From: Chloroflexota bacterium
GTDB lineage: Bacteria > Chloroflexota > Anaerolineae > CG2-30-64-16
Assembly (NCBI GenBank): GCA_026389845.1
Contig: JAPLHB010000130.1
Span: 1-64,000 of the forward strand
Length of the DNA stretch: 64,000 bases
Direction of reading: 5' to 3'
Positions within the stretch are counted from its first letter, which is position 1, and the number at the start of each line of letters is the position of its first letter. The notes below the pieces were generated by a model. That model was not told the DNA's origin, did no database searches, and saw only the letters and a list, made by a program, of their open reading frames with translations. The position numbers and the translations under genes were made by a program. Below are positions 1 through 64,000 of the stretch, in pieces.

Positions 1-1
1 G

Positions 2-304
2 GATCTGTTGGGCTACCGCACCCTGAGCGCGGCCAACGGCCGCGAGGCGCTGACCGTGCTGGCGCAACACAGCGAGATCGCGCTGATCATGAGCGACCTG
101 GGGATGCCGGTGATGGGCGGCCGAGAACTACTCCGAGAGGTCAAGCAGCGCGGCATGACCACGCCGATGGTGATTCTGAGCGGCCACCCGCTGGATGATG
201 AGCTGGCGAGCCTGCAGGCGTTGGGCCTGGCCGGTTGGCTGCTCAAGCCGCCGGAGGTCGAGCAGTTGGCCCGGCTGTTGGCCCAAGCGCTGCCCGGGGG
301 CTGA
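2..304 (+). CDS. Response regulator receiver domain, 5'-truncated by the window edge
   Basis: The frame is open from the window edge and gives about 100 residues. They match the C-terminal two thirds of a CheY-like receiver: the phospho-acceptor aspartate in MSDLGMPVMGG, a conserved Thr/Ser region in PMVILSGHP and the lysine in WLLKPPEV. The first 37 bases are identical to 3704-3740, inside the receiver of the next kinase. Joining that kinase at 3740 to base 38 here would restore a complete receiver. The piece is therefore probably the tail of a second hybrid kinase lying upstream of the window. A collapsed or misjoined assembly could give the same picture. Confidence 0.8.
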   Translation, partial: DLLGYRTLSAANGREALTVLAQHSEIALIMSDLGMPVMGGRELLREVKQRGMTTPMVILSGHPLDDELASLQALGLAGWLLKPPEVEQLARLLAQALPGG

Positions 305-328
305 GCCGTCACAGACCTTATCTGGGCG

Positions 329-475
329 GTGGCGGCCGGTTACTGCCTGACCCTGGCCGGCACCCTGGCCTATCGCAGCCGGAGTGTGCCGCGCCTGTAC
401 GAAGAGTTGGAGGGCTACCAAGCGGAACAGCGCGCCACCAGAGCGCGCTTGCGTGAGATGCTGGCTCACAAGTAG
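329..475 (+). CDS. Small CcmD-like single-span membrane protein, start uncertain
   Basis: After the receiver stop at 302-304 the same frame stays open to TAG at 473-475. It encodes a short hydrophobic stretch (DLIWAVAAGYCLTLAGTLAY) followed by a basic, helical tail rich in Glu, Arg and Gln. One membrane helix plus a charged coiled-coil tail is the usual architecture of CcmD-like proteins. No ATG exists. The first usable in-frame GTG is at 329 and would shorten the helix, so the true start may be an unusual codon near 308-320. No other cytochrome c maturation gene is in view. The family call is a resemblance only. Confidence 0.35.
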   Translation: MAAGYCLTLAGTLAYRSRSVPRLYEELEGYQAEQRATRARLREMLAHK

Positions 476-491
476 TAGAAAGGATCGAGCC

Positions 492-3400
492 ACGAAAAAG
501 AAACCCGCTGCCCCACCTGGCGCCGCCGAATTGCGCCGCAACCCGCGCTCGCTACTGCGCGCCGCGCTGATTGTCGCCACATACCTCTGCGCGTTCATCA
601 TTCTCGACCTTCTTTCGCTACAGTTTGAAGAACTCCGTGGGGTTGTCGCCTGGTATCCACCCGCTGGGCTCACCTACACCCTATTGTTGGTGTTCGGCGT
701 GGGATTCACGCCCGCGGTGACGATCGCCTTACTCATCAGCAGTTTATTCATCTATCGCATGCCTCAACCCCCCTATTTGCTTTTCTTGTGGGCATTCATC
801 ATATCTTTGATCTATAGCGGTGCCGCCGCGTTCCTGCGCTACCGAATTCGCTTCGATTGGCAACTACGAAAATTGCGAGACGTGACCTGGTTTGTTGTCA
901 CGGCTGTATTGGTTTCAGCACTGCTTGCCGTACTTTCCGTTTCGAGTTCCGCCTTGAGCAGCGATATGCCACGCAGCGAAGTTCTGCGCGCGATTTTCCA
1001 CTGGTGGATTGGTGAAACGGTCGGCGTCCTGACCGTCACGCCCTTTCTGCTGATCCACGTGATGCCGCGGCTGCAACGGTTTGCGGAAGGACAGCCGGTC
1101 AGGTTACGCGCACGCCGGTCATTTCCGCGTCCAACGCTCTCTGTCATCGGACAAGCGTTCAGCATCGCGTTTATGTTCTACTGGGTCTTTGGCGCGCGCG
1201 GCCTGGACGAGTTTCGGCCCATGTATCTTATTACCTTGCCGCTCATCTGGATTGCTCTGGATCGCGGCTTCAAGGGAGTCACCGCGGGAATTGTGGCGTT
1301 GAATTTCGGGGTGGTGTTAGCGCTGTGGTTTTCTCGACTCGACTTCGCACGGCTGGGCGAACTACAACTGCTGATGATCGTCAATTGTATCGTCGGCTTG
1401 CTGATGGGCGCAGTCGTCACCGAGCGCAAGCGCGCGGAGCAGGAAATCGACAGGCTGGCGAAATTCCCCTCCGAAAATCCAAACCCGGTGCTGCGACTGA
1501 GCCGAGATGGCATCGTGATATATGCCAACGCAGCAAGTGGCGCGCTCTTGGGTACGTGGGGATGCGCGGTGGGCGATTCTGCTCCCCAATTCTGGCGTGA
1601 TCTGGCTGCTCAAGCGCTCGCGAGCGGGGAAAACAAAACCGTTGATACTGAGTGCGACGGGAAGGCTTACTCGATGTTCATCGCTCCTGTTGCCGAGCCG
1701 GGTTACGTGAACCTCTACGGGGGCGACATCACCAAGCGCAAGCGCGCGGACGAGATGCTGCTGGAATCGGAACTCAAGTTTCGCACTATATTCGATCACG
1801 CCCTCGATGGCATTCTGATCGCCGATATGGAGACGCACCGTTTCTTCATGGGCAACAGCGCCATCTGCCAGATGCTCGGCTACACACATGATGAAGTGTC
1901 CGGCATCGGCATTGGTGAAATTCATCCGCTAGAACACTTGCCGTATGTTGTCGAGCAGTTCAACCGGCAGGCGCGCGGGGAGATTCATCTGTCCGAAGAC
2001 ATCCCCGTTAAGCGCAAAGATGGTTCGGTGTTCTATGCCGACATCGACTCGACATCGGTTACGTTGAGCGGGCATGCTTACGTGATGGGTGTTTTCCATG
2101 ACATCACCGAGCGTAAGCGGGCGGAGGAGGCGCTGCGGTTGAGTGAGGAGAAATACCGCACGCTGGTTGACGAGGTCAACGACGGCTTTTACGTGACGGA
2201 TGGCGCGGGGGTCTTCATCTTCGCCAATCCCGCCCTGGCCCGGATGTATGGCTTTGACAGTCCCGAGGCGCTGGTAGGCCGGAAGTTCACCGATTTCGTC
2301 ACGCCGGAGATGCAGGCCGGACTCGGCAAGGCGTACCGCGGCGCGATGCAGATCGGACATGCCCCGGAAGTCATGAACGGCCAGATCGTGCGGCCGGATG
2401 GCACGCGCGCCGCCGTCGAGATCAAGTCTGTCTTTGTGGTCAAGGCAGGTCAGATTGCAGGTTCGCGGGGCGTCGTGCGCGATGTCACCGAGCGCGAGCG
2501 GGCGGAGGAGGAACGGGAACGGTTTTTGCAGCAGATCCAGGCTCAGGCGCGTCAATTGGCCCAGGTGATGCGCACCGTGCCGGAAGGGATGTTGCTCCTG
2601 GACGCCGCCGGCCGTGTCGTCCTGGCTAACCCGCAGGCCGAGGAAGATTTGATCGCGCTGGCCGGCGCGCAAGTGGGCGATTTCCTCTCGCACCTGGGCG
2701 ACCGCACTTTGGCCGAGTTGCTGAGCGCGCCGTCCAGGGGGCTGTGGCACGAGGTGCACGGCGACGGGCGCAGCTTCGAGATCATCGCCAGGCCGATCGA
2801 AACCGGCCTCAGTCCCAAGAACTGGGTGCTCGCCCTGCGCGACGTGACCGAGGAACGGGAGGCCCGGCAGCGAGCGCTGCAAGGGGAACGGCTGGCCGCG
2901 GTGGGCCAACTGGCGGCCGGCATCGCCCACGACTTCAACAACATCCTGGCCGTCATCGCCCTGGACGCGCGGCTGGCCCTGGCTGCACCCGGCCTGACAG
3001 TCGGCGTCCGCGCGCGGCTGGCGACCATCAGCGGCCAGGCGCAGCGGGCCGCGGACCTGGTCAGGCAGATCCTCGACTTCAGCCGACAGGCGGTGCTGGA
3101 ACGCCGGCCGGTGGCGCTGCGACCCTTCCTGGCCGAGCAGATCGCGGTGCTGGCGCGCATCCTGCCCGAGAGCATCGCGTTGGAGTTGGCCGGCACGGAC
3201 GACGACTGCACGGTCAGCGCCGACCCGACGCGGCTCCAGCAGGTGGTGATGAACCTGGCGGTGAACGCGCGGGACGCCATGCCGGCGGGCGGCCGGCTGT
3301 GCTTTACGTTGGCGCGCGTTCCCGCGCTCCCGTCCGACTTGCAGCCCGCGGCGGACGAAGCGGCCGGGTGGGTGCGGTTGACGGTCGCCGATAGCGGAAC

Positions 3401-3905
3401 GGGCATTCCCCCGAAGGTGCTGCCCCGCATCTTCGAGCCGTTCTTCACCACCAAAGGGCCGGACAAGGGCAGCGGGCTGGGGCTGGCCCAGATCTACGGT
3501 ATCGTCAAGCAGCACGGCGGTGAGATCGGCGTCAGCACGCAGGCGGACGTGGGAACGACCTTCACCATTTATCTGCTGGCGCTGGCCGAATCCGCGGCCG
3601 ATGAGCCGGTGGTCGTGGCCGACGAGGCGCCGGCCGCCGCGGGCCAGACGATCCTGATCGTGGAGGACGATCCGACCCTGCGCGACGCGCTGGTGGACAC
3701 CGTGGATCTGTTGGGCTACCGCACCCTGAGCGCGGCCAACTCTAGCAAAAAAGGCAGTCGGTTCAGTGCTACCTCTGGCAGGAGACCCTTGCCAGCGCGG
3801 CCAACAAGCTCTCAGCCGGCTCACCCTTGCTCACGAAGGCATCCGCGCCGGCCGCCAGGGCTTCGTCGGCGTATTCGCCGTAGAGCGACAGCACGATCAC
3901 CTTGA
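492..3905 (+). CDS. MASE1/PAS hybrid sensor histidine kinase with truncated receiver
   Basis: Membrane-bound sensor kinase, about 1137 residues from 492. An N-terminal MASE1-like domain of about eight membrane helices (residues 20-300) is followed by four PAS domains (about 330-820), a HisKA domain with the phospho-accepting His in AGIAHDFNNIL, and a HATPase domain (N box NLAVNARDAM, G1 DSGTGI, F box FEPFFTTK, G2 GSGLGLAQI). A receiver begins at ILIVEDDPTLRDAL but stops at 3740. The last 55 residues to 3905 are unrelated and overlap the opposite-strand regulator. Start: AGAAAGGA at 477-484 lies seven bases before ACG-AAA-AAG-AAA at 492, as if ATG had changed to ACG. TTG at 531 and GTG at 384 are alternatives; GTG 384 would overlap the small membrane ORF. 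Confidence 0.8.
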   Translation, partial: TKKKPAAPPGAAELRRNPRSLLRAALIVATYLCAFIILDLLSLQFEELRGVVAWYPPAGLTYTLLLVFGVGFTPAVTIALLISSLFIYRMPQPPYLLFLWAFIISLIYSGAAAFLRYRIRFDWQLRKLRDVTWFVVTAVLVSALLAVLSVSSSALSSDMPRSEVLRAIFHWWIGETVGVLTVTPFLLIHVMPRLQRFAEGQPVRLRARRSFPRPTLSVIGQAFSIAFMFYWVFGARGLDEFRPMYLITLPLIWIALDRGFKGVTAGIVALNFGVVLALWFSRLDFARLGELQLLMIVNCIVGLLMGAVVTERKRAEQEIDRLAKFPSENPNPVLRLSRDGIVIYANAASGALLGTWGCAVGDSAPQFWRDLAAQALASGENKTVDTECDGKAYSMFIAPVAEPGYVNLYGGDITKRKRADEMLLESELKFRTIFDHALDGILIADMETHRFFMGNSAICQMLGYTHDEVSGIGIGEIHPLEHLPYVVEQFNRQARGEIHLSEDIPVKRKDGSVFYADIDSTSVTLSGHAYVMGVFHDITERKRAEEALRLSEEKYRTLVDEVNDGFYVTDGAGVFIFANPALARMYGFDSPEALVGRKFTDFVTPEMQAGLGKAYRGAMQIGHAPEVMNGQIVRPDGTRAAVEIKSVFVVKAGQIAGSRGVVRDVTERERAEEERERFLQQIQAQARQLAQVMRTVPEGMLLLDAAGRVVLANPQAEEDLIALAGAQVGDFLSHLGDRTLAELLSAPSRGLWHEVHGDGRSFEIIARPIETGLSPKNWVLALRDVTEEREARQRALQGERLAAVGQLAAGIAHDFNNILAVIALDARLALAAPGLTVGVRARLATISGQAQRAADLVRQILDFSRQAVLERRPVALRPFLAEQIAVLARILPESIALELAGTDDDCTVSADPTRLQQVVMNLAVNARDAMPAGGRLCFTLARVPALPSDLQPAADEAAGWVRLTVADSGTGIPPKVLPRIFEPFFTTKGPDKGSGLGLAQIYGIVKQHGGEIGVSTQADVGTTFTIYLLALAESAADEPVVVADEAPAAAGQTILIVEDDPTLRDALVDTVDLLGYRTLSAANSSKKGSRFSATSGRRPLPARPTSSQPAHPCSRRHPRRPPGLRRRIRRRATARSP
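3704..3740 (+). repeat. 37-bp exact duplicate of window bases 1-37
   Basis: Bases 3704-3740 equal bases 1-37, and base 38 differs from 3741. The shared segment encodes part of a receiver domain (DLLGYRTLSAAN). Since base 1 is the window edge, the repeat may extend further upstream. It marks the exact point at which the kinase receiver is lost. Confidence 0.95.
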
Positions 3906-4140
3906 TTTCCGGCCAACGCGCCTTGATGCGCCGCGTGGCTTCCAGGCCATCCATGCCAGGCATCCGCACGTCCATCAGCGCCACGTCGGGCTGAAACGTC
4001 GCAGCCAGCTCGAGGGCCTGCTCGCCGCTAGCCGCTTCTGCGAGCGCAGCCAGGCGCGGCCAGGTCGCCAGCAAAGCCTGCAAGCTTTCGCGGGTGCGCG
4101 GCAGGTCATCCACAATCAGAATTCTTACGTTACCGGTCAT
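3769..4140 (-). CDS. Single-domain response regulator (CheY-like)
   Basis: A 123-residue stand-alone receiver. It has the acidic pair in ILIVDDLPRTRE, the phospho-acceptor Asp in VALMDVRMPGMDG and the switch Lys in DAFVSKGEPAE. There is no DNA-binding output domain, so it likely passes phosphate on or works by protein contact. GGAG lies a few bases before its ATG. It follows the ECF sigma gene on the same strand with a 49-bp gap, which suggests co-transcription. Its 3' end runs into the 3' end of the truncated hybrid kinase, and a T-rich stretch on the minus strand at about 3746-3751 could aid termination. Confidence 0.88.
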   Translation of the reverse strand: MTGNVRILIVDDLPRTRESLQALLATWPRLAALAEAASGEQALELAATFQPDVALMDVRMPGMDGLEATRRIKARWPEIKVIVLSLYGEYADEALAAGADAFVSKGEPAESLLAALARVSCQR

Positions 4141-4189
4141 CGGGTCTCCACGGTGTCGCAGATCACACTCGTTGTCATCGGAACAAGCC

Positions 4190-4810
4190 TCAAGCCGCCG
4201 GCAAGGCGGCCAGGCGCCGGTTGGCCGCCAGCAGACCGACGGGATACGCGGCCCCCTGGTTGTCTTCGGCTGTCTTCAGCAATCCGCCCATGGTCTGGCG
4301 TGCGCGGTGCAGCCGGCTCTTCACCGCGCTGACCGTGCTGCCGGTGGCGGCGGCGATCTCTTCGTAGGAGAAGTCGTACCAGTAGCGCATCACCAGCGCG
4401 GCGCGATCTTTTGACGCGAGCTGCCCAAGCAGACCCTGGATGGATGTGCTCTGCTCGTGGCGCAAGGTGGATGCTTCAGGGCCGGGCGTCCGCTCGCGCA
4501 GCGCAGGATGCACGCTCAACGGCTCATCGTCAATGTCGCACCACGTCACACGCCGGCGGCGCAGGCGGTCAATGCAATAGTGGCTGGCGATGCTGAACAA
4601 CCACGTCTTGAAAGGACGAGTCGGATCATAACGGCCAAACTGACTGTAAGCCCGCAGGAAGGTCTCCTGGGCCGCATCTTCGGCCTCGGTCGCCTCACCC
4701 ACCATGCGGTAGCACAAGTTGTAGATCGGTCGCTGGTAGATTTCCATCAAATGGGTGAAGGCGATCGTGTCGCCCGCCTGGGCGCGTAGCACCATTTCCT
4801 GTTCTATCAT
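4190..4810 (-). CDS. RNA polymerase sigma factor, ECF (sigma-70 family)
   Basis: An extracytoplasmic-function sigma factor of about 206 residues. Region 2 holds AFTHLMEIYQRPIYNLCYRM and EDAAQETFLRAY; region 4 holds DRAALVMRYWYDFSYEEIAA and the helix-turn-helix GSTVSAVKSRLHRARQTM. It would redirect RNA polymerase to a small regulon. The ATG at 4810 is chosen because GAGAGAA precedes it at good spacing; an in-frame ATG at 4858 would add 16 residues without family support. No obvious anti-sigma factor lies next to it. The response regulator immediately downstream could be a PhyR-like partner, but it lacks a sigma-like domain, so that remains a guess. Confidence 0.92.
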   Translation of the reverse strand: MIEQEMVLRAQAGDTIAFTHLMEIYQRPIYNLCYRMVGEATEAEDAAQETFLRAYSQFGRYDPTRPFKTWLFSIASHYCIDRLRRRRVTWCDIDDEPLSVHPALRERTPGPEASTLRHEQSTSIQGLLGQLASKDRAALVMRYWYDFSYEEIAAATGSTVSAVKSRLHRARQTMGGLLKTAEDNQGAAYPVGLLAANRRLAALPAA

Positions 4811-4913
4811 CGGGCGTTCTCTCTCGTTGCAAGGGTTCTGTATTGTTCTGACGCGCATAGCATATCAGCCCGGCCCGCTTTCGTCATCGTAAGGATAGAT
4901 GAATTCGGCCTAA

Positions 4914-4942
4914 CAAAAAGAGACCACGGGGCCCGTGGTCTC
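4914..4942 (-). terminator. Rho-independent terminator for the HD-domain gene
   Basis: An 11-bp perfect stem (GAGACCACGGG / CCCGTGGTCTC, 4920-4942) is followed on the minus strand by five T (plus-strand A at 4915-4919). It lies 65 bp beyond the stop of the HD-domain gene. A second hairpin, CTACTGAA / TTCAGTAG at 4966-4983, stands between it and the gene. Similar hairpin pairs occur at about 8040-8099 and 13731-13800. Confidence 0.75.
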
Positions 4943-5006
4943 CTCCTGGTTCTGCGGTAGGGCATCTACTGAATTTTCAGTAGAGACGGCTTCGCGTTCA
5001 GCGCGG

Positions 5007-5573
5007 TCAAAAGTGATCCACTGTCTCTGCCTCGAATTCCCGAAGAAACTCGCCCATGATCTGCACCCGCTGCGCGGCGATCTCCCTGGCTTTGTCCAGG
5101 CAGATCAGCCCAGGAATCTTCCGCATTCGATCCATCACGGCAAGGTACGCCTTGCGCAACTCCCGTGGATTCTTGGAAAAATCGCGCAGGACACCCACCA
5201 CGCCTAGAAAATCGAGGGCGTCGGCGTCGCTCAACAGGATTGCCTCAGTGCTTCGATTTGGATCACCGCTGTGATGAGACGCGATGCAAGCCACGACTTG
5301 CCTGATCAGGGCATCAGGATAGCCTTTCTCGGACAGGAAGGTCTGTGCCACCTGGGTTGATCTCACCGCGTGATCCACGCCAGTTTGGGACCAAGGTGCA
5401 TAGGCCCCCCAGTCGTGGAGATGCGCCGCGATCCAGACGACATCCTGGTCGTATGCCAGACCTTCGCCGATCATCGAGATGAGGTACAGCAGGCGGCGGG
5501 TGTGCATGAGTCCCCATTGCCCGCCGTATTCCGTTGTCAGGTGGACAATCTCGTCCTTGTCACCCTGTTGCAT
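5007..5573 (-). CDS. HD-domain metal-dependent phosphohydrolase
   Basis: About 188 residues with the HD-superfamily pattern: an upstream His (MHTRRLLYL), the HD doublet in AAHLHDWGAYAPW, the paired His in CIASHHSGDPN and a late Asp in LLSDADALDFLG. Such proteins hydrolyse nucleotides or other phosphoesters; the substrate cannot be told from the sequence. The ATG at 5573 is preferred because GGAGGG lies eight bases before it. Longer in-frame starts would overlap the flavodoxin-like gene upstream. It ends at a clear hairpin terminator. Probably co-transcribed with the flavodoxin-like gene 40 bp upstream. Confidence 0.85.
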   Translation of the reverse strand: MQQGDKDEIVHLTTEYGGQWGLMHTRRLLYLISMIGEGLAYDQDVVWIAAHLHDWGAYAPWSQTGVDHAVRSTQVAQTFLSEKGYPDALIRQVVACIASHHSGDPNRSTEAILLSDADALDFLGVVGVLRDFSKNPRELRKAYLAVMDRMRKIPGLICLDKAREIAAQRVQIMGEFLREFEAETVDHF

Positions 5574-5613
5574 GTTGAAAGCCCTCCAGTGCATTCGCAG
5601 CGTTTTATCCCGC

Positions 5614-6213
5614 TCAATGCATGCCCGGAAGTTGAGCACGCAGATCAGCAGCCCAACCGCGGATGGCATCCCAGTTGCGACGATCGCCGGCCTGGGCCGC
5701 GACGACGAACATGACGAACAGCTTCTGGAATAGGTTGAGCTTCATGTAGTCCAGTTTGCCCGCGAAGAAGCCAATGCTCATCGGTTTGACCTGGGGCGCC
5801 CTGGTCAGTACCGGTCGCAGATAGCTGGTGATCGTGGCGTAGTTCTCCCTGAAGCTCAACTTGCTCTCATTGACCGGCGCCTTAGCCAACGTCGGATCTA
5901 CGAAGACCGGTATGCCTGCCAGGGTTGTCTCAGGAGTCTTTGTCAGACTCATGGCCGTCATGAAGTAAGCGACCGGCACGCGGCTCAGTTCGAGTTGGTG
6001 TCTCCGCACGAAGCTCACCGCTGCTCTGTGCCAGCCCATGATCATCGGCCCACCGACAACCACGGCGTTGTAGGCACAGACATCCTCTACCTCGCCGATG
6101 CGGCGCACATCCACCTGCGCCCTGGCCTGACTCAACGCCTGACCGATAACCTGTGCCACCTCGCCGGTGGAGCCGGCGTTGCTGGTGTAGGCCACCAAAA
6201 TCTTAGTCTGCAT
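5614..6213 (-). CDS. Flavodoxin-domain protein
   Basis: 199 residues that start with the flavodoxin FMN-phosphate loop (ILVAYTSNAGSTGEVAQVIG), followed by the second flavin-contact region VVVGGPMIMGWHR. The layout resembles HemG-like and other menaquinol-linked flavodoxin-domain oxidoreductases, which oxidise a substrate with FMN. No other heme gene is nearby, so protoporphyrinogen oxidase activity is not claimed. It follows the TIGR01777 gene by 27 bp on the same strand and lies just before the HD-domain gene, so the three are likely one transcript. Confidence 0.82.
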   Translation of the reverse strand: MQTKILVAYTSNAGSTGEVAQVIGQALSQARAQVDVRRIGEVEDVCAYNAVVVGGPMIMGWHRAAVSFVRRHQLELSRVPVAYFMTAMSLTKTPETTLAGIPVFVDPTLAKAPVNESKLSFRENYATITSYLRPVLTRAPQVKPMSIGFFAGKLDYMKLNLFQKLFVMFVVAAQAGDRRNWDAIRGWAADLRAQLPGMH

Positions 6214-6240
6214 GTCGAAATCCTCTTTCCGAACGATACG

Positions 6241-7101
6241 TCACGCCTTAAGCTCGTGGCGCAGCGCAGCCTCAAGCTCCGAAAAACGAAATTGATACCC
6301 CGTAGCGAGCAGCTTGCGCGGCTCCATTCGCCGGCTGGCGAGGAGGAACTCATCGGCCATCTCGCCAAGCAGGAGATGCATCAAGAACGCCGGCATGGTC
6401 GGGCCAGGCTTGCGGCCGAGGACGCGGGCGACGATGGCGGCAAAGTCGGCGTTCCGCACCGGGTTGGGGCTGACGGGGTTGACTGGCCCGACCAGCGTGT
6501 CGGTGACGAGGACGTGCTCCACAATGCCAGCCAGCTCGTCCCGCGCAACCCAACTCATCCACTGGCGACCGCTGCCGATGCGGTTCGTGCCGCGCTGGAT
6601 ACCGGCCTTTGCCAACACCGGCGGAATCCGCAGATGCACGACTCGGATCCCCGCCACGCTGGCCGGAGCGGTGGCCGCTTCCCCGTCGCGCTGCAGGTGC
6701 GCGAGGAAGCTTGTCCCCACGGCGCTCTCCTCGGTAATGATCTGCTCGCCGGACGGCGGGTAGATCCCCATGCCCGAAGCGCACACCAGAACGAGAGGCT
6801 TGCGCTTGCAGATTGCCAGCGCACCCGCCAGCAGACTGTTCGTCGCCAGGCGGTTGGCGCGGATCTGCTGCTTGGCCGTGGCGGTCCATCGCATGGGCCA
6901 GGCCGCGCTCGCCACGTGGACCACGCTGTCGAAGTCTTCGATATCCGCGGCATCAATCGCGCCGGTCTCCGGATCCCAGCGCACCTCGCCCGCGACCGGC
7001 GTCCGCCGCACCAACCGAACGATCGCGTGCCCCTGGCTTGCCAGGTGTGACGCCACCGCCGAGCCGACCAGACCGCCTACTCCAGCTATCAAAATGCGCA
7101 T
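6241..7101 (-). CDS. TIGR01777-family NAD(P)-dependent epimerase/dehydratase
   Basis: 286 residues, short-chain dehydrogenase/epimerase fold. The N-terminal Rossmann motif reads MRILIAGVGGLVGSAVA. The internal ASGMGIYPP and the C-terminal DUF1731-like segment (GRKPGPTMPAFLMHLLLGEM) are characteristic of the TIGR01777 (YfcH-type) family. The real substrate of this family is not settled. The length is near the usual 300 residues. It appears to head a three-gene minus-strand run with the flavodoxin-like and HD-domain genes. Confidence 0.88.
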   Translation of the reverse strand: MRILIAGVGGLVGSAVASHLASQGHAIVRLVRRTPVAGEVRWDPETGAIDAADIEDFDSVVHVASAAWPMRWTATAKQQIRANRLATNSLLAGALAICKRKPLVLVCASGMGIYPPSGEQIITEESAVGTSFLAHLQRDGEAATAPASVAGIRVVHLRIPPVLAKAGIQRGTNRIGSGRQWMSWVARDELAGIVEHVLVTDTLVGPVNPVSPNPVRNADFAAIVARVLGRKPGPTMPAFLMHLLLGEMADEFLLASRRMEPRKLLATGYQFRFSELEAALRHELKA

Positions 7102-7176
7102 GTTTTCCCCCAGACCTTTGTGGTGATGAGTTTGGTTGCGGCACGCTTCGCAGGGCCGCGTTATGAATGTTGGTTG

Positions 7177-7743
7177 TCAGGCGCAGGTGGCACGAGCCAG
7201 ATCGAACGCGGGAGCCTGACTCGTCGCGGGCTGCGGTGCGAGCACCCAGACCGTGACCTCGGCCTCGATGTATTCCTCGCCGCGCGCCCGCGCCACCGAG
7301 ATGCGATGATGCCCGTCCCGCACGAAGTAGACGCCGCCCGCGCGGATTAGATCTACCAACGGCATGGGTGTGCCCATCTCCCGGGCCAGGGCGATTCCCA
7401 CCCAGCGTTCGCGAGTGCGCCGATTGCGGGGGCGAAACTCGACGTCGAAGTCGTCGGCCCGGCACTCGCTGCCGCGGATCTGCCGAATCGGCACGACCTG
7501 GATGCCGGCGTAGTGGCTGCCGCGCAGTCTGCTCGTCGCCTGCACCGCGCCCAGGTCGAGCAAGTCGCGCGATTGCCCGGTGAGCTTACCCCAGACCCAT
7601 CGCACCCGGCCCCAGAAACAGAGCCGGTGGTAAAGACCCAGGGCCGACTGCCGTAAGGACAAGGCGTAGTGACTGCGGCGATTCTGCAGGGGATCAGTGA
7701 ACCCCTCGAAGGTCTGAAGCGCCCCGAACTGGATACCGTACAT
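7177..7743 (-). CDS. ParB-like N-terminal-fold (ParB/Srx) protein
   Basis: 188 residues. The C-terminal half has the ParB/sulfiredoxin-fold signature YFVRDGHHRISVARA, the loop that binds and hydrolyses nucleotide in ParB-type proteins. The N-terminal 70 residues are basic and aromatic and match nothing I recognise. There is no ParB helix-turn-helix and no ParA nearby, so a role in chromosome segregation is unlikely. Stand-alone proteins of this type are common as uncharacterised genes. A start at 7743 is plausible, twelve bases after the stop of the small membrane gene upstream. Confidence 0.7.
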   Translation of the reverse strand: MYGIQFGALQTFEGFTDPLQNRRSHYALSLRQSALGLYHRLCFWGRVRWVWGKLTGQSRDLLDLGAVQATSRLRGSHYAGIQVVPIRQIRGSECRADDFDVEFRPRNRRTRERWVGIALAREMGTPMPLVDLIRAGGVYFVRDGHHRISVARARGEEYIEAEVTVWVLAPQPATSQAPAFDLARATCA

Positions 7744-7755
7744 TGTGTACCTCTT

Positions 7756-7938
7756 TCATTGCCATGCCAGGTTTTGATCGTCGTCGGGTTGCGTGAACGA
7801 GAGGGCGAACACCCCGATCCCCAACAACAGCAGGACGACCTGGATGGAGACGGCGTTGAGGCTCACCAGCACGATGCTTGCAACCGCCATTGCCAGCGCA
7901 ACAGCGGTCAGGCTCGTTTCGAGGTTTTTCGGCTTCAT
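7756..7938 (-). CDS. Small two-helix membrane protein, unknown function
   Basis: 60 residues, not recognised. A short polar start (MKPKNLETS) is followed by two hydrophobic spans separated by a brief turn, then an acidic tail ending DDDQNLAWQ. GGAGG (plus-strand CCTCC) lies just upstream of the ATG. The gap to the next gene is 12 bp, so it is probably co-transcribed with the ParB-fold protein. The codon pattern and RBS make it a likely real gene. Confidence 0.65.
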   Translation of the reverse strand: MKPKNLETSLTAVALAMAVASIVLVSLNAVSIQVVLLLLGIGVFALSFTQPDDDQNLAWQ

Positions 7939-8035
7939 AAGACCTCCGCCAATGCCAAGTCCCGAATCTTGATGTGATCATAGCATAGCAGAGGTCGGCG
8001 TGGGTGTCATCGCAGGGAAACCGGATTTGGAGTCA

Positions 8036-8066
8036 CAAAAATGACAGACTGCGCAGGGGCGGTCTC
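8036..8066 (-). terminator. Probable terminator for the serine hydrolase gene
   Basis: Imperfect hairpin (AGACTGC at 8046-8052 against GCGGTCT at 8059-8065), followed on the minus strand by a short gap and five T (plus A at 8037-8041). It corresponds to the perfect-stem terminator at 13731-13763 in the other repeat copy and looks decayed. Confidence 0.5.
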
Positions 8067-8072
8067 TCCGTG

Positions 8073-8099
8073 TTTTCCGGTAGAATATCTACCGGAAAA
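8073..8099. repeat. Perfect 12-bp-arm inverted repeat
   Basis: TTTTCCGGTAGA, three spacer bases (ATA), then TCTACCGGAAAA. The equivalent spot in the right repeat copy (about 13768-13796) is degenerate in one arm only. It may be an operator or a second terminator stem; the function is unknown. Confidence 0.7.
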
Positions 8100-8220
8100 A
8101 TGGTAGGGCGACGATCACCTCACGAACGGCGGGACGTCCTCTTAGGACGACAAATGAAACCAACAGGGCAATGGCAATGTCCGGGACTCCCAGAAGCAGG
8201 CAACATGCAAGTGTTCAGCC

Positions 8221-9777
8221 TCATTGCTCGGTGACGAGCCGCCCAATGAACGATTGGGACGACGAGGCCTTTCCTAGCGCCCCGAGGACCAGCCCGGTGC
8301 GCAAGAAGCTCCATACCAGCGAAAAGCTGCCGCAGACCATAGCGATCCAGGAAAAGTCGGGCATGTAGAGCATCAGATAGCCGCGCCTCTTTCCCAGCAT
8401 AGGTATCAGGGTAAGGGCTACCAACAGATCTGGGATCAGCGGGAGCAGGATATCCAACCCCCACTTGCGTCCACCGCTCGGGCGGCGCTCAGGATCCAGG
8501 CGCCAGCGGGGCAAGAGCCGCAGCGTGGCGACGACGCCGGTAATTTGGAGGGCTGGGATGAGCAGTTGTCCACGCAGCACCCAGGGGATCATGCGAACAA
8601 ACGGGACCGGAGCGGGCTGATCGCCGGCGAGCAGAGCGGCCACACCTGCCCCAAATTCCGCCAGAACGGGGTTCATCCAATGATGGTCGGCATTGAAGAG
8701 CAGGATCACGCCTTTCTTTTGCTCTGGCAGAAGCGCCATATAGGCAGCAAAGTCGGGCAGTGTGCCGCTATGCCAGAGGAGCTTCGTCTGGCCGATTTTA
8801 TCGACGAACCATCCCATCCCGTACTGCCCTAACGAAAGGCCCATAGCACTGAAGTCCGCCACCCCGCGATGCAGCTCGGCGATACCGGCGCCCGAGACGA
8901 TTTGCACGTCCCCATAGCGGCCTCCGTTCAGAAGAGCGATCAGGTAGCGGGCCATATCTTCAGAGCTGGAGATGAGTCCACCGCATGGAAGCGAACCGTG
9001 CGGGAAGGGCATATTGGACGCGGCGATGGGAACGCCGAACCAGTATTGGTGGCCCACCGCCAGGCCGTTCTGTTTCGCCATGGCCTGTGAGGTATAGCTG
9101 TGGCTCATATCCAGAGGGGTGAAGATGTGTTTTTGGATGTAGTCCGCGTACAATTCACCACTGGCGGCCTCGATGATCAGCCCGAGCAAGCTGTAATTCG
9201 AGTTGCTGTATTCGAACGCCGAGCCGACCGGGTGGGCGAGCACGAGCGTTGATAACGCGCGCGCCTGGCGCTCGGTGGCGCCCGGGCTGTGATCGAAGTC
9301 GGCCAGGGGAATCTCCCCGGACGACGTGGGCAAGCCGCTGGTCTGATTCAGCAGATGGCGCACGGTCATTTGGGCGGATGCCTGGGGGTCCGCGACTCGG
9401 AACCAGGGCAGGTAGCGCTGGACGGGGGCGTCCAACTCGATCTTCCCCGCTTCGACGAGCTGCATCACCGCGAGCGCGGTGAATGATTTGGTGGTGGAGC
9501 CCAGGATGAAGGGGGTCTGAGGGGAGGGCGCTTCACCGCCGGGACGTGCACGGCCAAAGCCGCGCCGATGCACGATCCTGTCGCCTTCGACGATGGCCAG
9601 AGACACGCCAGGCATCTTCAGACGACGCATTTCTCCTTCGATGTAAGCGTCGATCGCGTCATAAGAAGCGCTGTTGGAGGCCGGTTTTGCCGAACCGGTG
9701 GTCGCGAAGAGCTTGCGGGTCAGGGCCAGCGCGGCGCCGACGACCAACGATCCGAAGAGGAGCTTCTCTGTGTTCAT
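8221..9777 (-). CDS. Membrane-anchored serine beta-lactamase-family hydrolase
   Basis: 518 residues. An N-terminal hydrophobic segment (LLFGSLVVGAALALTRKLF) acts as signal or anchor. It is followed by a class C beta-lactamase/DD-peptidase-like domain: the nucleophile Ser-x-x-Lys in GSTTKSFTALAV, Tyr-x-Asn in FEYSNSNYSLLG and HSG in LLWHSGTLPD. About 130 C-terminal residues hold three or four membrane spans. Relatives are esterases, D-amino peptidases or peptidases at least as often as true beta-lactamases, so resistance is not implied. Last gene of a five-gene minus-strand block. Confidence 0.88.
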   Translation of the reverse strand: MNTEKLLFGSLVVGAALALTRKLFATTGSAKPASNSASYDAIDAYIEGEMRRLKMPGVSLAIVEGDRIVHRRGFGRARPGGEAPSPQTPFILGSTTKSFTALAVMQLVEAGKIELDAPVQRYLPWFRVADPQASAQMTVRHLLNQTSGLPTSSGEIPLADFDHSPGATERQARALSTLVLAHPVGSAFEYSNSNYSLLGLIIEAASGELYADYIQKHIFTPLDMSHSYTSQAMAKQNGLAVGHQYWFGVPIAASNMPFPHGSLPCGGLISSSEDMARYLIALLNGGRYGDVQIVSGAGIAELHRGVADFSAMGLSLGQYGMGWFVDKIGQTKLLWHSGTLPDFAAYMALLPEQKKGVILLFNADHHWMNPVLAEFGAGVAALLAGDQPAPVPFVRMIPWVLRGQLLIPALQITGVVATLRLLPRWRLDPERRPSGGRKWGLDILLPLIPDLLVALTLIPMLGKRRGYLMLYMPDFSWIAMVCGSFSLVWSFLRTGLVLGALGKASSSQSFIGRLVTEQ

Positions 9778-9790
9778 GGTAGGGACTCCG

Positions 9791-10246
9791 TCATAGCCAT
9801 GGTATCTTCACCTTATTGCGGTATTCATCCCAGGCAGCGCCGAAAGTCTTTGACAGCAGCCTTTCTTCGTCAGGCGCGAATATCCTCGACGCAACATAGA
9901 GGATGATTCCGATCAGAACTCCTAACCAGGTATTGAGCAGAAGACCAATCCACGGCAGCACAAGCAAAGCCACACCTGTATACAGTGGGTGCTTGACCAA
10001 AGCGTAGGGTCCACTTGTAATCAGTTCATGCCTGGGTACCTTTATCAGGATCAGGACGACTGACCATATCCAGATCGTGACTCCAGGGATCAGAATGATG
10101 ATGGAGAGCGCCCTTAAGGCACTTGGTGGACCGCCAACACCGAACAGCGACGGCCGCAGGATATTCAGGACCAAACCGACGAGCAAGAACGGCAACGTAA
10201 GCAACATGATTCTGTCTCCACTTCCTACGAGTCTTTTCAGGTTCAT
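9791..10246 (-). CDS. ICMT-like membrane methyltransferase (isoprenylcysteine carboxyl methyltransferase family)
   Basis: 151 residues with four likely membrane helices. The family signature is HELITSGPYALVKHPLYTG, followed by the C-terminal FAPDEERLLSKTFGAAWDEY, which contacts S-adenosylmethionine in ICMT/PEMT-like enzymes. Bacterial members methylate diverse lipophilic substrates. It sits 13 bp before the serine hydrolase and 67 bp after the alpha/beta hydrolase on the same strand, so a shared transcript is likely. The actual substrate is unknown. Confidence 0.85.
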   Translation of the reverse strand: MNLKRLVGSGDRIMLLTLPFLLVGLVLNILRPSLFGVGGPPSALRALSIIILIPGVTIWIWSVVLILIKVPRHELITSGPYALVKHPLYTGVALLVLPWIGLLLNTWLGVLIGIILYVASRIFAPDEERLLSKTFGAAWDEYRNKVKIPWL

Positions 10247-10313
10247 GTTCTTTCCTCCAGTATTCCAGGCTGCAATGAGCCATGACTCTGTTCCATCGTT
10301 CTTCTCCCCTTTC

Positions 10314-11150
10314 TTATGCGGTAGCCATGAAGTCCCTGACTGCCCGGATGACTTCAGCGGGCCGCTCCATGTGCGGATTATGACCGGCGCGCTCGATAAG
10401 CACCAGTTCCGCGTTCGGTAGTCGATCTGCGAGAATCGCTTGATGTTCCGGCGGGAACAGAAAGTCGTAGCGCCCGGCCATCACCAGGGTAGGCGCCTGG
10501 ATCTCGCTGAGCCGGTCCATCACCGTCCAGCCATTGAGCAACTGACTGTAACCAAAGATGAGGGCTTCGGGTTGATACTTTGTACGAGGCCCTGAAATCA
10601 TCTCGTGGGCTATCCCCAGCAGGTTGATGCGGTAGAAGTACGCGCTCATAAACTTCATAGAGGTGGGAAGGAACTCGCCGGGTGTCAACTGGCCGTTATA
10701 GAAACGACGAGCCGCTTGCACGGCGCTGGCGCTGTAGCCTCGTTTCGCCAGGATCTCCGGTGCATTCTGCTGCACCCACCATTGGTCGCCGCCGGTATCC
10801 ATCAATACCAGGTGCGAGAGACTTTGCGGATAACGCAGCGCATACTCCAGGGCGAGGTTCCCGCCAAAGGAATGTCCGAGCACCGCCCACTTGTCGAAGC
10901 CCAGCGCCTGGCGCAGCGCGTCTGCATCCGCGGTCAGGTTCTCGAACGTCATGGATGAGACTTCCGCCCCCTCCGAGCGGCCATTGCACCGGTGGTCATA
11001 AAAGATCAGGGTGAATTGATCTGCTAAAGGCTGTAAGGGCAGCATGGTCGTGTAATCCAGGCCAGGGCCGCCATGCATGAGTACCAACGGATATCCGTGT
11101 CCGATGACTTTCACGAAGAGGGACACGTCACGAATTGGGATGGTTGTCAT
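10314..11150 (-). CDS. Alpha/beta hydrolase, proline iminopeptidase-like
   Basis: 278 residues with the oxyanion-hole motif LVLMHGGPGLDY, the nucleophile elbow GHSFGGN, an acid in MAGRYDFLFPPEHQ and the catalytic His in ERAGHNPHMERP. HGGPG is typical of proline iminopeptidases and their close kin. The lid region carries no further clue. It could be a peptidase or an esterase. Third gene of the five-gene minus-strand block bracketed by direct repeats. Confidence 0.88.
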   Translation of the reverse strand: MTTIPIRDVSLFVKVIGHGYPLVLMHGGPGLDYTTMLPLQPLADQFTLIFYDHRCNGRSEGAEVSSMTFENLTADADALRQALGFDKWAVLGHSFGGNLALEYALRYPQSLSHLVLMDTGGDQWWVQQNAPEILAKRGYSASAVQAARRFYNGQLTPGEFLPTSMKFMSAYFYRINLLGIAHEMISGPRTKYQPEALIFGYSQLLNGWTVMDRLSEIQAPTLVMAGRYDFLFPPEHQAILADRLPNAELVLIERAGHNPHMERPAEVIRAVRDFMATA

Positions 11151-11268
11151 AAGCTACTCTCCTAACAAAGGTCGCACTGAGTTGCGTCCAACGGCATCGA
11201 GCTAGATCGCTCGGTGGCTCGGGCTGGACTCATTAATATGGCAGGTAGGCCGGCAAGGCGCCACTGCT

Positions 11269-12651
11269 TCACCACACGCCTTGCGCCCTCAATTCCTCCA
11301 TCGCGGCTTCATAAATCTCGATCAGCCGTGTGATGTCCTCGTCTGTGTGAGCCGCGCTCATGAAACCATGACTGGGCGTAATGTGCAGCCCGTTCTTGCG
11401 GTACAGCAGCCTCAAACCAGCGCTGGCGGCCCGGTTCCCCTCGCGCAGGTCCCGGACGCTATTGACCGGTCCACGCACCGTGTGCATCGAAAACATGGAG
11501 CCAACGCCTGTTGCTATGGCCGGATAGTTCCCTTCCTGGGCAAACCGGTTGATCTCGGTCCGAAAGCGGTCACCCATCGCGTTCATACGTGCATACAGCC
11601 GCGGTTCTTTGCTCAGGCGTCGTAGGACAGCAGTCCCGGCCGCTGTAGTCATAGGGTTGCCGTTGAAGGTTCCTGCCACGAGAATAGATCGCTCCGGGTC
11701 AACATCGTATTCCATCAGACGCATTGCCTCGGCAGTTCCACCCACCGCCCCAAAGGGAAGACCACCGCCGGCCACCTTGCCGTAGGTACTCACATCAGGT
11801 ATAACCCCGTAGAACTCCTGAGCTCCGCCTGGGGCCAAACGAAAGCCGGTGATCACTTCGTCAAAGATGAGGAAGGCCCCGATCTCGCGTGTGATTCTGC
11901 GTAGCTCTGCTAGGAATTCCCTGTTTGCCGGTATTGTGCCGGCGGCGCCCTGCACAGGCTCGATAATCACACCAGCCAGCCGGGGTGCATGACGAAGGAT
12001 CTTGTCGAAGGCCGCCGGGTGATTGTAGGGCAAGACAATCGTGTCCTTCCAGGCTCCCTCGGCAAGCCCTGGGCTTTCGGGGACGGCCGTGGGATCCTCG
12101 ACGGGTCCACTGCGATCGGGCCCTGGGCGCGGACGACCGAAGCTGACGGCCAGAAGATCATGAGTTCCGTGATATCCCCCCTCGAATTTCGCAACCAGGG
12201 GCCGCCCTACCGTGGCACGCGCCAGCCGCAGCGCGTACATGGTTGCCTCAGTCCCCGAGTTGCAGAAGGTCACCTTTTCTACGCCTGGCGCCATGTCGCA
12301 AAACAACTTTGCAAACGCATATTCGTGCTCGTGGCATTGTCCATAAGAGGTACCACGCGGCAACGCCTCCCTGATCGCGGCTTCGACCTCGTCCGGCGCG
12401 TTGCCGAGGATCATGGTCGAGAAGCCAAGCATGCAGTCCAGGTATTCATTGTCATCCGCGTCCCAGATCCTGGCGCCTCTCGCCCTCTTAATCACCATAG
12501 GAAACGGATCCGCCAGCCGGAAGAGGCTCCCTACACCCGCCGGCATGACAGAGCGGTTTTGTTGCCAGATCGATAGTGACCTGGGACTCTTGGCCATTAT
12601 CTCGCCGCGATACCCGTCTAGAATACTTGCGATTCTTTCCTTGTTATCCAT
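11269..12651 (-). CDS. Class III PLP aminotransferase, glutamate-1-semialdehyde aminomutase-like
   Basis: 460 residues. It shows the class III fold: substrate region NSGTEATMYALRLARA, the PLP-contact Asp in FLIFDEVITGFRL and the Schiff-base Lys in STYGKVAGGGLPFGAVGG. The overall pattern is that of HemL-like proteins, but it is longer than HemL (about 430) and sits outside any tetrapyrrole cluster. A secondary-metabolic transaminase or aminomutase is more likely than heme synthesis. It follows the acyltransferase-like gene by 33 bp. Confidence 0.88.
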   Translation of the reverse strand: MDNKERIASILDGYRGEIMAKSPRSLSIWQQNRSVMPAGVGSLFRLADPFPMVIKRARGARIWDADDNEYLDCMLGFSTMILGNAPDEVEAAIREALPRGTSYGQCHEHEYAFAKLFCDMAPGVEKVTFCNSGTEATMYALRLARATVGRPLVAKFEGGYHGTHDLLAVSFGRPRPGPDRSGPVEDPTAVPESPGLAEGAWKDTIVLPYNHPAAFDKILRHAPRLAGVIIEPVQGAAGTIPANREFLAELRRITREIGAFLIFDEVITGFRLAPGGAQEFYGVIPDVSTYGKVAGGGLPFGAVGGTAEAMRLMEYDVDPERSILVAGTFNGNPMTTAAGTAVLRRLSKEPRLYARMNAMGDRFRTEINRFAQEGNYPAIATGVGSMFSMHTVRGPVNSVRDLREGNRAASAGLRLLYRKNGLHITPSHGFMSAAHTDEDITRLIEIYEAAMEELRAQGVW

Positions 12652-12684
12652 TTGTATACTCTCCTTTCAGCGAGTGATCATCAT

Positions 12685-13503
12685 TCACCGAGCATTCGTC
12701 TCATCCAGCCCGTATCCGCTCTCAATCAGTTCCACCAGGCGGCGTACAAAGCGTGTCGCCGGTGCCCCGTCAACAACATAATGATCGAACGCCACCGTCA
12801 GGTTGAGGATCTCGCGAGGCTCGATCCGGCCCTCCACTACGGCTGGCTTCCAGGCGATGCTCCCCACCACCAGGTCGAGCGAGTGCCGTGTTGACTCTAG
12901 CCCCCAGCCGCTATGGCCCTTACCAAACATACCTACCGCTGTGATACCAACGGTGCCTGCCATGGACACGGGGATCGTCGGATCACGGCGCGTGGCCATA
13001 CCGAGCACAGCCTTGACCAGCCTGGACAGCGGCCACGGAAGCAACATGGCAGAACGGAACCAAGCAGGCATCTCACTGCTCAGTGGCACCGGTGTGGACT
13101 GTACCGCGCGGATCTCATGGTGGATTTCGAGGTATGTCTTGTGGTTGGCATCCCGGATGACATGCCCCGTCAGGGCACGCGTCTCTCCTATCTGCCGTTC
13201 GACCATCAACCCAACGTCCACGTCGTCGAACAGGACGAGTTGTCTGCGGCCTCTTAGGTAGGCCTGCACTGCCTTGTCTTCATCCACGGCGCGGGCCAGG
13301 CAGTAGGCCAGGAAACCGGTGAAGGAAAGTGTCTCACCGGTACGCGCTTTGTGCTCGGCGATGAACTGCCGAGCGACCGTCACGTCCACTTCGAGCAGGC
13401 CGTACATGTGATGCGTCGGCCTAGACAGGTCGATGATGTTCAGCCACGCGCGACGCCCCGGTGGGATAGCGACGACTTGATAGGGTCCGGTTTTCTCATT
13501 CAT
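12685..13503 (-). CDS. Stand-alone 2-oxo acid dehydrogenase E2 catalytic-domain-like acyltransferase
   Basis: 272 residues resembling only the catalytic domain of E2 acyltransferases (chloramphenicol acetyltransferase fold). The active-site motif is His-x-x-x-Asp-Gly in FDHYVVDGAPATRF near the C terminus; a preceding segment reads TVGITAVGMFG. There is no lipoyl domain, no subunit-binding domain and no E1 or E3 neighbour. It is therefore probably a free-standing acyltransferase rather than part of a dehydrogenase complex. First gene of the five-gene block; the next gene begins 33 bp on. Confidence 0.85.
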   Translation of the reverse strand: MNEKTGPYQVVAIPPGRRAWLNIIDLSRPTHHMYGLLEVDVTVARQFIAEHKARTGETLSFTGFLAYCLARAVDEDKAVQAYLRGRRQLVLFDDVDVGLMVERQIGETRALTGHVIRDANHKTYLEIHHEIRAVQSTPVPLSSEMPAWFRSAMLLPWPLSRLVKAVLGMATRRDPTIPVSMAGTVGITAVGMFGKGHSGWGLESTRHSLDLVVGSIAWKPAVVEGRIEPREILNLTVAFDHYVVDGAPATRFVRRLVELIESGYGLDETNAR

Positions 13504-13730
13504 AGTGTGTTGTCCTCCATTCTCAAGCAGGCGTCATCCAACTTCCCTGCCAGCATCCCGGGTTCCCGTAAATGATTTGCTAAGTCCCGGACATTGTCTG
13601 CTTCTCAGGTCATAACCGCGATACCCACACCGCCAAGCCGCCTATCTTGCTGGAATACTAACAACAGCATGATGTGATCGTAGCAGAGATCAGCGTGGGT
13701 GTCATCGCAGAGAAAGCGGATTCGAGGTCA

Positions 13731-13763
13731 CAAAAAAGAGAGACCGCACAGGGGCGGTCTCTC
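13731..13763 (-). terminator. Rho-independent terminator of the LuxR-type regulator
   Basis: A perfect 10-bp stem (GAGAGACCGC at 13738-13747, GCGGTCTCTC at 13754-13763) with a six-base loop, followed on the minus strand by six T (plus A at 13732-13737). It lies about 85 bp past the regulator stop. Confidence 0.8.
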
Positions 13764-13806
13764 CATGCTTTCGAGTAGAGTATCTACCGGAAAAGTAGTA
13801 GAACGA

Positions 13807-13837
13807 GACCCTCAAGGTCTCGGAGACCTTGAGGGTC
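13807..13837. repeat. 31-bp near-perfect palindrome
   Basis: The arms GACCCTCAAGGTCTC and GAGACCTTGAGGGTC pair perfectly around one central base. It lies just after the regulator stop and is absent from the other repeat copy, so it looks inserted. It has no T tract of its own. Confidence 0.8.
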
Positions 13838-13846
13838 TGAGATGCC

Positions 13847-14524
13847 CTAACCACCCACGAACGACGGGACGTCCTCTAGCGAGGCCAGGCCTTCCCGCAG
13901 CGCATACAACGCGGCCTGCGTCCGGCTCGCCAGGTGCAGCTTGCTCAGGACGTTGCTGACGTGCGTGCTCACGGTCAGCTCGGCGATGACCAGCCTCTCG
14001 GAGATCTCGCGGTTGCTCAAGCCCTGAGCCACCAGGCGCAGCACTTCCAGCTCGCGGCCGGTGAGCGGATCGGTGGTGGGCGACGCCGCGGCGGGGTGCG
14101 CCATCTCGAAGAGCATCTTGCTGGCAATAGCCGGCTCCAGCGAAGGCTGGCCCCGGTAGACCTGGTGGATCGCCTGCACCAACTCATGCGGCCCGGAGTC
14201 CTTCAGCAGATACCCCAGCGCGCCGGCCTTGATCGCAGGGAAGACCTTGTCGTCGGCGGCGAAGCTGGTGAGCACCAGCACGCGCGTGCCCGGCAGCGCC
14301 GCCGTGATCTGACGCGTGGCCTCGATGCCATCCATCTTCGGCATCATCATGTCCATCAGCACCACGTCCGGCTGCAGCGCCCGCGCTTTGGCGACGGCAT
14401 CCGCCCCATCAGCGGCCTCGCCCACCACCTGGATATCCGGCTCCGTCGCCAACAGCGCGGCAATCCCTTTGCGGACAATGGCGTGATCGTCGGTAATCAA
14501 GACGCGAATGAGCGTAGATGGCAC
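13847..14524 (-). CDS. LuxR/NarL-type DNA-binding response regulator
   Basis: 225 residues. A receiver domain (phospho-acceptor in [15 protein letters not shown], switch Lys in GYLLKDSGP) is followed by a LuxR helix-turn-helix ([18 protein letters not shown], then [16 protein letters not shown]). It should bind promoters when phosphorylated. A GTG start at 14524 is used because AGGAGAC lies at proper spacing. The cognate kinase is very likely the HisKA_3 kinase at 15082-18462 on the same strand, from which it is now separated by repeats and a broken four-helix-bundle gene. Confidence 0.95.
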
Positions 14525-14545
14525 TTGTGTCTCCTATGATGCGAA

Positions 14546-14684
14546 AGGGGAACTTTGGGGAACTCCGGGGAACTGCGGGGAACTCCGAATCTCCCTCAGT
14601 TCCCTCAAGTTCCCTCAGTTCCCTCAAGTTCCTCCCAGTTCCCTCAAGTTCCTCTCAGTTCCCTCAGTTCCCCCAAGTTCCCCG
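14546..14684. repeat. Array of 9-10-nt GGGAACT units in both orientations
   Basis: Four GGGGAACTNN units read on the plus strand (14546-14590), followed by about nine units of the reverse complement (AGTTCCCTCA and variants). The two halves can fold on each other. The array overlaps the 3' part of the four-helix-bundle ORF. A related array lies on the other side of that ORF at 15158-15233. Confidence 0.9.
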
Positions 14685-15148
14685 TCTTCGACCAGGTACA
14701 CCGCGCGCGCCTCCTTAACGCCGAAGCTCTTATCCCAATCCCCAGCCTGGCGCTTTTCTATCAGGCTGGCAATCAGACGCTCCAGCAGGTAAGTGGTATC
14801 GCTGTACTGTTCCAGCAGGTCGGCCAGCTTTGCACCTGCCACCAGTCCCCATCGCTCACAAGTCTGAATTTGACTGCCAAGCTCCCCGAGAGACCCGCGG
14901 GCGATCTCGCAGAAGCGAATGTAGTCTCCGAGCGCTGCCCGGCAGTACCCCTCCGCGATGTTGTCCTTGACAGACGATGCCGAGCCGCACATTTGATCCA
15001 GCAGACGATAGTACCCCGGCCCAAACCCCACCGTGATCTCATGCGCCATCGCCGCCAAATCATCCGCCTTCTACCACGCAATCAGCTTCTTGTAACCGTA
15101 CAACTTCTGAAACGTCTGCGTCTTCCCACCCTGATACTCCCGCGGCAT
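14624..15148 (-). pseudogene. Four-helix-bundle protein (23S rRNA intervening-sequence type), in-frame TAG
   Basis: Read from ATG at 15148, the frame gives 25 codons ending KLIAW, then TAG at 15071-15073, then continues KADDLAAMAHEITVGF. The family usually has LIAW-Gln-KA at this point, so a CAG to TAG change is the simple reading. The downstream part holds the family core SVKDNIAEGYCRAALGDYIR and GSLGELGSQ. The last 20 or so codons are made of the GGGAACT repeat array. Members of this family lie in 23S rRNA intervening sequences or free in the genome; their role is unknown. An internal start at 15058 could still give a shortened product. Confidence 0.8.
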
Positions 15149-18100
15149 CTTGCACCCCCTATGTTCCCAAGGTTTCCCCAAGTTCCCTCGCAGTTCCTCA
15201 GAGTTCCCCCAAGTTCCTCGCAGTTCCCCCACGCCACCCTCACCCGCGTCCCCTTCCCCGCCTCACTTGCCACCTCTAACTTCGCCCCGAGCCGCTGCGC
15301 ACGTTCGCGCAGGCCGCGCAAGCCCTGACCGCCCGCTTCGGCGGCGCTGACGGGATCGAACCCCACGCCGTCGTCGGCCACTTCCAGGCGCGCGAAGTCG
15401 GCGCCGAATGCCAGGGAGACGCTGACGTGTTGGGCGTGGGCGTGGCGCAGCACGTTATTCAGCGCTTCCTGGGCGATCTGGTAAAGCTCCTGTTGGACGG
15501 CCAGCGGCAGATTCTCCGTGCCTTCAACCCGCAGATCAGCCACCATGCCGCCGCGGCCTTCGACGGCCTTCAACCGAGCGCGCAACACTTCGGCCAGGCC
15601 GGTCTTCTCCAGGGCCGGCGGACGCAGCTCGAAGATGAGCAGGCGCATCTCGCGCAGCGCATCCTGCGAGGTATCGCGCAGCGAGCGCAGATGTTCCGCG
15701 GCGCGCGTCGTCTCGCCGGTCGTCAGCAGGCGGGCCGCGGCCTCGGCGTAGAGGGTCACACTGTAGAGTAACTGCGTCACCGAGTCGTGCAGATCGCGCG
15801 CCAGGCGGCTCCGCTCGGCCAACGCGGCCGTAGCTTCGGCTTGCTCGCGCAACCGGGCGCTTTCGATCGCCAGCGCGGCCTGGTTGCCGATGCCGAGGGC
15901 CAGTTGGGTCTCCTCCTCCGAAAAGACACGCGGTTCCCGATAATAGAAGGCAATCGCACCGTAGCCCGCATCCTTGACGACCAGCGGAACCGTCAGCACC
16001 GCGCGGAAACTCTCCACCAGCCGCTGGAGCTGGCCGCATTCCGCCTCGGTCGGCAGGCGTCCCCCCTGGTCATAGATGATCTGGCTACTGCGCGTGTCGG
16101 GCACGGCGACAGGCTGACGAGTTGCCAGGGCCTGGCCCGCCGCGCACAGCCCAGCCGGGATCCTCAGGGCGGCCACGTAGTCAGGATCCAGGCCGCACGA
16201 CGCCTGGATCGCTAACACCCCCTCCAGATCCTGCAATCGGAAGATGGACGCCGCATCGCTGCCCAGCAGCCGGCAGGATTGGTTGGCGATGTAATCCAGG
16301 GTCTCATCCAGCGATTGCCGGGAGTTGAGCACGGTCAGGATGCCGCGTAACCCCTCAGCCACCGCGCGGCGGCGTTCGGCCATGGCGTTGAGCGTCGTCA
16401 GTTGGGCAGTGCGCTCCTCGACACGACGTTCGAGAGTCTGGTAGGCCATCTGCAGCGCCGCCTGCGCCCGCTGATGCTCCAGCGCGTTGGCGAAGATCTC
16501 GCCGACGATCCGCAGCAGCGCGATGTCATCTTCGGGCCACGCCATCTCGGCCCGCACCGCATCGAAGCCCACAAAGCCGACCAGCGCCCCACGATAGGTC
16601 ATGGGAACGTTGACCAGCGAGCAAATCCCTGCGGTCTGGAACTGGCGCTGCTCGACCGCGGCCTCCGGCGGCAGGCTGGCGACCCGCGGGACGTGGACGG
16701 CCTCGAACCGCCGCAGCCGTTCCATCAGCCAGGGCAACGCGCCGACGGCAACATCCTTCAAGGCGGACGCGCAGGGCCGAATCCCGTCGGCGCACCACTC
16801 GTGGGTGTCGCGCAGAGTGGCCCCGTCTTCGGAGAACAAGAAGACGTAGCTGCGATCCACGCCGGCGAACTCGCCGATGGCCTGCAGCGCCCGATGAATG
16901 CCCGCGCCGATCGCGTCGGGCGCCAGGTTGATGAAATCGGTGGAGATGCCGGTGATAAGCTGCTCGAAGTTGAGCCGTCGCTGCAGCGCCTCATCGGCCT
17001 GCTTGCGCTCGGTGATGTCGGTATGCGAACCGGCCATGCGATAGGGCTGACCGGCCGCATCCCGCAGCACGATGCCGCGCGCCAGGATCCAGCGGTAGGA
17101 GCCATCCTTGTGCCGCAGGCGATGCTCGAGCTGGTAGATCGGCGTGCGACCCCGCAGATAGGCCTGCACCGTGTCCAGCGTGTGGGGGACGTCATCGGGA
17201 TGGGTGAGTTGTTGCCATACTTCGAACCGATTGGCGATCTCGTGATCTTCGTAGCCCAGCATGCTCTTCCAGCGCGGCGAGAAGTAGGTGTCGCCGGTGC
17301 GGATGTCCCAATCCCAGATGCCGTCGTTGGTTCCCTGCAAGACCAGCGCCAGGCGCTCCTCGCGCGCTTGCAGCTCAGTGTAGGAACGGGAAAGCTGTGC
17401 CGACATCCGGTTGAACTGCCGGATCAGCTCCTCCAGCTCGTCGCCGGTGGTCGCCTGGAGCGTCTGGCCAAATTTGCCGCCGGCGACCTCCTGGGCCGCG
17501 CCGATCAGGTCGGTGATCGGCTGCGTGATCCGGCGTGAGGCGACCGCGACGACTGCGGCCGGAATGAGAACGCCGAGCGCGAGCAGCAAGAAGAGGAACC
17601 GGCGGTAGGCTTCGCTGCCCGCCAGCAGCTTACCCCACTCGACCTCTGTGACCAGGCCCCACGGCGTCCCCGGCGCCGGCGCATAAGACGCCACGATGTC
17701 GCGGCCGGCCACGTCCCGCGTGCGCAGCGCGCCCGTCCGGCCGTTCGTCACCTCCCGCACCGCGTCCAGACCCGAGAAGTCTTCGCCGATCCGGTCGGCG
17801 TCGGCGTGGTAGATGACCTGACCGTTGTGATCCACCAAGTAGGCCGTCTCGCCCCCGCCCAGGCGCAGCTTGACGATGCTGCCATAGAACGCGCTGACGG
17901 TGGTGACGCCCACGCGGAACATGCCGGCAGCCAGCCCCCGGAACTCGCCCTGGCTGCCCATCATGGGCACGGCCACCACGATGACGGCCGCGCCGCCCGG
18001 CCCATCGCCCACGACGTCCGAGAAGAGGGAGCCGGGCGTGCGGGCCATCTGCCGGAAATATGGCCGCGCCGACCAATCCTGCCCCAGGATGTCGGGCCGC

Positions 18101-18462
18101 TCCGGTTCGGCGGCCGTGGCTGTGCCGTGGTTATCCAGCAGGACGACGCCGGCATCGAACACCACCAGGCGGTTGCTGGCCGCCTTGAGCGCCGCGCGTT
18201 GGGTCGCCGGAACGCCGCCATAGACATCGGGCAGCCGCGCCAGGGCCTCCAGCACGCCGGTGTATTCATCCAGCTCTCGCGCCAACTGACTGGCCGACAG
18301 CCGCGCGACCTCCTGGTTTTTCTGGATCACCAGGTCGCCGGTCACGCGGTTGTAAGCATAGAAACCGACCAACGCCACCGCGCCCAGGATGATCGCCGCG
18401 GGCACAAACGACCAGGCGATGATCTTGGTGCGCAGGCTGTTCCAACGGATACCGAAAAACAT
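15082..18462 (-). CDS. Sensor histidine kinase: Cache, HAMP, PAS, two GAF, HisKA_3
   Basis: About 1126 residues. Order: membrane helix (AWSFVPAAIILGAVALVGF), extracytoplasmic Cache-like domain (about 40-280), second helix, HAMP, PAS/PAC (about 375-500), two GAF domains (about 515-880), HisKA_3 dimerisation helix with the phospho-accepting His in RLARDLHDSVTQLLYSV, and HATPase (DDGVGFD, GQGLRGLRERA). The HisKA_3 type matches the LuxR-type regulator downstream. The final 49 residues come from the repeat array and a shifted reading of the next ORF, so the native stop near 15234 has been lost. The ATG at 18462 lies 11 bp after the solute-binding gene, suggesting co-transcription and ligand relay. 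Confidence 0.9.
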   Translation of the reverse strand: MFFGIRWNSLRTKIIAWSFVPAAIILGAVALVGFYAYNRVTGDLVIQKNQEVARLSASQLARELDEYTGVLEALARLPDVYGGVPATQRAALKAASNRLVVFDAGVVLLDNHGTATAAEPERPDILGQDWSARPYFRQMARTPGSLFSDVVGDGPGGAAVIVVAVPMMGSQGEFRGLAAGMFRVGVTTVSAFYGSIVKLRLGGGETAYLVDHNGQVIYHADADRIGEDFSGLDAVREVTNGRTGALRTRDVAGRDIVASYAPAPGTPWGLVTEVEWGKLLAGSEAYRRFLFLLLALGVLIPAAVVAVASRRITQPITDLIGAAQEVAGGKFGQTLQATTGDELEELIRQFNRMSAQLSRSYTELQAREERLALVLQGTNDGIWDWDIRTGDTYFSPRWKSMLGYEDHEIANRFEVWQQLTHPDDVPHTLDTVQAYLRGRTPIYQLEHRLRHKDGSYRWILARGIVLRDAAGQPYRMAGSHTDITERKQADEALQRRLNFEQLITGISTDFINLAPDAIGAGIHRALQAIGEFAGVDRSYVFLFSEDGATLRDTHEWCADGIRPCASALKDVAVGALPWLMERLRRFEAVHVPRVASLPPEAAVEQRQFQTAGICSLVNVPMTYRGALVGFVGFDAVRAEMAWPEDDIALLRIVGEIFANALEHQRAQAALQMAYQTLERRVEERTAQLTTLNAMAERRRAVAEGLRGILTVLNSRQSLDETLDYIANQSCRLLGSDAASIFRLQDLEGVLAIQASCGLDPDYVAALRIPAGLCAAGQALATRQPVAVPDTRSSQIIYDQGGRLPTEAECGQLQRLVESFRAVLTVPLVVKDAGYGAIAFYYREPRVFSEEETQLALGIGNQAALAIESARLREQAEATAALAERSRLARDLHDSVTQLLYSVTLYAEAAARLLTTGETTRAAEHLRSLRDTSQDALREMRLLIFELRPPALEKTGLAEVLRARLKAVEGRGGMVADLRVEGTENLPLAVQQELYQIAQEALNNVLRHAHAQHVSVSLAFGADFARLEVADDGVGFDPVSAAEAGGQGLRGLRERAQRLGAKLEVASEAGKGTRVRVAWGNCEELGGTLRNCEGTWGNLGNIGGARCRGSIRVGRRRRFRSCTVTRS
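15158..15233. repeat. Second GGGAACT-type repeat array
   Basis: Units such as AGTTCCCCCA and AGTTCCTCGC, matching those at 14546-14684. The array begins right after the last kinase codons that make sense (VRVAW) and replaces the kinase's own 3' end. With the first array it brackets the four-helix-bundle ORF. Confidence 0.88.
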
Positions 18463-18473
18463 GACGCTCTTGC

Positions 18474-19886
18474 CTATACCTGGCACGCCAGGCACGCGCC
18501 GCCCATCTTGTCGCCCCGCTGGGCTTCTTCGATCTGCCGGCTCACCGCCTTCATCTTCTCCACCGGCGCCTGACCCAGGGTGAGGATCTCCTGCCAGGCT
18601 GCGTTGGCAAGGCGGGCGGCGTCAGACATGTTGGGGAAGGTCTCGGCGACGACCGAGTAGCCCCTCAGGTGGCCGTCGGCGAAGGCGGCGATATCCACGT
18701 CCCGCGCCTTCTCCGGGTATTCGGCGCGGATGTAGCTCACCCAATCATCCACGATGGATGCCCGCGCGGGTTGCAGGAAGTGGGCACGCGCCATAGCCCG
18801 GCCGTAATCCTGGCTGATGAGGAACTTAAGCAGCTCCCAGGCGGCTTCGGGGTGCTTCGTGCCCGCAAAGATGCCGAAGCCGTCGGTGGTCGCCAGGGTG
18901 GCGCGGCGTGCGGGGCCGGCGGGGAACGACGCGACGCCGAACCGAAAGCTCGCGCTGGCGAGGATGTCCTTCAGCGCCCACGAGCCATCTTCGACCATCG
19001 CCAACTGCCCGGCGACGAACGCCTGGCGCGTGCCGATGTTCTGGATATCCAGCGCGGTCGGCATGACCTTGTCGTCCCACATCCGGGCGCGCAGCCATTC
19101 CAGGGCCTCCAAGGCCGGCGGCTCACCCATCAGACAGCGGGTTGGATCGGCCAGATCGGCAAAACGGCCGCCCCAGGCGTTGACGTGGACCTGGATGCGC
19201 TCCCAGCCGACGTCAATCATGCTGCCCCACAGATCAGTTTTGCCGTCGCCGTCCTGATCACGGGTCAGCCGCTTCATGGCGGCCAGGTAGGCGTCGTGAT
19301 CCCAGGAGGCGTCCGGGTAGGACACGCCGTAACGGTCGAAGATATCCTTGTTGTAGTAGAGCGCCAACGCGCCGTGATACTTCGGCAGGCCGTACTGCTT
19401 GCCGTCGGCCGTGAAGAAGGCGTGATATTGCGCTCGATCCCAGTCATCCAAAGTCGCGCGATCCAGATCAGCTTGCACGTAGGGACGCAGGTCAAGGGTG
19501 TAGCCCTTTTGCGCCCAGACCGGAAAGAAAGAGCAGCAGCCCGCGAAAACGTCGGCCATCGTGCCGGCCTGGAAGTCGGCCAACATCTTCTCCTCGAAGT
19601 TCTCCGAGGGCGGGTCAATCGTGTAGAAAACCTGGATGTTGGGATGGGTGGCGTGGAACTGGTCGAGCATCTGCCGAGCCATCGGCGGAAACCAGTCGGT
19701 GCGCCAATCCTGATAGACGAGTTGCGCCTTCTCGCCCTGGCCTTTGCGCTGGGCGGGCTGCGTCGAGGGGATGGACCCACATGCGGCCAGGGTTGCGCCT
19801 GCCGCAGCCGCCCCGGCCAGGTGGAGGAACCGACGACGGGAGAGCGGCGATCCCCCGGCACGTTGAGAGCTGCGGAATAAGTTCAT
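18474..19886 (-). CDS. Sugar-type ABC solute-binding lipoprotein (family 1), Tat signal
   Basis: 470 residues. A twin-arginine signal (LSRRRFLHLAGAA) runs into a lipobox (ATLAACG), so the mature protein is a lipid-anchored binding protein outside the membrane. The body is typical of family 1 sugar-binding proteins (ADGKQYGLPKYHGALALYYN, DGFGIFAGTKHPEAAWELLK). No permease or ATPase gene is adjacent; instead it runs directly into the Cache-type kinase. This arrangement suggests that it presents ligand to the kinase. The ATG at 19886 is chosen because the Tat signal follows it and GAGGG precedes it. Confidence 0.92.
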   Translation of the reverse strand: MNLFRSSQRAGGSPLSRRRFLHLAGAAAAGATLAACGSIPSTQPAQRKGQGEKAQLVYQDWRTDWFPPMARQMLDQFHATHPNIQVFYTIDPPSENFEEKMLADFQAGTMADVFAGCCSFFPVWAQKGYTLDLRPYVQADLDRATLDDWDRAQYHAFFTADGKQYGLPKYHGALALYYNKDIFDRYGVSYPDASWDHDAYLAAMKRLTRDQDGDGKTDLWGSMIDVGWERIQVHVNAWGGRFADLADPTRCLMGEPPALEALEWLRARMWDDKVMPTALDIQNIGTRQAFVAGQLAMVEDGSWALKDILASASFRFGVASFPAGPARRATLATTDGFGIFAGTKHPEAAWELLKFLISQDYGRAMARAHFLQPARASIVDDWVSYIRAEYPEKARDVDIAAFADGHLRGYSVVAETFPNMSDAARLANAAWQEILTLGQAPVEKMKAVSRQIEEAQRGDKMGGACLACQV

Positions 19887-19914
19887 GCACCCTCGCTGCT
19901 GAAGATTGTGAAAT

Positions 19915-19943
19915 AGTATATCACCGGACAGAGGCAGCTTCAA
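19915..19943 (-). promoter_or_regulatory. Probable promoter of the solute-binding/kinase operon
   Basis: On the minus strand TTGAAG, a 17-bp spacer and TATACT, about 30 bp upstream of the solute-binding gene start. Close to the sigma-70 consensus. Confidence 0.6.
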
Positions 19944-19971
19944 ATTTCACCAACTTGACCGACGCGTCCCA

Positions 19972-20099
19972 TCGCTCAAACTCACTACCCGACATAGCGC
20001 CGTAGCATAGGGCCTTGTGCCCGCCGACAACGCTGCCTCAGCCCGTCAGGACGCCCACAAGGGGCTATGCTACGTGTGTCGGGTAATGAGTCGCTCAAA
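19972..20099. mobile_element. MITE-like palindromic element, copy 1, with 9-bp direct flanks
   Basis: The element spans 19981-20090. Its ends CTCACTACCCGACA and TGTCGGGTAATGAG are inverted repeats with one mismatch. Inner arms at 20001-20023 and 20052-20074 share the core GTAGCATAG..CCTTGTG. The 9-bp sequence TCGCTCAAA occurs directly on both sides (19972-19980 and 20091-20099), as a target-site duplication would. There is no coding capacity. The same inner arms recur, in opposite orientation, at 43069-43211. Confidence 0.8.
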
Positions 20100-20110
20100 A
20101 GAGGAATAGT

Positions 20111-21112
20111 TTACTCCTCTGCCAACAAAAACGCGTTATTCAGCACCTTGAAGCTCAGCCGTCCGACGAGGGTCGGCGAGTAGCGTTCCTGCAGCGGACG
20201 AACTACTATGCCCTCTCGCTGGTTGCGCGTCCCCGCGTAGACACCCTGGGCCAACTCCAGCAGCTCCGGCAGCGTTGTGTCGAAGCTCTCCCAGCGACAC
20301 GCCTCGGGCACGACCGGCAGCCCGAGCGTCGCGACAAAGGCCCTGGCCTCCTCGTGGTCGAGATAGCGTCCGCCGGGGATGTGGTAGACGTTGAAGGCAA
20401 AGCCATCCACTCCCCTCAGACCCAGGCGGTTCTTCTGGATGCCCTCGCCGCATGCCTCGAACTGTACCGCGTAACCCTCCGGCACCCGGTCGGCCAAATC
20501 GTACTTGCGCGCAACTTTCCAAAAAGCGTTTTCCGGGGTATCCTTCATCTCCAGGTTGCGCGAGCAGACGCCGAAGTGCCCATCCCAGCGATAGACCGTG
20601 CCGCTGGCGCCGTCGCACTTGATCGTCGCCACCGCGGGCAGACCAACCAGCTCGTCCAACACGCCGGGGTAAGCCTGCACCCGTAGCTCGTCGGTCCTCG
20701 GGATGAAACCCGGAAAGTGGCCGAGCGCGTCTCCGCCGACCGAAACCGGCTCCGGCGGGACGTATTGCTGGACGCCGAGCGCGGTCGTAACGTCGAGACC
20801 GCTGGAGAGCGCCAGCCCTGCCAACTCGGGAAACTTCGCCAGCGGCAACGCCAGGCCCTGCGACAGCACGCCGCGCAGACGAACAGTGCGCACCCGGCCC
20901 TTGTAGGTCGCCATGAACGCAAAGCGCGGCTGCGTAGCGTCCACCAAGCTGTCTACTTCCAGGAAGACGGCGAAGTCGCCGACGCTGAACCCGTCGGCCG
21001 TGGCAACTACGCACTGCCAGCCGATCTCCTCGAAGCGCGCCAGCAAGATACGATCGGCGTTGGGGATCGGCTCCAGTTCTTTGATGACCTGAATCGTCAC
21101 AAGTTTGCGCAT
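20111..21112 (-). CDS. RNA ligase, DRB0094 (DraRnl/Rnl5-like) family
   Basis: 333 residues. The first half resembles the OB-fold leader of the Deinococcus DRB0094 ligase (KELEPIPNADRILLARFEEI; GDFAVFLEVDSLV). The second is a nucleotidyltransferase domain with the adenylated Lys in motif I (ATIKCDGASGTVY), the motif IV region REGIVVRP and motif V LSFKVLNN. The family joins 3'-OH and 5'-phosphate ends, with RNA needed on the 3'-OH side. The ATG at 21112 is chosen because AAAGGA lies eight bases upstream. Transcribed divergently from the SIS/ROK genes with a 60-bp gap. Confidence 0.88.
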   Translation of the reverse strand: MRKLVTIQVIKELEPIPNADRILLARFEEIGWQCVVATADGFSVGDFAVFLEVDSLVDATQPRFAFMATYKGRVRTVRLRGVLSQGLALPLAKFPELAGLALSSGLDVTTALGVQQYVPPEPVSVGGDALGHFPGFIPRTDELRVQAYPGVLDELVGLPAVATIKCDGASGTVYRWDGHFGVCSRNLEMKDTPENAFWKVARKYDLADRVPEGYAVQFEACGEGIQKNRLGLRGVDGFAFNVYHIPGGRYLDHEEARAFVATLGLPVVPEACRWESFDTTLPELLELAQGVYAGTRNQREGIVVRPLQERYSPTLVGRLSFKVLNNAFLLAEE

Positions 21113-21172
21113 GGCTTGGTCCTTTCTCGCAGATGGGCTGCGAACTATCATCGAGTCTAACATAGGAGTCAC

Positions 21173-21751
21173 ATGAACACAAGCACCCCGACACCCGACG
21201 CGACCACGATCGAAACCTACCTGGCGGGCCTGGGCCGCACGCTGACCGCGCTCCCGCGCGAGCCGCTGCTGCAGATCCTGGCAACGCTCCGGCAGGCGCG
21301 CACCGAGGGCCGCCGCGTCTTCATCTTCGGCAACGGCGGCAGCGCGGCCACCGGCTCGCACATGGCGTGCGACTTCGGCAAGAACACGGTGCGCGGCGGT
21401 CGGCCGCGGCTGCGCGTGATCGCGCTGAACGACAACATGCCTACCTTCTCGGCCTACGCCAACGACGAGGGCTATGACCGCGTCTTCGCCGAGCCGTTGG
21501 CTACGTTGGCCGAGGCCGGCGACGTGGCAATCGCCATCAGCGGCAGCGGCAATTCGCCCAACGTCCTTCGAGCGGTCGAAGTCGGCCGCGGCCTGGGGCT
21601 GACGACCATCGGCCTGACCGGCTTCGCGGGCGGTAAGCTGGTGAACCTGGTGGACATCTGCCTGGTCGTGCCGTCGGATAGCATGGAGCAGGTCGAGGAC
21701 GCGCACATGGTCATTGACCACGTGCTGACGGTGGCGCTGAGAGAAAACTGA
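21173..21751 (+). CDS. SIS-domain sugar-phosphate isomerase, GmhA-like
   Basis: 192 residues with one SIS (sugar isomerase) domain: phosphate-binding IFGNGGSAATGSHMACDFG and the second loop AIAISGSGNSPNVLRA. It most resembles phosphoheptose isomerase-type proteins, but substrate cannot be fixed. AGGAGTCAC precedes the ATG. Its stop overlaps the start of the ROK kinase (TGATG at 21749-21753), so the two are translationally coupled. Confidence 0.88.
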   Translation: MNTSTPTPDATTIETYLAGLGRTLTALPREPLLQILATLRQARTEGRRVFIFGNGGSAATGSHMACDFGKNTVRGGRPRLRVIALNDNMPTFSAYANDEGYDRVFAEPLATLAEAGDVAIAISGSGNSPNVLRAVEVGRGLGLTTIGLTGFAGGKLVNLVDICLVVPSDSMEQVEDAHMVIDHVLTVALREN

Positions 21752-22683
21752 TGCCGGCACCACGCTACGTTCTCGCCCTGGACTTCGGCGGCACGAAGCT
21801 GGCCGCGGCAGTGGTGAACGTTGCCACCGGCGACGTGCTCTCCCCCGTGCGGACGGCCACGCCGGCCGCGGCCGGCGCGGCGGCCTGTCTGGACGCGATG
21901 GCCGCAGCCGCCCGCGAGTCGCTCCGTCGTCAGCCGGCCGCCGCGGTCGCAGGAATCGGCATCAGCTTCGGCGGCCCGGTCAGCCGCGACCGGCGCACGG
22001 TGCTGCGCTCGATGCACGTGGCTGCGTGGGATGGCTTTGACCTGCCCGCCCGGCTCTCGGCTACGTTCGGCCTGCCCGCGTTCATGGACAATGATGGCAA
22101 CGCCGCCGCGCTGGGCGAGTGGCGCTTCGGGGCCGGCCGGGGCGCGCGGGACATGCTCTATGTACAGGTGAGCACCGGCGTCGGCGCGGGCATCATCGCG
22201 GATGGACGGGTCTACCGCGGCGGAGGGCTGGCGGCCGAGTTCGGCCACCTCACCGTGCTGCCTGACGGCCCGGAGTGTACATGCGGAAAGCGCGGCTGCG
22301 TGGAGAGCCTGGCCTCGGGCTGGGCCATCGCGCGCGACGGCCGCGCGGCGTTCGGGGACGCGGCGGCAATGGACGCCGAACAGGTCGTAGCCGCGGCGGC
22401 CGCCGGCGATGGCCGCGGGCAGGCGATCCTCGACCGAGCCTTCACGCATCTGGCGCTGGGCATCGCCAACGCCATCATCCTGCTCGATCCCGAGGTGGTG
22501 GTGCTCGGCGGCGGGCTGGCGCGGGCCGAAGCCGCGCTGCGGCGGGAGATCGAGCCGGCCCTGGCCCGCTTTCTGCCACCCATCTTCAAGGATCGCGCCC
22601 GGCTGGCGTTCTCCCGTCTGGGCGGCGCGGAGACGTTGGTGGGGGCGGCGTTGTTGGTGGAGGAACCGATCTTGTCATTCTGA
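21751..22683 (+). CDS. ROK-family sugar kinase (with zinc motif)
   Basis: 310 residues. ATP-binding DFGGTKLAAAVV at the N terminus, catalytic Asp in FMDNDGNAAALGEW, and the ROK zinc motif CTCGKRGCVESLAS. It likely phosphorylates a hexose or N-acylhexosamine that its SIS partner isomerises. The last codons and the stop (ILSF then TGA) lie inside a repeat element that begins at 22673, so the original C terminus has been replaced or trimmed. Confidence 0.9.
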   Translation: MPAPRYVLALDFGGTKLAAAVVNVATGDVLSPVRTATPAAAGAAACLDAMAAAARESLRRQPAAAVAGIGISFGGPVSRDRRTVLRSMHVAAWDGFDLPARLSATFGLPAFMDNDGNAAALGEWRFGAGRGARDMLYVQVSTGVGAGIIADGRVYRGGGLAAEFGHLTVLPDGPECTCGKRGCVESLASGWAIARDGRAAFGDAAAMDAEQVVAAAAAGDGRGQAILDRAFTHLALGIANAIILLDPEVVVLGGGLARAEAALRREIEPALARFLPPIFKDRARLAFSRLGGAETLVGAALLVEEPILSF

Positions 22684-22986
22684 GCGGGCTTGCCCCGGAC
22701 CTCGCGTTACGGCGTGAAACCAGCGAAGAATCTCCTTACATGCCGCGTTGAGACTCTTCGCTGGTGGCACGCCGCGGCCTACTGCTCGCTGTTAACCCGC
22801 TCAGAGTGACATGATGAGACTCTTCGCTGGTGGCACGCCGCGGCCTACTGCTCGCCGTTAACCCGCTCAGAGTGACATGATGAGACTCTTCGCTGGTGGC
22901 ACGCTGCGGCCTACTGCTCGCTGTTAACCCGCTCAGAGTGACATGATGAGACTCTTCGCTGGTGGCACGCCGCGGCCTACTGCTCA
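22673..22986. repeat. TGTCATTCTGAGCGGG repeat element, copy A, with 66-bp tandem amplification
   Basis: A full element at 22673-22811 starts TGTCATTCTGAGCGGG and ends CCCGCTCAGAGTGACA, with an inner inverted pair CAGCGAAGAATCTC / GAGACTCTTCGCTG. Its right half is then repeated with a 66-bp period from 22750, giving 3.6 copies up to 22986. Other copies lie at 55015 and 60761. Confidence 0.9.
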
Positions 22987-23001
22987 CAAAGGGATCAAGT
23001 A

Positions 23002-23634
23002 ATGGAAACCCTTGAAACACTAATCGCCCGTTACCCCGACCTGGCGCCCTGCCGGCCCCAGATCGCGAGCGCCTTCGAGCTTCTAGTAGCCAGCTTCCAG
23101 GGCGGCGGCAAGCTGCTGGTGTGCGGCAACGGCGGCAGCGCGGCCGACAGCGAACACATCGTCGGCGAACTGATGAAGGGCTTCATGCTCCGCCGGCCCG
23201 TGTCCGCCGACGTGCGCGCCAGGCTCGTCGCCGCTAACCCCGCCGACGGCGCCTACCTGGCCGATCACCTCCAGGGCGCGCTCCCGGCCATCTCCCTGGT
23301 CAGCCAGACTTCGTTGATCTCGGCCTTCGCCAATGACGTCGCCGCGGATATGGCCTACGCTCAGCAGGTCTTCGGTTACGGTCGGCCCGGCGATGTCGTA
23401 TGGGGCATCAGCACTTCCGGCAACGCCAGGAATGTGATCCACGCGCTGCAAGTGGGCCGCACGTTGGGACTGCGCACCGTGGGCCTGACCGGTCGCAGCG
23501 GCGGCGCGATGCTGCCTTGTTGCGACGTGGCGATTCGCGTGCCTTCGGATTGCACCCCCGACATCCAGGAGCGCCACCTGGCGATCTACCATGCCGTATG
23601 TACGATGGTGGAGCAGGAGTTCTTTACCCAATGA
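23002..23634 (+). CDS. Phosphoheptose isomerase-like SIS protein
   Basis: 210 residues. It has the GmhA-like loop LLVCGNGGSAADSEHIVGEL followed by MKGFMLRRP, and the second SIS loop VWGISTSGNARNVIHAL. It would interconvert sedoheptulose-type or similar sugar phosphates. It is closer to true GmhA than the SIS protein at 21173. AAAGGGATC lies just upstream of the ATG, directly after the 66-bp repeats. Four-base ATGA overlap with the following ROK gene. Confidence 0.88.
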   Translation: METLETLIARYPDLAPCRPQIASAFELLVASFQGGGKLLVCGNGGSAADSEHIVGELMKGFMLRRPVSADVRARLVAANPADGAYLADHLQGALPAISLVSQTSLISAFANDVAADMAYAQQVFGYGRPGDVVWGISTSGNARNVIHALQVGRTLGLRTVGLTGRSGGAMLPCCDVAIRVPSDCTPDIQERHLAIYHAVCTMVEQEFFTQ

Positions 23635-24599
23635 CTACTTTAGCCGGTGTTGACATCGGCGGCACGAAGAGCGCGGTGTGCCTGGGGCGGCTGGAAGGGG
23701 ACGGCGTGCGGGTGATCGCCAAGCGGCGCTTCGCCACCCGGCCCACGCCTGCTGCGACGATGGCCGAGATCGTCGCAGCCCTGGCCGCCCTGATCACCGA
23801 GCATCCCGCGGAGCGGCCGGCCGCGATCGGCGTCAGTTGCGGCGGGCCGCTCGACAGCCGCGCAGGGCTGATCCTCTCGCCGCCGAACCTGCCCAATTGG
23901 GATCGCACCGACGTGGTGACGCCGCTGCGCGAGCGGTTCGCCGCGGCCGTGGCGCTCCAGAACGACGCCAACGCCTGCGCCCTGGCCGAGTGGCGATGGG
24001 GCGCGGGCCGCGGCTGCCGCAACATGGTCTTCCTCACCTTCGGCACCGGCATGGGCGCGGGGCTGATCCTCGACGGCCGGCTCTACTCCGGCACGAACGA
24101 CATGGCGGGCGAGGTGGGGCACGTGCGGCTGGAGCACGACGGCCCGGTGGGCTACGGTAAGGCCGGCTCGTTCGAGGGCTTCTGCAGCGGCGGCGGGATC
24201 GCGCAGCTTGGCTGCCGTCTGGCCGCGGAGCGATTGGCCGCGGGCCAGCCTCCCGCCTTCTGCCCCACGGCCGCCGATCTGCCGGGGGTGACGGCGGAGG
24301 CGGTCGGCCTGGCCGCGCAAGCCGGCGATCCGCTGGCGCGGGAGCTGTTCGAGATCGTTGGCCGTCAGCTCGGCCGCGGGCTGGCGCTCCTGGTGGACAT
24401 CCTCAACCCCGAACGCATCGTCATCGGCAGCATCTACGGCCGCCAGCGGTCGCTGCTGGAGCCGGTCACGCTCCGCACGCTGCAAGAGGAAGCGCTGCCC
24501 ATCGCCCTGGCCGTCTGCCAGATCGTGCCCGCGGGGCTGGGGGAAAGCGTGGGGGATCTGGCGAGTTTGTCGGTGGCGATGGAAGTCCTCTCAAACTGA
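23631..24599 (+). CDS. ROK-family sugar kinase lacking the usual zinc cysteines
   Basis: 322 residues from ATG at 23631, which overlaps the preceding stop (ATGA). ATP loop GVDIGGTKSAVCLGRL and catalytic Asp in LQNDANACALAEWRWG are present. Where ROK kinases normally have a Cys-rich zinc loop, this one reads GYGKAGSFEGFCSGGG, so the metal site is missing or altered. It pairs with the SIS gene upstream and mirrors the first SIS/ROK pair. A hairpin with a T tract follows at 24680. Confidence 0.88.
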   Translation: MTTLAGVDIGGTKSAVCLGRLEGDGVRVIAKRRFATRPTPAATMAEIVAALAALITEHPAERPAAIGVSCGGPLDSRAGLILSPPNLPNWDRTDVVTPLRERFAAAVALQNDANACALAEWRWGAGRGCRNMVFLTFGTGMGAGLILDGRLYSGTNDMAGEVGHVRLEHDGPVGYGKAGSFEGFCSGGGIAQLGCRLAAERLAAGQPPAFCPTAADLPGVTAEAVGLAAQAGDPLARELFEIVGRQLGRGLALLVDILNPERIVIGSIYGRQRSLLEPVTLRTLQEEALPIALAVCQIVPAGLGESVGDLASLSVAMEVLSN

Positions 24600-24679
24600 C
24601 AGGAGTTGCGCAGTTGCCCAGAGACCGGTGGTTGGAAACCCACCGGCTGAATCTGAAAAGGCCCCGCAGGGCCTGCGGT

Positions 24680-24700
24680 AAGTGGCTGAGGCCACTTTTC
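24680..24700 (+). terminator. Hairpin terminator after the second SIS/ROK pair
   Basis: AAGTGGC, loop TGAG, GCCACTT, then TTT. A further hairpin, CCGGTGG / CCACCGG at about 24624-24645, precedes it. Confidence 0.6.
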
Positions 24701-24754
24701 AGCTTCAGACAGGCGGTTTTCAACCCCTGGGTCTGTTTGACTGCGTAAGCCCTG

Positions 24755-25924
24755 TCAAAATGACAGACGTTCCGTTGCTGGCGCGGCCGGCGTGCGGATG
24801 AGCTGCGTCAAGGCCAGCGCGATCAGCACGATGACGACGCCCACCAGGAAGGGTGCGCGGGGGCCGAAGAGCTCCCAGGCCGCGCCGCCGAGGATCGGGA
24901 TCAGGATCGCCGCGATGTGGTTGATGGCCTGCTCGGCCGAGAGGTTGCTGGTGATCTCCTCCGGCGTCGCCGCGATCTTCTGGAAATAGGTCGTCAACGC
25001 CAGGTTGAAGCCGAAGAGGACGTTATCGAGCACGAAGAGCAGGAACAAAACCGGCAGATAGGCGATGAAAGCATAGCCCAGGAAGATGAAGGCCAGCGAG
25101 GCGAACGCGATGCTCAACGCCACCCGTTCGCCCAGCCGGCCCACCAGTTGCCCGGCCAATCGTAGGGTGAAGATGTTGATCACGCTGTTGACCAGGTAGA
25201 GCAGCGCGGTGGTCTGGATGCTGATGCCGTACACGCGCACCAGCAGGAAGATGGCGAAGGTCGTGAAAATGTGCCGGCGGCTGCCCAACAGGAACGAGAG
25301 AGTGTAGTAGAGCCAGTAGCGCCGGCGCAGGATCAGCTTGCGGCCGGGCGGCAGACCGTCCCCCACGTTGCCCAACGGGATCAGCAGCAGGCCCCCGATC
25401 ACCGCCAGCACGCCGACGCCGATGAAGAGCGTCCGGTAGCCCAGCCGGCTCGCCAGCAGGAAGACGCCCGCGGTTCCCACCACCGACGCGATCGAAGACA
25501 GGCTGCCCAATTGGCCGAGCGTTTTGGGAGTCTCCCCGGTCTTCACCGCCATCAAGACCACCGAGTTGCTGCTGGGCATAAAGAAATGGAAGCCGAGGCT
25601 CATCACCACGGTGGCGATCAGCAGCGCGGGCACGCTGTTCGCCTGCCCCGTGAAGATCATCCCCACGCCCAACAAAATCACGCTCGCCGCCATGATGCGG
25701 ATTTCGGACAGGTAGAGCGCCAGCACGCCGATCAACAGTCCCAGCAGACCGGGCACCTCGCGGAGCGCCTGGATCAGCCCGATGCTCGCCGGGCCGACGC
25801 CGACCGTCTCGACGGCGTAGTTGTTGAACATCGTCTGCCAGACCTGGAAGCCGAAGTACATCAGAAAATTCGAGGCGATCAGGTAGATCACGATGCGCCG
25901 ATGGTTCTGCAGCATATCATTCAT
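24755..25924 (-). CDS. Major facilitator superfamily transporter
   Basis: 389 residues with twelve likely membrane helices. Recognisable stretches are FLMYFGFQVWQTMFNNYAVE in helix 1 and the long loop between the halves near GDGLPPGRKLILRRRYW. Substrate is not evident. ATG at 25924 is chosen because AGGA lies seven bases upstream; the frame remains open upstream over the ABC permease gene, but that is a shadow. The nearby SIS/ROK genes hint at a sugar or sugar-like substrate, which is only inference. Confidence 0.85.
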   Translation of the reverse strand: MNDMLQNHRRIVIYLIASNFLMYFGFQVWQTMFNNYAVETVGVGPASIGLIQALREVPGLLGLLIGVLALYLSEIRIMAASVILLGVGMIFTGQANSVPALLIATVVMSLGFHFFMPSSNSVVLMAVKTGETPKTLGQLGSLSSIASVVGTAGVFLLASRLGYRTLFIGVGVLAVIGGLLLIPLGNVGDGLPPGRKLILRRRYWLYYTLSFLLGSRRHIFTTFAIFLLVRVYGISIQTTALLYLVNSVINIFTLRLAGQLVGRLGERVALSIAFASLAFIFLGYAFIAYLPVLFLLFVLDNVLFGFNLALTTYFQKIAATPEEITSNLSAEQAINHIAAILIPILGGAAWELFGPRAPFLVGVVIVLIALALTQLIRTPAAPATERLSF

Positions 25925-25955
25925 AAGAATTCCTGGTGCAATAGAGCAGGGGGCG

Positions 25956-26759
25956 TCACACAGCCCGTCGCCAGCGCAGGACCACGTATTCCACCAGAGC
26001 GACGGTCGAGTAGAGCGCCAGGGCGATGAAGACCAGGGTGAAGAGTGCCACGAAGAGCATCGGGGTATCCAGGAGGCCGCGTGCCAGGTTGATGAGGAAG
26101 CCCAGCCCCCGGTCGGCGCCCACGAACTCGCCCACCACCGCGCCAATCACGGCTAACGTGACCGCTACCTTCAGGCCGCCGAAGAACACGGGCAGCGCCG
26201 CGGGCACTTCGAGCATCGTGAAGGTCTGCCACCGGCTGGCCTGCAACGAGCGCATCAGCGCGCGCAAGTCCGGCTCCACCGAGCGGATGCCGACGACGGT
26301 GTTGACCAGCGCGGGGAAGAAGACCGTCAGGCTGCAGACGAGCACCTTCGACACCCAGCCGAACCCGAACCAGACCACCAGCAGCGGGGCCAGGGCGACG
26401 ATGGGGATGGCCTGCGACGCGACGATGTAGGGCGAGAGGATGCGCTCCAGCAGCGGCGACTTCGCCACCCCGTAGCCGATGACCGTGGCGACGGTCAGCC
26501 CCAACGCCAGCCCGCCGAAAATCTCGAACAGGGTCATGCGCGTGTGCATCAGCAGCGTGCCGTCGGCCAGCAGGCTGACGAAGCGCGCCCCCACGCGGGC
26601 CGGGCCGGGCAGAAAGAACGCCGGGTAGCCCCGCCAGCGCACCAGCAGCTCCCACCCCCCCACCACGGCCACCAGCACCAGCGGGACCAGAGCCAGGTCA
26701 ATGCGGAAGAGCCGTTTGCCGGCCCGCGCCGGAACACGCCAGAATTGATTGAACGTCAC
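25956..26759 (-). CDS. ABC transporter permease, SsuC/TauC type
   Basis: 267 residues with six membrane helices and the binding-protein-dependent transport signature around SLQASRWQTFTMLEVPAALP, the EAA-type loop that docks the ATPase. The family imports nitrate, sulfonates, taurine or thiamine precursors. No ATPase or binding protein gene is adjacent in the window, so it looks orphaned. GTG at 26759 follows GAGGTG at usable distance; the ATG at 26801 would add an N-terminal stretch that crosses heptamer-like GGAAGCT repeats. Confidence 0.85.
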   Translation of the reverse strand: MTFNQFWRVPARAGKRLFRIDLALVPLVLVAVVGGWELLVRWRGYPAFFLPGPARVGARFVSLLADGTLLMHTRMTLFEIFGGLALGLTVATVIGYGVAKSPLLERILSPYIVASQAIPIVALAPLLVVWFGFGWVSKVLVCSLTVFFPALVNTVVGIRSVEPDLRALMRSLQASRWQTFTMLEVPAALPVFFGGLKVAVTLAVIGAVVGEFVGADRGLGFLINLARGLLDTPMLFVALFTLVFIALALYSTVALVEYVVLRWRRAV

Positions 26760-26886
26760 GGGTACACCTCGATGCTGGAAGCTGGAAGCAAGCAATAACA
26801 ATCTTCAAGGCGTCTCAAGCATACACCAGGTTGGGCTTTCCGGCAATCCTGGGGGAAACACCTGCGCATTTCCGACGCGGGTCCGG

Positions 26887-26914
26887 TTGACCAGAGAGGG
26901 ACATAGGGTATACT
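26887..26914 (+). promoter_or_regulatory. Promoter of the DUF4160/DUF2442 pair
   Basis: TTGACC, a 16-bp spacer, TATACT; then GAGGGG and ATG at 26934. Good sigma-70 match, so the now damaged first gene once had a normal start. Confidence 0.6.
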
Positions 26915-26933
26915 TGCTGCATCGAGGGGAAAG

Positions 26934-27177
26934 ATGCCGGTCGGTTCCGGCTTGAGAAGTCCGTTGAATCTTACACCCGGGTGGCCGAAGTAAAGGTGTT
27001 TATGCACCTACTGATTCAATTACCGGTGAGCTTCTAGCTGGGTCACTGCCGCGCCGTCAACAGCGTTTGGTGGAAGCATGGATCGAGCTTTACCAGAGCG
27101 AATTGCTGGAAGATTGGCGTCTCGCGAATGCTGGCGAGCCAGTTAAGAAGGTGCCGCCATTGAAACGAGAGGAGTAA
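26934..27177 (+). pseudogene. Broken DUF4160-domain gene
   Basis: The promoter and ribosome site lead to ATG at 26934, but that frame stops after 19 codons. The typical DUF4160 C-terminal half (LLAGSLPRRQQRLVEAWIEL, ELLEDWRL) is intact in another frame and ends at TAA 27175-27177, seven bases before the DUF2442 gene. The conserved N-terminal His-rich half is absent. A deletion plus frameshift is the simplest reading. DUF4160 and DUF2442 genes often stand together as a toxin-antitoxin-like pair of unproven function. Confidence 0.6.
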
Positions 27178-27183
27178 CAGAAC

Positions 27184-27573
27184 ATGACGCATCTGATGGT
27201 CAATGTGACGGGTTTCGTGATCGTAGGGCCGCATACCTTGCGGATCACCTTTGACGATGGCGGCGAACGTACCATCAACTTTGCGCCGATGCTGTCCGGT
27301 TACTACTACGCGCCGTTGCGCAATCTGGACTTCTTCAATCAAGTCCGTCTGGACCCAGAGGTGCATACACTGGTGTGGCCCGATGGCGCTGACTTCGACC
27401 CGGCCACGCTTTACAATTGGGATCAAGGGGACGGCGTAGAGCTGGCGCAAAGAGCAGCCCATTGGCGCCAGATCGGCGAGGGCCGCGAGCGGTCGGACGT
27501 AGAGATCGGTCGCACGCTAAAGAAGGCGCGGCCGGCCCCCGCTTTGCAGCTAACCGCGCTGCGTGCGAGTTAA
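27184..27573 (+). CDS. DUF2442-domain protein
   Basis: 129 residues. The first 85 match DUF2442: VGPHTLRITFDDGGERTINF, then RLDPEVHTLVWPDGADFDPA. Its C-terminal tail is basic and unmatched. The domain frequently partners DUF4160 in small two-gene modules. Here the partner upstream is broken, so this is a surviving half. Function unknown. Confidence 0.82.
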   Translation: MTHLMVNVTGFVIVGPHTLRITFDDGGERTINFAPMLSGYYYAPLRNLDFFNQVRLDPEVHTLVWPDGADFDPATLYNWDQGDGVELAQRAAHWRQIGEGRERSDVEIGRTLKKARPAPALQLTALRAS

Positions 27574-27661
27574 AGCTGCCGAGCGTTGTCTCACAGGGAT
27601 GCTGCGTAAAAATGCCCGGCTCAGATGGGTGAAAGCCGATTGAAACCGGCTAGCGTGCGCC

Positions 27662-27709
27662 CCGACAGGTTGACAATATCACACAATTGTTGTATTCTAG
27701 CCCTGTCGG
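27662..27709 (+). promoter_or_regulatory. Promoter and likely autoregulatory operator of the HigB/XRE module
   Basis: TTGACA at 27670-27675, a 17-bp spacer and TATTCT at 27693-27698. The promoter is flanked exactly by the inverted repeat CCGACAGG (27662-27669) and CCTGTCGG (27702-27709), with a central ACAATTGT. This is the usual layout for an antitoxin-bound operator. Confidence 0.65.
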
Positions 27710-27728
27710 CAGAGAGAAGGGGGCGATA

Positions 27729-28085
27729 TTGGAGTTCTCGATTGAGTTTTATGAGACTGCCAATGGTCAGACGGTTGTTGAGGACGAATTGGAAGCCGTC
27801 GAAGCATAATCGCCTGTCTTGCACGCGCTGCTAACCGCCGGGCTCGACAAACTGAAGCACAGAGAAAACCATCGGCCGCCGCTGTGTCTGCCCATTGGCG
27901 AGGGACTGTTTGAACTGCGCGTGGGGCACAAAGACATCGCCAGGGTGCTCTGGTTCTTTCAGTACGGACGCCGGATCATCGCGGTGCGGTGCTTTGTCAA
28001 GAAATCACGCAAGACGCCGCAGGATGAGTTGGCGCTTGCCCGACGGCGCATGAGTGACCACCTGGGCCGGCGCGCTGACCGATAG
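27729..28085 (+). pseudogene. HigB/Gp49-like toxin with in-frame TAA
   Basis: From TTG at 27729 the frame reads EFSIEFYETANGQTVVEDEL, then EAVEA, then TAA at 27807-27809. It resumes SPVLHALLTAGLDKLKHREN and the RelE-fold core GLFELRVGHKDIARVLWFFQ to the stop at 28085. Family members commonly have Gln at the stop position, so CAA to TAA is likely. The toxin would normally cleave mRNA on the ribosome. The antitoxin downstream is intact, so loss of the toxin is tolerable. Confidence 0.78.
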
Positions 28086-28104
28086 TATGTCAGAAGGGGA
28101 GAAA

Positions 28105-28425
28105 ATGATGGAGAATCAGACCAACTTCGATCAATACCTGGAACGCAAGCTACAAGACCCTGAATTTCGCAAGCGCTTTGCCGAAGCGGAGCGAGCATGG
28201 GATATCGCACTCCAGTTGGCTGCTTTACGAGGAGCACGAGGCCTGACGCAGCAACAGGTCGCTGAGATGTTGGGCACGAAGCAGCAGGCGGTCGCTCGCC
28301 TGGAGAATCCCTCTTACATGGGCCATAGTCTGAGTATGATCCGCAGGTACGCCGATGCTTTGGGGGCGATTGTGGACGTGCGGATCATTCCGGGCGAACA
28401 CCTTGTTTCATCAGTGGCCTCTTGA
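28105..28425 (+). CDS. XRE-family HTH antitoxin
   Basis: 106 residues. A helix-turn-helix is evident in GLTQQQVAEMLGTKQQAVAR followed by NPSYMGHSLSMIRRYADALG. Such proteins bind and silence a HigB-type toxin and repress their own promoter. AGAAGGGGAG precedes two adjacent ATG codons at 28105 and 28108. The 19-bp gap after the toxin frame indicates co-transcription from the promoter at 27670. Confidence 0.88.
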   Translation: MMENQTNFDQYLERKLQDPEFRKRFAEAERAWDIALQLAALRGARGLTQQQVAEMLGTKQQAVARLENPSYMGHSLSMIRRYADALGAIVDVRIIPGEHLVSSVAS

Positions 28426-28548
28426 TACTTATGAATCTTCGGAGCCACCGAGCGACCGGTTGCGAGGGGCTCGAAATGTCCGAAATATCGGGTTTCTTGG
28501 CGGGAGCTAACACGCCTGCCGGCCCATCGAATTCAAGGGGGAAAGCGT

Positions 28549-28857
28549 ATGCTACAGGCGCAAACTTTGGTAGACGCCCGGCTCTATCCTAGTCAGGACG
28601 CTGTCATCCAAGACGCGTTGTACTCGCTGCTCGACCAGAGGCCGCAGTTGCGCGTGGAACTGGCCGTCTACCGCTATCAGACCGAGGACATTTCGCTGGC
28701 CAGGGCCGCGCACCTGGCGGGCTTGAGCTTTGACCGGATGAAGGCGCTGCTCGTACAACGCGGCGTTCGGCTGCGATTGGGACCGGCCAACGCCGACGAG
28801 GCGCAGCGCGAAATCGCGGCCATGGAACATATTCTGGCTGATCGGAAGGCCCGATGA
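28549..28857 (+). CDS. UPF0175-family antitoxin
   Basis: 102 residues. UPF0175 features are the N-terminal strand-helix region (LYPSQDAVIQDALYSLL) and the helix-turn-helix TEDISLARAAHLAGLSFDRM. These proteins act as antitoxins to PIN-like DUF3368 proteins, and the next gene is just that, overlapping by four bases (ATGA). GGGGGAAAG precedes the ATG. Confidence 0.85.
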   Translation: MLQAQTLVDARLYPSQDAVIQDALYSLLDQRPQLRVELAVYRYQTEDISLARAAHLAGLSFDRMKALLVQRGVRLRLGPANADEAQREIAAMEHILADRKAR

Positions 28858-29378
28858 AGGTCATCGCCAACACGACGATCCTTTCGAACTTCGCCGCCGT
28901 GGGCCGCCTGGATCTATTGCGTGATCTGCTGGGCGAGGTCTATACCACGACCGAGGTCTACGCTGAGATTCAGGACGGCCTGGCCGAGGGGTGCGACTTC
29001 TACGCCGGCATCGAAGCGCACCTGTATCCTCTGGCCGCGGATGGCTGGCTTAAGTTGACCTCTTTGGAGGGGGACGACGAGCGGCGTCTATTCGGCCGCC
29101 TTCCGAAAGCGCTCCATCACGGCGAGGCTTCGTGTCTGGCAATTGCCGTCGTTCGCGGTTGGGCGCTGTTGAGCGACGATGATCGCGCCCGTAAGGCCGC
29201 TGACAATTTGAAGGTGCTCGGTGCCGGCACACTCGGCGCGCTCACCATGGCCGTTCGAGCCGGGGTACTGACCCTGACCGAAGCCAATGCTCTCCTCACG
29301 CGCATGATACGGGCGGGCTATCGCTCCCCATTCAGCAACCTTATCGAGTTGATGGATAAGCCTGGCGCGCTGGAGTGA
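28854..29378 (+). CDS. DUF3368 PIN-like toxin
   Basis: 174 residues. PIN-fold acidic positions appear in VIANTTILSNFAAVGRLDLL, where Asn-Thr takes the place of the usual Asp-Thr/Ser, then in the middle EASCLAIAVVRGWALLSDDD and ARKAADNLKV. The family is taken as an RNase toxin. The substitution at the first acidic position may weaken metal binding. Intact, unlike the other two toxin-like genes just upstream. Start overlaps the antitoxin stop. Confidence 0.85.
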   Translation: MKVIANTTILSNFAAVGRLDLLRDLLGEVYTTTEVYAEIQDGLAEGCDFYAGIEAHLYPLAADGWLKLTSLEGDDERRLFGRLPKALHHGEASCLAIAVVRGWALLSDDDRARKAADNLKVLGAGTLGALTMAVRAGVLTLTEANALLTRMIRAGYRSPFSNLIELMDKPGALE

Positions 29379-29674
29379 CGTCTTTGGGGATCGGATTTGC
29401 GCCATCCTGCGGCAGAGCAAGTATCATCGCAGTTGGCGTACAGGGCAAATCGAGGAATACGGCACGAAGCTGTTGCCGTAGAAAAGAAAAGCGCCCAAAC
29501 GGGCGCTTCCCCGATGGCCTACGGCCATCCACCTCCACTGACTGGATTAAGAATAATCTACCACAGATACGCGGCGCTGTCAAGAGTTTTTTGGCGCAGT
29601 TTTGTAGCTTTACTGGGATTGGACGAAAAGGCAGAGGTCAAGAGTCAGGGGATCGAGCAGTTCCGATGTAATTT

Positions 29675-29703
29675 TTGACGTAACCGCCGCGCGGTATTAG
29701 AAT
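29675..29703 (+). promoter_or_regulatory. Promoter-like site with no downstream gene
   Basis: TTGACG, 17-bp spacer, TAGAAT. Nothing coding follows for about 400 bp, so a small RNA or a long leader to the defence operon is possible. Confidence 0.35.
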
Positions 29704-29914
29704 CGGGTCAGCAAGATTCCTGGGGCCATTGACCGTTCTGGTTGATTGCCGGTGCAAGGGCCGACTTGTGGCCCATTTGTCGCCTCACCGTACACCACAC
29801 TGTCCCTCATTACACCGGCCGCGTCGCGCCCACCGCGCCCCCTTCCCCCGCACCGATAACCGTTCCCTCGCTACCGCTACAGCGGGGAAGAGGGATCGCG
29901 GGTGAAGGGGCCGT

Positions 29915-29943
29915 TTGTCACCCCCCGTCCATCGTGATATAAT
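29915..29943 (+). promoter_or_regulatory. Promoter of the defence operon
   Basis: TTGTCA, exact 17-bp spacer and TATAAT. The leader to the GTG at 30120 is about 170 bases and contains an inverted pair (GGGGCACCCTGGCAAC / GGGTTGCCCC, about 30026-30066). Confidence 0.65.
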
Positions 29944-30119
29944 CCACGGTCAGAAACCAAGTCCCGTTTCCACCCAATCAACAGCCTCGCGGATCTGACC
30001 AGTCCGAGGCTTCGGCCAGAGCAAGGGGCACCCTGGCAACATCAGTATACCATCATGGGTTGCCCCAATCGGACTGACTGGGACGGCCTAGCCTCTGTTC
30101 TTCATCGAGGAGAGATTCA

Positions 30120-33100
30120 GTGGCAGCCGATACTGTGCAGCGTGTCTACAGCTTACTCGGCCGGCTTCCCACGGACGGCTTGCAAGCCGCTAAGCAACTC
30201 TTCTGGACCGAGCTGAATTACGATCGCGCCGCCCAGCCTCTTTCGGATCGCGGCTGGCCCGACACTGTGCGCACCGCACTGGCAAGCCCGCCGCTCCTCC
30301 TTGCCCGCTACGAATCTACTTTCGGCGCCTTCGATGTCATCTTCATCAAGCTGGCAGACAAAGGGGCCAGTTGGGCTTTTCCTCTGTCGCTGAGCGCCGA
30401 GCGGCAAGTCATCGGCCAGCTTCTCCCCGATCACCCCTACGCGCTTTTCGTTTTCAGCGACCCCGCCGAGCGGCATTGGCACTTCGTCAACGTGCGGCCT
30501 GATCGCGAGAAGACCACACGACGCATTCAGCGCCGCATCGCAGTGGGGCCAAACGAGCGGCTGCGCACAGCCGCCGAGCGCATGGCGTTGTTGGACATCG
30601 CAGCAGTGCCAGGGGATCTCTTCGGGCTTTCTCCGCTGGCAATCCAGGCGCAACACGACGAGGCGTTCAACGTCGAGGCGGTGACCCAGAAATTCTTCGA
30701 GGAGTACCACCGCGTCTTCGACCGCGTCGAGGGCCGCATCACCGGTTTCGCCGACGCCGACCGCAAGCGGCTCTTTACGCAACGGCTCTTCAATCGCCTG
30801 ATGTTCATCGCCTTCATCCAAAAGAAAGGCTGGCTCAGGATTGCCGGCGAGACCGACTATCTGTCTGCTTTGTGGCAGGCGTATCAGCGAGAGCGCGCGG
30901 CGCAACGCGATTACACTGGCACGGAGCCGAACTTCTACCGCGACCGGTTGCGGGTGCTCTTCTTCACCGGTCTCAACACGCCGAATGAAGTCAACGTGGT
31001 CGGCATCCGGTCGGGCGGGCCCGTCGAAGCAGTCATCGGCCAGGTGCCTTACCTGAACGGCGGTCTGTTCGAGGAAGATACCGACGATCGTAATCCCGAT
31101 CTGGTCGTGCCCGACGACTGCTTCGCGGCCATCCTGGGTGAACTCTTCGACCGCTTCAACTTCACCGTGACCGAGAGCACGCCGCTGGACGTCGAAGTCG
31201 CGGTGGATCCCGAAATGCTGGGCAGCGTCTTCGAGGAGTTGGTGACGGGGCGGCACGAAACGGGCAGCTACTACACCCACAAGCCGGTGGTCGCGTTCAT
31301 GTGCCGGGAGGCGCTGAAGGGCTATTTGCGGGCAGTGCTGCCGACTGAGACCGCGGCCGCTATCGAGAAATTTGTGGATGAGCACGATCCGGCCGGACTG
31401 CGCAATCCCGAGGCGGTGTTGGAGGCACTGCGCGCGGTCAAAGTGGTAGATTTGGCGTGCGGCAGCGGCGCGTACCTGCTGGGCATGTTGCACGAACTGC
31501 TGGATCTCCGCGCCTGCCTGTTTGCCACGCGGCACATTGACCCCCTATCGGTCTACGGTCGCAAGTTAGAGATCATCCAGAACAACCTCTACGGCGTAGA
31601 CATTGACTCATTCGCCGTCAACATCGCCCGACTGCGGTTGTGGCTCTCGTTGGCCGTGGACTTCGAGGGCGACAGTCCTCCCCCGTTGCCGAACCTCGAC
31701 TTCAAGATCGAAGTCGGCGACAGCCTCACCGCGCCCGATCCGTCCGGCGGACTCCAGCCCGACCTGTTCCGCCAACAGCAGATCGAGGAGTTTCTGCGGT
31801 CGAAGGCCGACTACCTGATGGCCCACGGCAGCGAGAAGCTGGCCCTGCGCGACCGGATCGCGGCCCAGCGCGCGCAGATCGCCGCCTGGGCGCGTCCGGC
31901 TGCCCCTGCCCCCCCGCCCATCGCAGGGCTGCCTGCGTCCCGCGCAGCGGGAGAGGGGTTGGGGAGGGCCGGCTTCGACTGGGCCGTCGAATTCGCCGAG
32001 GTCTTCGCGGCCGGCGGCTTCCACATCGTGGTCGCGAACCCGCCCTACGTGCGCGCCGACGCCCCGTTCCGGCACATCGCCAATGAAGAGCGCCGGCAAG
32101 CTGAGATCCAGAAGTGGCAGGCGTACCGCGCAGCCCTGAAGGCCAGCGGCATCTACAAGACGCTGCACGAGAAGTGGGACCTCTACATCCCCTTCCTGGA
32201 GCGCGGCCACCAACTGCTGCGGCGGGACGGGCAGATGGCCTTCATCATCCCCGACGCGTACAACGCGGCCAAATACGCCGTCAAATCGCACGAGTTCTTC
32301 CTGACCCAATCGCGCATCGAGCGGCTGGACTTCTGCTCCGAAATTCCGCTGTTCAAGGCCGGGGTCAACAACACCATCCTGCACTTCGCCAAGACCGCGC
32401 CGGACGACGCGCGCATGCCGCGACGGTTCCGGCGGTGGGGGGAGAGGGCGGAGGATTTCGAGGACAACGTCCAGGCGTTGTCGATCGCGCCACAAAAGGA
32501 ATTCGGATCCGCTCTATTTCGTCTCGATGGGCGAAAGCCAGGGGTTTCTGATGTTTCTTCGGTGCCGCTCGAGATGATCTGCTACATTAGCGTTGGAATG
32601 GTCATAAACGCAGATGAACGTCGGTATCGCGGTTCATTTACTACTGACGAACTCATATCCGAAGTTGGAGATTCCCAACATCCGAAGGCTTTTGTGCAGG
32701 GTAGGGATGTGGATAAGTGGAGCGCGATTCGGGTGCGGTACTTAGAATGGGGCACGGAGCGTGCGCCTTCCATGTTTCGTCGTCTCACCTTTCCAGAGAT
32801 CTATGAGTCTCCCGAGAAATTGATAGCTGTGAAGGTATCGCACACGCCTGAGGTCGCCTATGATAACCAACAACTTCATCATACGGATGGGCTTTACTCA
32901 TTCGTGCCCTGGTACTATCTCCAGGGCGTAGTCAATCGATCAATCGAGAAGACAACCAAGTACCGTTGGCAAGACCCGACGGGCGACCGTGAGGATCGTG
33001 AAAAACTGTCGGCGCAGTTTCGGCCAAAGTACCTTGTGGCTGTCATGAACTCGGCTTATGTTCGCGACTGGCTTGCACATCGTCGAAGGCACAAGATTCA

Positions 33101-33308
33101 GCTTTACCCTGACGACTGGAAGCAGTTGCCCATCGCGCCCATTTCCCTGGCGGAACAGCAGGAGTTCGTCCGGCTGGTGGATGCCATCCTGGCGGAGTTC
33201 GCCGCGCACGGCTATCCGCTGCCGGCGGAGTCTGCCACGCGGGTGGCGGCGATCGAGCGGGAGCTTGACGCGCGGGTCGCGGCGTTGTACGAGGTCGTCA
33301 TGGCGTGA
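30120..33308 (+). CDS. Eco57I/PglX-like adenine DNA methyltransferase with specificity region
   Basis: 1062 residues. The middle holds the SAM-binding motif (VVDLACGSGAYLLGMLHELL, residues about 440-460) and the catalytic NPPY (ANPPYVRADAPF, about 640). The layout is that of Eco57I-type type IIG and PglX methyltransferases: an N-terminal helical region, a gamma-class N6-adenine methylase and a C-terminal recognition domain. I see no nuclease motif in the N-terminal third. A Pro/Ala-rich stretch at about residues 595-617 looks like an in-frame repeat insertion. The recognition part (32480-33110) has visibly lower GC than the rest. GTG start with GAGGAGAG five bases before it. Likely modifies host DNA and defines the target of the operon. 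Confidence 0.9.
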   Translation: MAADTVQRVYSLLGRLPTDGLQAAKQLFWTELNYDRAAQPLSDRGWPDTVRTALASPPLLLARYESTFGAFDVIFIKLADKGASWAFPLSLSAERQVIGQLLPDHPYALFVFSDPAERHWHFVNVRPDREKTTRRIQRRIAVGPNERLRTAAERMALLDIAAVPGDLFGLSPLAIQAQHDEAFNVEAVTQKFFEEYHRVFDRVEGRITGFADADRKRLFTQRLFNRLMFIAFIQKKGWLRIAGETDYLSALWQAYQRERAAQRDYTGTEPNFYRDRLRVLFFTGLNTPNEVNVVGIRSGGPVEAVIGQVPYLNGGLFEEDTDDRNPDLVVPDDCFAAILGELFDRFNFTVTESTPLDVEVAVDPEMLGSVFEELVTGRHETGSYYTHKPVVAFMCREALKGYLRAVLPTETAAAIEKFVDEHDPAGLRNPEAVLEALRAVKVVDLACGSGAYLLGMLHELLDLRACLFATRHIDPLSVYGRKLEIIQNNLYGVDIDSFAVNIARLRLWLSLAVDFEGDSPPPLPNLDFKIEVGDSLTAPDPSGGLQPDLFRQQQIEEFLRSKADYLMAHGSEKLALRDRIAAQRAQIAAWARPAAPAPPPIAGLPASRAAGEGLGRAGFDWAVEFAEVFAAGGFHIVVANPPYVRADAPFRHIANEERRQAEIQKWQAYRAALKASGIYKTLHEKWDLYIPFLERGHQLLRRDGQMAFIIPDAYNAAKYAVKSHEFFLTQSRIERLDFCSEIPLFKAGVNNTILHFAKTAPDDARMPRRFRRWGERAEDFEDNVQALSIAPQKEFGSALFRLDGRKPGVSDVSSVPLEMICYISVGMVINADERRYRGSFTTDELISEVGDSQHPKAFVQGRDVDKWSAIRVRYLEWGTERAPSMFRRLTFPEIYESPEKLIAVKVSHTPEVAYDNQQLHHTDGLYSFVPWYYLQGVVNRSIEKTTKYRWQDPTGDREDREKLSAQFRPKYLVAVMNSAYVRDWLAHRRRHKIQLYPDDWKQLPIAPISLAEQQEFVRLVDAILAEFAAHGYPLPAESATRVAAIERELDARVAALYEVVMA
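31903..31968 (+). repeat. In-frame GC-rich repeat insertion in the methyltransferase
   Basis: C-run then G-run sequence with a CCCGC / GCGGG stem. It encodes PAPAPPPIAGLPASRAAGEG between helical segments of the methylase. A related element lies at 39606-39690. Length keeps the frame open. Confidence 0.5.
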
Positions 33309-33344
33309 AATTCGATGTTTTGCGAAAAAGCCACAAATTCCCTC

Positions 33345-33373
33345 TTGACATTCTGGTGATATAGGTGTATGAT
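33345..33373 (+). promoter_or_regulatory. Near-consensus internal promoter ahead of RloA/RloB
   Basis: TTGACA, exact 17-bp spacer, TATGAT, in the 122-bp gap between methyltransferase and ATPase. It lets the ATPase/RloB pair, and possibly the helicase, be expressed independently of the methyltransferase. Confidence 0.75.
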
Positions 33374-33430
33374 CGGCATGCACGTGAAGAACTCACAAAT
33401 ACTTCATCTTCACGACCGCAAGAGGCCCCC

Positions 33431-34768
33431 ATGTTGATCGAATTTTGCGTCGGCAACTACCGCTCCTTCCGCGACCCTGTCACCCTGAGCATGGTGGCGG
33501 CCAATCTGCGGTCGCAGGACAAACAGCTCGACGAGAACAACATCTTCGACGCCGGGCGCAACCTGCGGCTGCTGACCAGCGCGGCCGTCTACGGCGCCAA
33601 CGCCAGCGGCAAGAGCAACCTGGTGCGGGCGATGCGGGTCATGCGCGACCTGGTGTTGCGTTCAGCAGGCGGCACCCAACCCACCGGAGGGATTGAAGTT
33701 GAACGCTTCCGATTAAGCACCACAACGTCGGGGCTGCCGTCGTACTTCCAGATTGTTTTCATGTTGGATGGCACGCGCTATCGCTACGGCTTCGAAGTCA
33801 CCAACGAGCGAGTGGGATCCGAGTGGCTGTTCTACGTCCCGACAACGCGCGAAGCCCGGCTATTTGAGCGCCGCCAGGAGCAGTTCACTTTTGGCGACGG
33901 CTTTCGGGAAGGCAGAGAGCTGGCCGAGAAGACGCGGCCGAATGCGCTCCTGCTGTCGGTGGCTGCGCAGTTCAACAGCGCGGTAGCCCAGAAAGTGGTC
34001 GGCTGGTTCCGCACCAAGATGCAGTTGGCCTCCGGTCTGGACGACACCAGCATGCGCCTCTTCACCATGCTCGCGCTGCAACGCCCGGAACTGCGAGACC
34101 AGATCACCGAATTTGTGCAGAGACTTGACCTCGGCATTGCTGGTCTCCGCGTTGAGAGAGCGCCTTTGGAATCCGACCCATTATCTAAACTTCCGCCGGG
34201 TGCGTCCAGCGAACTGCGGGTCGTCAGGGAAGTACTACAGAAAGCGTTCTATGAGTTCAGCCGGGTGCAAAAAGGGGACGACCAAGAGGTTTTGTCCATC
34301 AAGACCATCCACTCAGCCTTCGATGCGGAAGGCGCATCTGCGGCTGTCGAAGTATTCAACCTGGATGAACACGAATCAGAGGGAACGAAAAAGCTCTTCT
34401 CTATCGCAGGGCCGTTGATCGAGGCATTTCACAACGGCCAACTTTTGGTTGTGGATGAGTTGGATGCGCGGCTGCATCCCTTGATCACACAGGCGATCAT
34501 CGAGCTGTTCAACTCGCCGCAGAGCAACCCGCATCATGCGCAGCTCGTCTTCACGACACAAGACGCCAATCTGCTCGACCGCCGCTTCCTCCGTCGTGAC
34601 CAGGTATGGTTCACCGAGAAGGATCGCCAGGGCGCCACGCAGCTCTATTCCCTGGCTGAATTCCGCGTGCGCAACGACGCTTCCTTTGGCCGCGATTACA
34701 TCCGCGGTAAGTACGGCGCCATTCCATACGTGGGCGATCTGGGGCGGATTGCGAGCGACGAACCGTGA
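33431..34768 (+). CDS. RloA/AbiLi-like AAA (OLD/ABC-type) ATPase
   Basis: 445 residues. It begins MLIEFCVGNYRSFRDPVTLS, the standard opening of AAA_15/AAA_21 (RecF/OLD-like) ATPases, then Walker A (YGANASGKSNLVRAM, about residue 57) and Walker B (LLVVDELDARLHPL, about 340), with the H-loop region LVFTTQDANLL. Such ATPases act as sensors in abortive-infection systems paired with an effector; here the partner is RloB, four bases overlapping. The ATG at 33431 is used because the ATPase motif begins there. Rlo genes were first named from type I restriction loci. Confidence 0.9.
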   Translation: MLIEFCVGNYRSFRDPVTLSMVAANLRSQDKQLDENNIFDAGRNLRLLTSAAVYGANASGKSNLVRAMRVMRDLVLRSAGGTQPTGGIEVERFRLSTTTSGLPSYFQIVFMLDGTRYRYGFEVTNERVGSEWLFYVPTTREARLFERRQEQFTFGDGFREGRELAEKTRPNALLLSVAAQFNSAVAQKVVGWFRTKMQLASGLDDTSMRLFTMLALQRPELRDQITEFVQRLDLGIAGLRVERAPLESDPLSKLPPGASSELRVVREVLQKAFYEFSRVQKGDDQEVLSIKTIHSAFDAEGASAAVEVFNLDEHESEGTKKLFSIAGPLIEAFHNGQLLVVDELDARLHPLITQAIIELFNSPQSNPHHAQLVFTTQDANLLDRRFLRRDQVWFTEKDRQGATQLYSLAEFRVRNDASFGRDYIRGKYGAIPYVGDLGRIASDEP

Positions 34769-35373
34769 GCAAGCGCACTGCCCCAACGCGAGATGCCTGC
34801 GGCAGTCTCCGCCGTCGAATCAATTTCCGAGAAGTCCGCCAGCGGTTCTTGATTGTCTGTGAGGGAGAGAAGACCGAGCCAAACTACTTCCGCAGCTTCC
34901 GCGTGCCGAGGGATGTAGTGGACGTTCGCGGGTTGGGTGACAACACACTCAACTTGGTGAAAAAGGCCCTGGAGTTACGTCAGGATGATGACTATGACCA
35001 GGTCTGGTGTGTGTTCGATCGCGACGACTTTCCGACGCAGAATTTCAACGCTGCTGTTGAGTTGGCGGGGAATAGCGGCCTTCACGTGGCTTACTCGAAC
35101 GAGGCCTTTGAGTTGTGGTACTTGTTGCACTTCAATTACCACGACACGGCTATCTCCCGCCGCGACTATATCACTAAGCTGAGCAAGTTACTTGGGCGCC
35201 CCTATGTGAAGAATAGCGAGAGGATGTACGCGGAACTGGAGGGCCGGCAGGCAGACGCCATCCGCAACGCGCACCGGTTGTTGGCCCAGCGCGACCCGCC
35301 TAATCCGGCGTTCGATAACCCCTCGACCACCGTTCACCTCTTGGTCGAGCAACTGAACAGGTTCATTCGGTAA
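34765..35373 (+). CDS. RloB/AbiLii-like effector
   Basis: 202 residues, the usual RloB size. Signature segments are RFLIVCEGEKTEPNYFRSF at the N terminus, VWCVFDRDDFP in the middle and SNEAFELWYLLHF. The Glu early on and the Asp-x-Asp-like acid pair resemble a Toprim-type metal site; that structural reading is inference. GTG start overlaps the ATPase stop (GTGA). In AbiL-type pairs the second gene is thought to be the toxic part. Confidence 0.9.
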   Translation: MSKRTAPTRDACGSLRRRINFREVRQRFLIVCEGEKTEPNYFRSFRVPRDVVDVRGLGDNTLNLVKKALELRQDDDYDQVWCVFDRDDFPTQNFNAAVELAGNSGLHVAYSNEAFELWYLLHFNYHDTAISRRDYITKLSKLLGRPYVKNSERMYAELEGRQADAIRNAHRLLAQRDPPNPAFDNPSTTVHLLVEQLNRFIR

Positions 35374-35386
35374 GAAGGCCAGACCT

Positions 35387-38300
35387 GTGGGGTTTCCGAA
35401 ACCTTTTGGGTCTGGCACAATGAGACACCCCATGCCCAACGACATCATTGACAACCGCAACCGGACGCTGATTGACCATATCCGGATTGAGCTACCCGGC
35501 GCACAGGCCGCCAAGTTCGCGGTCGGCTACTTCTTCCTCTCGGGCTTGGAGGCCGTGGCCGACGTCCTCGACAACGTGGCTGAGCTACGTCTGCTGATCG
35601 GCAACACCTCCAGCCGGCAGACCATCGAGCAGATCGCCGAGGGCTATCGCCGGCTGGATCAGGTAGCCGACTCCGCCGAGGCGTTGGCCTTCCCAAACCT
35701 CACCGCGCGTCAGGCCGCCGCAGCCATCACAGCCCAGGCCATCGGTCAAACCGCCGCGCTGCTCGACCAGACCGACCGCGCCGAGCGCCTGGTGGGATCG
35801 CTGGTGCGACTGATCGAGGCGGGCAAGCTCAAGGTGCGCGTCTACACCCGCGGCCGGCTGCACGCCAAGGCGTACATCTTCGACTATGGCCCGCTGTTCG
35901 ATGCCGCCGGTCGCCCGGTGCCACGCAACGAACTGGGGGTTGCCGTCGTCGGCTCCAGCAACTTCACCCTCTCCGGCATCGCGACCAATACCGAGCTTAA
36001 TGTGGTCGTGCATGGCAACGACAACCATGACGCGTTGACGCGCTGGTTCGAGGACCTGTGGCGCGAAGCCCAGGATTTCGAGCCTAACCTGATGCAGGAG
36101 CTGCGCCAGTCCTGGCCGCTGGCCCAGGTCACGCCTTATGAAGTCTACCTCAAGGCGCTCTACGAGATTGTCGGCGACCGCCTGACCGGCGATGAAGCCG
36201 ACGAGTTCCTCTGGCGCGACGACATCACCGCGGTGCTGGCGGAATTCCAGGAACACGCGGTCCGTCAGGCGGTCAAGATGATCCGGCGCCACGGCGGCTG
36301 CTTCGTCTCGGACGTTGTCGGCTTGGGCAAGTCCTATATCGGCGCGGCGATCGTCAAGCACTTCGAACGCGCCGACCGGACGCGTTCTCTGATTATCTGC
36401 CCGGCGCCGTTGGTCGAGATGTGGGAGCACTATAACGAGGCCTATCAGCTCAACGCCCGCGTGCTTTCGATGGGATTGCTGCAGGAAGATGAACGCTACG
36501 GCCCGGAGTGGATGTTGCACGACGAAAAGTACGCCACGCGTGACTTCGTGCTGGTGGATGAAAGCCACAACTTCCGCAACACCGCCAGCCAACGCTATAA
36601 AGTGCTCCAAAGCTATCTATCCGTGGGCGACCGCCGCTGCGTGCTCCTCACCGCTACCCCGCGCAATCAATCGGTCTGGGATATCTACAACCAGATGCAG
36701 CTCTTCCACCGCGGCGACCTGACCGACCTGCCCGTGGACCCGCCTAACCTGCGCGCGTACTTCGGCCTGGTCGAACAGGGCCAACGTCGCCTGCCGGCGC
36801 TCCTGGCCCACGTGCTCATCCGCCGCACCCGTCAGCACATCCTGCGCTGGTATGGCTACGATGCCGAAACAGACCAACGGGTGGATCCCGACAACTTCGC
36901 CCCCTATCGGCAGGGCGAACGACGCGCGTATGTGATCGTCGGCGGTCGCCACCAGTTCTTTCCAAAGCGCAAGCTCGACACGATCCCTTACAGCATCGTG
37001 GACACCTACGCCGGCCTCTATGACCGTCTACGCTGCTACCTGGGTGCGGCCGCGCGTGAGGATGGTGCGGTATCGCAATCCGGCGGATTGCGCTCGGCTG
37101 CGCAACCACAATCCGGCGGATTGTGTTACGATTCCATCAGCCGTAGCGCCGCGCTCAGTACGATAAATCACCCTGATGAATTGACCTATGCCCGCTACGG
37201 CCTGTGGCACTACGTCCGGCCACAAAAGCGGGAGCGTCCACCCTACGTGGATTTGCAGCGAGCCGGCGCCAACCTGCGCGGCCTGATGCGGATCATGCTG
37301 TTCAAGCGTTTCGAGTCCAGCGTTTGTGCCTTCCGGGAGACGGTCAAACGCCTCCTCCGCATCCATGCGATGTTCCTGGCCGCGCTGCAGCAGGGCATTG
37401 TCCCTGCGGGCGAAGACGCCCAGACGCTGCTCTACGAATCCGACCAGTATGAAGAGCAGGAATTGGTGGACGCGCTGGGCCAGGTCAGCGGCCGCTATGA
37501 CATCCACGACTTCGACGGCGCGTCCCTCCGCGCGGACATCGAGCAAGACATCCGCATTTTGCGCGAGATGTTGGCGCTGGTCGCGCCGATCACCCCGGCC
37601 GATGATGACAAGCTGATCGCGTTGAAGACTTGGCTCGCGAAGCCGCAACTCAGCGCCGGCAAGCGGCTGATCTTCACGCAGTATGCCGACACGGCACAGT
37701 ACCTGTATGACAATCTCAACCCGAGCGGCGCCGACCACACGATCGAGGTCATCTACAGCCGAGAAAAGAATAAAGCTGAGATTGTAGGGCGTTTTGCCCC
37801 GCGCGCCAACCCGCAGCAGCGGCCGCCGGAAGGCACGCCGGAGATTATGACGCTTATCGCCACAGATGTGCTCTCCGAGGGCCTGAACCTGCAGGACTGC
37901 GACAAAGTCATCAACTATGATCTGCACTGGAACCCGGTCCGCTTGATCCAACGTTTCGGCCGCATTGACCGCATCGGTTCGGAGCACGACACGATCTACG
38001 CCTACAACTTCCTCCCTGAGCGCGAGCTGGAGACCCATCTGGGGCTGCGCGAACGCCTGGCGCAGCGCATCCGGGAGATCCATGAGACCATTGGCGAGGA
38101 CGCAGCCATCCTGGATCCGAGCGAGCGCCTGAATGAAGAAGCCATGTATACCATCTATGCTCAGGGCGAGATCAGCCATTTCGAGGAGGATGAGGCCGAT
38201 GAATTCGTGGATCTCAACGAGGCCGAAGAAATCATCCGCCAGTTGCGTGAAGACCAGCCAGTGCTGTATGGTCGCGTAACCGCTTTGAGCGATGGCATCC

Positions 38301-38866
38301 GCTGCGGTCGCCACGCCGGTCAGCATGGTACCGTCGTCCTGTGCCGGTGGGGCAGCTACAAGCAACTCTACCTGGTGAACGAGCACGGCGAAGTCATCAG
38401 CCGCGACATCCCACGCGTCCTCAACGCCCTGAGATGTGATCCGAACACCCCGGCCGAACCTCTGCCGCCAGGCTATAACGACCAGATCATGGTGGTCAAG
38501 CGTCAGTTCGACCACGAAGTGCAGGCCCGACGCGCCGAACGCGAGCACACCTTGTCGCTGACCAAGGGTCAGCAGTACGTGCGGCGCGAGTTGCGCTTAC
38601 TTCACGCGGCGACTGATGACAGCGATTTCCGACGCCAGATCGAAGTGCTAGAAACCGCCTTCACTCAACCGAACCCGCGACCAGCAGTCTGCAGCGAACT
38701 GAACCGCATGCGTCGCGACGGACTGGCCGACACCGCCCTGCTCATGGCACTCACCCATGCCTACAGCGTCTACGGTCTCGATGCCGAGGCTGCGCCCGTT
38801 GAAACGGCCGCTGACCAAAACGACGAGTTGCCCCGCATTGTATGCAGCGAGAGTCTGAGCATGTAG
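35387..38866 (+). CDS. PLD-nuclease/SNF2-type helicase fusion
   Basis: 1159 residues. The N-terminal third is a phospholipase D-type nuclease: HxK in RGRLHAKAYIFDYG with the Ser-Asn-Phe strand VGSSNFTLSG. Then a superfamily 2 helicase: motif I VGLGKSYIGAAIV, motif II DFVLVDESHNFRN (DESH), motif III TATPRN, and motifs V-VI VLSEGLNLQDCDKV with QRFGRIDRIG. It could translocate along and cut DNA. GTG at 35387 has AGAAGG eight bases before it; ATG at 35432 is possible. Two palindromes are inserted in frame at 37075-37124. Starts 13 bp after RloB, so it is part of the same operon. Confidence 0.92.
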   Translation: MGFPKPFGSGTMRHPMPNDIIDNRNRTLIDHIRIELPGAQAAKFAVGYFFLSGLEAVADVLDNVAELRLLIGNTSSRQTIEQIAEGYRRLDQVADSAEALAFPNLTARQAAAAITAQAIGQTAALLDQTDRAERLVGSLVRLIEAGKLKVRVYTRGRLHAKAYIFDYGPLFDAAGRPVPRNELGVAVVGSSNFTLSGIATNTELNVVVHGNDNHDALTRWFEDLWREAQDFEPNLMQELRQSWPLAQVTPYEVYLKALYEIVGDRLTGDEADEFLWRDDITAVLAEFQEHAVRQAVKMIRRHGGCFVSDVVGLGKSYIGAAIVKHFERADRTRSLIICPAPLVEMWEHYNEAYQLNARVLSMGLLQEDERYGPEWMLHDEKYATRDFVLVDESHNFRNTASQRYKVLQSYLSVGDRRCVLLTATPRNQSVWDIYNQMQLFHRGDLTDLPVDPPNLRAYFGLVEQGQRRLPALLAHVLIRRTRQHILRWYGYDAETDQRVDPDNFAPYRQGERRAYVIVGGRHQFFPKRKLDTIPYSIVDTYAGLYDRLRCYLGAAAREDGAVSQSGGLRSAAQPQSGGLCYDSISRSAALSTINHPDELTYARYGLWHYVRPQKRERPPYVDLQRAGANLRGLMRIMLFKRFESSVCAFRETVKRLLRIHAMFLAALQQGIVPAGEDAQTLLYESDQYEEQELVDALGQVSGRYDIHDFDGASLRADIEQDIRILREMLALVAPITPADDDKLIALKTWLAKPQLSAGKRLIFTQYADTAQYLYDNLNPSGADHTIEVIYSREKNKAEIVGRFAPRANPQQRPPEGTPEIMTLIATDVLSEGLNLQDCDKVINYDLHWNPVRLIQRFGRIDRIGSEHDTIYAYNFLPERELETHLGLRERLAQRIREIHETIGEDAAILDPSERLNEEAMYTIYAQGEISHFEEDEADEFVDLNEAEEIIRQLREDQPVLYGRVTALSDGIRCGRHAGQHGTVVLCRWGSYKQLYLVNEHGEVISRDIPRVLNALRCDPNTPAEPLPPGYNDQIMVVKRQFDHEVQARRAEREHTLSLTKGQQYVRRELRLLHAATDDSDFRRQIEVLETAFTQPNPRPAVCSELNRMRRDGLADTALLMALTHAYSVYGLDAEAAPVETAADQNDELPRIVCSESLSM
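37075..37124 (+). repeat. Twin 17-bp palindromes inside the helicase gene
   Basis: GCAATCCGGCGGATTGC at 37075-37091 and ACAATCCGGCGGATTGT at 37108-37124, each perfectly self-complementary around one base. They encode QSGGLRSAAQPQSGGL, which is foreign-looking between the helicase motifs. Confidence 0.85.
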
Positions 38867-38937
38867 CTCCAATGACTGGATTGATTGAAGTTCACGGGGC
38901 GTCGTACGTCGCGGAGACCGGCTCGAGCGACGTCGCT

Positions 38938-38966
38938 TCACGCATCACGTCTCACGCCTCACCTCT
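38938..38966. repeat. CACG-type heptamers at the 3' end of the EamA gene
   Basis: Heptamers of the form CACGNNT (CACGCAT, CACGTCT, CACGCCT). They encode the final residues and stop of the transporter on the minus strand. The same heptamer type occurs at 39866-39955 and 63108-63289. Confidence 0.75.
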
Positions 38967-39928
38967 CCCACCACCATCCCCGCCAGAATCAGCCCGCACC
39001 CCAGCAGTTGGCGCGGCCCCAACGTTTCCCCGATCAACAGGAAGCTGAACAACGCGGCGAAGACCGGTTCGGCGGCGAAGATAAGCGCGGTGTGGGTCGT
39101 CGTGGTGAACCGTTGGGCCAGCGTTTGGATGCCGAACGCGGTCGAGGTCGCCAGCAGGCCGGTGAACGCGGCGGCGAAAAGAACGCTGCCGGTCAGCGGC
39201 GGTCGCTCGTCGAAGATCAACGCGGCGCCGGCGCTCAGAACCGCCACCACGATCACCTGGCCGAAAGTGAGCAGCAACGGATCATGGCGCGGGGAGAAGC
39301 GGCCCGTCAGCAAGATGTGGCCGGCGAAGGCCAGCGCGCAGCCGAACACCAGCAGGTCGCCGGGGCTGATCGAGAAGTCGGCCTGCAAGCTCAACAGCGC
39401 CAGCCCGACCGTGGCTGCCGCGACGCCCAACCAGGCATTCCACCGCGGCGCTTCACGCAGGAGCAGCGCGGCGACCACCGGCACGATCACCACCGACAAG
39501 CCGGTGATGAAGCCGGCTTTGGCGGGCGTGGTCAGGTGCAGGCCGGAGGTCTGGAAGCCGTAGCCGGCGAAGAGCGCCAGGCCGATAAGGAAAGAGGCAG
39601 CGGATACCCCGCCCCCAGCCCCTCCCCTGCGAGGGGAGGGGAGCGTCTCCCCCCCTTCCCTCGCAGGGAGGGGGGACGGGGGGGTAGGTCTCCGCCGCCA
39701 AGACACCAACGGCGCTAACGCCAGCGCGGCGAAGGTGAAGCGGATCGCCATGAAGCTGAAGACCGGATACGCCGCGACCGCGTCCTTGACCATCACGAAG
39801 GTGCTGCCCCAGATGGCGGTGACGGCAAGGAGCGCCAGGTCGGCGAGGAGGCGGCGGTGGGGACGTGCTGCGTGAAACGTGCTGCGTGACCACTCTCCGC
39901 GCAAGATGCTCCCCCAAGATTCACGCAT
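38945..39928 (-). CDS. EamA/DMT-family transporter
   Basis: About 327 residues with ten membrane helices in two EamA repeats (TAIWGSTFVMVKDAVAAYPV; later FAAEPVFAALFSFLLIGETL). It would export metabolites; substrate unknown. A Pro/Arg/Gly-rich stretch (RRRPTPPSPLPAREGGE) between helices 2 and 3 is a repeat insertion at 39606-39690. The annotated N terminus runs through CACG heptamers, so the real start is uncertain; the first helix (LLADLALLAVTAIWG) begins near 39840. Both ends of the frame therefore lie in repeats. Confidence 0.82.
   Translation of the reverse strand: MRESWGSILRGEWSRSTFHAARPHRRLLADLALLAVTAIWGSTFVMVKDAVAAYPVFSFMAIRFTFAALALAPLVSWRRRPTPPSPLPAREGGETLPSPRRGGAGGGVSAASFLIGLALFAGYGFQTSGLHLTTPAKAGFITGLSVVIVPVVAALLLREAPRWNAWLGVAAATVGLALLSLQADFSISPGDLLVFGCALAFAGHILLTGRFSPRHDPLLLTFGQVIVVAVLSAGAALIFDERPPLTGSVLFAAAFTGLLATSTAFGIQTLAQRFTTTTHTALIFAAEPVFAALFSFLLIGETLGPRQLLGCGLILAGMVVGEVRRET
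39606..39690. repeat. GC-rich inverted-repeat insertion in the EamA gene
   Basis: Contains CCTCCCCTGCGAGGGGAGG and CCTTCCCTCGCAGGGAGGG, two adjacent stem-loops. In frame within the transporter. Related sequence lies in the methyltransferase at 31903. Confidence 0.8.
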
Positions 39929-39955
39929 CACGCATCACGCATCACGCTTCACAAC
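39866..39955. repeat. CACG/GTGC heptamer cluster
   Basis: GTGATGC heptamers in tandem on the minus strand at 39916-39950 and looser copies at 39866-39892. They cover the 5' end of the EamA frame and the 3' end of the VWA gene. Confidence 0.75.
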
Positions 39956-40870
39956 ACCGCTCCCCGCCAACTGCAACTCCCCCTTCACCGTCTGCACCAG
40001 CGCGTCGGCTTTCAGCTCCGGCAGGCTGTAGCACGGGCCGCCGAGCTGATTGGCGAGCTGCTGGGCCAGGCCGCGGTCGAACGCGGGGTGCTCCATATTG
40101 ACGACCACCGTGCGCAAGTGGCTGTCGTGGATCATGCCGGCCATGCGCGCGGATTCTTCCTGGGGCGGTATGCCGGTCATGGAGACGTTGCCCGCGCCGT
40201 CGGTGAGGACGATCAACAGCGGCACGATCTCGGGGTCGCGGCGTTGCGCCAGGGTGCAGACGCGATAGGCCGCCAGCAGCCCGGCCGACAGGGGCGTCTT
40301 GCCGCCGACCGGGATGTCGCGCAGGGCTTGCTGGGCCAGCTCCACGCTGGAGGTGGGCGACAGGATGATGCGCGCGTCCTCGCGCTGGAAGACGATCAGC
40401 CCCACCTGGTCGCGACGTTGATAGGCATCGTGCAGCAGCGAGATGATCGCGCCCTTGGTGGCCTCCATCCGCTCGGCCGCGGCCATGCTCCACGAGGCGT
40501 CCACCACGAAGAGCACCAGGTTGGCCGCCCGGCGGACGCGCACCTTCTTTTGCAAGTCCTGACGTTTGACCACGAACGCCACCTGACGCTCGGCGCGCTC
40601 GGCATCGCGGCGGCGCTGGAACGGCGCGGCCGAGCGAATCGTCGCGTCGAACGCGACGTCTTCGGGCCGGCCTTGCATGGGGCGGGCGCGCACGTAACGG
40701 CCGCGCTTGCGTTCGGTGATGGTGAAGCTGCGCTTGCCGGCCGCCTTGCGCGTGAGCTTGTCCAGCGGGGTGTCGAGTCGCTTGGCCGTGAAATCCGCGC
40801 CGACCTTCACTTTGCGCGTGGCTTCCGGCCCGGTGTTGCTGGCCTGGGCCTGGCCGGGGTCATTGTCCAT
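39935..40870 (-). CDS. VWA-domain magnesium chelatase subunit D-like protein (short form)
   Basis: 311 residues. The first 110 are basic and mostly disordered; the rest is a von Willebrand A domain with the MIDAS motif Asp-x-Ser-x-Ser in FVVDASWSM and the Thr/Asp sites GGKTPLSAGL and VLTDGAGNVSM. It corresponds to the C-terminal half of ChlD/BchD without the AAA half. With the AAA subunit 35 bp upstream it should form an ATP-driven chelatase or remodelling complex. No large H subunit is nearby, so the metal or target is unknown. Confidence 0.85.
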   Translation of the reverse strand: MDNDPGQAQASNTGPEATRKVKVGADFTAKRLDTPLDKLTRKAAGKRSFTITERKRGRYVRARPMQGRPEDVAFDATIRSAAPFQRRRDAERAERQVAFVVKRQDLQKKVRVRRAANLVLFVVDASWSMAAAERMEATKGAIISLLHDAYQRRDQVGLIVFQREDARIILSPTSSVELAQQALRDIPVGGKTPLSAGLLAAYRVCTLAQRRDPEIVPLLIVLTDGAGNVSMTGIPPQEESARMAGMIHDSHLRTVVVNMEHPAFDRGLAQQLANQLGGPCYSLPELKADALVQTVKGELQLAGSGVVKRDA

Positions 40871-40905
40871 GGGTTCGCCGCTAGCCGAGGTCTGCGCCTC
40901 GTCAA

Positions 40906-42015
40906 CTAGCGGCTCAGTGCTTTTTTTACGCTGGGTGCGGTCTGTTGGCTGCCCGGGGGTGGTTGCATGTCGGGCGGCGCCTCGGCGCGCGCCTTCTTCA
41001 GCCGATCCTCCAACTGGCCCGGTTCCAGCGAGGCTTCCTCGAACGGCTGGCGCTTAAGCCGGTGCGCCAGCGCCAGCTCGGCCGCCAACAGGATGTCCTG
41101 CTCGCCGATCGCCAGCCGGCCCTGCCAGGCCGCGTGAGCGCGGGCGGTCTTGAGGATCACGATGTCCGCGCGGTGGCCGTCCACCCTGAAGGAAGTCGTC
41201 AATTGGGCGATGGTGAATAGATCGCGCTGGGAGTACGTCACGTGCGGCAGCGCGGCGCGGGCCTGGGCGATGTCATCCGAGAGCTTCTCCTCGTTGGGCA
41301 GCCATTCCTGGTAGAAGCCCTCCGGGTCGCTCTCGTAGGCCACGCGGCGCTCGACGATGGCGACGCGCTGGCGGGGATCCGCAATGCCGCGCATGTCCAC
41401 GCACAGCGCGAAGCGGTCGAGGAGTTGGGGCCGCAGGTCGCCCTCTTCCGGGTTCATCGTGCCGACGAGCATGAAGCGCGCCGGGTGGCTGAAACTGATC
41501 CCCTCGCGCTCGACCACGTTGACGCCCATCGCCGCGGAGTCGAGCAGCAGGTCAACCACGTGATCGTCCAACAGGTTGACCTCATCCACGTAGAGCAGAC
41601 CGCGATTGGCCGCGGCCAGCACGCCCGGCTCGAAGTGGCGCTCGCCCCGCTGGATCGCCTTCTCGATGTCCAGCGTGCCGACGACGCGGTCTTCGGTCGC
41701 GCTCACGGGCAGATCCACAAAACGGGTGCGCCGCAGCGTGGTGGGCAGCTTCTCGCCGCGGGCCAGACGGTCGCGGCAGTTGTCGCAGAGGGTGTCGAGG
41801 CCGCTCGGATCGCAGGCGAAGGGGCAATCGGCCACCACCTCGATCTCGGGCAACAGGTCGGCCAGGGCGCGGGCCGCGGTGGACTTGGCCGTGCCGCGCT
41901 CCCCGCGGATCAGCACCCCGCCGATGGCGTTGCTGATGGCGTTCAGGATCAGGGCGCGCTTCATGCGCTCCTGGCCCACGATGGCGGTGAAGGGATAGGG
42001 TCGGATGACGGGCAC
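40906..42015 (-). CDS. Magnesium chelatase subunit I-like AAA ATPase
   Basis: 369 residues. Walker [21 protein letters not shown], Walker [20 protein letters not shown] and sensor-type segments [16 protein letters not shown] and [13 protein letters not shown] follow the ChlI/BchI pattern closely, including the Cys-rich insert [12 protein letters not shown]. Works as a hexameric ATPase with the VWA protein downstream. In phototrophs the pair inserts Mg into protoporphyrin; in many non-phototrophs it has another client. Confidence 0.9.
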
Positions 42016-42066
42016 TGGGTTGCTCCGGTTGAGATTTGCGAGGAGATTATAACACAGTGTAGGCTA

Positions 42067-42172
42067 GAAGCTGGAAACTGGAAGATTGGAGATTGGAGAT
42101 TGGAGATTGGAGATTGGAGATTGGAGATTGGAGATTGGAGATTGGAGATTGGAGATTGGAGATTAGAGATTG
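42067..42172. repeat. Heptamer array GGAGATT with flanking GGAAACT variants
   Basis: About a dozen tandem GGAGATT units, led by variants GAAGCTG, GAAACTG, GAAGATT. It fills the gap between the AAA subunit start and the nucleotidyltransferase stop. The same unit family, reversed, is inserted in rlmN at 50219. Confidence 0.93.
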
Positions 42173-42177
42173 GTGTG

Positions 42178-42744
42178 CTAACGGCTGAACTCGCTCTGGA
42201 GGCGACGGTACTCGGCCACCAACGTAGAATCGTCCAGGGCTAACTCGAACTGGCGCAGCCAATCGAGGATGTAGGCATCATCCAGGGCTTTGCCCTGGCG
42301 GCGGATCACGCTCCGAGCATCTTCGTAGTCGCGCAGACGGGTGGAGATCAACTTGTAGATCACCAGGTCTTCGGGGCTGCACAATCTGAGAGTGATACCT
42401 GGTTGTACTTCGACATCGCGGCCGCGCTGGATGGCGACGACGTCATACGGCGTGTCAGCCAGGAGCAAATCCAGGCGGGTTCCGGCGGCATCTTGCACGA
42501 AGACCATCGCCTGTTTTCGCAGGGTTTGACGCGGATCGGACAGCAGCGAAACGTAATCAGGCGCGAGTAGATAAAGAAGCCGGTCTGCGTCTTCACGCCC
42601 AAGCATAACCTTCAAGTCAGCATCGCGGGTGACGCGCGGCTCCCCCCAAGCACCGATGGCGATGCCTCCGATGGCTGCGGAAGCGATTCCGGCGTCACCC
42701 AAACGCCGCTGCAGTATCTGGGCTGACCGAAGCAGTTTTTCCAT
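42178..42744 (-). CDS. AbiEii/MNT-like nucleotidyltransferase
   Basis: 188 residues with a pol-beta-type nucleotidyltransferase core: [20 protein letters not shown] with the Gly-Gly and Asp-x-Asp-like acid pair (DADLKVML), then [12 protein letters not shown] and the tail [20 protein letters not shown]. Families of this type serve in toxin-antitoxin pairs or modify RNA. Its start overlaps the end of the small gene upstream by 50 bp, so the two are strongly coupled. The last bases abut a heptamer array. Confidence 0.85.
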
Positions 42745-42973
42745 GCTCTTGCCCCCACTCTGCCAGGCGTTGCAGTCGCGCCTGAAGTTCAGCCAGAGCC
42801 GCTCGGCGCTCCGGCGCGAATAATGCGGTGGTTTGCAGCAACTGGTACTCGAACGCCTCTTGCAGCATCAGCCATTGGCGCATGCTCTCCTGCACGGTCA
42901 TGGCGCGCAGGAGGCGCGTTTCTTCTTCCTGGAACGTGTCCCAGCCTTCTCGCAGCGAACTCAGTTCACGCAT
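42695..42973 (-). CDS. Small helical protein coupled to the nucleotidyltransferase
   Basis: 92 residues, not recognised; largely helical and charged (RELSSLREGWDTFQEEETRL, ERRAALAELQARLQRLAEW). The ATG at 42973 is the first that leaves the coding-like part. It overlaps the nucleotidyltransferase by 50 bp, which fits a toxin-antitoxin-like pairing. No family can be named. Confidence 0.65.
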   Translation of the reverse strand: MRELSSLREGWDTFQEEETRLLRAMTVQESMRQWLMLQEAFEYQLLQTTALFAPERRAALAELQARLQRLAEWGQEHGKTASVSPDTAAAFG

Positions 42974-43060
42974 CAGGCAACTCCCCCTCACGGCCCCGGA
43001 ATATCCACATTCGACTCGAACGGCATTGTACCACAGCATCGGCCGATCGCGGGAATGCCT

Positions 43061-43219
43061 GGGACGGCGTAACTGTTCACCATTGGGGTAACGGACTTGT
43101 AGCATAGCCCCTTGTGGGCGCTCCGCAGGCGTCAAAACGGCTGTAAAAGGGGCGCAGAACGGGCACAAGGCCCTATGCTACGGCGTTCGCAGGGAAACGG
43201 TGAACAGTTACGGGACGGC
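43061..43219. mobile_element. MITE-like palindromic element, copy 2, with 8-bp direct flanks
   Basis: The element spans 43069-43211. Ends GTAACTGTTCACC and GGTGAACAGTTAC are perfect inverted repeats. The inner arms share the core GTAGCATAG..CCTTGTG with copy 1 at 19981, in opposite orientation and with the same arm asymmetry. GGGACGGC flanks both sides directly (43061-43068, 43212-43219). The outer ends differ from those of copy 1. Confidence 0.8.
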
Positions 43220-43222
43220 AAC

Positions 43223-46033
43223 CTACTGCTCGCTGATGGGCAAACTGACGCGGAACGTACTGCCCTGGCCCACACGGCTCTCCACTTCGACTTTGCCCCC
43301 GTGCAACTCGATGATTTCTTTGACAATCGCCAGGCCCAGGCCCGTGCCGGGGATGTTCGACTGGCTCACCTGCCGGCCGCGATAGAAACGCTCGAAAATG
43401 TGCGTCAGATCCTCCGCTGCGATCCCCATACCGGTGTCGCGCACTTCCAGGCAGACATGGTCATCTTGGCCGAACGTCGTGACCTGTATTTCACCGGCCC
43501 GCGTGTAGTTGATCGCGTTGGCGATCAGATTGGTCGCGACCTGCTTCAACCGGTTATGTTCGCCCCACGCCGGGGGCAGATGCAGGTCCGGCTCGAAGGT
43601 CAGACCGATGCCGGTCGCCTCAGCACGCGGGGCCAGGGCGCTCAACACGGGGGCCACCACCGTGTTCCAATCCACCTTTTCGAATCTCAACCGGTCGCGG
43701 TCGCGCTCCAGGCGCGAGAGGTCCAGGATATCCTCGATGAGCTGCGCCAGCAGGGCCGTCTGTTCCCGCGAGGTGCGCAGATAATAGTCGCGTTTCTCGG
43801 GCTTGCCCCGCTCCAGCAGGCCGAGGAGCACGCTGATATTGGCGACGGGAGTACGCAACTCGTGCGAAACGTCGGAAACGAACTTGCTCTTCAAGCGATC
43901 CAGTTCCTTCAGCCGGTCGTTCGCCTGGGCCAACTCGGCGGTGCGTTCGATCACCCGCTGCTCTAGCTCGGCATTGAGCGTGCGCACTTCGGCCTCGGCC
44001 CGCTTGCGTTCCACCGCCATCGCCACCTGCGCCGAGACCATCGTCATGATGTCCACGTCCCGCTGGCCCAGGCGGATACCCTCCGTGTACGACTGGACGA
44101 CCATCACCCCGATCGTCCGCTCGCCGGTGCGCAGCGGCACGCCCAGCCAATCCACCGCGGGCGCGCCGACCTCCTCCACTTCACCCTGCCGGACAAGCGC
44201 CTCGACCACCTCGACGGGCGCCAGCAGCGGCAAGCCCGTCCGCAACACGTATTCGGTCAGTCCGTGGCCGGGCGTCGTAGGCGGCGGCGCCTGGTCGTGC
44301 TGATCTACGAAGTAATCGAAACTGAGCAGGTTGCTGGCCTCGTCATAGAGTGCGATGTAAAAGTTCTGGGTCGGCAGGATGCTGCTGAGGGCCAGGTGGA
44401 TCGCACGATACAATTCTTGGAGAGAGTCGGCCGAGATCAGTGCATCGGAGATACGGTAGATCGCTTCCTGAATTTTGGCTGCCTGCGTGCGCTCGGTGAT
44501 GTCTTCGCCCGAGCTTAAGGCCCAGGCAATGGCGCCGGATTCATCGGTGATGATCGCGTTGTGCCAGGCCACGATGCGTTCCTCGCCGCTCCGGGTCAAC
44601 GCAGGGTTCTCGTAATACTCAACCGACTCGATGTCACCGGCCATTATCCGCCCAAAAACGCCCCGGACATCCTCTCGCATGCGCTCCGGCACGCACAGTT
44701 GGAACCAATCCCGTCCGATCATTTCATCTGCGGCGTAGCCCAGGATGTCGCAGGCTTTGCGGTTGACCAAAGTGATAACCCCATGCGGATCGAGCGCCAC
44801 AAAGATCACGCCAACCAGGCTCAGATATTTCTGGGCCATGTCCCGCTCCCGGAGCAACGCTTCGTCGGCCAGCTTACGCTCGGTAATATCCATAATGAAG
44901 CCTTCGAGCGCCTCCGGGCTGCCGTCCGGGCTGAACACCCCACAGCCCTGTTCCCAGACCCATCTCTGCTCACCCGCGATCGTGCGGATGCGATAGGTGA
45001 GTTGAAACGGCGCGCGTCGCTCCAACCCAGCCTGAACGTCGGCCCAAATCGCCGCCCGGTCGTCGGGGTGAATCAGGTCGCCCCAGCTCACTTTCGCGTT
45101 GCCCAGCAAATCAGCCGCCTGATAGCCCGTGAGCGCCGAACAGCCTTCGCTGGCGAACTCCATCGTCCAGCCCGAGTCGTTTCGGCAACGATACGCCATG
45201 CCGGGCAGATTGCGCATCAGGGCCGACACCCGTCGCTCGCTTTCGTGCAGCACCTCCTCCATTCGCTTGCGTTCGGTGATGTCGCGTGCGATGCCTTGCA
45301 TCCGCTCATCGGGAAGCATCGTGCCGGTGATCTCGGCGATGATCATGCCGCCGTCTTTGCGGCGCATCCGCCGTTCGGTATGGACCGTGCCGCCGATCTG
45401 GAACTCGGCCAGACGCGCCCCCGATGTCGAAGGCTCATCAGGCGCGGCGAGCGCCGGCATGGAGAGGGCCAGGATCTCGGCTCGGCTGTAGCCGAGCATC
45501 CGGCAACCGCTGGAGTTGACATCTACGAAACGGCCTTGCCGGTCGATGATGAAGATGCCATCGGTGGCCTGTTCGAACAGGCTACGATAGTTTTCTTCGC
45601 TCTTGCGCAGGGCTTCCTGTGCGGCCGAAAGCTGGTGCTCGGTGGCGAGTTCACGTAGCACCCGGACGACGATTGCCGGCAAGACGTCGAGGAACTGGGC
45701 GTCCTTGACGACGTAGTCGCGCGCGCCGCGCTTCATCATATCCACCGCGATGCGCTCATCGCCTGCGCCGGTGGTTACGACGAACGGCGGCGCCCCACCC
45801 GGTTGGCGCGCCAGATGTCCCAGCAGGGCGCTGCCGGTCATATCCGGCAACGAGTAGTCGAGCAGCATCAGCGCCGGGCAACTGGTGCCGAGCCAGGCTT
45901 GGGCCGCCGCGCCCGTGGTCACGTGCGTGGTGGTCTTGCCCAGCTCGCGCAGGCTTTCACCGATCAATTCTGCGATGCCCTGATCATCTTCGACGATCAG
46001 GACGATTTCATCGCTCGACTGCTGTGCCGTCAT
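43223..46033 (-). CDS. Hybrid sensor kinase: receiver, three PAS, GAF, HisKA, HATPase
   Basis: 936 residues, no membrane spans, so a cytoplasmic kinase. An N-terminal receiver (IVEDDQGIAELI, phospho-acceptor LMLLDYSLPDMTG, Lys in DYVVKDAQF) precedes three PAS domains (about 150-500), a GAF domain (about 520-670), a coiled region, HisKA with His in FVSDVSHELRTPVANISVLL and HATPase (DTGMGIAAEDL, GTGLGLAIVKEIIE). Probably receives phosphate from one kinase and passes it to another. Final gene of a four-gene signalling cluster; 18 bp follow the single-domain regulator. Confidence 0.93.
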   Translation of the reverse strand: MTAQQSSDEIVLIVEDDQGIAELIGESLRELGKTTTHVTTGAAAQAWLGTSCPALMLLDYSLPDMTGSALLGHLARQPGGAPPFVVTTGAGDERIAVDMMKRGARDYVVKDAQFLDVLPAIVVRVLRELATEHQLSAAQEALRKSEENYRSLFEQATDGIFIIDRQGRFVDVNSSGCRMLGYSRAEILALSMPALAAPDEPSTSGARLAEFQIGGTVHTERRMRRKDGGMIIAEITGTMLPDERMQGIARDITERKRMEEVLHESERRVSALMRNLPGMAYRCRNDSGWTMEFASEGCSALTGYQAADLLGNAKVSWGDLIHPDDRAAIWADVQAGLERRAPFQLTYRIRTIAGEQRWVWEQGCGVFSPDGSPEALEGFIMDITERKLADEALLRERDMAQKYLSLVGVIFVALDPHGVITLVNRKACDILGYAADEMIGRDWFQLCVPERMREDVRGVFGRIMAGDIESVEYYENPALTRSGEERIVAWHNAIITDESGAIAWALSSGEDITERTQAAKIQEAIYRISDALISADSLQELYRAIHLALSSILPTQNFYIALYDEASNLLSFDYFVDQHDQAPPPTTPGHGLTEYVLRTGLPLLAPVEVVEALVRQGEVEEVGAPAVDWLGVPLRTGERTIGVMVVQSYTEGIRLGQRDVDIMTMVSAQVAMAVERKRAEAEVRTLNAELEQRVIERTAELAQANDRLKELDRLKSKFVSDVSHELRTPVANISVLLGLLERGKPEKRDYYLRTSREQTALLAQLIEDILDLSRLERDRDRLRFEKVDWNTVVAPVLSALAPRAEATGIGLTFEPDLHLPPAWGEHNRLKQVATNLIANAINYTRAGEIQVTTFGQDDHVCLEVRDTGMGIAAEDLTHIFERFYRGRQVSQSNIPGTGLGLAIVKEIIELHGGKVEVESRVGQGSTFRVSLPISEQ

Positions 46034-46051
46034 CGCGCCCTCCTCAACTGT

Positions 46052-46513
46052 TCAACTGTCTGAATTGATCTGCGCCACTTGCATGATCGTCACAAACAAC
46101 CCCAGGCGCTTGAGCGCCTCGGCGAACCGCAGGAAGTCCACCGGCTTGGTGACGTAAGAGCTGCAACCGAGTTGATAGCAGGCTTCGACCTCGCGCGGGT
46201 CGTCAGTGGTGGTCAGCATGATCACCGGCATGGTTTTCAACGCGGGATGGGCCTTGACCTTGCGCAGGACCTCTACGCCGTCCATCTTCGGCATGCGGAT
46301 GTCCAGCAACAACAGGTAGGCGTGGTGATGCTTGCGCTTCGGGCCAGGGCCAATTTCAGCCAAAAAGTCCCAAACCTCCTGCCCGTCCCGAAACCGCAAC
46401 AGCGGATTGCTCACCCCTGCGTCTACCAGGTGCTCGCGAATCAACTCGGCGTGGCCGTCGTCATCCTCGGCGATAAGGATCGTCACCTCGGTCTTAACGA
46501 TGTTGTTTGGCAT
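46052..46513 (-). CDS. Response regulator, Rcp1-like single receiver
   Basis: 153 residues. Acid pair ILIAEDDDGHAELI, phospho-acceptor in LLLDIRMPKMDGVEVL, Thr in MLTTTDDPRE and switch Lys in SYVTKPVDFLRF. The extended loop after the first helices (PGPKRKHHHAYL) is typical of Rcp1-type regulators that pair with phytochrome-like or PAS kinases. No output domain. It sits between two kinases (27 and 18 bp gaps), so it likely shuttles phosphate between them. Confidence 0.92.
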   Translation of the reverse strand: MPNNIVKTEVTILIAEDDDGHAELIREHLVDAGVSNPLLRFRDGQEVWDFLAEIGPGPKRKHHHAYLLLLDIRMPKMDGVEVLRKVKAHPALKTMPVIMLTTTDDPREVEACYQLGCSSYVTKPVDFLRFAEALKRLGLFVTIMQVAQINSDS

Positions 46514-46540
46514 GGCCCGATCTCCTGTAATGTCCTGTTG

Positions 46541-48361
46541 CTACGGTTTCGTCGGCAGCTCCACGAAGAAGGCGCTGCCGCGCCCCGGTGCGGATTCGAC
46601 CCATATCCGGCCGTGATGGCGCTCGACGATGCGTCGGACCAACGCCAGGCCCAAGCCCTCGCCCGGCGCCGAGCCTTGCGGGTCAAGCCGGTGAAACACC
46701 TCCCAGATCCTCTCTTGATGATCCAGCGGGATGCCCCGGCCCGTGTCCGCGACGGTGTACACCGCTTTACCACCTTCTACCCGCCCCGTCACCCGAATCC
46801 GCAGCGAACGATCGGGGTCGCGATACTTCAGCGCATTGTCCAGCAGGTTCGAGAAGACCTGGTTGATCTGCCCGCCGTCGCCCCAACAGGAGGGCAACGA
46901 TTCGACATCCACTGCGGCGCTCGCCTTTTCAAGCTGGAACGCCAGCGTGGCAAGGATCGCCTCGAACATGCCGTTCATATCGAGTTGCGCCGGACTGAGC
47001 ACGACGCGGCCCACGCGTGACAACCGGAGCAGGCCGTTGATCAGCCCATCCATCTTCGCGCTGCTGGCCTGGATGAAGTGCAGCGCCGTCGGAATGCGTT
47101 CCTCCAGGATCGGCGCGGCCGCCAGGCGCAAAGTTTCGGGCACGTCCGGTTGTGTAAGGAGTCTGACCAGTTCGCCGCTGCTCTTTTGGAGTCGTTGGCT
47201 GAAGCCCTGGATATTGACGAGCGGCGAGCGCAGGTCATGCGAGGCGACATAGATGATGCTTTCCAGCTCTTTGTTCTTGCGCTCCACCTCATCCAGGAGG
47301 CGCCCGCGCTCCTCCTGGCGCGCGGCTTCAGCCCGATAGAGCTGCTGATAGAAAGCCCGCCCCTGGGCGCTGAAGATGAGGCCGACCCCAGCTCCAGCCA
47401 AGACGATCAGCAGGATCACGGCGATGATAAACGCAATCGCCAGGGTGCGCAAACTTGCGAACACCTCGTCAGTATCAGTCTTGGCGACCAACGCCCACGG
47501 CGAATCCGGCACTTGTCTGACCACTGCCAAGACCTGCCTGCCACGGTAGTCATGGCCTTCCACAGTGCCTTCTTTTCCGAGAGCCGCTATGGCCGCCGGC
47601 AGTTGGGGATCAGCGAGGGGCAACTTGAAGACCAGGGCCGTATTCGTCCGGTAACGTAATTCATTCAGGAAAACAACTTGATTGCCTTCCCGTCGGATCA
47701 GCAGCGTCTCAGAGGTCTGGCTTGGCACCGGCCAGGACTGGATCAATGGGTAGAGAAAATCAGTGGGGAGAATCTGAAGGATCATGCCGTCGATGGGTTC
47801 TGCCTGGACGCCCTGTTGAATTTGCAGCGGCACGATCAGATCCAGGTGGATGAATTCATCCGGATTGCACCGGTAGAAATCGCTGAGAATCACTTCGCCG
47901 CTTTGCAGCGCCGCGTCGAGAAGGCGTTGGGTGTCGTCGCAAACACCGGCCAAGCGGTCAGGCCGGGTGACCATCAGAACTCTGCCCGCCTTATCAAGCA
48001 GCAAAGTGTTGTAGTAGGCCCGCGCTCCGTCAACCCCAAACAGACTGGCCAGGAGTCTGTCGGTTTCCGCCGCTTGTGGATGGGCCAGCCACGCGGCCAG
48101 GGCAGTCGCGAACACCGGGCTATGGGCAAGCATCTTGCCATCATCCAGTCGCTCGTTCCGCCAGTTGACGATTTGATCCATCTTGAGCTGCGCGATGGAC
48201 TCCAGGATGAGCTCCTGCTGTTGACGCGTCCGCTGCGCCTGACCGCGATAAAACAAGATGCCGCCGGTGATAATCCCTGCCGAAAGGAGCAGAAACACAG
48301 CCAGCAAGGCCGGCGGAACGCCTCCCTTGCGAAGATCGCTTATCCGAGGATTCCCGATCAA
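46541..48361 (-). CDS. Membrane sensor histidine kinase with Cache-like sensor
   Basis: About 606 residues. One membrane helix (ALLAVFLLLSAGIITGGILF), a roughly 250-residue extracytoplasmic sensor, a second helix (AFIIAVILLIVLAGAGVGL), a coiled region, HisKA (IIYVASHDLRSPLVNIQGFS) and HATPase (DTGRGIPLDHQE, GEGLGLALVRRIVE). ASHDLRSPL is the phytochrome-like HisKA variant. TTG at 48361 overlaps the upstream stop (TTGA), which supports coupling; the upstream in-frame codons are shadows of that gene. Confidence 0.9.
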   Translation of the reverse strand: MIGNPRISDLRKGGVPPALLAVFLLLSAGIITGGILFYRGQAQRTRQQQELILESIAQLKMDQIVNWRNERLDDGKMLAHSPVFATALAAWLAHPQAAETDRLLASLFGVDGARAYYNTLLLDKAGRVLMVTRPDRLAGVCDDTQRLLDAALQSGEVILSDFYRCNPDEFIHLDLIVPLQIQQGVQAEPIDGMILQILPTDFLYPLIQSWPVPSQTSETLLIRREGNQVVFLNELRYRTNTALVFKLPLADPQLPAAIAALGKEGTVEGHDYRGRQVLAVVRQVPDSPWALVAKTDTDEVFASLRTLAIAFIIAVILLIVLAGAGVGLIFSAQGRAFYQQLYRAEAARQEERGRLLDEVERKNKELESIIYVASHDLRSPLVNIQGFSQRLQKSSGELVRLLTQPDVPETLRLAAAPILEERIPTALHFIQASSAKMDGLINGLLRLSRVGRVVLSPAQLDMNGMFEAILATLAFQLEKASAAVDVESLPSCWGDGGQINQVFSNLLDNALKYRDPDRSLRIRVTGRVEGGKAVYTVADTGRGIPLDHQERIWEVFHRLDPQGSAPGEGLGLALVRRIVERHHGRIWVESAPGRGSAFFVELPTKP

Positions 48362-49560
48362 CCCACTCCCTCCGAGACCGGAGCTGGCGGCAAGGAGAAG
48401 TAGAACAGGCTGCCGCAACCCGGCACGCCGTTACTCTCTACGCCAACGCTCCCGCCAAGTTTCTCTACGATCCGGCGCGCGATGTACAGCCCCAGACCGT
48501 GGCCCTTTGCCTCACCGCGCTGGAGCCGAATGAAAGCGGTGAACAGCCGGACACCGTCCTCCGGCGACACCCCATCGCCGTTGTCGCGCACCCAGAATCG
48601 CACCTGCCCATCGGGCTGAACCTCGCCGCCCAACTCCAGGCGCGGTGGCCGGCCACCGTACTTGATGCCGTTGCTCAGGTAGTTGTCCCACACCCGCTGA
48701 ATCAACGCCGGCTGACCGAATGCAAGAGGCCATGAGCCAGGCAGAATCACCTCCGCGCCGGTCTTGGCGATCAGAGCCGCCAGTCCATCTTGCACCACCG
48801 CGATAATTTGATCCATCGCTAATGGCTGCGGTTCGATCTCCTCGGGTTGCGTCAACAACAACAGACTTTCGATGATGGTATTCGCCCGATGAGCGTAGAC
48901 GACAATGTCTTGCAGCGACCGCTTAAGCTCCATCTCCGGCAGCGTGCTGCATTCTTCCAGGAGGAATTCGGCCGACATGGCGATGAACCCCAAAGGGCCT
49001 TTGAGGTCATGCGATACGCTGTAATCGTAGGCCGCCAGTTCGGCATTCAAGCTGCGGAGTCCTTCCTCGGCCCGCTTCCGCTCGGTGATATCGGTCAGGG
49101 TACCCTCGTAGTAGAGCACATTCCCTTCGGCGTCGCGCACAGCGTAGGCGTTGTCGAGGACGACGACCGGTCGCCCACCCCGGTGCCGCAGGGTGATCTC
49201 CGCGTTCTGGATTTCGCCCTCCGCCTCCAGCTTACGCGTCCAATACGCCCGTTCTTCCGGCCTGACATAGAGGCCATGACTGATATTGGCACTGATCAAC
49301 TCGTCCTGCGAAGCGAAGCCCAGCATCCGCACGAGTGCCGGGTTGACTGCCAACAAGCGTCCATTGGGTGAGGTCCGATAAATTCCATCGGGCACGTGCT
49401 CGAACAGCGCCCGATACCCCACTTCGCTCTCTTGCAGCTTCTGCTCAACTGATACGTTCGCACTGCGGGATTCTCCGACCGAGTGGACTCCCAAATCGGC
49501 CTCACGAGCCTGCAAGGTCGCGCCCTCGGCGGCCAATTGAGCTTTGGTTTGCTCCAACAT
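48358..49560 (-). CDS. PAS sensor histidine kinase
   Basis: 400 residues, soluble. A short coiled coil ([19 protein letters not shown]) leads to one PAS domain ([20 protein letters not shown] to [13 protein letters not shown]), HisKA with His in [18 protein letters not shown] and HATPase ([26 protein letters not shown]). First gene of the four-gene minus-strand cluster; the next kinase starts within its stop codon. Divergent from rlmN by 146 bp. Confidence 0.92.
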
Positions 49561-49671
49561 GGCGTCACCTCTCCAACCTCAAGTGCCCAAACAAGGTTGT
49601 CCGATGCAACAGTATAAGGGAAAACCAGGCACAGGTCAACAGGACTTTTGGCTTGAAAGTCGGTGACGTCA

Positions 49672-49700
49672 TTGACCGAGGAGACGTTCTGTGCTATGCT
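49672..49700 (+). promoter_or_regulatory. rlmN promoter, implying a leaderless mRNA
   Basis: TTGACC, exact 17-bp spacer, TATGCT; the last -10 base is six bases before the ATG at 49707. Transcription would start at or next to the A of the start codon, and no ribosome site precedes it. Confidence 0.6.
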
Positions 49701-49706
49701 TGCAGC

Positions 49707-50876
49707 ATGTTCCAGTCCACTTCCTTGCTCGACCTCCCCCAGGACCAACTCGTGGCCCTCCTCGCCGGTTGGAATCAACCGCGCTACCGCGCGATCCAGG
49801 TATGGGACTGGCTCTACAAACAACTGGCGACCGATCCGGCGGAGATGACGAACCTGCCAAAGGAATTGCGAGAACGGCTGGCGGCCGAGGAGCGCATCAA
49901 CCCGCTGGCGCCAGTCTACGAACAGCGTTCGAGCGACGGCCAAACGATCAAATGGCTGTTTCGGCTGCCCGACGGGCTGACCATCGAGACCGTCCTGATG
50001 CTCTACGAAGAGCGGCGCACAGTTTGCATCAGCACCCAGGCCGGCTGCGCGATGGGCTGCGTCTTCTGCGCCACCGGGCAGGCGGGACTGGCGCGCAACC
50101 TGACCGCGGGGGAGATCGTGGCGCAGGTGTTGGCCGCGGCGCGGTGGCTGGCAATAATGGACGAACGACGAAGGACGAACGACGAACGGCGAAAAACGAA
50201 ACTTCGGATATCGGCCGCCAGCTTCCAGCTTCCAGTTTCCAGTTTCCAGTTTCCAGCTTCCAGCTTCCAACCTCCAACCTCCAACCACCTCACCAACGTC
50301 GTCGTCATGGGCATGGGCGAGCCGCTGGCGAACTACGACCGCACCTGGCAGGCGTTGCGAACGCTCACCGCCCCCGACGGCTTTGGCCTGGGCGCCCGCC
50401 ACATCACGGTATCCACGGTTGGGCTGGTTCCGGGCATCCGCAGCATGGCCGCGGAGCCGCTGCAGATCAACCTGGCGGTGAGCCTGCACGCGCCAAACGA
50501 CGCGCTCCGCACCCGCCTCGTGCCGATCAACCACCGCTATCCCATCGCTGAGGTGATGGCCGCGGTGCGGGACTACGTGACCCAGACGCACCGCCGCGTC
50601 ACCTTCGAGTACGCGCTGATGAGCGGGATCAACGACAGCCCGGCGGTTGCGCGCGAACTGGCGGCGCTCCTGCGCGGCTTGTTATGTCACGTTAACCTGA
50701 TCCCCCTCAATCCGGTCGCTGAGTCACCCTACCAGCCCACCTCCCCGGAGCATGCAGCCGGATTCCAGGTCATCCTGGAAAAGAGCGGCATTCCCGCCAC
50801 GCTGCGGCTGCGTCGCGGGATAGACATTGACGCCGGCTGCGGGCAGTTGCGGCGGCGTGTAGCGAATGGCGAATAG
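49707..50876 (+). CDS. rlmN: 23S rRNA/tRNA (adenine-C2)-methyltransferase RlmN, with in-frame repeat insert
   Basis: 389 residues. A radical SAM enzyme that methylates C2 of A2503 in 23S rRNA and A37 of some tRNAs. The cluster motif is [19 protein letters not shown]; the conserved [15 protein letters not shown] and [13 protein letters not shown] follow. Between them about 40 residues (rich in [11 protein letters not shown], then SFQ-type repeats) are encoded by heptamer arrays and are absent from normal RlmN of about 350 residues. The insert sits before a core strand, so it must loop out if the enzyme works. C-terminal [11 protein letters not shown] is intact. Confidence 0.93.
50158..50286 (+). 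repeat. Heptamer arrays inserted in rlmN
   Basis: First a run of heptamers ending CGAA (GGACGAA, CGACGAA, AAACGAA), then a run starting CCA (CCAGCTT, CCAGTTT, CCAACCT). The total keeps the reading frame. The second run is the reverse complement of the type found at 42067. Confidence 0.9.
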
Positions 50877-50879
50877 TGA

Positions 50880-50908
50880 AACCGTCGTCGGTCGTCCGTC
50901 GTCGGTCA
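50880..50908 (+). repeat. CGTCGTC/GGTCGTC heptamers after rlmN
   Basis: About four heptamers (CGTCGTC, GGTCGTC, CGTCGTC, GGTCACT) fill the 33-bp gap between the convergent rlmN and sulfotransferase-like genes. Confidence 0.7.
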
Positions 50909-50909
50909 C

Positions 50910-51488
50910 TCATTTCCGCTGCCGATACAGCGCCTTGTCCACCACCGCGATCATCTTCTCCACATCCAGCCCGCCGCCCACAAAACGATTGACTTGCTCG
51001 GCATATTCACGCGGGTTTTCCAGCATCGCGTTGTAGCTGACGTAGAGAATCTCAAGGTTCGGCTGCCGTTCGGCCCAGACTCCGAACCGCTTGAGGTGCT
51101 TGGTGAACAGCAGCGTCAACTGCGCGTCGCTCACCGCGTCGGCCGGCTCGCCCCGACGGATGAGCATCTGCCGCTGCGAGGCCAGGATCTCGGCCATGTG
51201 GCGTTGCATGAAGATGACCTTGAACCGGTAGGAGGTGTCGGCGGGGAGACGCATGAGCAACTCGGAGATGATCTTGACGGCTTTGCCACGGGCATCCACC
51301 AGCCATGCCCACTCGTGCTCGATCTGCTTAACCTGCTCGAACTCATAGTAACCTTTGGGATTGTCCTCGTCAGCCGTGCGCAGATTGTCCGTCAGGCTCG
51401 GCAGGCCGCCTGCGTCTAACATGCTCATCATCATCGAGGTGCCGGAGCGGGGCAAGCCGGAGACGACTGTGATCACGTCACGATCCAT
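50910..51488 (-). CDS. Sulfotransferase-family P-loop protein
   Basis: 192 residues. The N-terminal PAPS 5'-phosphosulfate loop-like motif is VVSGLPRSGTSMMMSMLDAG; a later region ILYVSYNAMLENPREYAEQV matches the family's 3'-phosphate region. Shorter than most sulfotransferases (250-300), so it may be a minimal member or serve a different transfer. GGAGGAA lies six bases before the ATG at 51488; upstream in-frame codons are ignored. Substrate unknown. Confidence 0.78.
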   Translation of the reverse strand: MDRDVITVVSGLPRSGTSMMMSMLDAGGLPSLTDNLRTADEDNPKGYYEFEQVKQIEHEWAWLVDARGKAVKIISELLMRLPADTSYRFKVIFMQRHMAEILASQRQMLIRRGEPADAVSDAQLTLLFTKHLKRFGVWAERQPNLEILYVSYNAMLENPREYAEQVNRFVGGGLDVEKMIAVVDKALYRQRK

Positions 51489-51615
51489 GATTCTTCCTCC
51501 AAAAGAGTCTGTTTCAGGGCGAGGGCAATGTACCACAAAAACCGCACTTGAACAAAACACCGAGACCCTACCATCCAGCCGCTGGAGCCGATCTCCGACC
51601 GTACCCGCTTGCGCT

Positions 51616-51644
51616 TTGCCTTTTTGGTCGTTTCGTTATATCAT
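51616..51644 (+). promoter_or_regulatory. Possible rpe promoter
   Basis: TTGCCT, 17-bp spacer, TATCAT, about 50 bp before the start codon. Confidence 0.4.
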
Positions 51645-51696
51645 ATATTTCCTATGACGCACCCCATCAGGTGCGTTGCCGGTTAAGGGGCCTGCC

Positions 51697-52353
51697 TTGA
51701 TCAAAATCGCGCCATCCATTCTCGCCGCCGACTTCGCCAACCTGGGCGCAGCCGTTCGAGCCGCCGAACAGGGCGGCGCAGACTGCATCCATGTGGACGT
51801 GATGGACGGCCACTTCGTGCCCAATCTGACCATCGGGCCGGCGGTGGTGGCTGCACTGCACCGTGCAACCTCTCTGCCGCTGGACGTTCACCTGATGATC
51901 GAGGCGCCGGAACGCTACCTGGCCGACTTTGCCCGCGCAGGCGCGAGTCTCCTGACGGTACATGTGGAGACCTGCCCGCACCTGCACCGCACGGTGCAAC
52001 TTATTCGTGAGCTGGGGGTTAAGCCGGGCGTGACGCTCAACCCGGCCACCCCTCTCGAAACGGTCTACGAGACGCTGCCGTTCGTCGCGCAGGTGTTGGT
52101 GATGACGGTCAACCCCGGCTTCGGCGGGCAGCACTACATCCCGACTATGACGGAAAAGATCGTACGGCTGGCCGCCATGATCGCCGGCCGCGCGCCGGAG
52201 GTCGAGATCGAGGTGGACGGCGGAATTGACGAGATGACCGCGCCCGAGGTCGTGCGCGCTGGAGCGCGGGTGCTGGTGGCGGGGACGGCGGTGTTTCAAT
52301 ACCCGGAAGGCGTGGCCGCGGGGATCGCGGCGCTGCGGCGGGTAACTTCTTAA
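51697..52353 (+). CDS. rpe: Ribulose-phosphate 3-epimerase
   Basis: 218 residues, the normal length. Interconverts ribulose-5-phosphate and xylulose-5-phosphate in the pentose phosphate pathway. Signature motifs: KIAPSILAADFANLG, HVDVMDGHFVPNLTIGP with the metal-binding His and Asp, VHLMIEAPERYL, VMTVNPGFGGQ and EVDGGI. TTG at 51697 is chosen over earlier in-frame codons because AAGGGG lies six bases before it and the conserved N terminus begins there. Confidence 0.95.
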   Translation: MIKIAPSILAADFANLGAAVRAAEQGGADCIHVDVMDGHFVPNLTIGPAVVAALHRATSLPLDVHLMIEAPERYLADFARAGASLLTVHVETCPHLHRTVQLIRELGVKPGVTLNPATPLETVYETLPFVAQVLVMTVNPGFGGQHYIPTMTEKIVRLAAMIAGRAPEVEIEVDGGIDEMTAPEVVRAGARVLVAGTAVFQYPEGVAAGIAALRRVTS

Positions 52354-52361
52354 ATACAACA

Positions 52362-52382
52362 GCCGGCGGAATGACCGCCGGC
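52362..52382. terminator. Hairpin between convergent rpe and rpmB
   Basis: GCCGGCGG, loop AATGA, CCGCCGGC. A strong stem but no T tract on either strand, so termination is plausible rather than certain. Confidence 0.4.
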
Positions 52383-52408
52383 CTGCCGATAGACGTGGCC
52401 CTGGAGTT

Positions 52409-52591
52409 CTAGGCCGCCTTTTGCCGGGCCTTGATGCACTTAGCGCACATGTAGACGTGCTTCTTGACCCCGCCCTCCACCAGCCGCACGCGCTGGATGT
52501 TGGGATTCCAACGACGATTGGTGTGGCGCATGGAGTGGCTGACGTTGTGACCGAACTGTGGCCCTTTGCCGCAAGCTTCACACTTGGCCAT
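52409..52591 (-). CDS. rpmB: 50S ribosomal protein L28
   Basis: 60 residues. Typical L28 pattern KCEACGKGPQFGHNVSHSMR then RRWNPNIQRVRL, with paired CxxC sites (CEAC and CAKC) that bind zinc in the cysteine-containing L28 type. The ATG at 52591 is used; upstream frame is not conserved. Single-gene unit read away from the Asp23 gene, with a plausible promoter at 52672-52700. Confidence 0.95.
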   Translation of the reverse strand: MAKCEACGKGPQFGHNVSHSMRHTNRRWNPNIQRVRLVEGGVKKHVYMCAKCIKARQKAA

Positions 52592-52671
52592 GAGTGTACC
52601 CCCCTCGTAGATACTCGATATCCTAGACAAATAGGTGACCGAGCCTGAGGGCCCGGCCACAGCAAGACCAG

Positions 52672-52700
52672 ATTTTATCACAGCAGGCCGAATCGCGCAA
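52672..52700 (-). promoter_or_regulatory. Probable rpmB promoter
   Basis: Minus strand: TTGCGC, 17-bp spacer, TAAAAT, with TG two bases before the -10. Confidence 0.45.
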
Positions 52701-52736
52701 AACCAACTGTGACAGATTTTGGGAAAGGGTGACTCC

Positions 52737-53096
52737 ATGACGGGAGAGAAAAAGCCAGGCCGGATCGAGATTGCGCCCCACGCTATCGCCGCCATCGCCG
52801 GCGACGCTGTGCTGCGGTGCTATGGCGTCGTCGGCGTCGCCAGCAAGAACCTGATTGGCGGGCTGGCCGATCTGCTGCAGCCCGACCGTTGGGGCCGCGG
52901 CGTGGAGGTACAGGTACGCGACGGGCAGGTCGTCGTGGACCTATACGTCATCATCCAGTATGGCACGCGGATTTCCGAAGTCGCTCACGGGGTGATGAAC
53001 GGCGTCAAGTACGCCTTGGAACAGGCACTGGGCATCCCCGTGGCCGAAGTCAACGTCCACGTGCAAGGGCTGCGCGGGCAGAACGACCCAAAATGA
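52737..53096 (+). CDS. Asp23/Gls24-family protein (copy 1)
   Basis: 119 residues. Typical Asp23 features: RIEIAPHAIAAIAGDAVLRC near the N terminus, VDLYVIIQYGTRISEVAHGV, and the end VAEVNVHVQGLR. In Firmicutes these are envelope-linked stress proteins, and in many genomes a copy stands before fakA, as here. GGAAAGGGTG precedes ATG at 52737. A second copy lies at 62716. Confidence 0.9.
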   Translation: MTGEKKPGRIEIAPHAIAAIAGDAVLRCYGVVGVASKNLIGGLADLLQPDRWGRGVEVQVRDGQVVVDLYVIIQYGTRISEVAHGVMNGVKYALEQALGIPVAEVNVHVQGLRGQNDPK

Positions 53097-53119
53097 AGCA
53101 TTAGTTGGAGGATCATAGC

Positions 53120-54919
53120 TTGGTAGCGACAGATAGTCCCGCTGTGCGCGGAGGAAAGCCGACCGGCCCCGACGACGGCACTACGCCGTCCCCGCCGTCC
53201 CCGCCGGCACCCAGGAGCATGCCACCCCAGAGCGACCTGGATGGCAGCGCCTTCCGCGACCTGCTCACCGCCGGCCTGGCCTGGCTCGACCGCCACCACG
53301 AAATTGTCAACGCGCTGAACGTGTTCCCCGTCCCCGACGGCGACACCGGCACCAACATGCTGCTGACAATGAAGTCGGCCTGCCAGGAGATCAGTGCGGA
53401 GAGCATTCGCAGCGTGGCCGAAGTCGCCAAGGCCGCGGCGCACGGCGCGCTCATGGGCGCGCGCGGCAACTCCGGCGTCATCCTCTCCCAGATCTTACGC
53501 GGCATCGCCCGCAGCCTGGACGGGATGACCGCATTAAGCGGCCCGGCCCTGGCGGCCGCGCTGATCGAAGGCAGCCGCATCGCCTACAAGGGCGTCAACC
53601 GGCCCGTCGAAGGCACCATCTTGACCGTGGTGCGCGAGGCCGCCGATGCCGCCCAGAACGCCGCCGAGCTTGACCCCGACCTGCGCTTCATCCTGGCTCG
53701 CACCGTACGCGCCGCCGACGAATCCGTCGCCAACACGCCCAAATTGCTGCCCGTGCTGGCGCAGGCCGGCAAGGTGGACAGCGGCGGCAAGGGGCTGTTC
53801 TACATCTTGGAAGGGATGTACCGCGCGTTGATGAGCGAAACGACCGAAGCGACCCTCGCACCCACCGCCGCGCCGGCGGTTGAGCCGCCGCCGACACGCC
53901 CCTCCAAAGGCCGACGTGAGCTGCCACCGCTCGTCTATGGCTTCGACGTGCAATTCCTGGTCGAAGGCGCCGACCTGGACGTCGAGACCATCCGGGCGAA
54001 GATCACCGCGATGGGCGACTGTCCCCTGGTCGAAGGGAGCGAGAGCCTGGTCAAAGTGCACGTCCATGTCCCCAACCCCGGTGTGCCGCTCGGCTACGCG
54101 ATCAGCCTGGGTTTCGTCACCGACGTCATCGTCGAAAACATGGATGACATGCACATCCCGGCCATGCCGCCCGGCTACGATCCGGTGCCTCCGCGCTTCG
54201 AGACCACGACCGCCATCGCCAGTGCACCCCAATCCGAAATCATCCCCGAGACGATTGAGGGGCCGGGCATCGTCGTGGTGACGCCGGGGGTCGGGCTGGC
54301 CCAGGTGTTCCGTAGCCTGGGCACGCACGCGGTCGTCTCCGGCGGCCAGACCATGAATCCGAGCACCCAAGACCTGCTTGAAGCGGTCAATCGACTACCG
54401 GCCGCGGAAGTCATCATCCTGCCGAACAACGGCAACATCGTCATGGCCGCGAACCAGGCCCAGGCGCTGGCCGGGCCGGAGAAGAAAGTCGTCGTGGTGC
54501 CCAGCAAGAGCATCCCGCAGGGAATCAGCGCGCTGCTGGCGCTCAATCCTCACGCCGATCTGAGTCGCAACGTGCAGGCCATGACGGCCGCCCTGAGCCA
54601 CGTCCAGACGGGCGAAGTGACCATCGCGGTGCAAGATGCCCAGTTCGACGGCATAAGAGTACGGGCGGGCGACGTGATCGGCCTCCTGAACGACATGCTG
54701 ACCGCCAGCGGATCCGACGCCGCAGACGTAGTGAAGCAACTGCTCGCACAAATGGGCGCCGCCGATCTGGAGGTCATCACCCTGTACTACGGCCAGCCGG
54801 TCACGGCCGACCAAGCCGCAGCGCTGCAAGCCGAGCTTCAGAATCTCTATGGGAATCAAGAAATCGAAATTGTAGACGGCGGGCAGCCGTTTTATCATTA
54901 CGTCATCTCCGCCGAATGA
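53120..54919 (+). CDS. fakA: Fatty acid kinase subunit A (DAK2/YloV-type)
   Basis: 599 residues. The DhaL/DAK2 ATP-binding domain holds NALNVFPVPDGDTGTNMLLT, SLIMGARGNSGVILSQILRG-like ALMGARGNSGVIL and DSGGKGLFYILEG. A Pro-rich linker (about 245-270) leads to the YloV C-terminal domains (VHVHVPNPGVPLGYAISLG; IILPNNGNIVMAANQA). With a DegV/FakB fatty-acid-binding partner it phosphorylates exogenous fatty acids; DegV is the next gene. TTG at 53120 has GGAGG eight bases upstream. The 30-residue Pro/Ser-rich leader is not conserved. Confidence 0.92.
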   Translation: MVATDSPAVRGGKPTGPDDGTTPSPPSPPAPRSMPPQSDLDGSAFRDLLTAGLAWLDRHHEIVNALNVFPVPDGDTGTNMLLTMKSACQEISAESIRSVAEVAKAAAHGALMGARGNSGVILSQILRGIARSLDGMTALSGPALAAALIEGSRIAYKGVNRPVEGTILTVVREAADAAQNAAELDPDLRFILARTVRAADESVANTPKLLPVLAQAGKVDSGGKGLFYILEGMYRALMSETTEATLAPTAAPAVEPPPTRPSKGRRELPPLVYGFDVQFLVEGADLDVETIRAKITAMGDCPLVEGSESLVKVHVHVPNPGVPLGYAISLGFVTDVIVENMDDMHIPAMPPGYDPVPPRFETTTAIASAPQSEIIPETIEGPGIVVVTPGVGLAQVFRSLGTHAVVSGGQTMNPSTQDLLEAVNRLPAAEVIILPNNGNIVMAANQAQALAGPEKKVVVVPSKSIPQGISALLALNPHADLSRNVQAMTAALSHVQTGEVTIAVQDAQFDGIRVRAGDVIGLLNDMLTASGSDAADVVKQLLAQMGAADLEVITLYYGQPVTADQAAALQAELQNLYGNQEIEIVDGGQPFYHYVISAE

Positions 54920-55014
54920 ACTGATTGCGGATTGCGGAATGAATGTCGTCCCAAGATTCCCTCCGAAATCCGAAATCTAAAATCGCAATACCGCAAAAGT
55001 CACTACTCGCCGCC

Positions 55015-55118
55015 TGTCATTCTGAGCGGGTTCGCCCCTAAACTCTCGTAACGGCGAGCATCCAGCGAAGAATCTCATGCCGCGACGAGACCCTTCGCTG
55101 GAATCTCGCCGTGCCGAA
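55015..55118. repeat. TGTCATTCTGAGCGGG repeat element, copy B (right end lost)
   Basis: Starts TGTCATTCTGAGCGGG and keeps the inner pair CAGCGAAGAATCTC / GAGACCCTTCGCTG, then fades at about 55118 without the terminal inverted repeat. It lies between fakA and degV and creates a false ATG in the degV frame at 55077. Confidence 0.85.
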
Positions 55119-55136
55119 CCTAAATCCGAGGTGTCC

Positions 55137-55985
55137 GTGTCCCAGGTCAAGATCGTCACTGACTCCAACACCTACTTTCCCAATCCCGATCTGATCGCGC
55201 AGCTCGGCATCGAGGTGATCCCGCTGACCGTGCACGTGGGGCAAAAGACGTACGGGGAGCGGGTCAACGCGACCGATGAAGACTTCCTGCGCCGGCTCGC
55301 TCAGGACGCCAAGCTTGCCTCGGTTGGGGCGCCGTCGCCCGGCCAGATGCGCGGCCTGTTCAACCGGCTGAGTCAGACCACCAGCGAGATCGTCTGCGTT
55401 CACGTCTCCGGCGCGCTCAACGACGTGGCCGAGGTTGCGCGCGAGGCGGCCAAGGACTTTATCGGCCGTCAACGCATCGTCGTGATAGACACCGCCACCA
55501 CGTCCGTCGGCGTCGGCCTCATCGTCGAGGCGGCCGGCCGGGCCGCGGCCGAAGGCGCGCCGATCACCGAGGTCGTGCGCATCGTGCGCGGCATGATCCC
55601 CCACATGTACGCCCTGCTCTTCTCCGACTCACTGGAATTCCTGGAGGCGTGGGGCCGGCTGGGCGCGGCGCAGACCTTGCTGGGCACCATGCTCGGCCTG
55701 AAGCCGCTCTCGACCATGGAAGACGGCGACCTGCTGCCCGTCGAAAAAGTGCGCCACTACCCGCGCGCGGTGGACAAGCTGTACGACTTCATCATCGAGT
55801 TCTCTCACATCGAGCAAATGTTTCTGCTGCAACACGGCTTCGAGATCGAGGCCGCGCAATTGCTCGAACGGCTGGAAGTGGTCTATCTCCGCCGCGAATT
55901 CCCCGTCATCGGCTACCCGCCCTCGCTGGCCGTCCATATCGGGCCGAAGGCATTGGGGGTGATCGTGTATGAAGGGGAACGGTGA
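55137..55985 (+). CDS. DegV-family fatty-acid-binding protein (FakB-type)
   Basis: 282 residues. DegV signature segments: VKIVTDSNTYFPNPDLIAQL, VIPLTVHVGQKTYGE, ASVGAPSPGQM, VHVSGALNDV, IDTATTSVGVGLIV. The protein holds a fatty acid whose carboxylate FakA phosphorylates; placement next to fakA supports that role. GTG at 55137 follows GAGGTG; the ATG at 55077 lies in a repeat element and the codons between are repeat sequence. Confidence 0.9.
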   Translation: MSQVKIVTDSNTYFPNPDLIAQLGIEVIPLTVHVGQKTYGERVNATDEDFLRRLAQDAKLASVGAPSPGQMRGLFNRLSQTTSEIVCVHVSGALNDVAEVAREAAKDFIGRQRIVVIDTATTSVGVGLIVEAAGRAAAEGAPITEVVRIVRGMIPHMYALLFSDSLEFLEAWGRLGAAQTLLGTMLGLKPLSTMEDGDLLPVEKVRHYPRAVDKLYDFIIEFSHIEQMFLLQHGFEIEAAQLLERLEVVYLRREFPVIGYPPSLAVHIGPKALGVIVYEGER

Positions 55986-55997
55986 TCTCTCATCATC

Positions 55998-58787
55998 ATG
56001 GACAACGCATTCTCCCGACTATTGAAAGTCATCTCCCTCGAACGCAAGCAGGGCTACCGGAACAAAGCGGTGATCGGTGGCCTGGACAAGTTTGCCAGCC
56101 GATGGGAGGCCGACGCCCGCGCCGAGACCGCGAATGCGGCCGCGGTTGACGAGATCGTCGCTCTGCTGATCGGTTACCCGGCCGTCGAGGACACCGCCGC
56201 GCGCGAGCGCATCGTCGAGCAGATCCTCCGCCGGGCGCGCGATGCGGCGCCGGCGCAGGCTGGCACGGCGCCGGGCGGCGGCGAAGAGCGAGCCAGCGCA
56301 CCGGCCGTGCCGCCGCAGCCTCGCCCGATCGAGCTTGCGCCACAGCACGCGGCCGAGCCGGCCGCCGAGCGGCCGGGCCCGGCCCGGCCCACCAGCACCC
56401 CGACCGAGCCGGCCGCCGAGCCGCCGACCAGACCCGAAACGACTGAGCCTACCCCGACGCGACCCATGCCGGCTCGCAACAAGCCCGACCTGCCGCCCAC
56501 GACGCGGCCGCCTGCACCGGAACCATCCGCAGCCCCCCGCTCGCCTGCGCCCAGTGCGAAGCCTCCCCGTGAGACAGCGCCGGAAGCGCCGGCTCCTGTG
56601 GCCCAACCTGCGACCCCGCCACCCCAATCGGCCCCCGCCGAGTGGATCGAGCGCGCCGAACGAAGCGAGTCTGCGGCGGCCGCGGCCGAGGCGCTCCCCA
56701 AGCCGCGGCATCCCAGCCCCGACTCGGGCCTGGACGCGCCCGTCAACCGCCTGCCCGGCGTCGGCCCCAGCTATGCGGAGAAGCTGGGCAAGCTGGGCGT
56801 CTTCACCCTGCGCGACCTGCTCTACCTGTTGCCGCACCGCTACGACGACTTCAGCCAGTTACGCACCATTGACAAGCTGCGTTGGGGCGAAGAGGTGACG
56901 GTGATCGGTACGGTCTGGAGCATCAAGAGCCGGATCATCGGAGAAGATCGCAAGATGGTCGTGGCCGTGGTGGGCGACGGCACGGGCGAGATGGAGATGA
57001 CCTGGTTCAGCCCTTATGTCGAGCGCCAACTGCGCACGGGCCGCGCCTACACCTTCGCGGGCCGGATTGACAGCTACCGCGGCCGTCTGCTGATCCGCAA
57101 TCCCGAATTTGAGCCGCTCGACCGCGAGCAGTTGAACACGGGCCGGCTGGCGCCGGTCTATCCGCTGACCGAAGGCATCACCGTCCACTGGCTGCGTGCG
57201 GTGATCAACCGGGCGGTCGAGTCGTTTGCGACGCAAATGCCCGACTTCTTGCCCGAAACGACCCGCCAGGAGGCCGGCCTGATGCCGCTGGCCGACGCGC
57301 TCCGGCAGATCCACTTCCCGGACAACAACGATCTGATTACCGCGGCGCACCGCCGGTTGAGCTTCGACGAGTTTTTCCTGCTACAACTGGGCGTCCTCGC
57401 CGCGCGCAAACGCTTCCGCGGCCTGCCGGCTCGTCCCCTGGCTGCGGGCGACGATACGCTGGCCCCCTTCCTGACGGCGCTGCCCTTTGGCCTGACCGGC
57501 GCGCAAAGCCGCGCGCTGGCCGATATCGCCGCCGACCTGCATCAGGCGCAGCCGATGAGCCGGCTGCTGCAGGGCGACGTCGGTTCCGGCAAGACCGCCG
57601 TGGCCGCCGCCGCTCTGTGGGCCGCAGTCGCCAGCGGCTACCAGGGCGCGATCATGGCCCCCACCGAAATCCTGGCCGAGCAGCACGCCCGCTCGTTCGG
57701 CGCGATGTTCGCCGGGCTGACGCATCCGCGGGCGGGCCGGCCGGTGCGCGTGGCCCTCTTCACCGGCAGCCAACGTCGCGCCGAACGCGAGGAGGCGCTG
57801 GCCGCCCTGGCCGCGGGCAACGTTGACATCGCGGTCGGCACCCACGCGCTGATCCAGGGTGACGTGATCTTCCGCGAGCTGGCCGTAGCCGTGGTAGACG
57901 AGCAGCACCGCTTCGGCGTCGAGCAACGAGCTGCCCTCCGCCAAAAGGGCATCCAACCCCACGTGCTGGTGATGAGCGCCACGCCCATCCCCCGCTCGCT
58001 GGCCCTCACCATCTACGGCGATCTGGACGTGTCGGTGATTGACGAGATGCCGGCCGGCCGCACACCGATCAAGACCAAGTGGCTCACCCCGGCCCAGCGC
58101 GAGCGCGCCTACGACTTCATCCGCCGGCAGGCCGCGGACGGACGCCAGGCGTTCATTATCTACCCGCTGGTGGAAGAAAGCGAGCATAGCGAAGCCAAGG
58201 CGGCGATCGAAGAGCACGCCCGGCTCAAGAGTGCTGTCTTCCCCAACCTGCGCGTGGGATTGCTCCACGGCCGCCTGAAAGGCGATGACAAGGATGCGGT
58301 GATGCGGGCCTTCGGCGCGGGGGAGTTGGACGTGCTGGTCGCCACGTCGGTGGTCGAGGTCGGCATTGACGTGCCCAATGCGACCGTCATCATGATCGAA
58401 GGGGCCGAGCGGTTTGGCCTGGCCCAACTGCACCAGTTCCGCGGCCGCGTGGGCCGCGGCCAGTACCCATCCTACTGCATACTCGTCTCCGATGCGGCCG
58501 AGGGCGAAAGCATCCGGCGTCTGCAAGCGTTGGAAGGCAGTACCGATGGCTTCGCCCTGGCCCAGATTGACCTGGATTTGCGCGGACCGGGGGACTTCTT
58601 CGGCACACGGCAGAGCGGCTTGCCCACGCTGCGCACGGCTCAACTAGGCGACCTGCGCACCCTGGAAGCCGCCCGCACCGCCGCCCAACGCCTCTTCGCC
58701 GCTGACCCCGACCTGAGCCGCCCCGAGCATCGCGGCCTGGCCGGGCAGGTGGCGGAGTTCTGGGCGGGGGCAGGGGACGCGAGTTGA
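55998..58787 (+). CDS. recG: ATP-dependent DNA helicase RecG with long N-terminal extension
   Basis: 929 residues against about 690-820 in most RecG. Residues 1-80 form a helical domain, about 85-245 a Pro/Ala-rich linker, then the wedge/OB region (NRLPGVGPSYAEKLGKLGVF) and helicase: LLQGDVGSGKTAVAAAALW, DEQHRFGVEQR, MSATPIPRSLA, VVEVGIDVPNATVM-like and QFRGRVGRG. It reverses stalled replication forks and processes Holliday junctions. Starts 12 bp after degV, so likely the same transcript. Confidence 0.95.
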   Translation: MDNAFSRLLKVISLERKQGYRNKAVIGGLDKFASRWEADARAETANAAAVDEIVALLIGYPAVEDTAARERIVEQILRRARDAAPAQAGTAPGGGEERASAPAVPPQPRPIELAPQHAAEPAAERPGPARPTSTPTEPAAEPPTRPETTEPTPTRPMPARNKPDLPPTTRPPAPEPSAAPRSPAPSAKPPRETAPEAPAPVAQPATPPPQSAPAEWIERAERSESAAAAAEALPKPRHPSPDSGLDAPVNRLPGVGPSYAEKLGKLGVFTLRDLLYLLPHRYDDFSQLRTIDKLRWGEEVTVIGTVWSIKSRIIGEDRKMVVAVVGDGTGEMEMTWFSPYVERQLRTGRAYTFAGRIDSYRGRLLIRNPEFEPLDREQLNTGRLAPVYPLTEGITVHWLRAVINRAVESFATQMPDFLPETTRQEAGLMPLADALRQIHFPDNNDLITAAHRRLSFDEFFLLQLGVLAARKRFRGLPARPLAAGDDTLAPFLTALPFGLTGAQSRALADIAADLHQAQPMSRLLQGDVGSGKTAVAAAALWAAVASGYQGAIMAPTEILAEQHARSFGAMFAGLTHPRAGRPVRVALFTGSQRRAEREEALAALAAGNVDIAVGTHALIQGDVIFRELAVAVVDEQHRFGVEQRAALRQKGIQPHVLVMSATPIPRSLALTIYGDLDVSVIDEMPAGRTPIKTKWLTPAQRERAYDFIRRQAADGRQAFIIYPLVEESEHSEAKAAIEEHARLKSAVFPNLRVGLLHGRLKGDDKDAVMRAFGAGELDVLVATSVVEVGIDVPNATVIMIEGAERFGLAQLHQFRGRVGRGQYPSYCILVSDAAEGESIRRLQALEGSTDGFALAQIDLDLRGPGDFFGTRQSGLPTLRTAQLGDLRTLEAARTAAQRLFAADPDLSRPEHRGLAGQVAEFWAGAGDAS

Positions 58788-58797
58788 TGGTGAATGA

Positions 58798-58850
58798 GCG
58801 AATCGCGTTGATTCGCTGATTCGTTGATTCGTTATTTGCTGATTCTCAAG
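58798..58850 (+). repeat. GATTCG octamer cluster
   Basis: GATTCGCT, GATTCGTT, GATTCGTT and looser variants fill the gap between recG and coaD. No ribosome site is visible beyond AAGGATAACCC just before the coaD start. Confidence 0.7.
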
Positions 58851-58858
58851 GATAACCC

Positions 58859-59386
58859 ATGATCCGAGCACTTTACCCCGGCACCTTCGACCCGATCCAC
58901 AACGGGCACATAGACATCGCGACGCGTGCGGCGCACCTGTTCGACGAGCTGGTGATCGCTGTCTATGATAGCCCACCGAAAACATTATTCTTCGATACCG
59001 CGCAGCGCGTCGGCCTGGCCAGGGCCGCCTTAGCGCACCTGCCCAACGTGTGGGTGGCCCCTTATCGGGGCCTCACGGTCAGTTTCGCCCGCGAGGTCGG
59101 CGCGGCGGTCATGGTGCGCGGATTGCGCGCCATATCGGATTTCGAGTTCGAGTTCCAGATGGCGCTGACCAACAAAAAGCTCGCACCCGACATCGAATTC
59201 GTCTGCTTGATGACCAGCCTGGAACACGCGTATCTTAGCTCGACCATCCTCAAGGAGGTCGCCGCCCTGGGCGGCGACATCGCCGAATTGGCGCCGGTGG
59301 GGGTGCAAGCGGCCCTGCATGCCCGCTTCGTCGAGCTGGGGCCAGAGAAGGCCCAGCTTGCCAAGATGAACACGTCACGCGATTGA
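58859..59386 (+). CDS. coaD: Phosphopantetheine adenylyltransferase
   Basis: 175 residues. Fourth step of coenzyme A synthesis: 4'-phosphopantetheine plus ATP to dephospho-CoA. Nucleotidyltransferase motif ALYPGTFDPIHNGHIDIA, then VMVRGLRAISDFEFEFQMAL and YLSSTILKEVAALGGDI. Slightly longer than the usual 160. AAGGATAACCC precedes ATG at 58859. Part of the recG-to-rpmF run. Confidence 0.96.
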   Translation: MIRALYPGTFDPIHNGHIDIATRAAHLFDELVIAVYDSPPKTLFFDTAQRVGLARAALAHLPNVWVAPYRGLTVSFAREVGAAVMVRGLRAISDFEFEFQMALTNKKLAPDIEFVCLMTSLEHAYLSSTILKEVAALGGDIAELAPVGVQAALHARFVELGPEKAQLAKMNTSRD

Positions 59387-59402
59387 TCGCAAGGGGGGAA
59401 AA

Positions 59403-59867
59403 ATGTTACACCTGGTAGACGAGCTTGATAATCTGCTCCAACGGGGGTTGCGAGTGCCCGGCGGCAAGATCGTCATGGATGAAACCGCCCTCCGCCATCT
59501 CATCGAGGAGATGCGCGCCGCCGCGCCCGACGAGGTGCGGCTGGGCCAACGCATCGCCAGCGAACGCGAACGCATCCTGGCAGAGGCGCGCGGCCAGGCC
59601 AGGCGCATGCTAGACGAGGCGCAGGCGCAGCTCAACGCCCGGCTCGACGAGCAGACGATCGTCCAGGCCGCCCGGCAGCGCGCAAAAGAAATCGCGGCCG
59701 AGGCCGATCAACACGCCGCGGCCTTGAAGGCCGACGCCAACCAGTACATCATCAGCCAGTTCGGCGCGCTGGAGACCCGCCTGCAACGGCTGCTGCGTGA
59801 GGTGCAGGCCGGGCAGCGCGTTCTCCTGGCCGAGCGGGGCCAAGCAGAGACCGGCGGCCAATCTTGA
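59403..59867 (+). CDS. Coiled-coil protein, ATP-synthase-b/DivIVA-like, unknown function
   Basis: 154 residues. A short leader (LHLVDELDNLLQRGLRVPGG) precedes a long charged coiled coil (SERERILAEARGQARRMLDE and on). Nothing enzymatic is visible. Similar genes often sit between coaD and DUF177 in related genomes, as far as I recall. GGGGGGAAAA just before the ATG is a strong ribosome site. The promoter of the next operon overlaps its stop codon. Confidence 0.75.
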   Translation: MLHLVDELDNLLQRGLRVPGGKIVMDETALRHLIEEMRAAAPDEVRLGQRIASERERILAEARGQARRMLDEAQAQLNARLDEQTIVQAARQRAKEIAAEADQHAAALKADANQYIISQFGALETRLQRLLREVQAGQRVLLAERGQAETGGQS

Positions 59868-59892
59868 CATAGGCGCGTCTCTCACCTATAAT
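59864..59892 (+). promoter_or_regulatory. Perfect sigma-70 promoter for DUF177-rpmF
   Basis: TTGACA, exact 17-bp spacer, TATAAT, overlapping the upstream stop codon. The strongest promoter in the window, fitting a ribosomal protein operon. Confidence 0.85.
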
Positions 59893-59900
59893 GGCCTTGT

Positions 59901-59926
59901 GACCGGCACCCCTATCGGTGCCGGTC
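59901..59926 (+). promoter_or_regulatory. 5'-leader hairpin after the DUF177-rpmF promoter
   Basis: GACCGGCACC, six-base loop, GGTGCCGGTC. The stem starts about eight bases after the -10, so it would form at the very 5' end of the mRNA. It may stabilise the transcript; a role in control is possible. Confidence 0.6.
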
Positions 59927-59948
59927 ATCTGTGCCAACGGTAAATCAG

Positions 59949-60500
59949 ATGATCGAGAACCTGACTTTCAACGTCGCCCAACTGCTCAAGGAACCGATCG
60001 GCGCCACGCGCACCGGCCAGGTCGTGGCCGCTCTGCGCCGCCTGGCTCCCGATCTGGCCCAGAGCGAGGCAGCGCCTGATGGTGCGATCGCCGGCCCCGT
60101 CCGGCTGATGCACATTGACAACGGCGTGCTCGTGCAGGGCTTCCTGACCGGTCAAGTGACGTTGCCCTGCGCTCGCTGCCTGGAGCCGGTGTCAGTCCCG
60201 CTCGACGTCGCGGTGGAGGAGATCTTCACCTCGACGATTGACCTGCTCACCGGCCGGGTCGTGACGCCGGAAGAAGAGGACCGGGCGCTCTGGATTGACG
60301 AGCATCACATCCTGGACCTGACCGAAGTTCTGCGCCAAGATGTGCTGTTGGATGTCCCGTTGCACGTCTTGTGCCGCGAGGACTGCCGCGGTCTCTGCCC
60401 GACCTGCGGCGAGAACTTGAACGAAGGGCCGTGCAACTGCGAGCCGGAAACGGACCCGCGCTGGGCAAGCCTGGCCGAGCTGTTGAAGAAGTCCGAGTAA
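59949..60500 (+). CDS. DUF177 (YceD-like) protein
   Basis: 183 residues. NVAQLLKEPIGATRTG at the start and the metal-type cysteines CARCLEPVSVPLDV and CREDCRGLCPTCGENLNEG are the DUF177 marks. It is typically located directly before rpmF and in plants and bacteria is linked to 23S rRNA processing or stability. ATG at 59949 is preferred to GTG at 59931, since the conserved part begins there. Confidence 0.92.
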   Translation: MIENLTFNVAQLLKEPIGATRTGQVVAALRRLAPDLAQSEAAPDGAIAGPVRLMHIDNGVLVQGFLTGQVTLPCARCLEPVSVPLDVAVEEIFTSTIDLLTGRVVTPEEEDRALWIDEHHILDLTEVLRQDVLLDVPLHVLCREDCRGLCPTCGENLNEGPCNCEPETDPRWASLAELLKKSE

Positions 60501-60531
60501 GCTAAAACGGAAACCAGAAGGAGAATCACCC

Positions 60532-60726
60532 GTGCCACCTCAACCAAAACGCAAAATCTCTAAGGGCCGGCGCGATCGCCGCCGCGCCCACGATGCCCTG
60601 CCCGCGCTGCACCTGGTGCGCTGCCCCCAGTGCGGCGCCCTGCGCCGACCGCACAGCGTCTGCCCCGATTGCGGCACCTACAAGGGCGAGACGGTGTTCG
60701 AGATGAAGACTAAAGAGAAGAAATAA
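60532..60726 (+). CDS. rpmF: 50S ribosomal protein L32
   Basis: 64 residues. Basic N terminus PQPKRKISKGRRDRRRAHDA, then zinc site CPQC and CPDCGTYKG. GTG start with AGAAGGAGAA ten or so bases before it. Cotranscribed with DUF177 (31-bp gap) from the strong promoter at 59864, the usual arrangement. Confidence 0.96.
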   Translation: MPPQPKRKISKGRRDRRRAHDALPALHLVRCPQCGALRRPHSVCPDCGTYKGETVFEMKTKEKK

Positions 60727-60760
60727 CCCGACAGAGACACTAGAGATTATCGGGAATAGC

Positions 60761-60898
60761 TGTCATTCTGAGCGAGTCGGCCCCAGACCTCTCGTTACGG
60801 CGAGAAACCAGCGAAGAATCTCGTCCATGCGGCGCTGAGACCCTTCGCTGGTGGCTCGCCGTGACGCACCGCACGGGGTTAACCCGCTCAGGGTGACA
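60761..60898. repeat. TGTCATTCTGAGCGAG repeat element, copy C (complete)
   Basis: 138 bp from TGTCATTCTGAGCGAG to CCCGCTCAGGGTGACA, with the inner pair CAGCGAAGAATCTC / GAGACCCTTCGCTG. It ends eight bases before the fabD start codon, so any ribosome site for fabD lies within the element. No target-site duplication is evident. Confidence 0.88.
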
Positions 60899-60905
60899 CT
60901 CTTGC

Positions 60906-61850
60906 ATGGCCCGCTTATTGCCGACTCAAACAGCTTACATTTTCCCAGGCCAGGGTTCCCAGAGCGTCGGCATGGGGCAAGCGTTGGCGCAAGCCTACGA
61001 CGTGGCCCGCGCCACCTTTGCCGAAGCCGACGCCATCCTGGGTTCCTCCCTTTCGGCGCTTTGTTTCGGCGGCCCGGCCGAGACCCTGACCGAGACCCAG
61101 AATGCCCAGCCGGCCATTCTGACGACCAGCATCGCGGCCTGGCGCAGCCTGACCGCGGCTCGGCCTGAGCTGCCGCTGCCCTGTTGCATGGCCGGTCATA
61201 GCCTGGGCGAGTATAGCGCGCTGGTCGTCGCAGGCGCGCTCAACTTCGCCGACGCGGTGCGGTTGACACGCGCCCGCGGCGAGTTGATGGCCGCGGCCGG
61301 GCGCGCGCGACCGGGCAGCATGGCCGCCATCCTGAAGCTGGCCGATGAGCAGGTAGCCGCGCTGTGCGCCCAAGCCGCCGCCGAGTCGGGCGACGTGGTG
61401 CAGGTCGCCAATTACAACTCGCCGGGCCAGGTGGTCATCTCGGGCAGCCCGGCGGGCGTGAATGCGGCCGTGGCGCTGGTCAAGGCCGCCGGCGGCCGAG
61501 TCATGCCGTTGGCTGTCAGCGTGGCCGCGCACTCGGCCCTGATGGCCGCCGCAGCCGAGGACTTCGCCGCCCGCGTCGCCGCCACCCCGTTCGTCGCGCC
61601 GACCGTCCCGGTCATCGGCAACGTACAGGCCAAGCCGCTGACCACCGCCGACCAAATCCGGGTCGAGTTGGTGGCGCAGCTCACCTCGCCGGTGCGCTGG
61701 ACAGCTTCGGTGGCAGCCATGACCGCCGCAGGCGCGACGCGCTTCGTGGAGATCGGACCTGGCAACGTCCTGACCGGGCTGGTGAAGCGGATTGACGCAG
61801 GTGTGGAGGCTGTTAGCGTGGGCACGCCGGAGGACATCGCAAAAGCGTAA
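60906..61850 (+). CDS. fabD: Malonyl-CoA:ACP transacylase
   Basis: 314 residues. Moves malonyl from CoA to acyl carrier protein to start fatty acid elongation. AYIFPGQGSQSVGMG at the N terminus, catalytic Ser in AGHSLGEYSALV, Arg-region LTRARGELMAAA and His in VAAHSALM. The ATG at 60906 follows a repeat element and has only GGTGA as a weak ribosome site. fabG follows after 112 bp. Confidence 0.95.
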   Translation: MARLLPTQTAYIFPGQGSQSVGMGQALAQAYDVARATFAEADAILGSSLSALCFGGPAETLTETQNAQPAILTTSIAAWRSLTAARPELPLPCCMAGHSLGEYSALVVAGALNFADAVRLTRARGELMAAAGRARPGSMAAILKLADEQVAALCAQAAAESGDVVQVANYNSPGQVVISGSPAGVNAAVALVKAAGGRVMPLAVSVAAHSALMAAAAEDFAARVAATPFVAPTVPVIGNVQAKPLTTADQIRVELVAQLTSPVRWTASVAAMTAAGATRFVEIGPGNVLTGLVKRIDAGVEAVSVGTPEDIAKA

Positions 61851-61962
61851 AACGCAAAACGAAAGGCGTGTGCCACGAGAAGCCTTTTCGTTTTTCATAT
61901 TTGCGTTTTTCAGCGTCCATTCTCGCCGAGCCCCACCATCCTAAGCAGCGAGGAAACCAGTC

Positions 61963-62706
61963 ATGCTACAAGGTAAAATCGCCCTCGTCACCGGCGGCTC
62001 GCGCGGAATCGGCGCGGCGATCGCGGCGGAGTTGGCCGGCCAGGGGGCGACGGTCGTCGTCAACCACCGGGAGAGCGCAGGCCAGGCCGAAGCTGTCGTC
62101 GCGCAGATCATCGCGGCCGGCGGGCAGGCGCTCACCCTCCAGGCCGACGTCAGCAAGTTGGACGATGCCCAACGGCTGGTCAAGGAGACGCTCGACCGCT
62201 TCGGCCGGCTGGACATCCTGGTGAACAACGCCGGCACGACACGCGACACCTTGCTGCTGATGATGAGCGAAGAGGCGTGGGACGTGGTGATCGGGACCAA
62301 TCTGAAGAGCGCCTACAATTGCAGCAAGGCCGCCCTGCGGCCCATGTTCAAGCAGCGCTTCGGGCGGATCATCAACATCACCTCGGTCTCCGGGCTGGCC
62401 GGCCAGGCGGGGCAGACCAACTACTCGGCCTCGAAGGCGGGACTGATCGGGTTCACCAAGTCGCTGGCAAAAGAGGCCGGTCCGCGCGGGATCACCGTCA
62501 ACGCGGTGGCGCCCGGTTTCGTGCCCACGGCTCTCACCGATGTGTTGACCGAAGAACAGAAGAAGCTGGCGATTGCCGCCACGCCGTTAGGCCGTTTCGC
62601 CAAACCGGAGGAGATCGCCTACGCCGTGGCATTCCTGGCAAGCGACCGGGCGGCGTTCATCACCGGGCAGGTGCTCAGTGTAGATGGTGGGTTGGTGATG
62701 CAGTAG
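61963..62706 (+). CDS. fabG: 3-oxoacyl-[ACP] reductase
   Basis: 247 residues. NADPH-dependent reduction of 3-oxoacyl-ACP. Cofactor loop VTGGSRGIGAAIA, NNAG in LVNNAGTTRDTLL, catalytic Ser in NITSVSGLAG and Tyr-x-x-x-Lys in YSASKAGLIGF. GCGAGGAAACC lies upstream of the ATG. The 112-bp gap after fabD contains AAAACGC-type short repeats in both orientations. Confidence 0.96.
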   Translation: MLQGKIALVTGGSRGIGAAIAAELAGQGATVVVNHRESAGQAEAVVAQIIAAGGQALTLQADVSKLDDAQRLVKETLDRFGRLDILVNNAGTTRDTLLLMMSEEAWDVVIGTNLKSAYNCSKAALRPMFKQRFGRIINITSVSGLAGQAGQTNYSASKAGLIGFTKSLAKEAGPRGITVNAVAPGFVPTALTDVLTEEQKKLAIAATPLGRFAKPEEIAYAVAFLASDRAAFITGQVLSVDGGLVMQ

Positions 62707-62715
62707 GGGGTACAC

Positions 62716-63072
62716 ATGGAGCAAGTCCTGGGCAAAGTCACCATTGCGCCGACGGTGCTGACCACCATCGTGCGCCTGACCGCGCTGGAGCAGCGCGGAG
62801 TGCGCCGGCTGATGCCCTTCCCGCCGAACGTGCGCGGGTTGCTGGCGGGAGGCGCGACCGAAGATGGCATCTTCGTCGAGCTGACCGACGCCGGTGTGCA
62901 GGTGGAGCTTCACGTGGCCGCCGAAGCCGATGTCAACATGCTCAAGCTCGGCGAGACATTACAGGCCGATATCACTCGCGCCATCGAGGAGATGGTCGGC
63001 CTGCCGGTCGCATCCGTGGACATCCACATTGATGACGTAGGCATCGCGCCGCAGAAGGCCGCGGCGGCATAG
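62716..63072 (+). CDS. Asp23/Gls24-family protein (copy 2)
   Basis: 118 residues. KVTIAPTVLTTIVRLTALEQ, VELHVAAEADVNMLKLGETL and VASVDIHIDDVGIAP follow the Asp23 pattern but diverge clearly from copy 1 at 52737. It follows fabG by 9 bp, so it is cotranscribed with the fatty acid genes. Its position before nusB is commonly seen for Asp23 genes. Confidence 0.88.
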   Translation: MEQVLGKVTIAPTVLTTIVRLTALEQRGVRRLMPFPPNVRGLLAGGATEDGIFVELTDAGVQVELHVAAEADVNMLKLGETLQADITRAIEEMVGLPVASVDIHIDDVGIAPQKAAAA

Positions 63073-63107
63073 TGCGTGTTGCGTATTGCGTGGTTCGTGT
63101 TTGCGGC

Positions 63108-63289
63108 CACGTAACACGTAACACGCAGCACGTAACACGTAACACGCAGCACGTATCACGTAACACGCAGCACGTAACACGTAACACGCAGCACGTATCA
63201 CGTAACACGCAGCACGTAACACGTAACACGCAGCACGTATCACGTAACACGCAGCACGTATCACGCAGCACGTATCACGAAACACGCTC
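63108..63289 (+). repeat. 26 tandem CACGNNN heptamers upstream of nusB
   Basis: Exactly 26 consecutive heptamers, each starting CACG, fill 63108-63289. Types CACGTAA, CACGCAG and CACGTAT form 21-base triplets, and the triplets alternate to give an approximate 42-base period. The ATG of nusB begins at the next base. Inverted degenerate copies lie just upstream (63073-63104). Confidence 0.95.
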
Positions 63290-63742
63290 ATGCACATTCG
63301 TCGGCAGGCGCGCACTAGCGCCCTTCAAGCTCTCTACGAACTGGATACCACCAACCACGCGGCCAACGAGGTCATCGCCTACCGGCTGGCAGATACCCCC
63401 TTGCCCCCCGATGGCGAGGCATTCCTCCGCCAACTCGTCAGCGGCGTGCGAAGCCACCAGAGCCAGCTCGACGCCCTCATTCAGAAGTACGCGCCGGCCT
63501 GGCCCGTCGCCCAGATCGCCGTCGTTGACCGCAATATCCTGCGCATGGCCATCCTCGAGCTGACCGGCACGACCGACACTCCGCCCAAGGTCGCGATCAA
63601 CGAGGCGGTAGACCTGGCGAAGATTTTCGGCAGCGACAACAGCTCGCGTTTCGTCAACGGCGTCCTCGGCACGGCGCTCGGCAGTCACGAGCGCATCACG
63701 CTGCCGCTCACCGAAGCGATCGCTGAGACGCAAAAGGACTGA
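63290..63742 (+). CDS. nusB: Transcription antitermination factor NusB
   Basis: 150 residues, normal for NusB. RRQARTSALQALYELDTTNH at the start, the core RNILRMAILEL and KVAINEAVDLAKIFGSDNSS near the end. It binds boxA RNA with S10 in rRNA antitermination. The ATG abuts the heptamer array, so no ordinary ribosome site exists; translation must rely on the repeats or on coupling. Confidence 0.95.
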   Translation: MHIRRQARTSALQALYELDTTNHAANEVIAYRLADTPLPPDGEAFLRQLVSGVRSHQSQLDALIQKYAPAWPVAQIAVVDRNILRMAILELTGTTDTPPKVAINEAVDLAKIFGSDNSSRFVNGVLGTALGSHERITLPLTEAIAETQKD

Positions 63743-63744
63743 CC

Positions 63745-64000
63745 GTGGAAATCTTCGGCATCGGCCCCATGGAATTGCTCCTGATCCTGATTATCGCCCT
63801 GATGGTCTTCGGCCCCGACAAGCTGCCCGAGATCGGCGCCAAGTTGGGGCGGTCGTTGCGCGAGATGCGCCAGGCCACGCGCCAGTTCTCCCAGGAGATC
63901 GAGCAGACCCGTCAGGCCATCGAAGCGCCCATCCAGGAAGCCCGCGAGGCGGGGGGAGAACTGACCAAGCCTTTTCAGGAAGCGCAAGCGGCGGTCGCCA
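63745..64000 (+). CDS. Sec-independent translocase subunit TatA/B, cut by the window edge
   Basis: 85 codons visible from GTG at 63745. N-terminal helix EIFGIGPMELLLILIIALMV, the hinge FGPDKLPEIG and an amphipathic helix KLGRSLREMRQATRQF, then a charged tail. It exports folded twin-arginine proteins, such as the solute-binding protein at 18474. TatA versus TatB cannot be decided from this part; Glu at position 2 and GP before the helix lean to either. Two bases after the nusB stop. Confidence 0.9.
   Translation, partial: MEIFGIGPMELLLILIIALMVFGPDKLPEIGAKLGRSLREMRQATRQFSQEIEQTRQAIEAPIQEAREAGGELTKPFQEAQAAVA

Follow-up and report, generated by a model that had tools for sequence, protein, structure and literature searches.

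The window analysed here is a stretch of 64,000 nucleotides from a Chloroflexota bacterium (contig JAPLHB010000130.1). Between a histidine kinase gene and a response regulator gene it holds a four-helix-bundle gene set among short tandem repeats, which is likely to be a degenerate member of a group of small mobile elements that have mirror-image arrays and an S23/IVP gene as their only gene. A preliminary description had suggested a small mobile unit at this one locus. The idea is supported but was understated, since the same package of gene and mirrored arrays recurs in many operons, with empty sites, and generalises far beyond the window.

The window locus

Read along the minus strand, the order is kinase, array, four-helix ORF, array in the same orientation, inverted array and regulator. 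The kinase gene (15082..18495, minus strand; dCache, HAMP, PAS, GAF, HisKA_3 and HATPase_c) and the gene for the LuxR-type response regulator (13847..14524, minus strand) were identified by profile matches. TRF finds three GGGAACT-type blocks: the left (5′, sense) arm at 15163..15231 on the minus strand, which reads inward; an inner array on the 3′ side at 14592..14682, also on the minus strand and oriented as the left arm; and the right (3′) outer arm at 14547..14587 on the plus strand, an inverted copy reading inward on the other strand. In the arm alignment the outermost two blocks are mirror images over about 36 bp (SW score 52), and the repeat period is approximately 10 bp. The earlier statement that the ORF lies between two GGGAACT arrays is thus right about the flanking and wrong about the number. 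The exact heptamer occurs 15 times in the window, 14 times within 14548-15228 and once elsewhere, against an expectation of 5.6, and none of 100 shuffles reached 15. Elsewhere in the window, a 66-bp tandem repeat (22749-22985; 3.6 copies, 97% matching) has no relation to the heptamer arrays.

The ORF (14624..15148, minus strand) matches PF05635 (S23) at 58.8 bits, where the cut-off is 33.8, and TIGR02436 ("23S rRNA intervening sequence") at 64 against a cut-off of 24, as expected from its proposed identity as an intervening-sequence-type four-helix bundle. PF05635 is the sole domain found in a profile search of the element, which detected no nuclease, transposase, reverse transcriptase (RT) or Y1 (HUH) protein. 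The full frame runs from an ATG at 15148 to a stop at 14624, and its C-terminus enters the inner array. The preliminary description needs correcting in one point, since an in-frame TAG at 15071-15073 (W*KA) interrupts this frame, so that, judged from the reading frame, this copy of the gene is probably inactive and degenerate.

The kinase frame also runs into an array, and the suggestion that the arrays enter both the ORF end and the kinase end therefore holds. Kinases of relatives end within a few residues of GKGTRVxV, whereas the window kinase, whose native end is near 15232, reads on across the array for about 50 codons and stops at 15082. The native stop has therefore been lost and replaced, as had been proposed. 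A search with the kinase identified three relatives in which a regulator 75-80% identical to that of the window directly follows the kinase, with a spacing of 10 bp in G004, about 60 bp in G002 and an overlap in G022. None of these three junctions contains an array or a four-helix gene. Such empty junctions had been named as a check on the claim that an insertion split the pair, and the claim passes it.

Mirrored arms across genomes and their presence and absence at single sites

Our survey covered 173 loci of the family, mainly from Chloroflexota (100) and Bacteroidota-type genomes (73); these phylum labels rest on named loci and on a reading of the window's own genes. For each locus we aligned the left flank with the right flank in reverse complement. 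Inverted arms scoring at least 36 are present in 69/100 Chloroflexota and 16/73 Bacteroidota-type loci, compared to 5/2739 control positions (2/379, 1/1180 and 2/1180 in three control sets). At a score of at least 30 the numbers are 82/100 and 36/73. Arms in Flavobacteriaceae are short and degenerate, with a 7-bp period still visible by eye in many, and consequently many of these loci fall under the threshold. Among 103 elements, the best-fitting array period is 7 or 14 in 69 and 8 in a further 22. Taken in the inward direction, the arms are G-rich in 88 elements against 11. Proteins of the S23/IVP family were found in 165/201 genomes sampled from one bacterial family; a phage collection that was searched contained no PF05635-family member.

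The window's genome has 14 PF05635 matches. In all ten of the genes L001-L010 the flanks match each other in inverted orientation, weakly in L001 and clearly in the other nine, and the unit differs from gene to gene (GAAGCTG, GACTAGG, GGATATT, CGTGGTG, GCAAATCG and others). Three more (L012-L014), in which PF05635 is followed by a zinc-ribbon-like tail, have no mirrored arms by the score used. It had been said that copies lacking such arrays at consistent borders would refute the proposal; in the main this condition does not hold, given the proportion of Chloroflexota loci with arms. The three genes without arms count against the proposal. L012, L013 and L014 are a second type of PF05635 gene, one or more of which stand beside restriction-modification-like genes, and degenerate GTCCGATCA-type repeats occur near them.

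Another four-helix gene with GGGAACT arrays was sought, and one was found: L097 in G009, a relative of the window element in a different genus and at an unrelated site, with AGGGAACT arms. The heptamer does not mark other copies in general, as each locus has its own unit, and GGGAACT was rejected as a mark of the family. The arms instead follow the lineage of the protein. The more similar two proteins are, the more similar are their arrays (Mantel test, 0/2000 permutations), and this also holds for pairs in unrelated surroundings (0.35 vs a baseline of 0.18; the pairs are not independent). At orthologous insertions an element's own two arms match better than cross arms do in 83% of 94 comparisons, indicating that left and right arms evolve in concert. 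At the fadB-4HB-fadA site across Flavobacteriaceae the arms vary between genomes, and left and right match within each.

Plasmids of Nostoc and Picosynechococcus provide pairs of filled and empty sites at approximately 90-95% identity, in which the element is precisely present or absent. In a Nostoc cluster of three genes, A-B-C, the A/B site is filled in pNsp_a, pC052_D and pNPM1 and empty in five other plasmids, and the B/C site is filled only in pNsp_c, by a clean insertion of 506 bp whose flanks share 93-95% identity. The TraM site carries the element in C052 and N. edaphicum and lacks it in C057; in pNsp_c the same site holds a gene-less array element. In Picosynechococcus, PCC 7003 has an element between cas10 and cmr3, and PCC 7002 has none. 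Sharp borders show a target duplication of 0-3 bp with no constant length. Borders at the TraM and cas10-cmr3 sites are blurred, host bases having been replaced locally there. In pNsp_c the right arm of the element is followed by about 37 extra bases (L299 1909-1945) ahead of the next start codon, which were possibly carried from a donor site.

In pNPM1 a four-helix ORF that is intact in two other plasmids is split by a 182-bp gene-less element that has the same TCAGRAG unit (L309 981-1162). The spacer of this nested element holds a GC-rich palindrome.

Gene-less arrays and placement in operons

Arrays of a 7-8 bp unit without a four-helix gene are abundant, with a density of 194 per Mb across the sampled sequence of the window's genome and of 169 per Mb in G047. 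Gene-less and gene-bearing copies have units in common: 48% of gene-less units in the window's genome match the arms of its own four-helix genes and 3% match those of the other genome, and in G047 the figures are 24% and 0%. Neighbouring gene-less arrays were inward-facing in 15 pairs and outward-facing in none.

Several examples lie in the window. A GACGAAC / CCAGCTT pair of the same class is in frame in rlmN (50160..50283, plus strand) with no four-helix gene; it adds about 40 residues that are missing from solved RlmN proteins. The others have no assigned strand. They are an inverted pair ACGTGCTGCGTGAA / TCACGCA (39863..39952), whose unit is common to four-helix elements L006 and L009; an AGATTGG array of 13 copies (42083..42173); a TGATTCGC array with the unit of four-helix element L008 from the same genome (58809..58845); and a CACGTAA/CACGCAG array of the L006/L009 unit family (63108..63286). 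In G039, an IS-type transposase gene is inserted in a GGGGTTG array (L130 3053-4728); four-helix element L027 of that genome has this unit too.

These arrays raise the question of whether the protein matters. The arrays might be mobile or self-expanding by themselves, through slippage hairpins, with the four-helix gene a passenger captured in the spacer and playing no part in movement. Gene-less arrays do far outnumber gene-bearing ones, the two arms of a gene-less pair can differ in unit, and one site is gene-less in one plasmid and gene-bearing in another (L314 vs L293). Against this, the unit follows the lineage of the protein even where contexts are unrelated, and 12 relatives without PF05635 had no gene-less arrays in 547 kb sampled, while 139 were found in 1376 kb of 12 gene-bearing relatives. 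They were present in 9/12 of the latter samples and three had none; the comparison is confounded by phylogeny, which was not corrected for. In addition, RAYT-like (Y1) and RT genes are not found within such arms: their flanks, examined in the same genomes, have no such arrays, and these genes are not supported as drivers of the arrays. We consider a passenger gene rather unlikely. The Y1 (RAYT-like) genes L264, L269 and L273 of the window's genome have REP-like palindromes on their flanks instead, which form a repeat system of their own.

Gene-bearing copies are placed mostly in operons. The upstream gene is co-directional with the four-helix gene at 160/171 callable loci, and both neighbours are at 139/166; the counts are ORF-based, and a few exceptions are calling errors. 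Sites include trpG-4HB-trpD, argE-4HB-argH and rfbB-4HB-rfbA (gene names read from translations), and cas10-4HB-cmr3 and cas6-4HB-cas4 in annotated plasmid operons. Antisense copies exist, for example L291 on a plasmid, and the sense bias may thus reflect retention of expressed copies rather than a preference at insertion. At several operon sites, fadBA in Flavobacteriaceae among them, the gene has long been in place and is passed on vertically, which implies that mobility is slow. A clean ancestral empty site was sought at trpG-trpD and was not found: sister species retain the left array only, or neither array, so the direction of change there is ambiguous. These loci (L213, L214 and L215) have a left AATAGAC array only, or nothing, together with a GATTCCTGCC...GCAGGAATGACA hairpin repeat.

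Such old, conserved operon positions would also suit an operator module, in which the four-helix protein binds the arrays to control its own expression or that of its operon, and the package is carried along only passively when DNA is exchanged. The arrays adjoin the ORF, and they have a conserved core with variable positions beyond chance (18/78 with z>2), as spaced binding sites would. This proposal does not account for the many gene-less arrays elsewhere, the in-frame insertion in rlmN, the nested insertion in a four-helix ORF or the precise empty sites. These require movement resembling transposition, and we regard a purely regulatory module as improbable.

Mechanism and relation to known systems

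We therefore return to a mobile element with a protein that acts on its ends, as the reading that we favour. Such an element would end in mirror-image arrays of a 7-8 bp repeat (about 10 bp in the window) and would insert near genes or between them. Operon copies in sense orientation would be expressed by read-through, and those copies would be retained. An array, a short spacer and an inverted array without the gene would constitute a miniature, non-autonomous form. The four-helix protein forms a homopentamer in a solved relative. Most likely it binds arrays of its own lineage and, together with host enzymes, helps them to spread. Its binding and mobilisation of the arrays are inferred, as is a scheme in which the pentamer recognises DNA and the host supplies the enzyme for cutting and joining. 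No direct movement of the element has been observed. The chemistry of insertion is not established, and no nuclease is recognised in the element.

Recognition could alternatively be at the RNA level, with the arms pairing in the transcript, RNase III excising the hairpin, and the RNA or its cDNA spreading with the help of a host RT, in the manner of Avd. The protein belongs to the same family as that of intervening sequences (IVS) and is related to Avd (PMC4990558, PMC10053308), and the strong sense bias in operons would fit. The RNA of the window element folds better than shuffled sequences (z -3.4), RTs are encoded in 6/6 genomes checked, and a copy in 23S rRNA carries the same arms. However, arm mismatches show no excess of G-U over A-C on the sense strand (137 vs 162, p=0.17), so there is no sign of selection for sense RNA pairing, an idea that was rejected on this test. 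The RTs are unlinked to the arrays, and the antisense copy L291 has good arms. Inverted arms read alike from both ends of the DNA, as terminal inverted repeats do, and this, together with the lack of a mismatch bias, favours recognition at the DNA level. The RNA route as known for IVS and Avd stays possible; we rate it as unlikely, though not negligible.

The closest known system is the IVS of 23S rRNA. That of Coxiella burnetii is 428 nt long, contains an S23 ORF and has at its ends a 28-bp stem that RNase III cleaves (PMC4990558); its length is close to the 417-506 bp of sharp Nostoc insertions. Both have a PF05635 protein, complementary ends and a sporadic distribution, and IVS have been called selfish (PMC4990558). 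The arms of the window element satisfy the requirement for complementary termini capable of forming a stem. In contrast, published IVS lie in rRNA genes and have a plain stem, while the elements here are mostly in mRNA operons, end in lineage-specific tandem arrays and have gene-less derivatives. The window copy is in a two-component operon and not in 23S rRNA, and L005 has no rRNA match. L301, on a plasmid of Azospirillum lipoferum, is a four-helix gene inside 23S rRNA (Rfam LSU) and has inverted 7-bp arrays (ACAGAGG/ACGGATG). Classical rRNA intervening sequences thus appear to belong to the same class of element.

REPIN/RAYT systems (PMC3116915) similarly have a gene between inverted repeats and, elsewhere in that genome, many short gene-less copies of the inverted-repeat sequence. 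The window's genome has this layout, of a repeat-flanked gene and dispersed gene-less inverted pairs, without the Y1 protein: the protein is Y1/HUH there and a four-helix bundle here, and the repeats are single palindromes there and tandem arrays here. Compared to a DNA transposon or MITE, terminal inverted repeats are present and an encoded transposase is absent. Avd of diversity-generating retroelements is a related four-helix-bundle protein (PMC10053308), but no RT, template repeat or variable repeat was seen at the window locus, and none of the four RT matches in the window's genome is on the window's contig (not all other four-helix loci were covered).

Heptamer arrays have been described as GGGAATC in Xanthomonas and GGGGA(C/T)T in Nostoc (PMC4692102), and as TAACTGA in Beggiatoaceae (PMC4679880). 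They also consist of 7-bp units in intergenic positions between aligned ORFs, and the approximately 70 convergent GGGAATC pairs per Xanthomonas genome (PMC4692102) fit the inward polarity found here. In those papers they were explained as G-quadruplex or regulatory repeats and were not tied to a protein (PMC4692102, PMC4679880). Xanthomonas campestris encodes a PF05635-family member (XCC0516, 2GSC), which is a homopentamer (PMC4990558), with five chains in the structure entry.

The preliminary description considered the unit to be new, and our literature search agrees with it to the extent that no paper was found that connects the PF05635 family with arrays of this kind (its scope excluded preprints and most subscription papers). 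The element is a new and wider form of a known selfish kind, the IVS, which works like REPIN/RAYT without its protein, and it seems to represent a class of very small mobile DNA that has gone unnoticed. A broader proposal is put forward tentatively, with slightly less than even confidence: that S23/IVP proteins are trans-acting factors of widespread transposase-free elements with lineage-specific arrays, that gene-less derivatives were the source of the known heptamer arrays in cyanobacteria, xanthomonads and other bacteria, and that rRNA intervening sequences are copies that landed in 23S genes. The heptamer arrays are a long-standing puzzle. The S23/IVP proteins are common and to our knowledge have no assigned function. 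Linking the two would give the proteins a testable function, the arrays an origin, and rRNA intervening sequences a home. If array-ended DNA is indeed moved by the protein with no known nuclease involved, this would be a new mechanism of movement.
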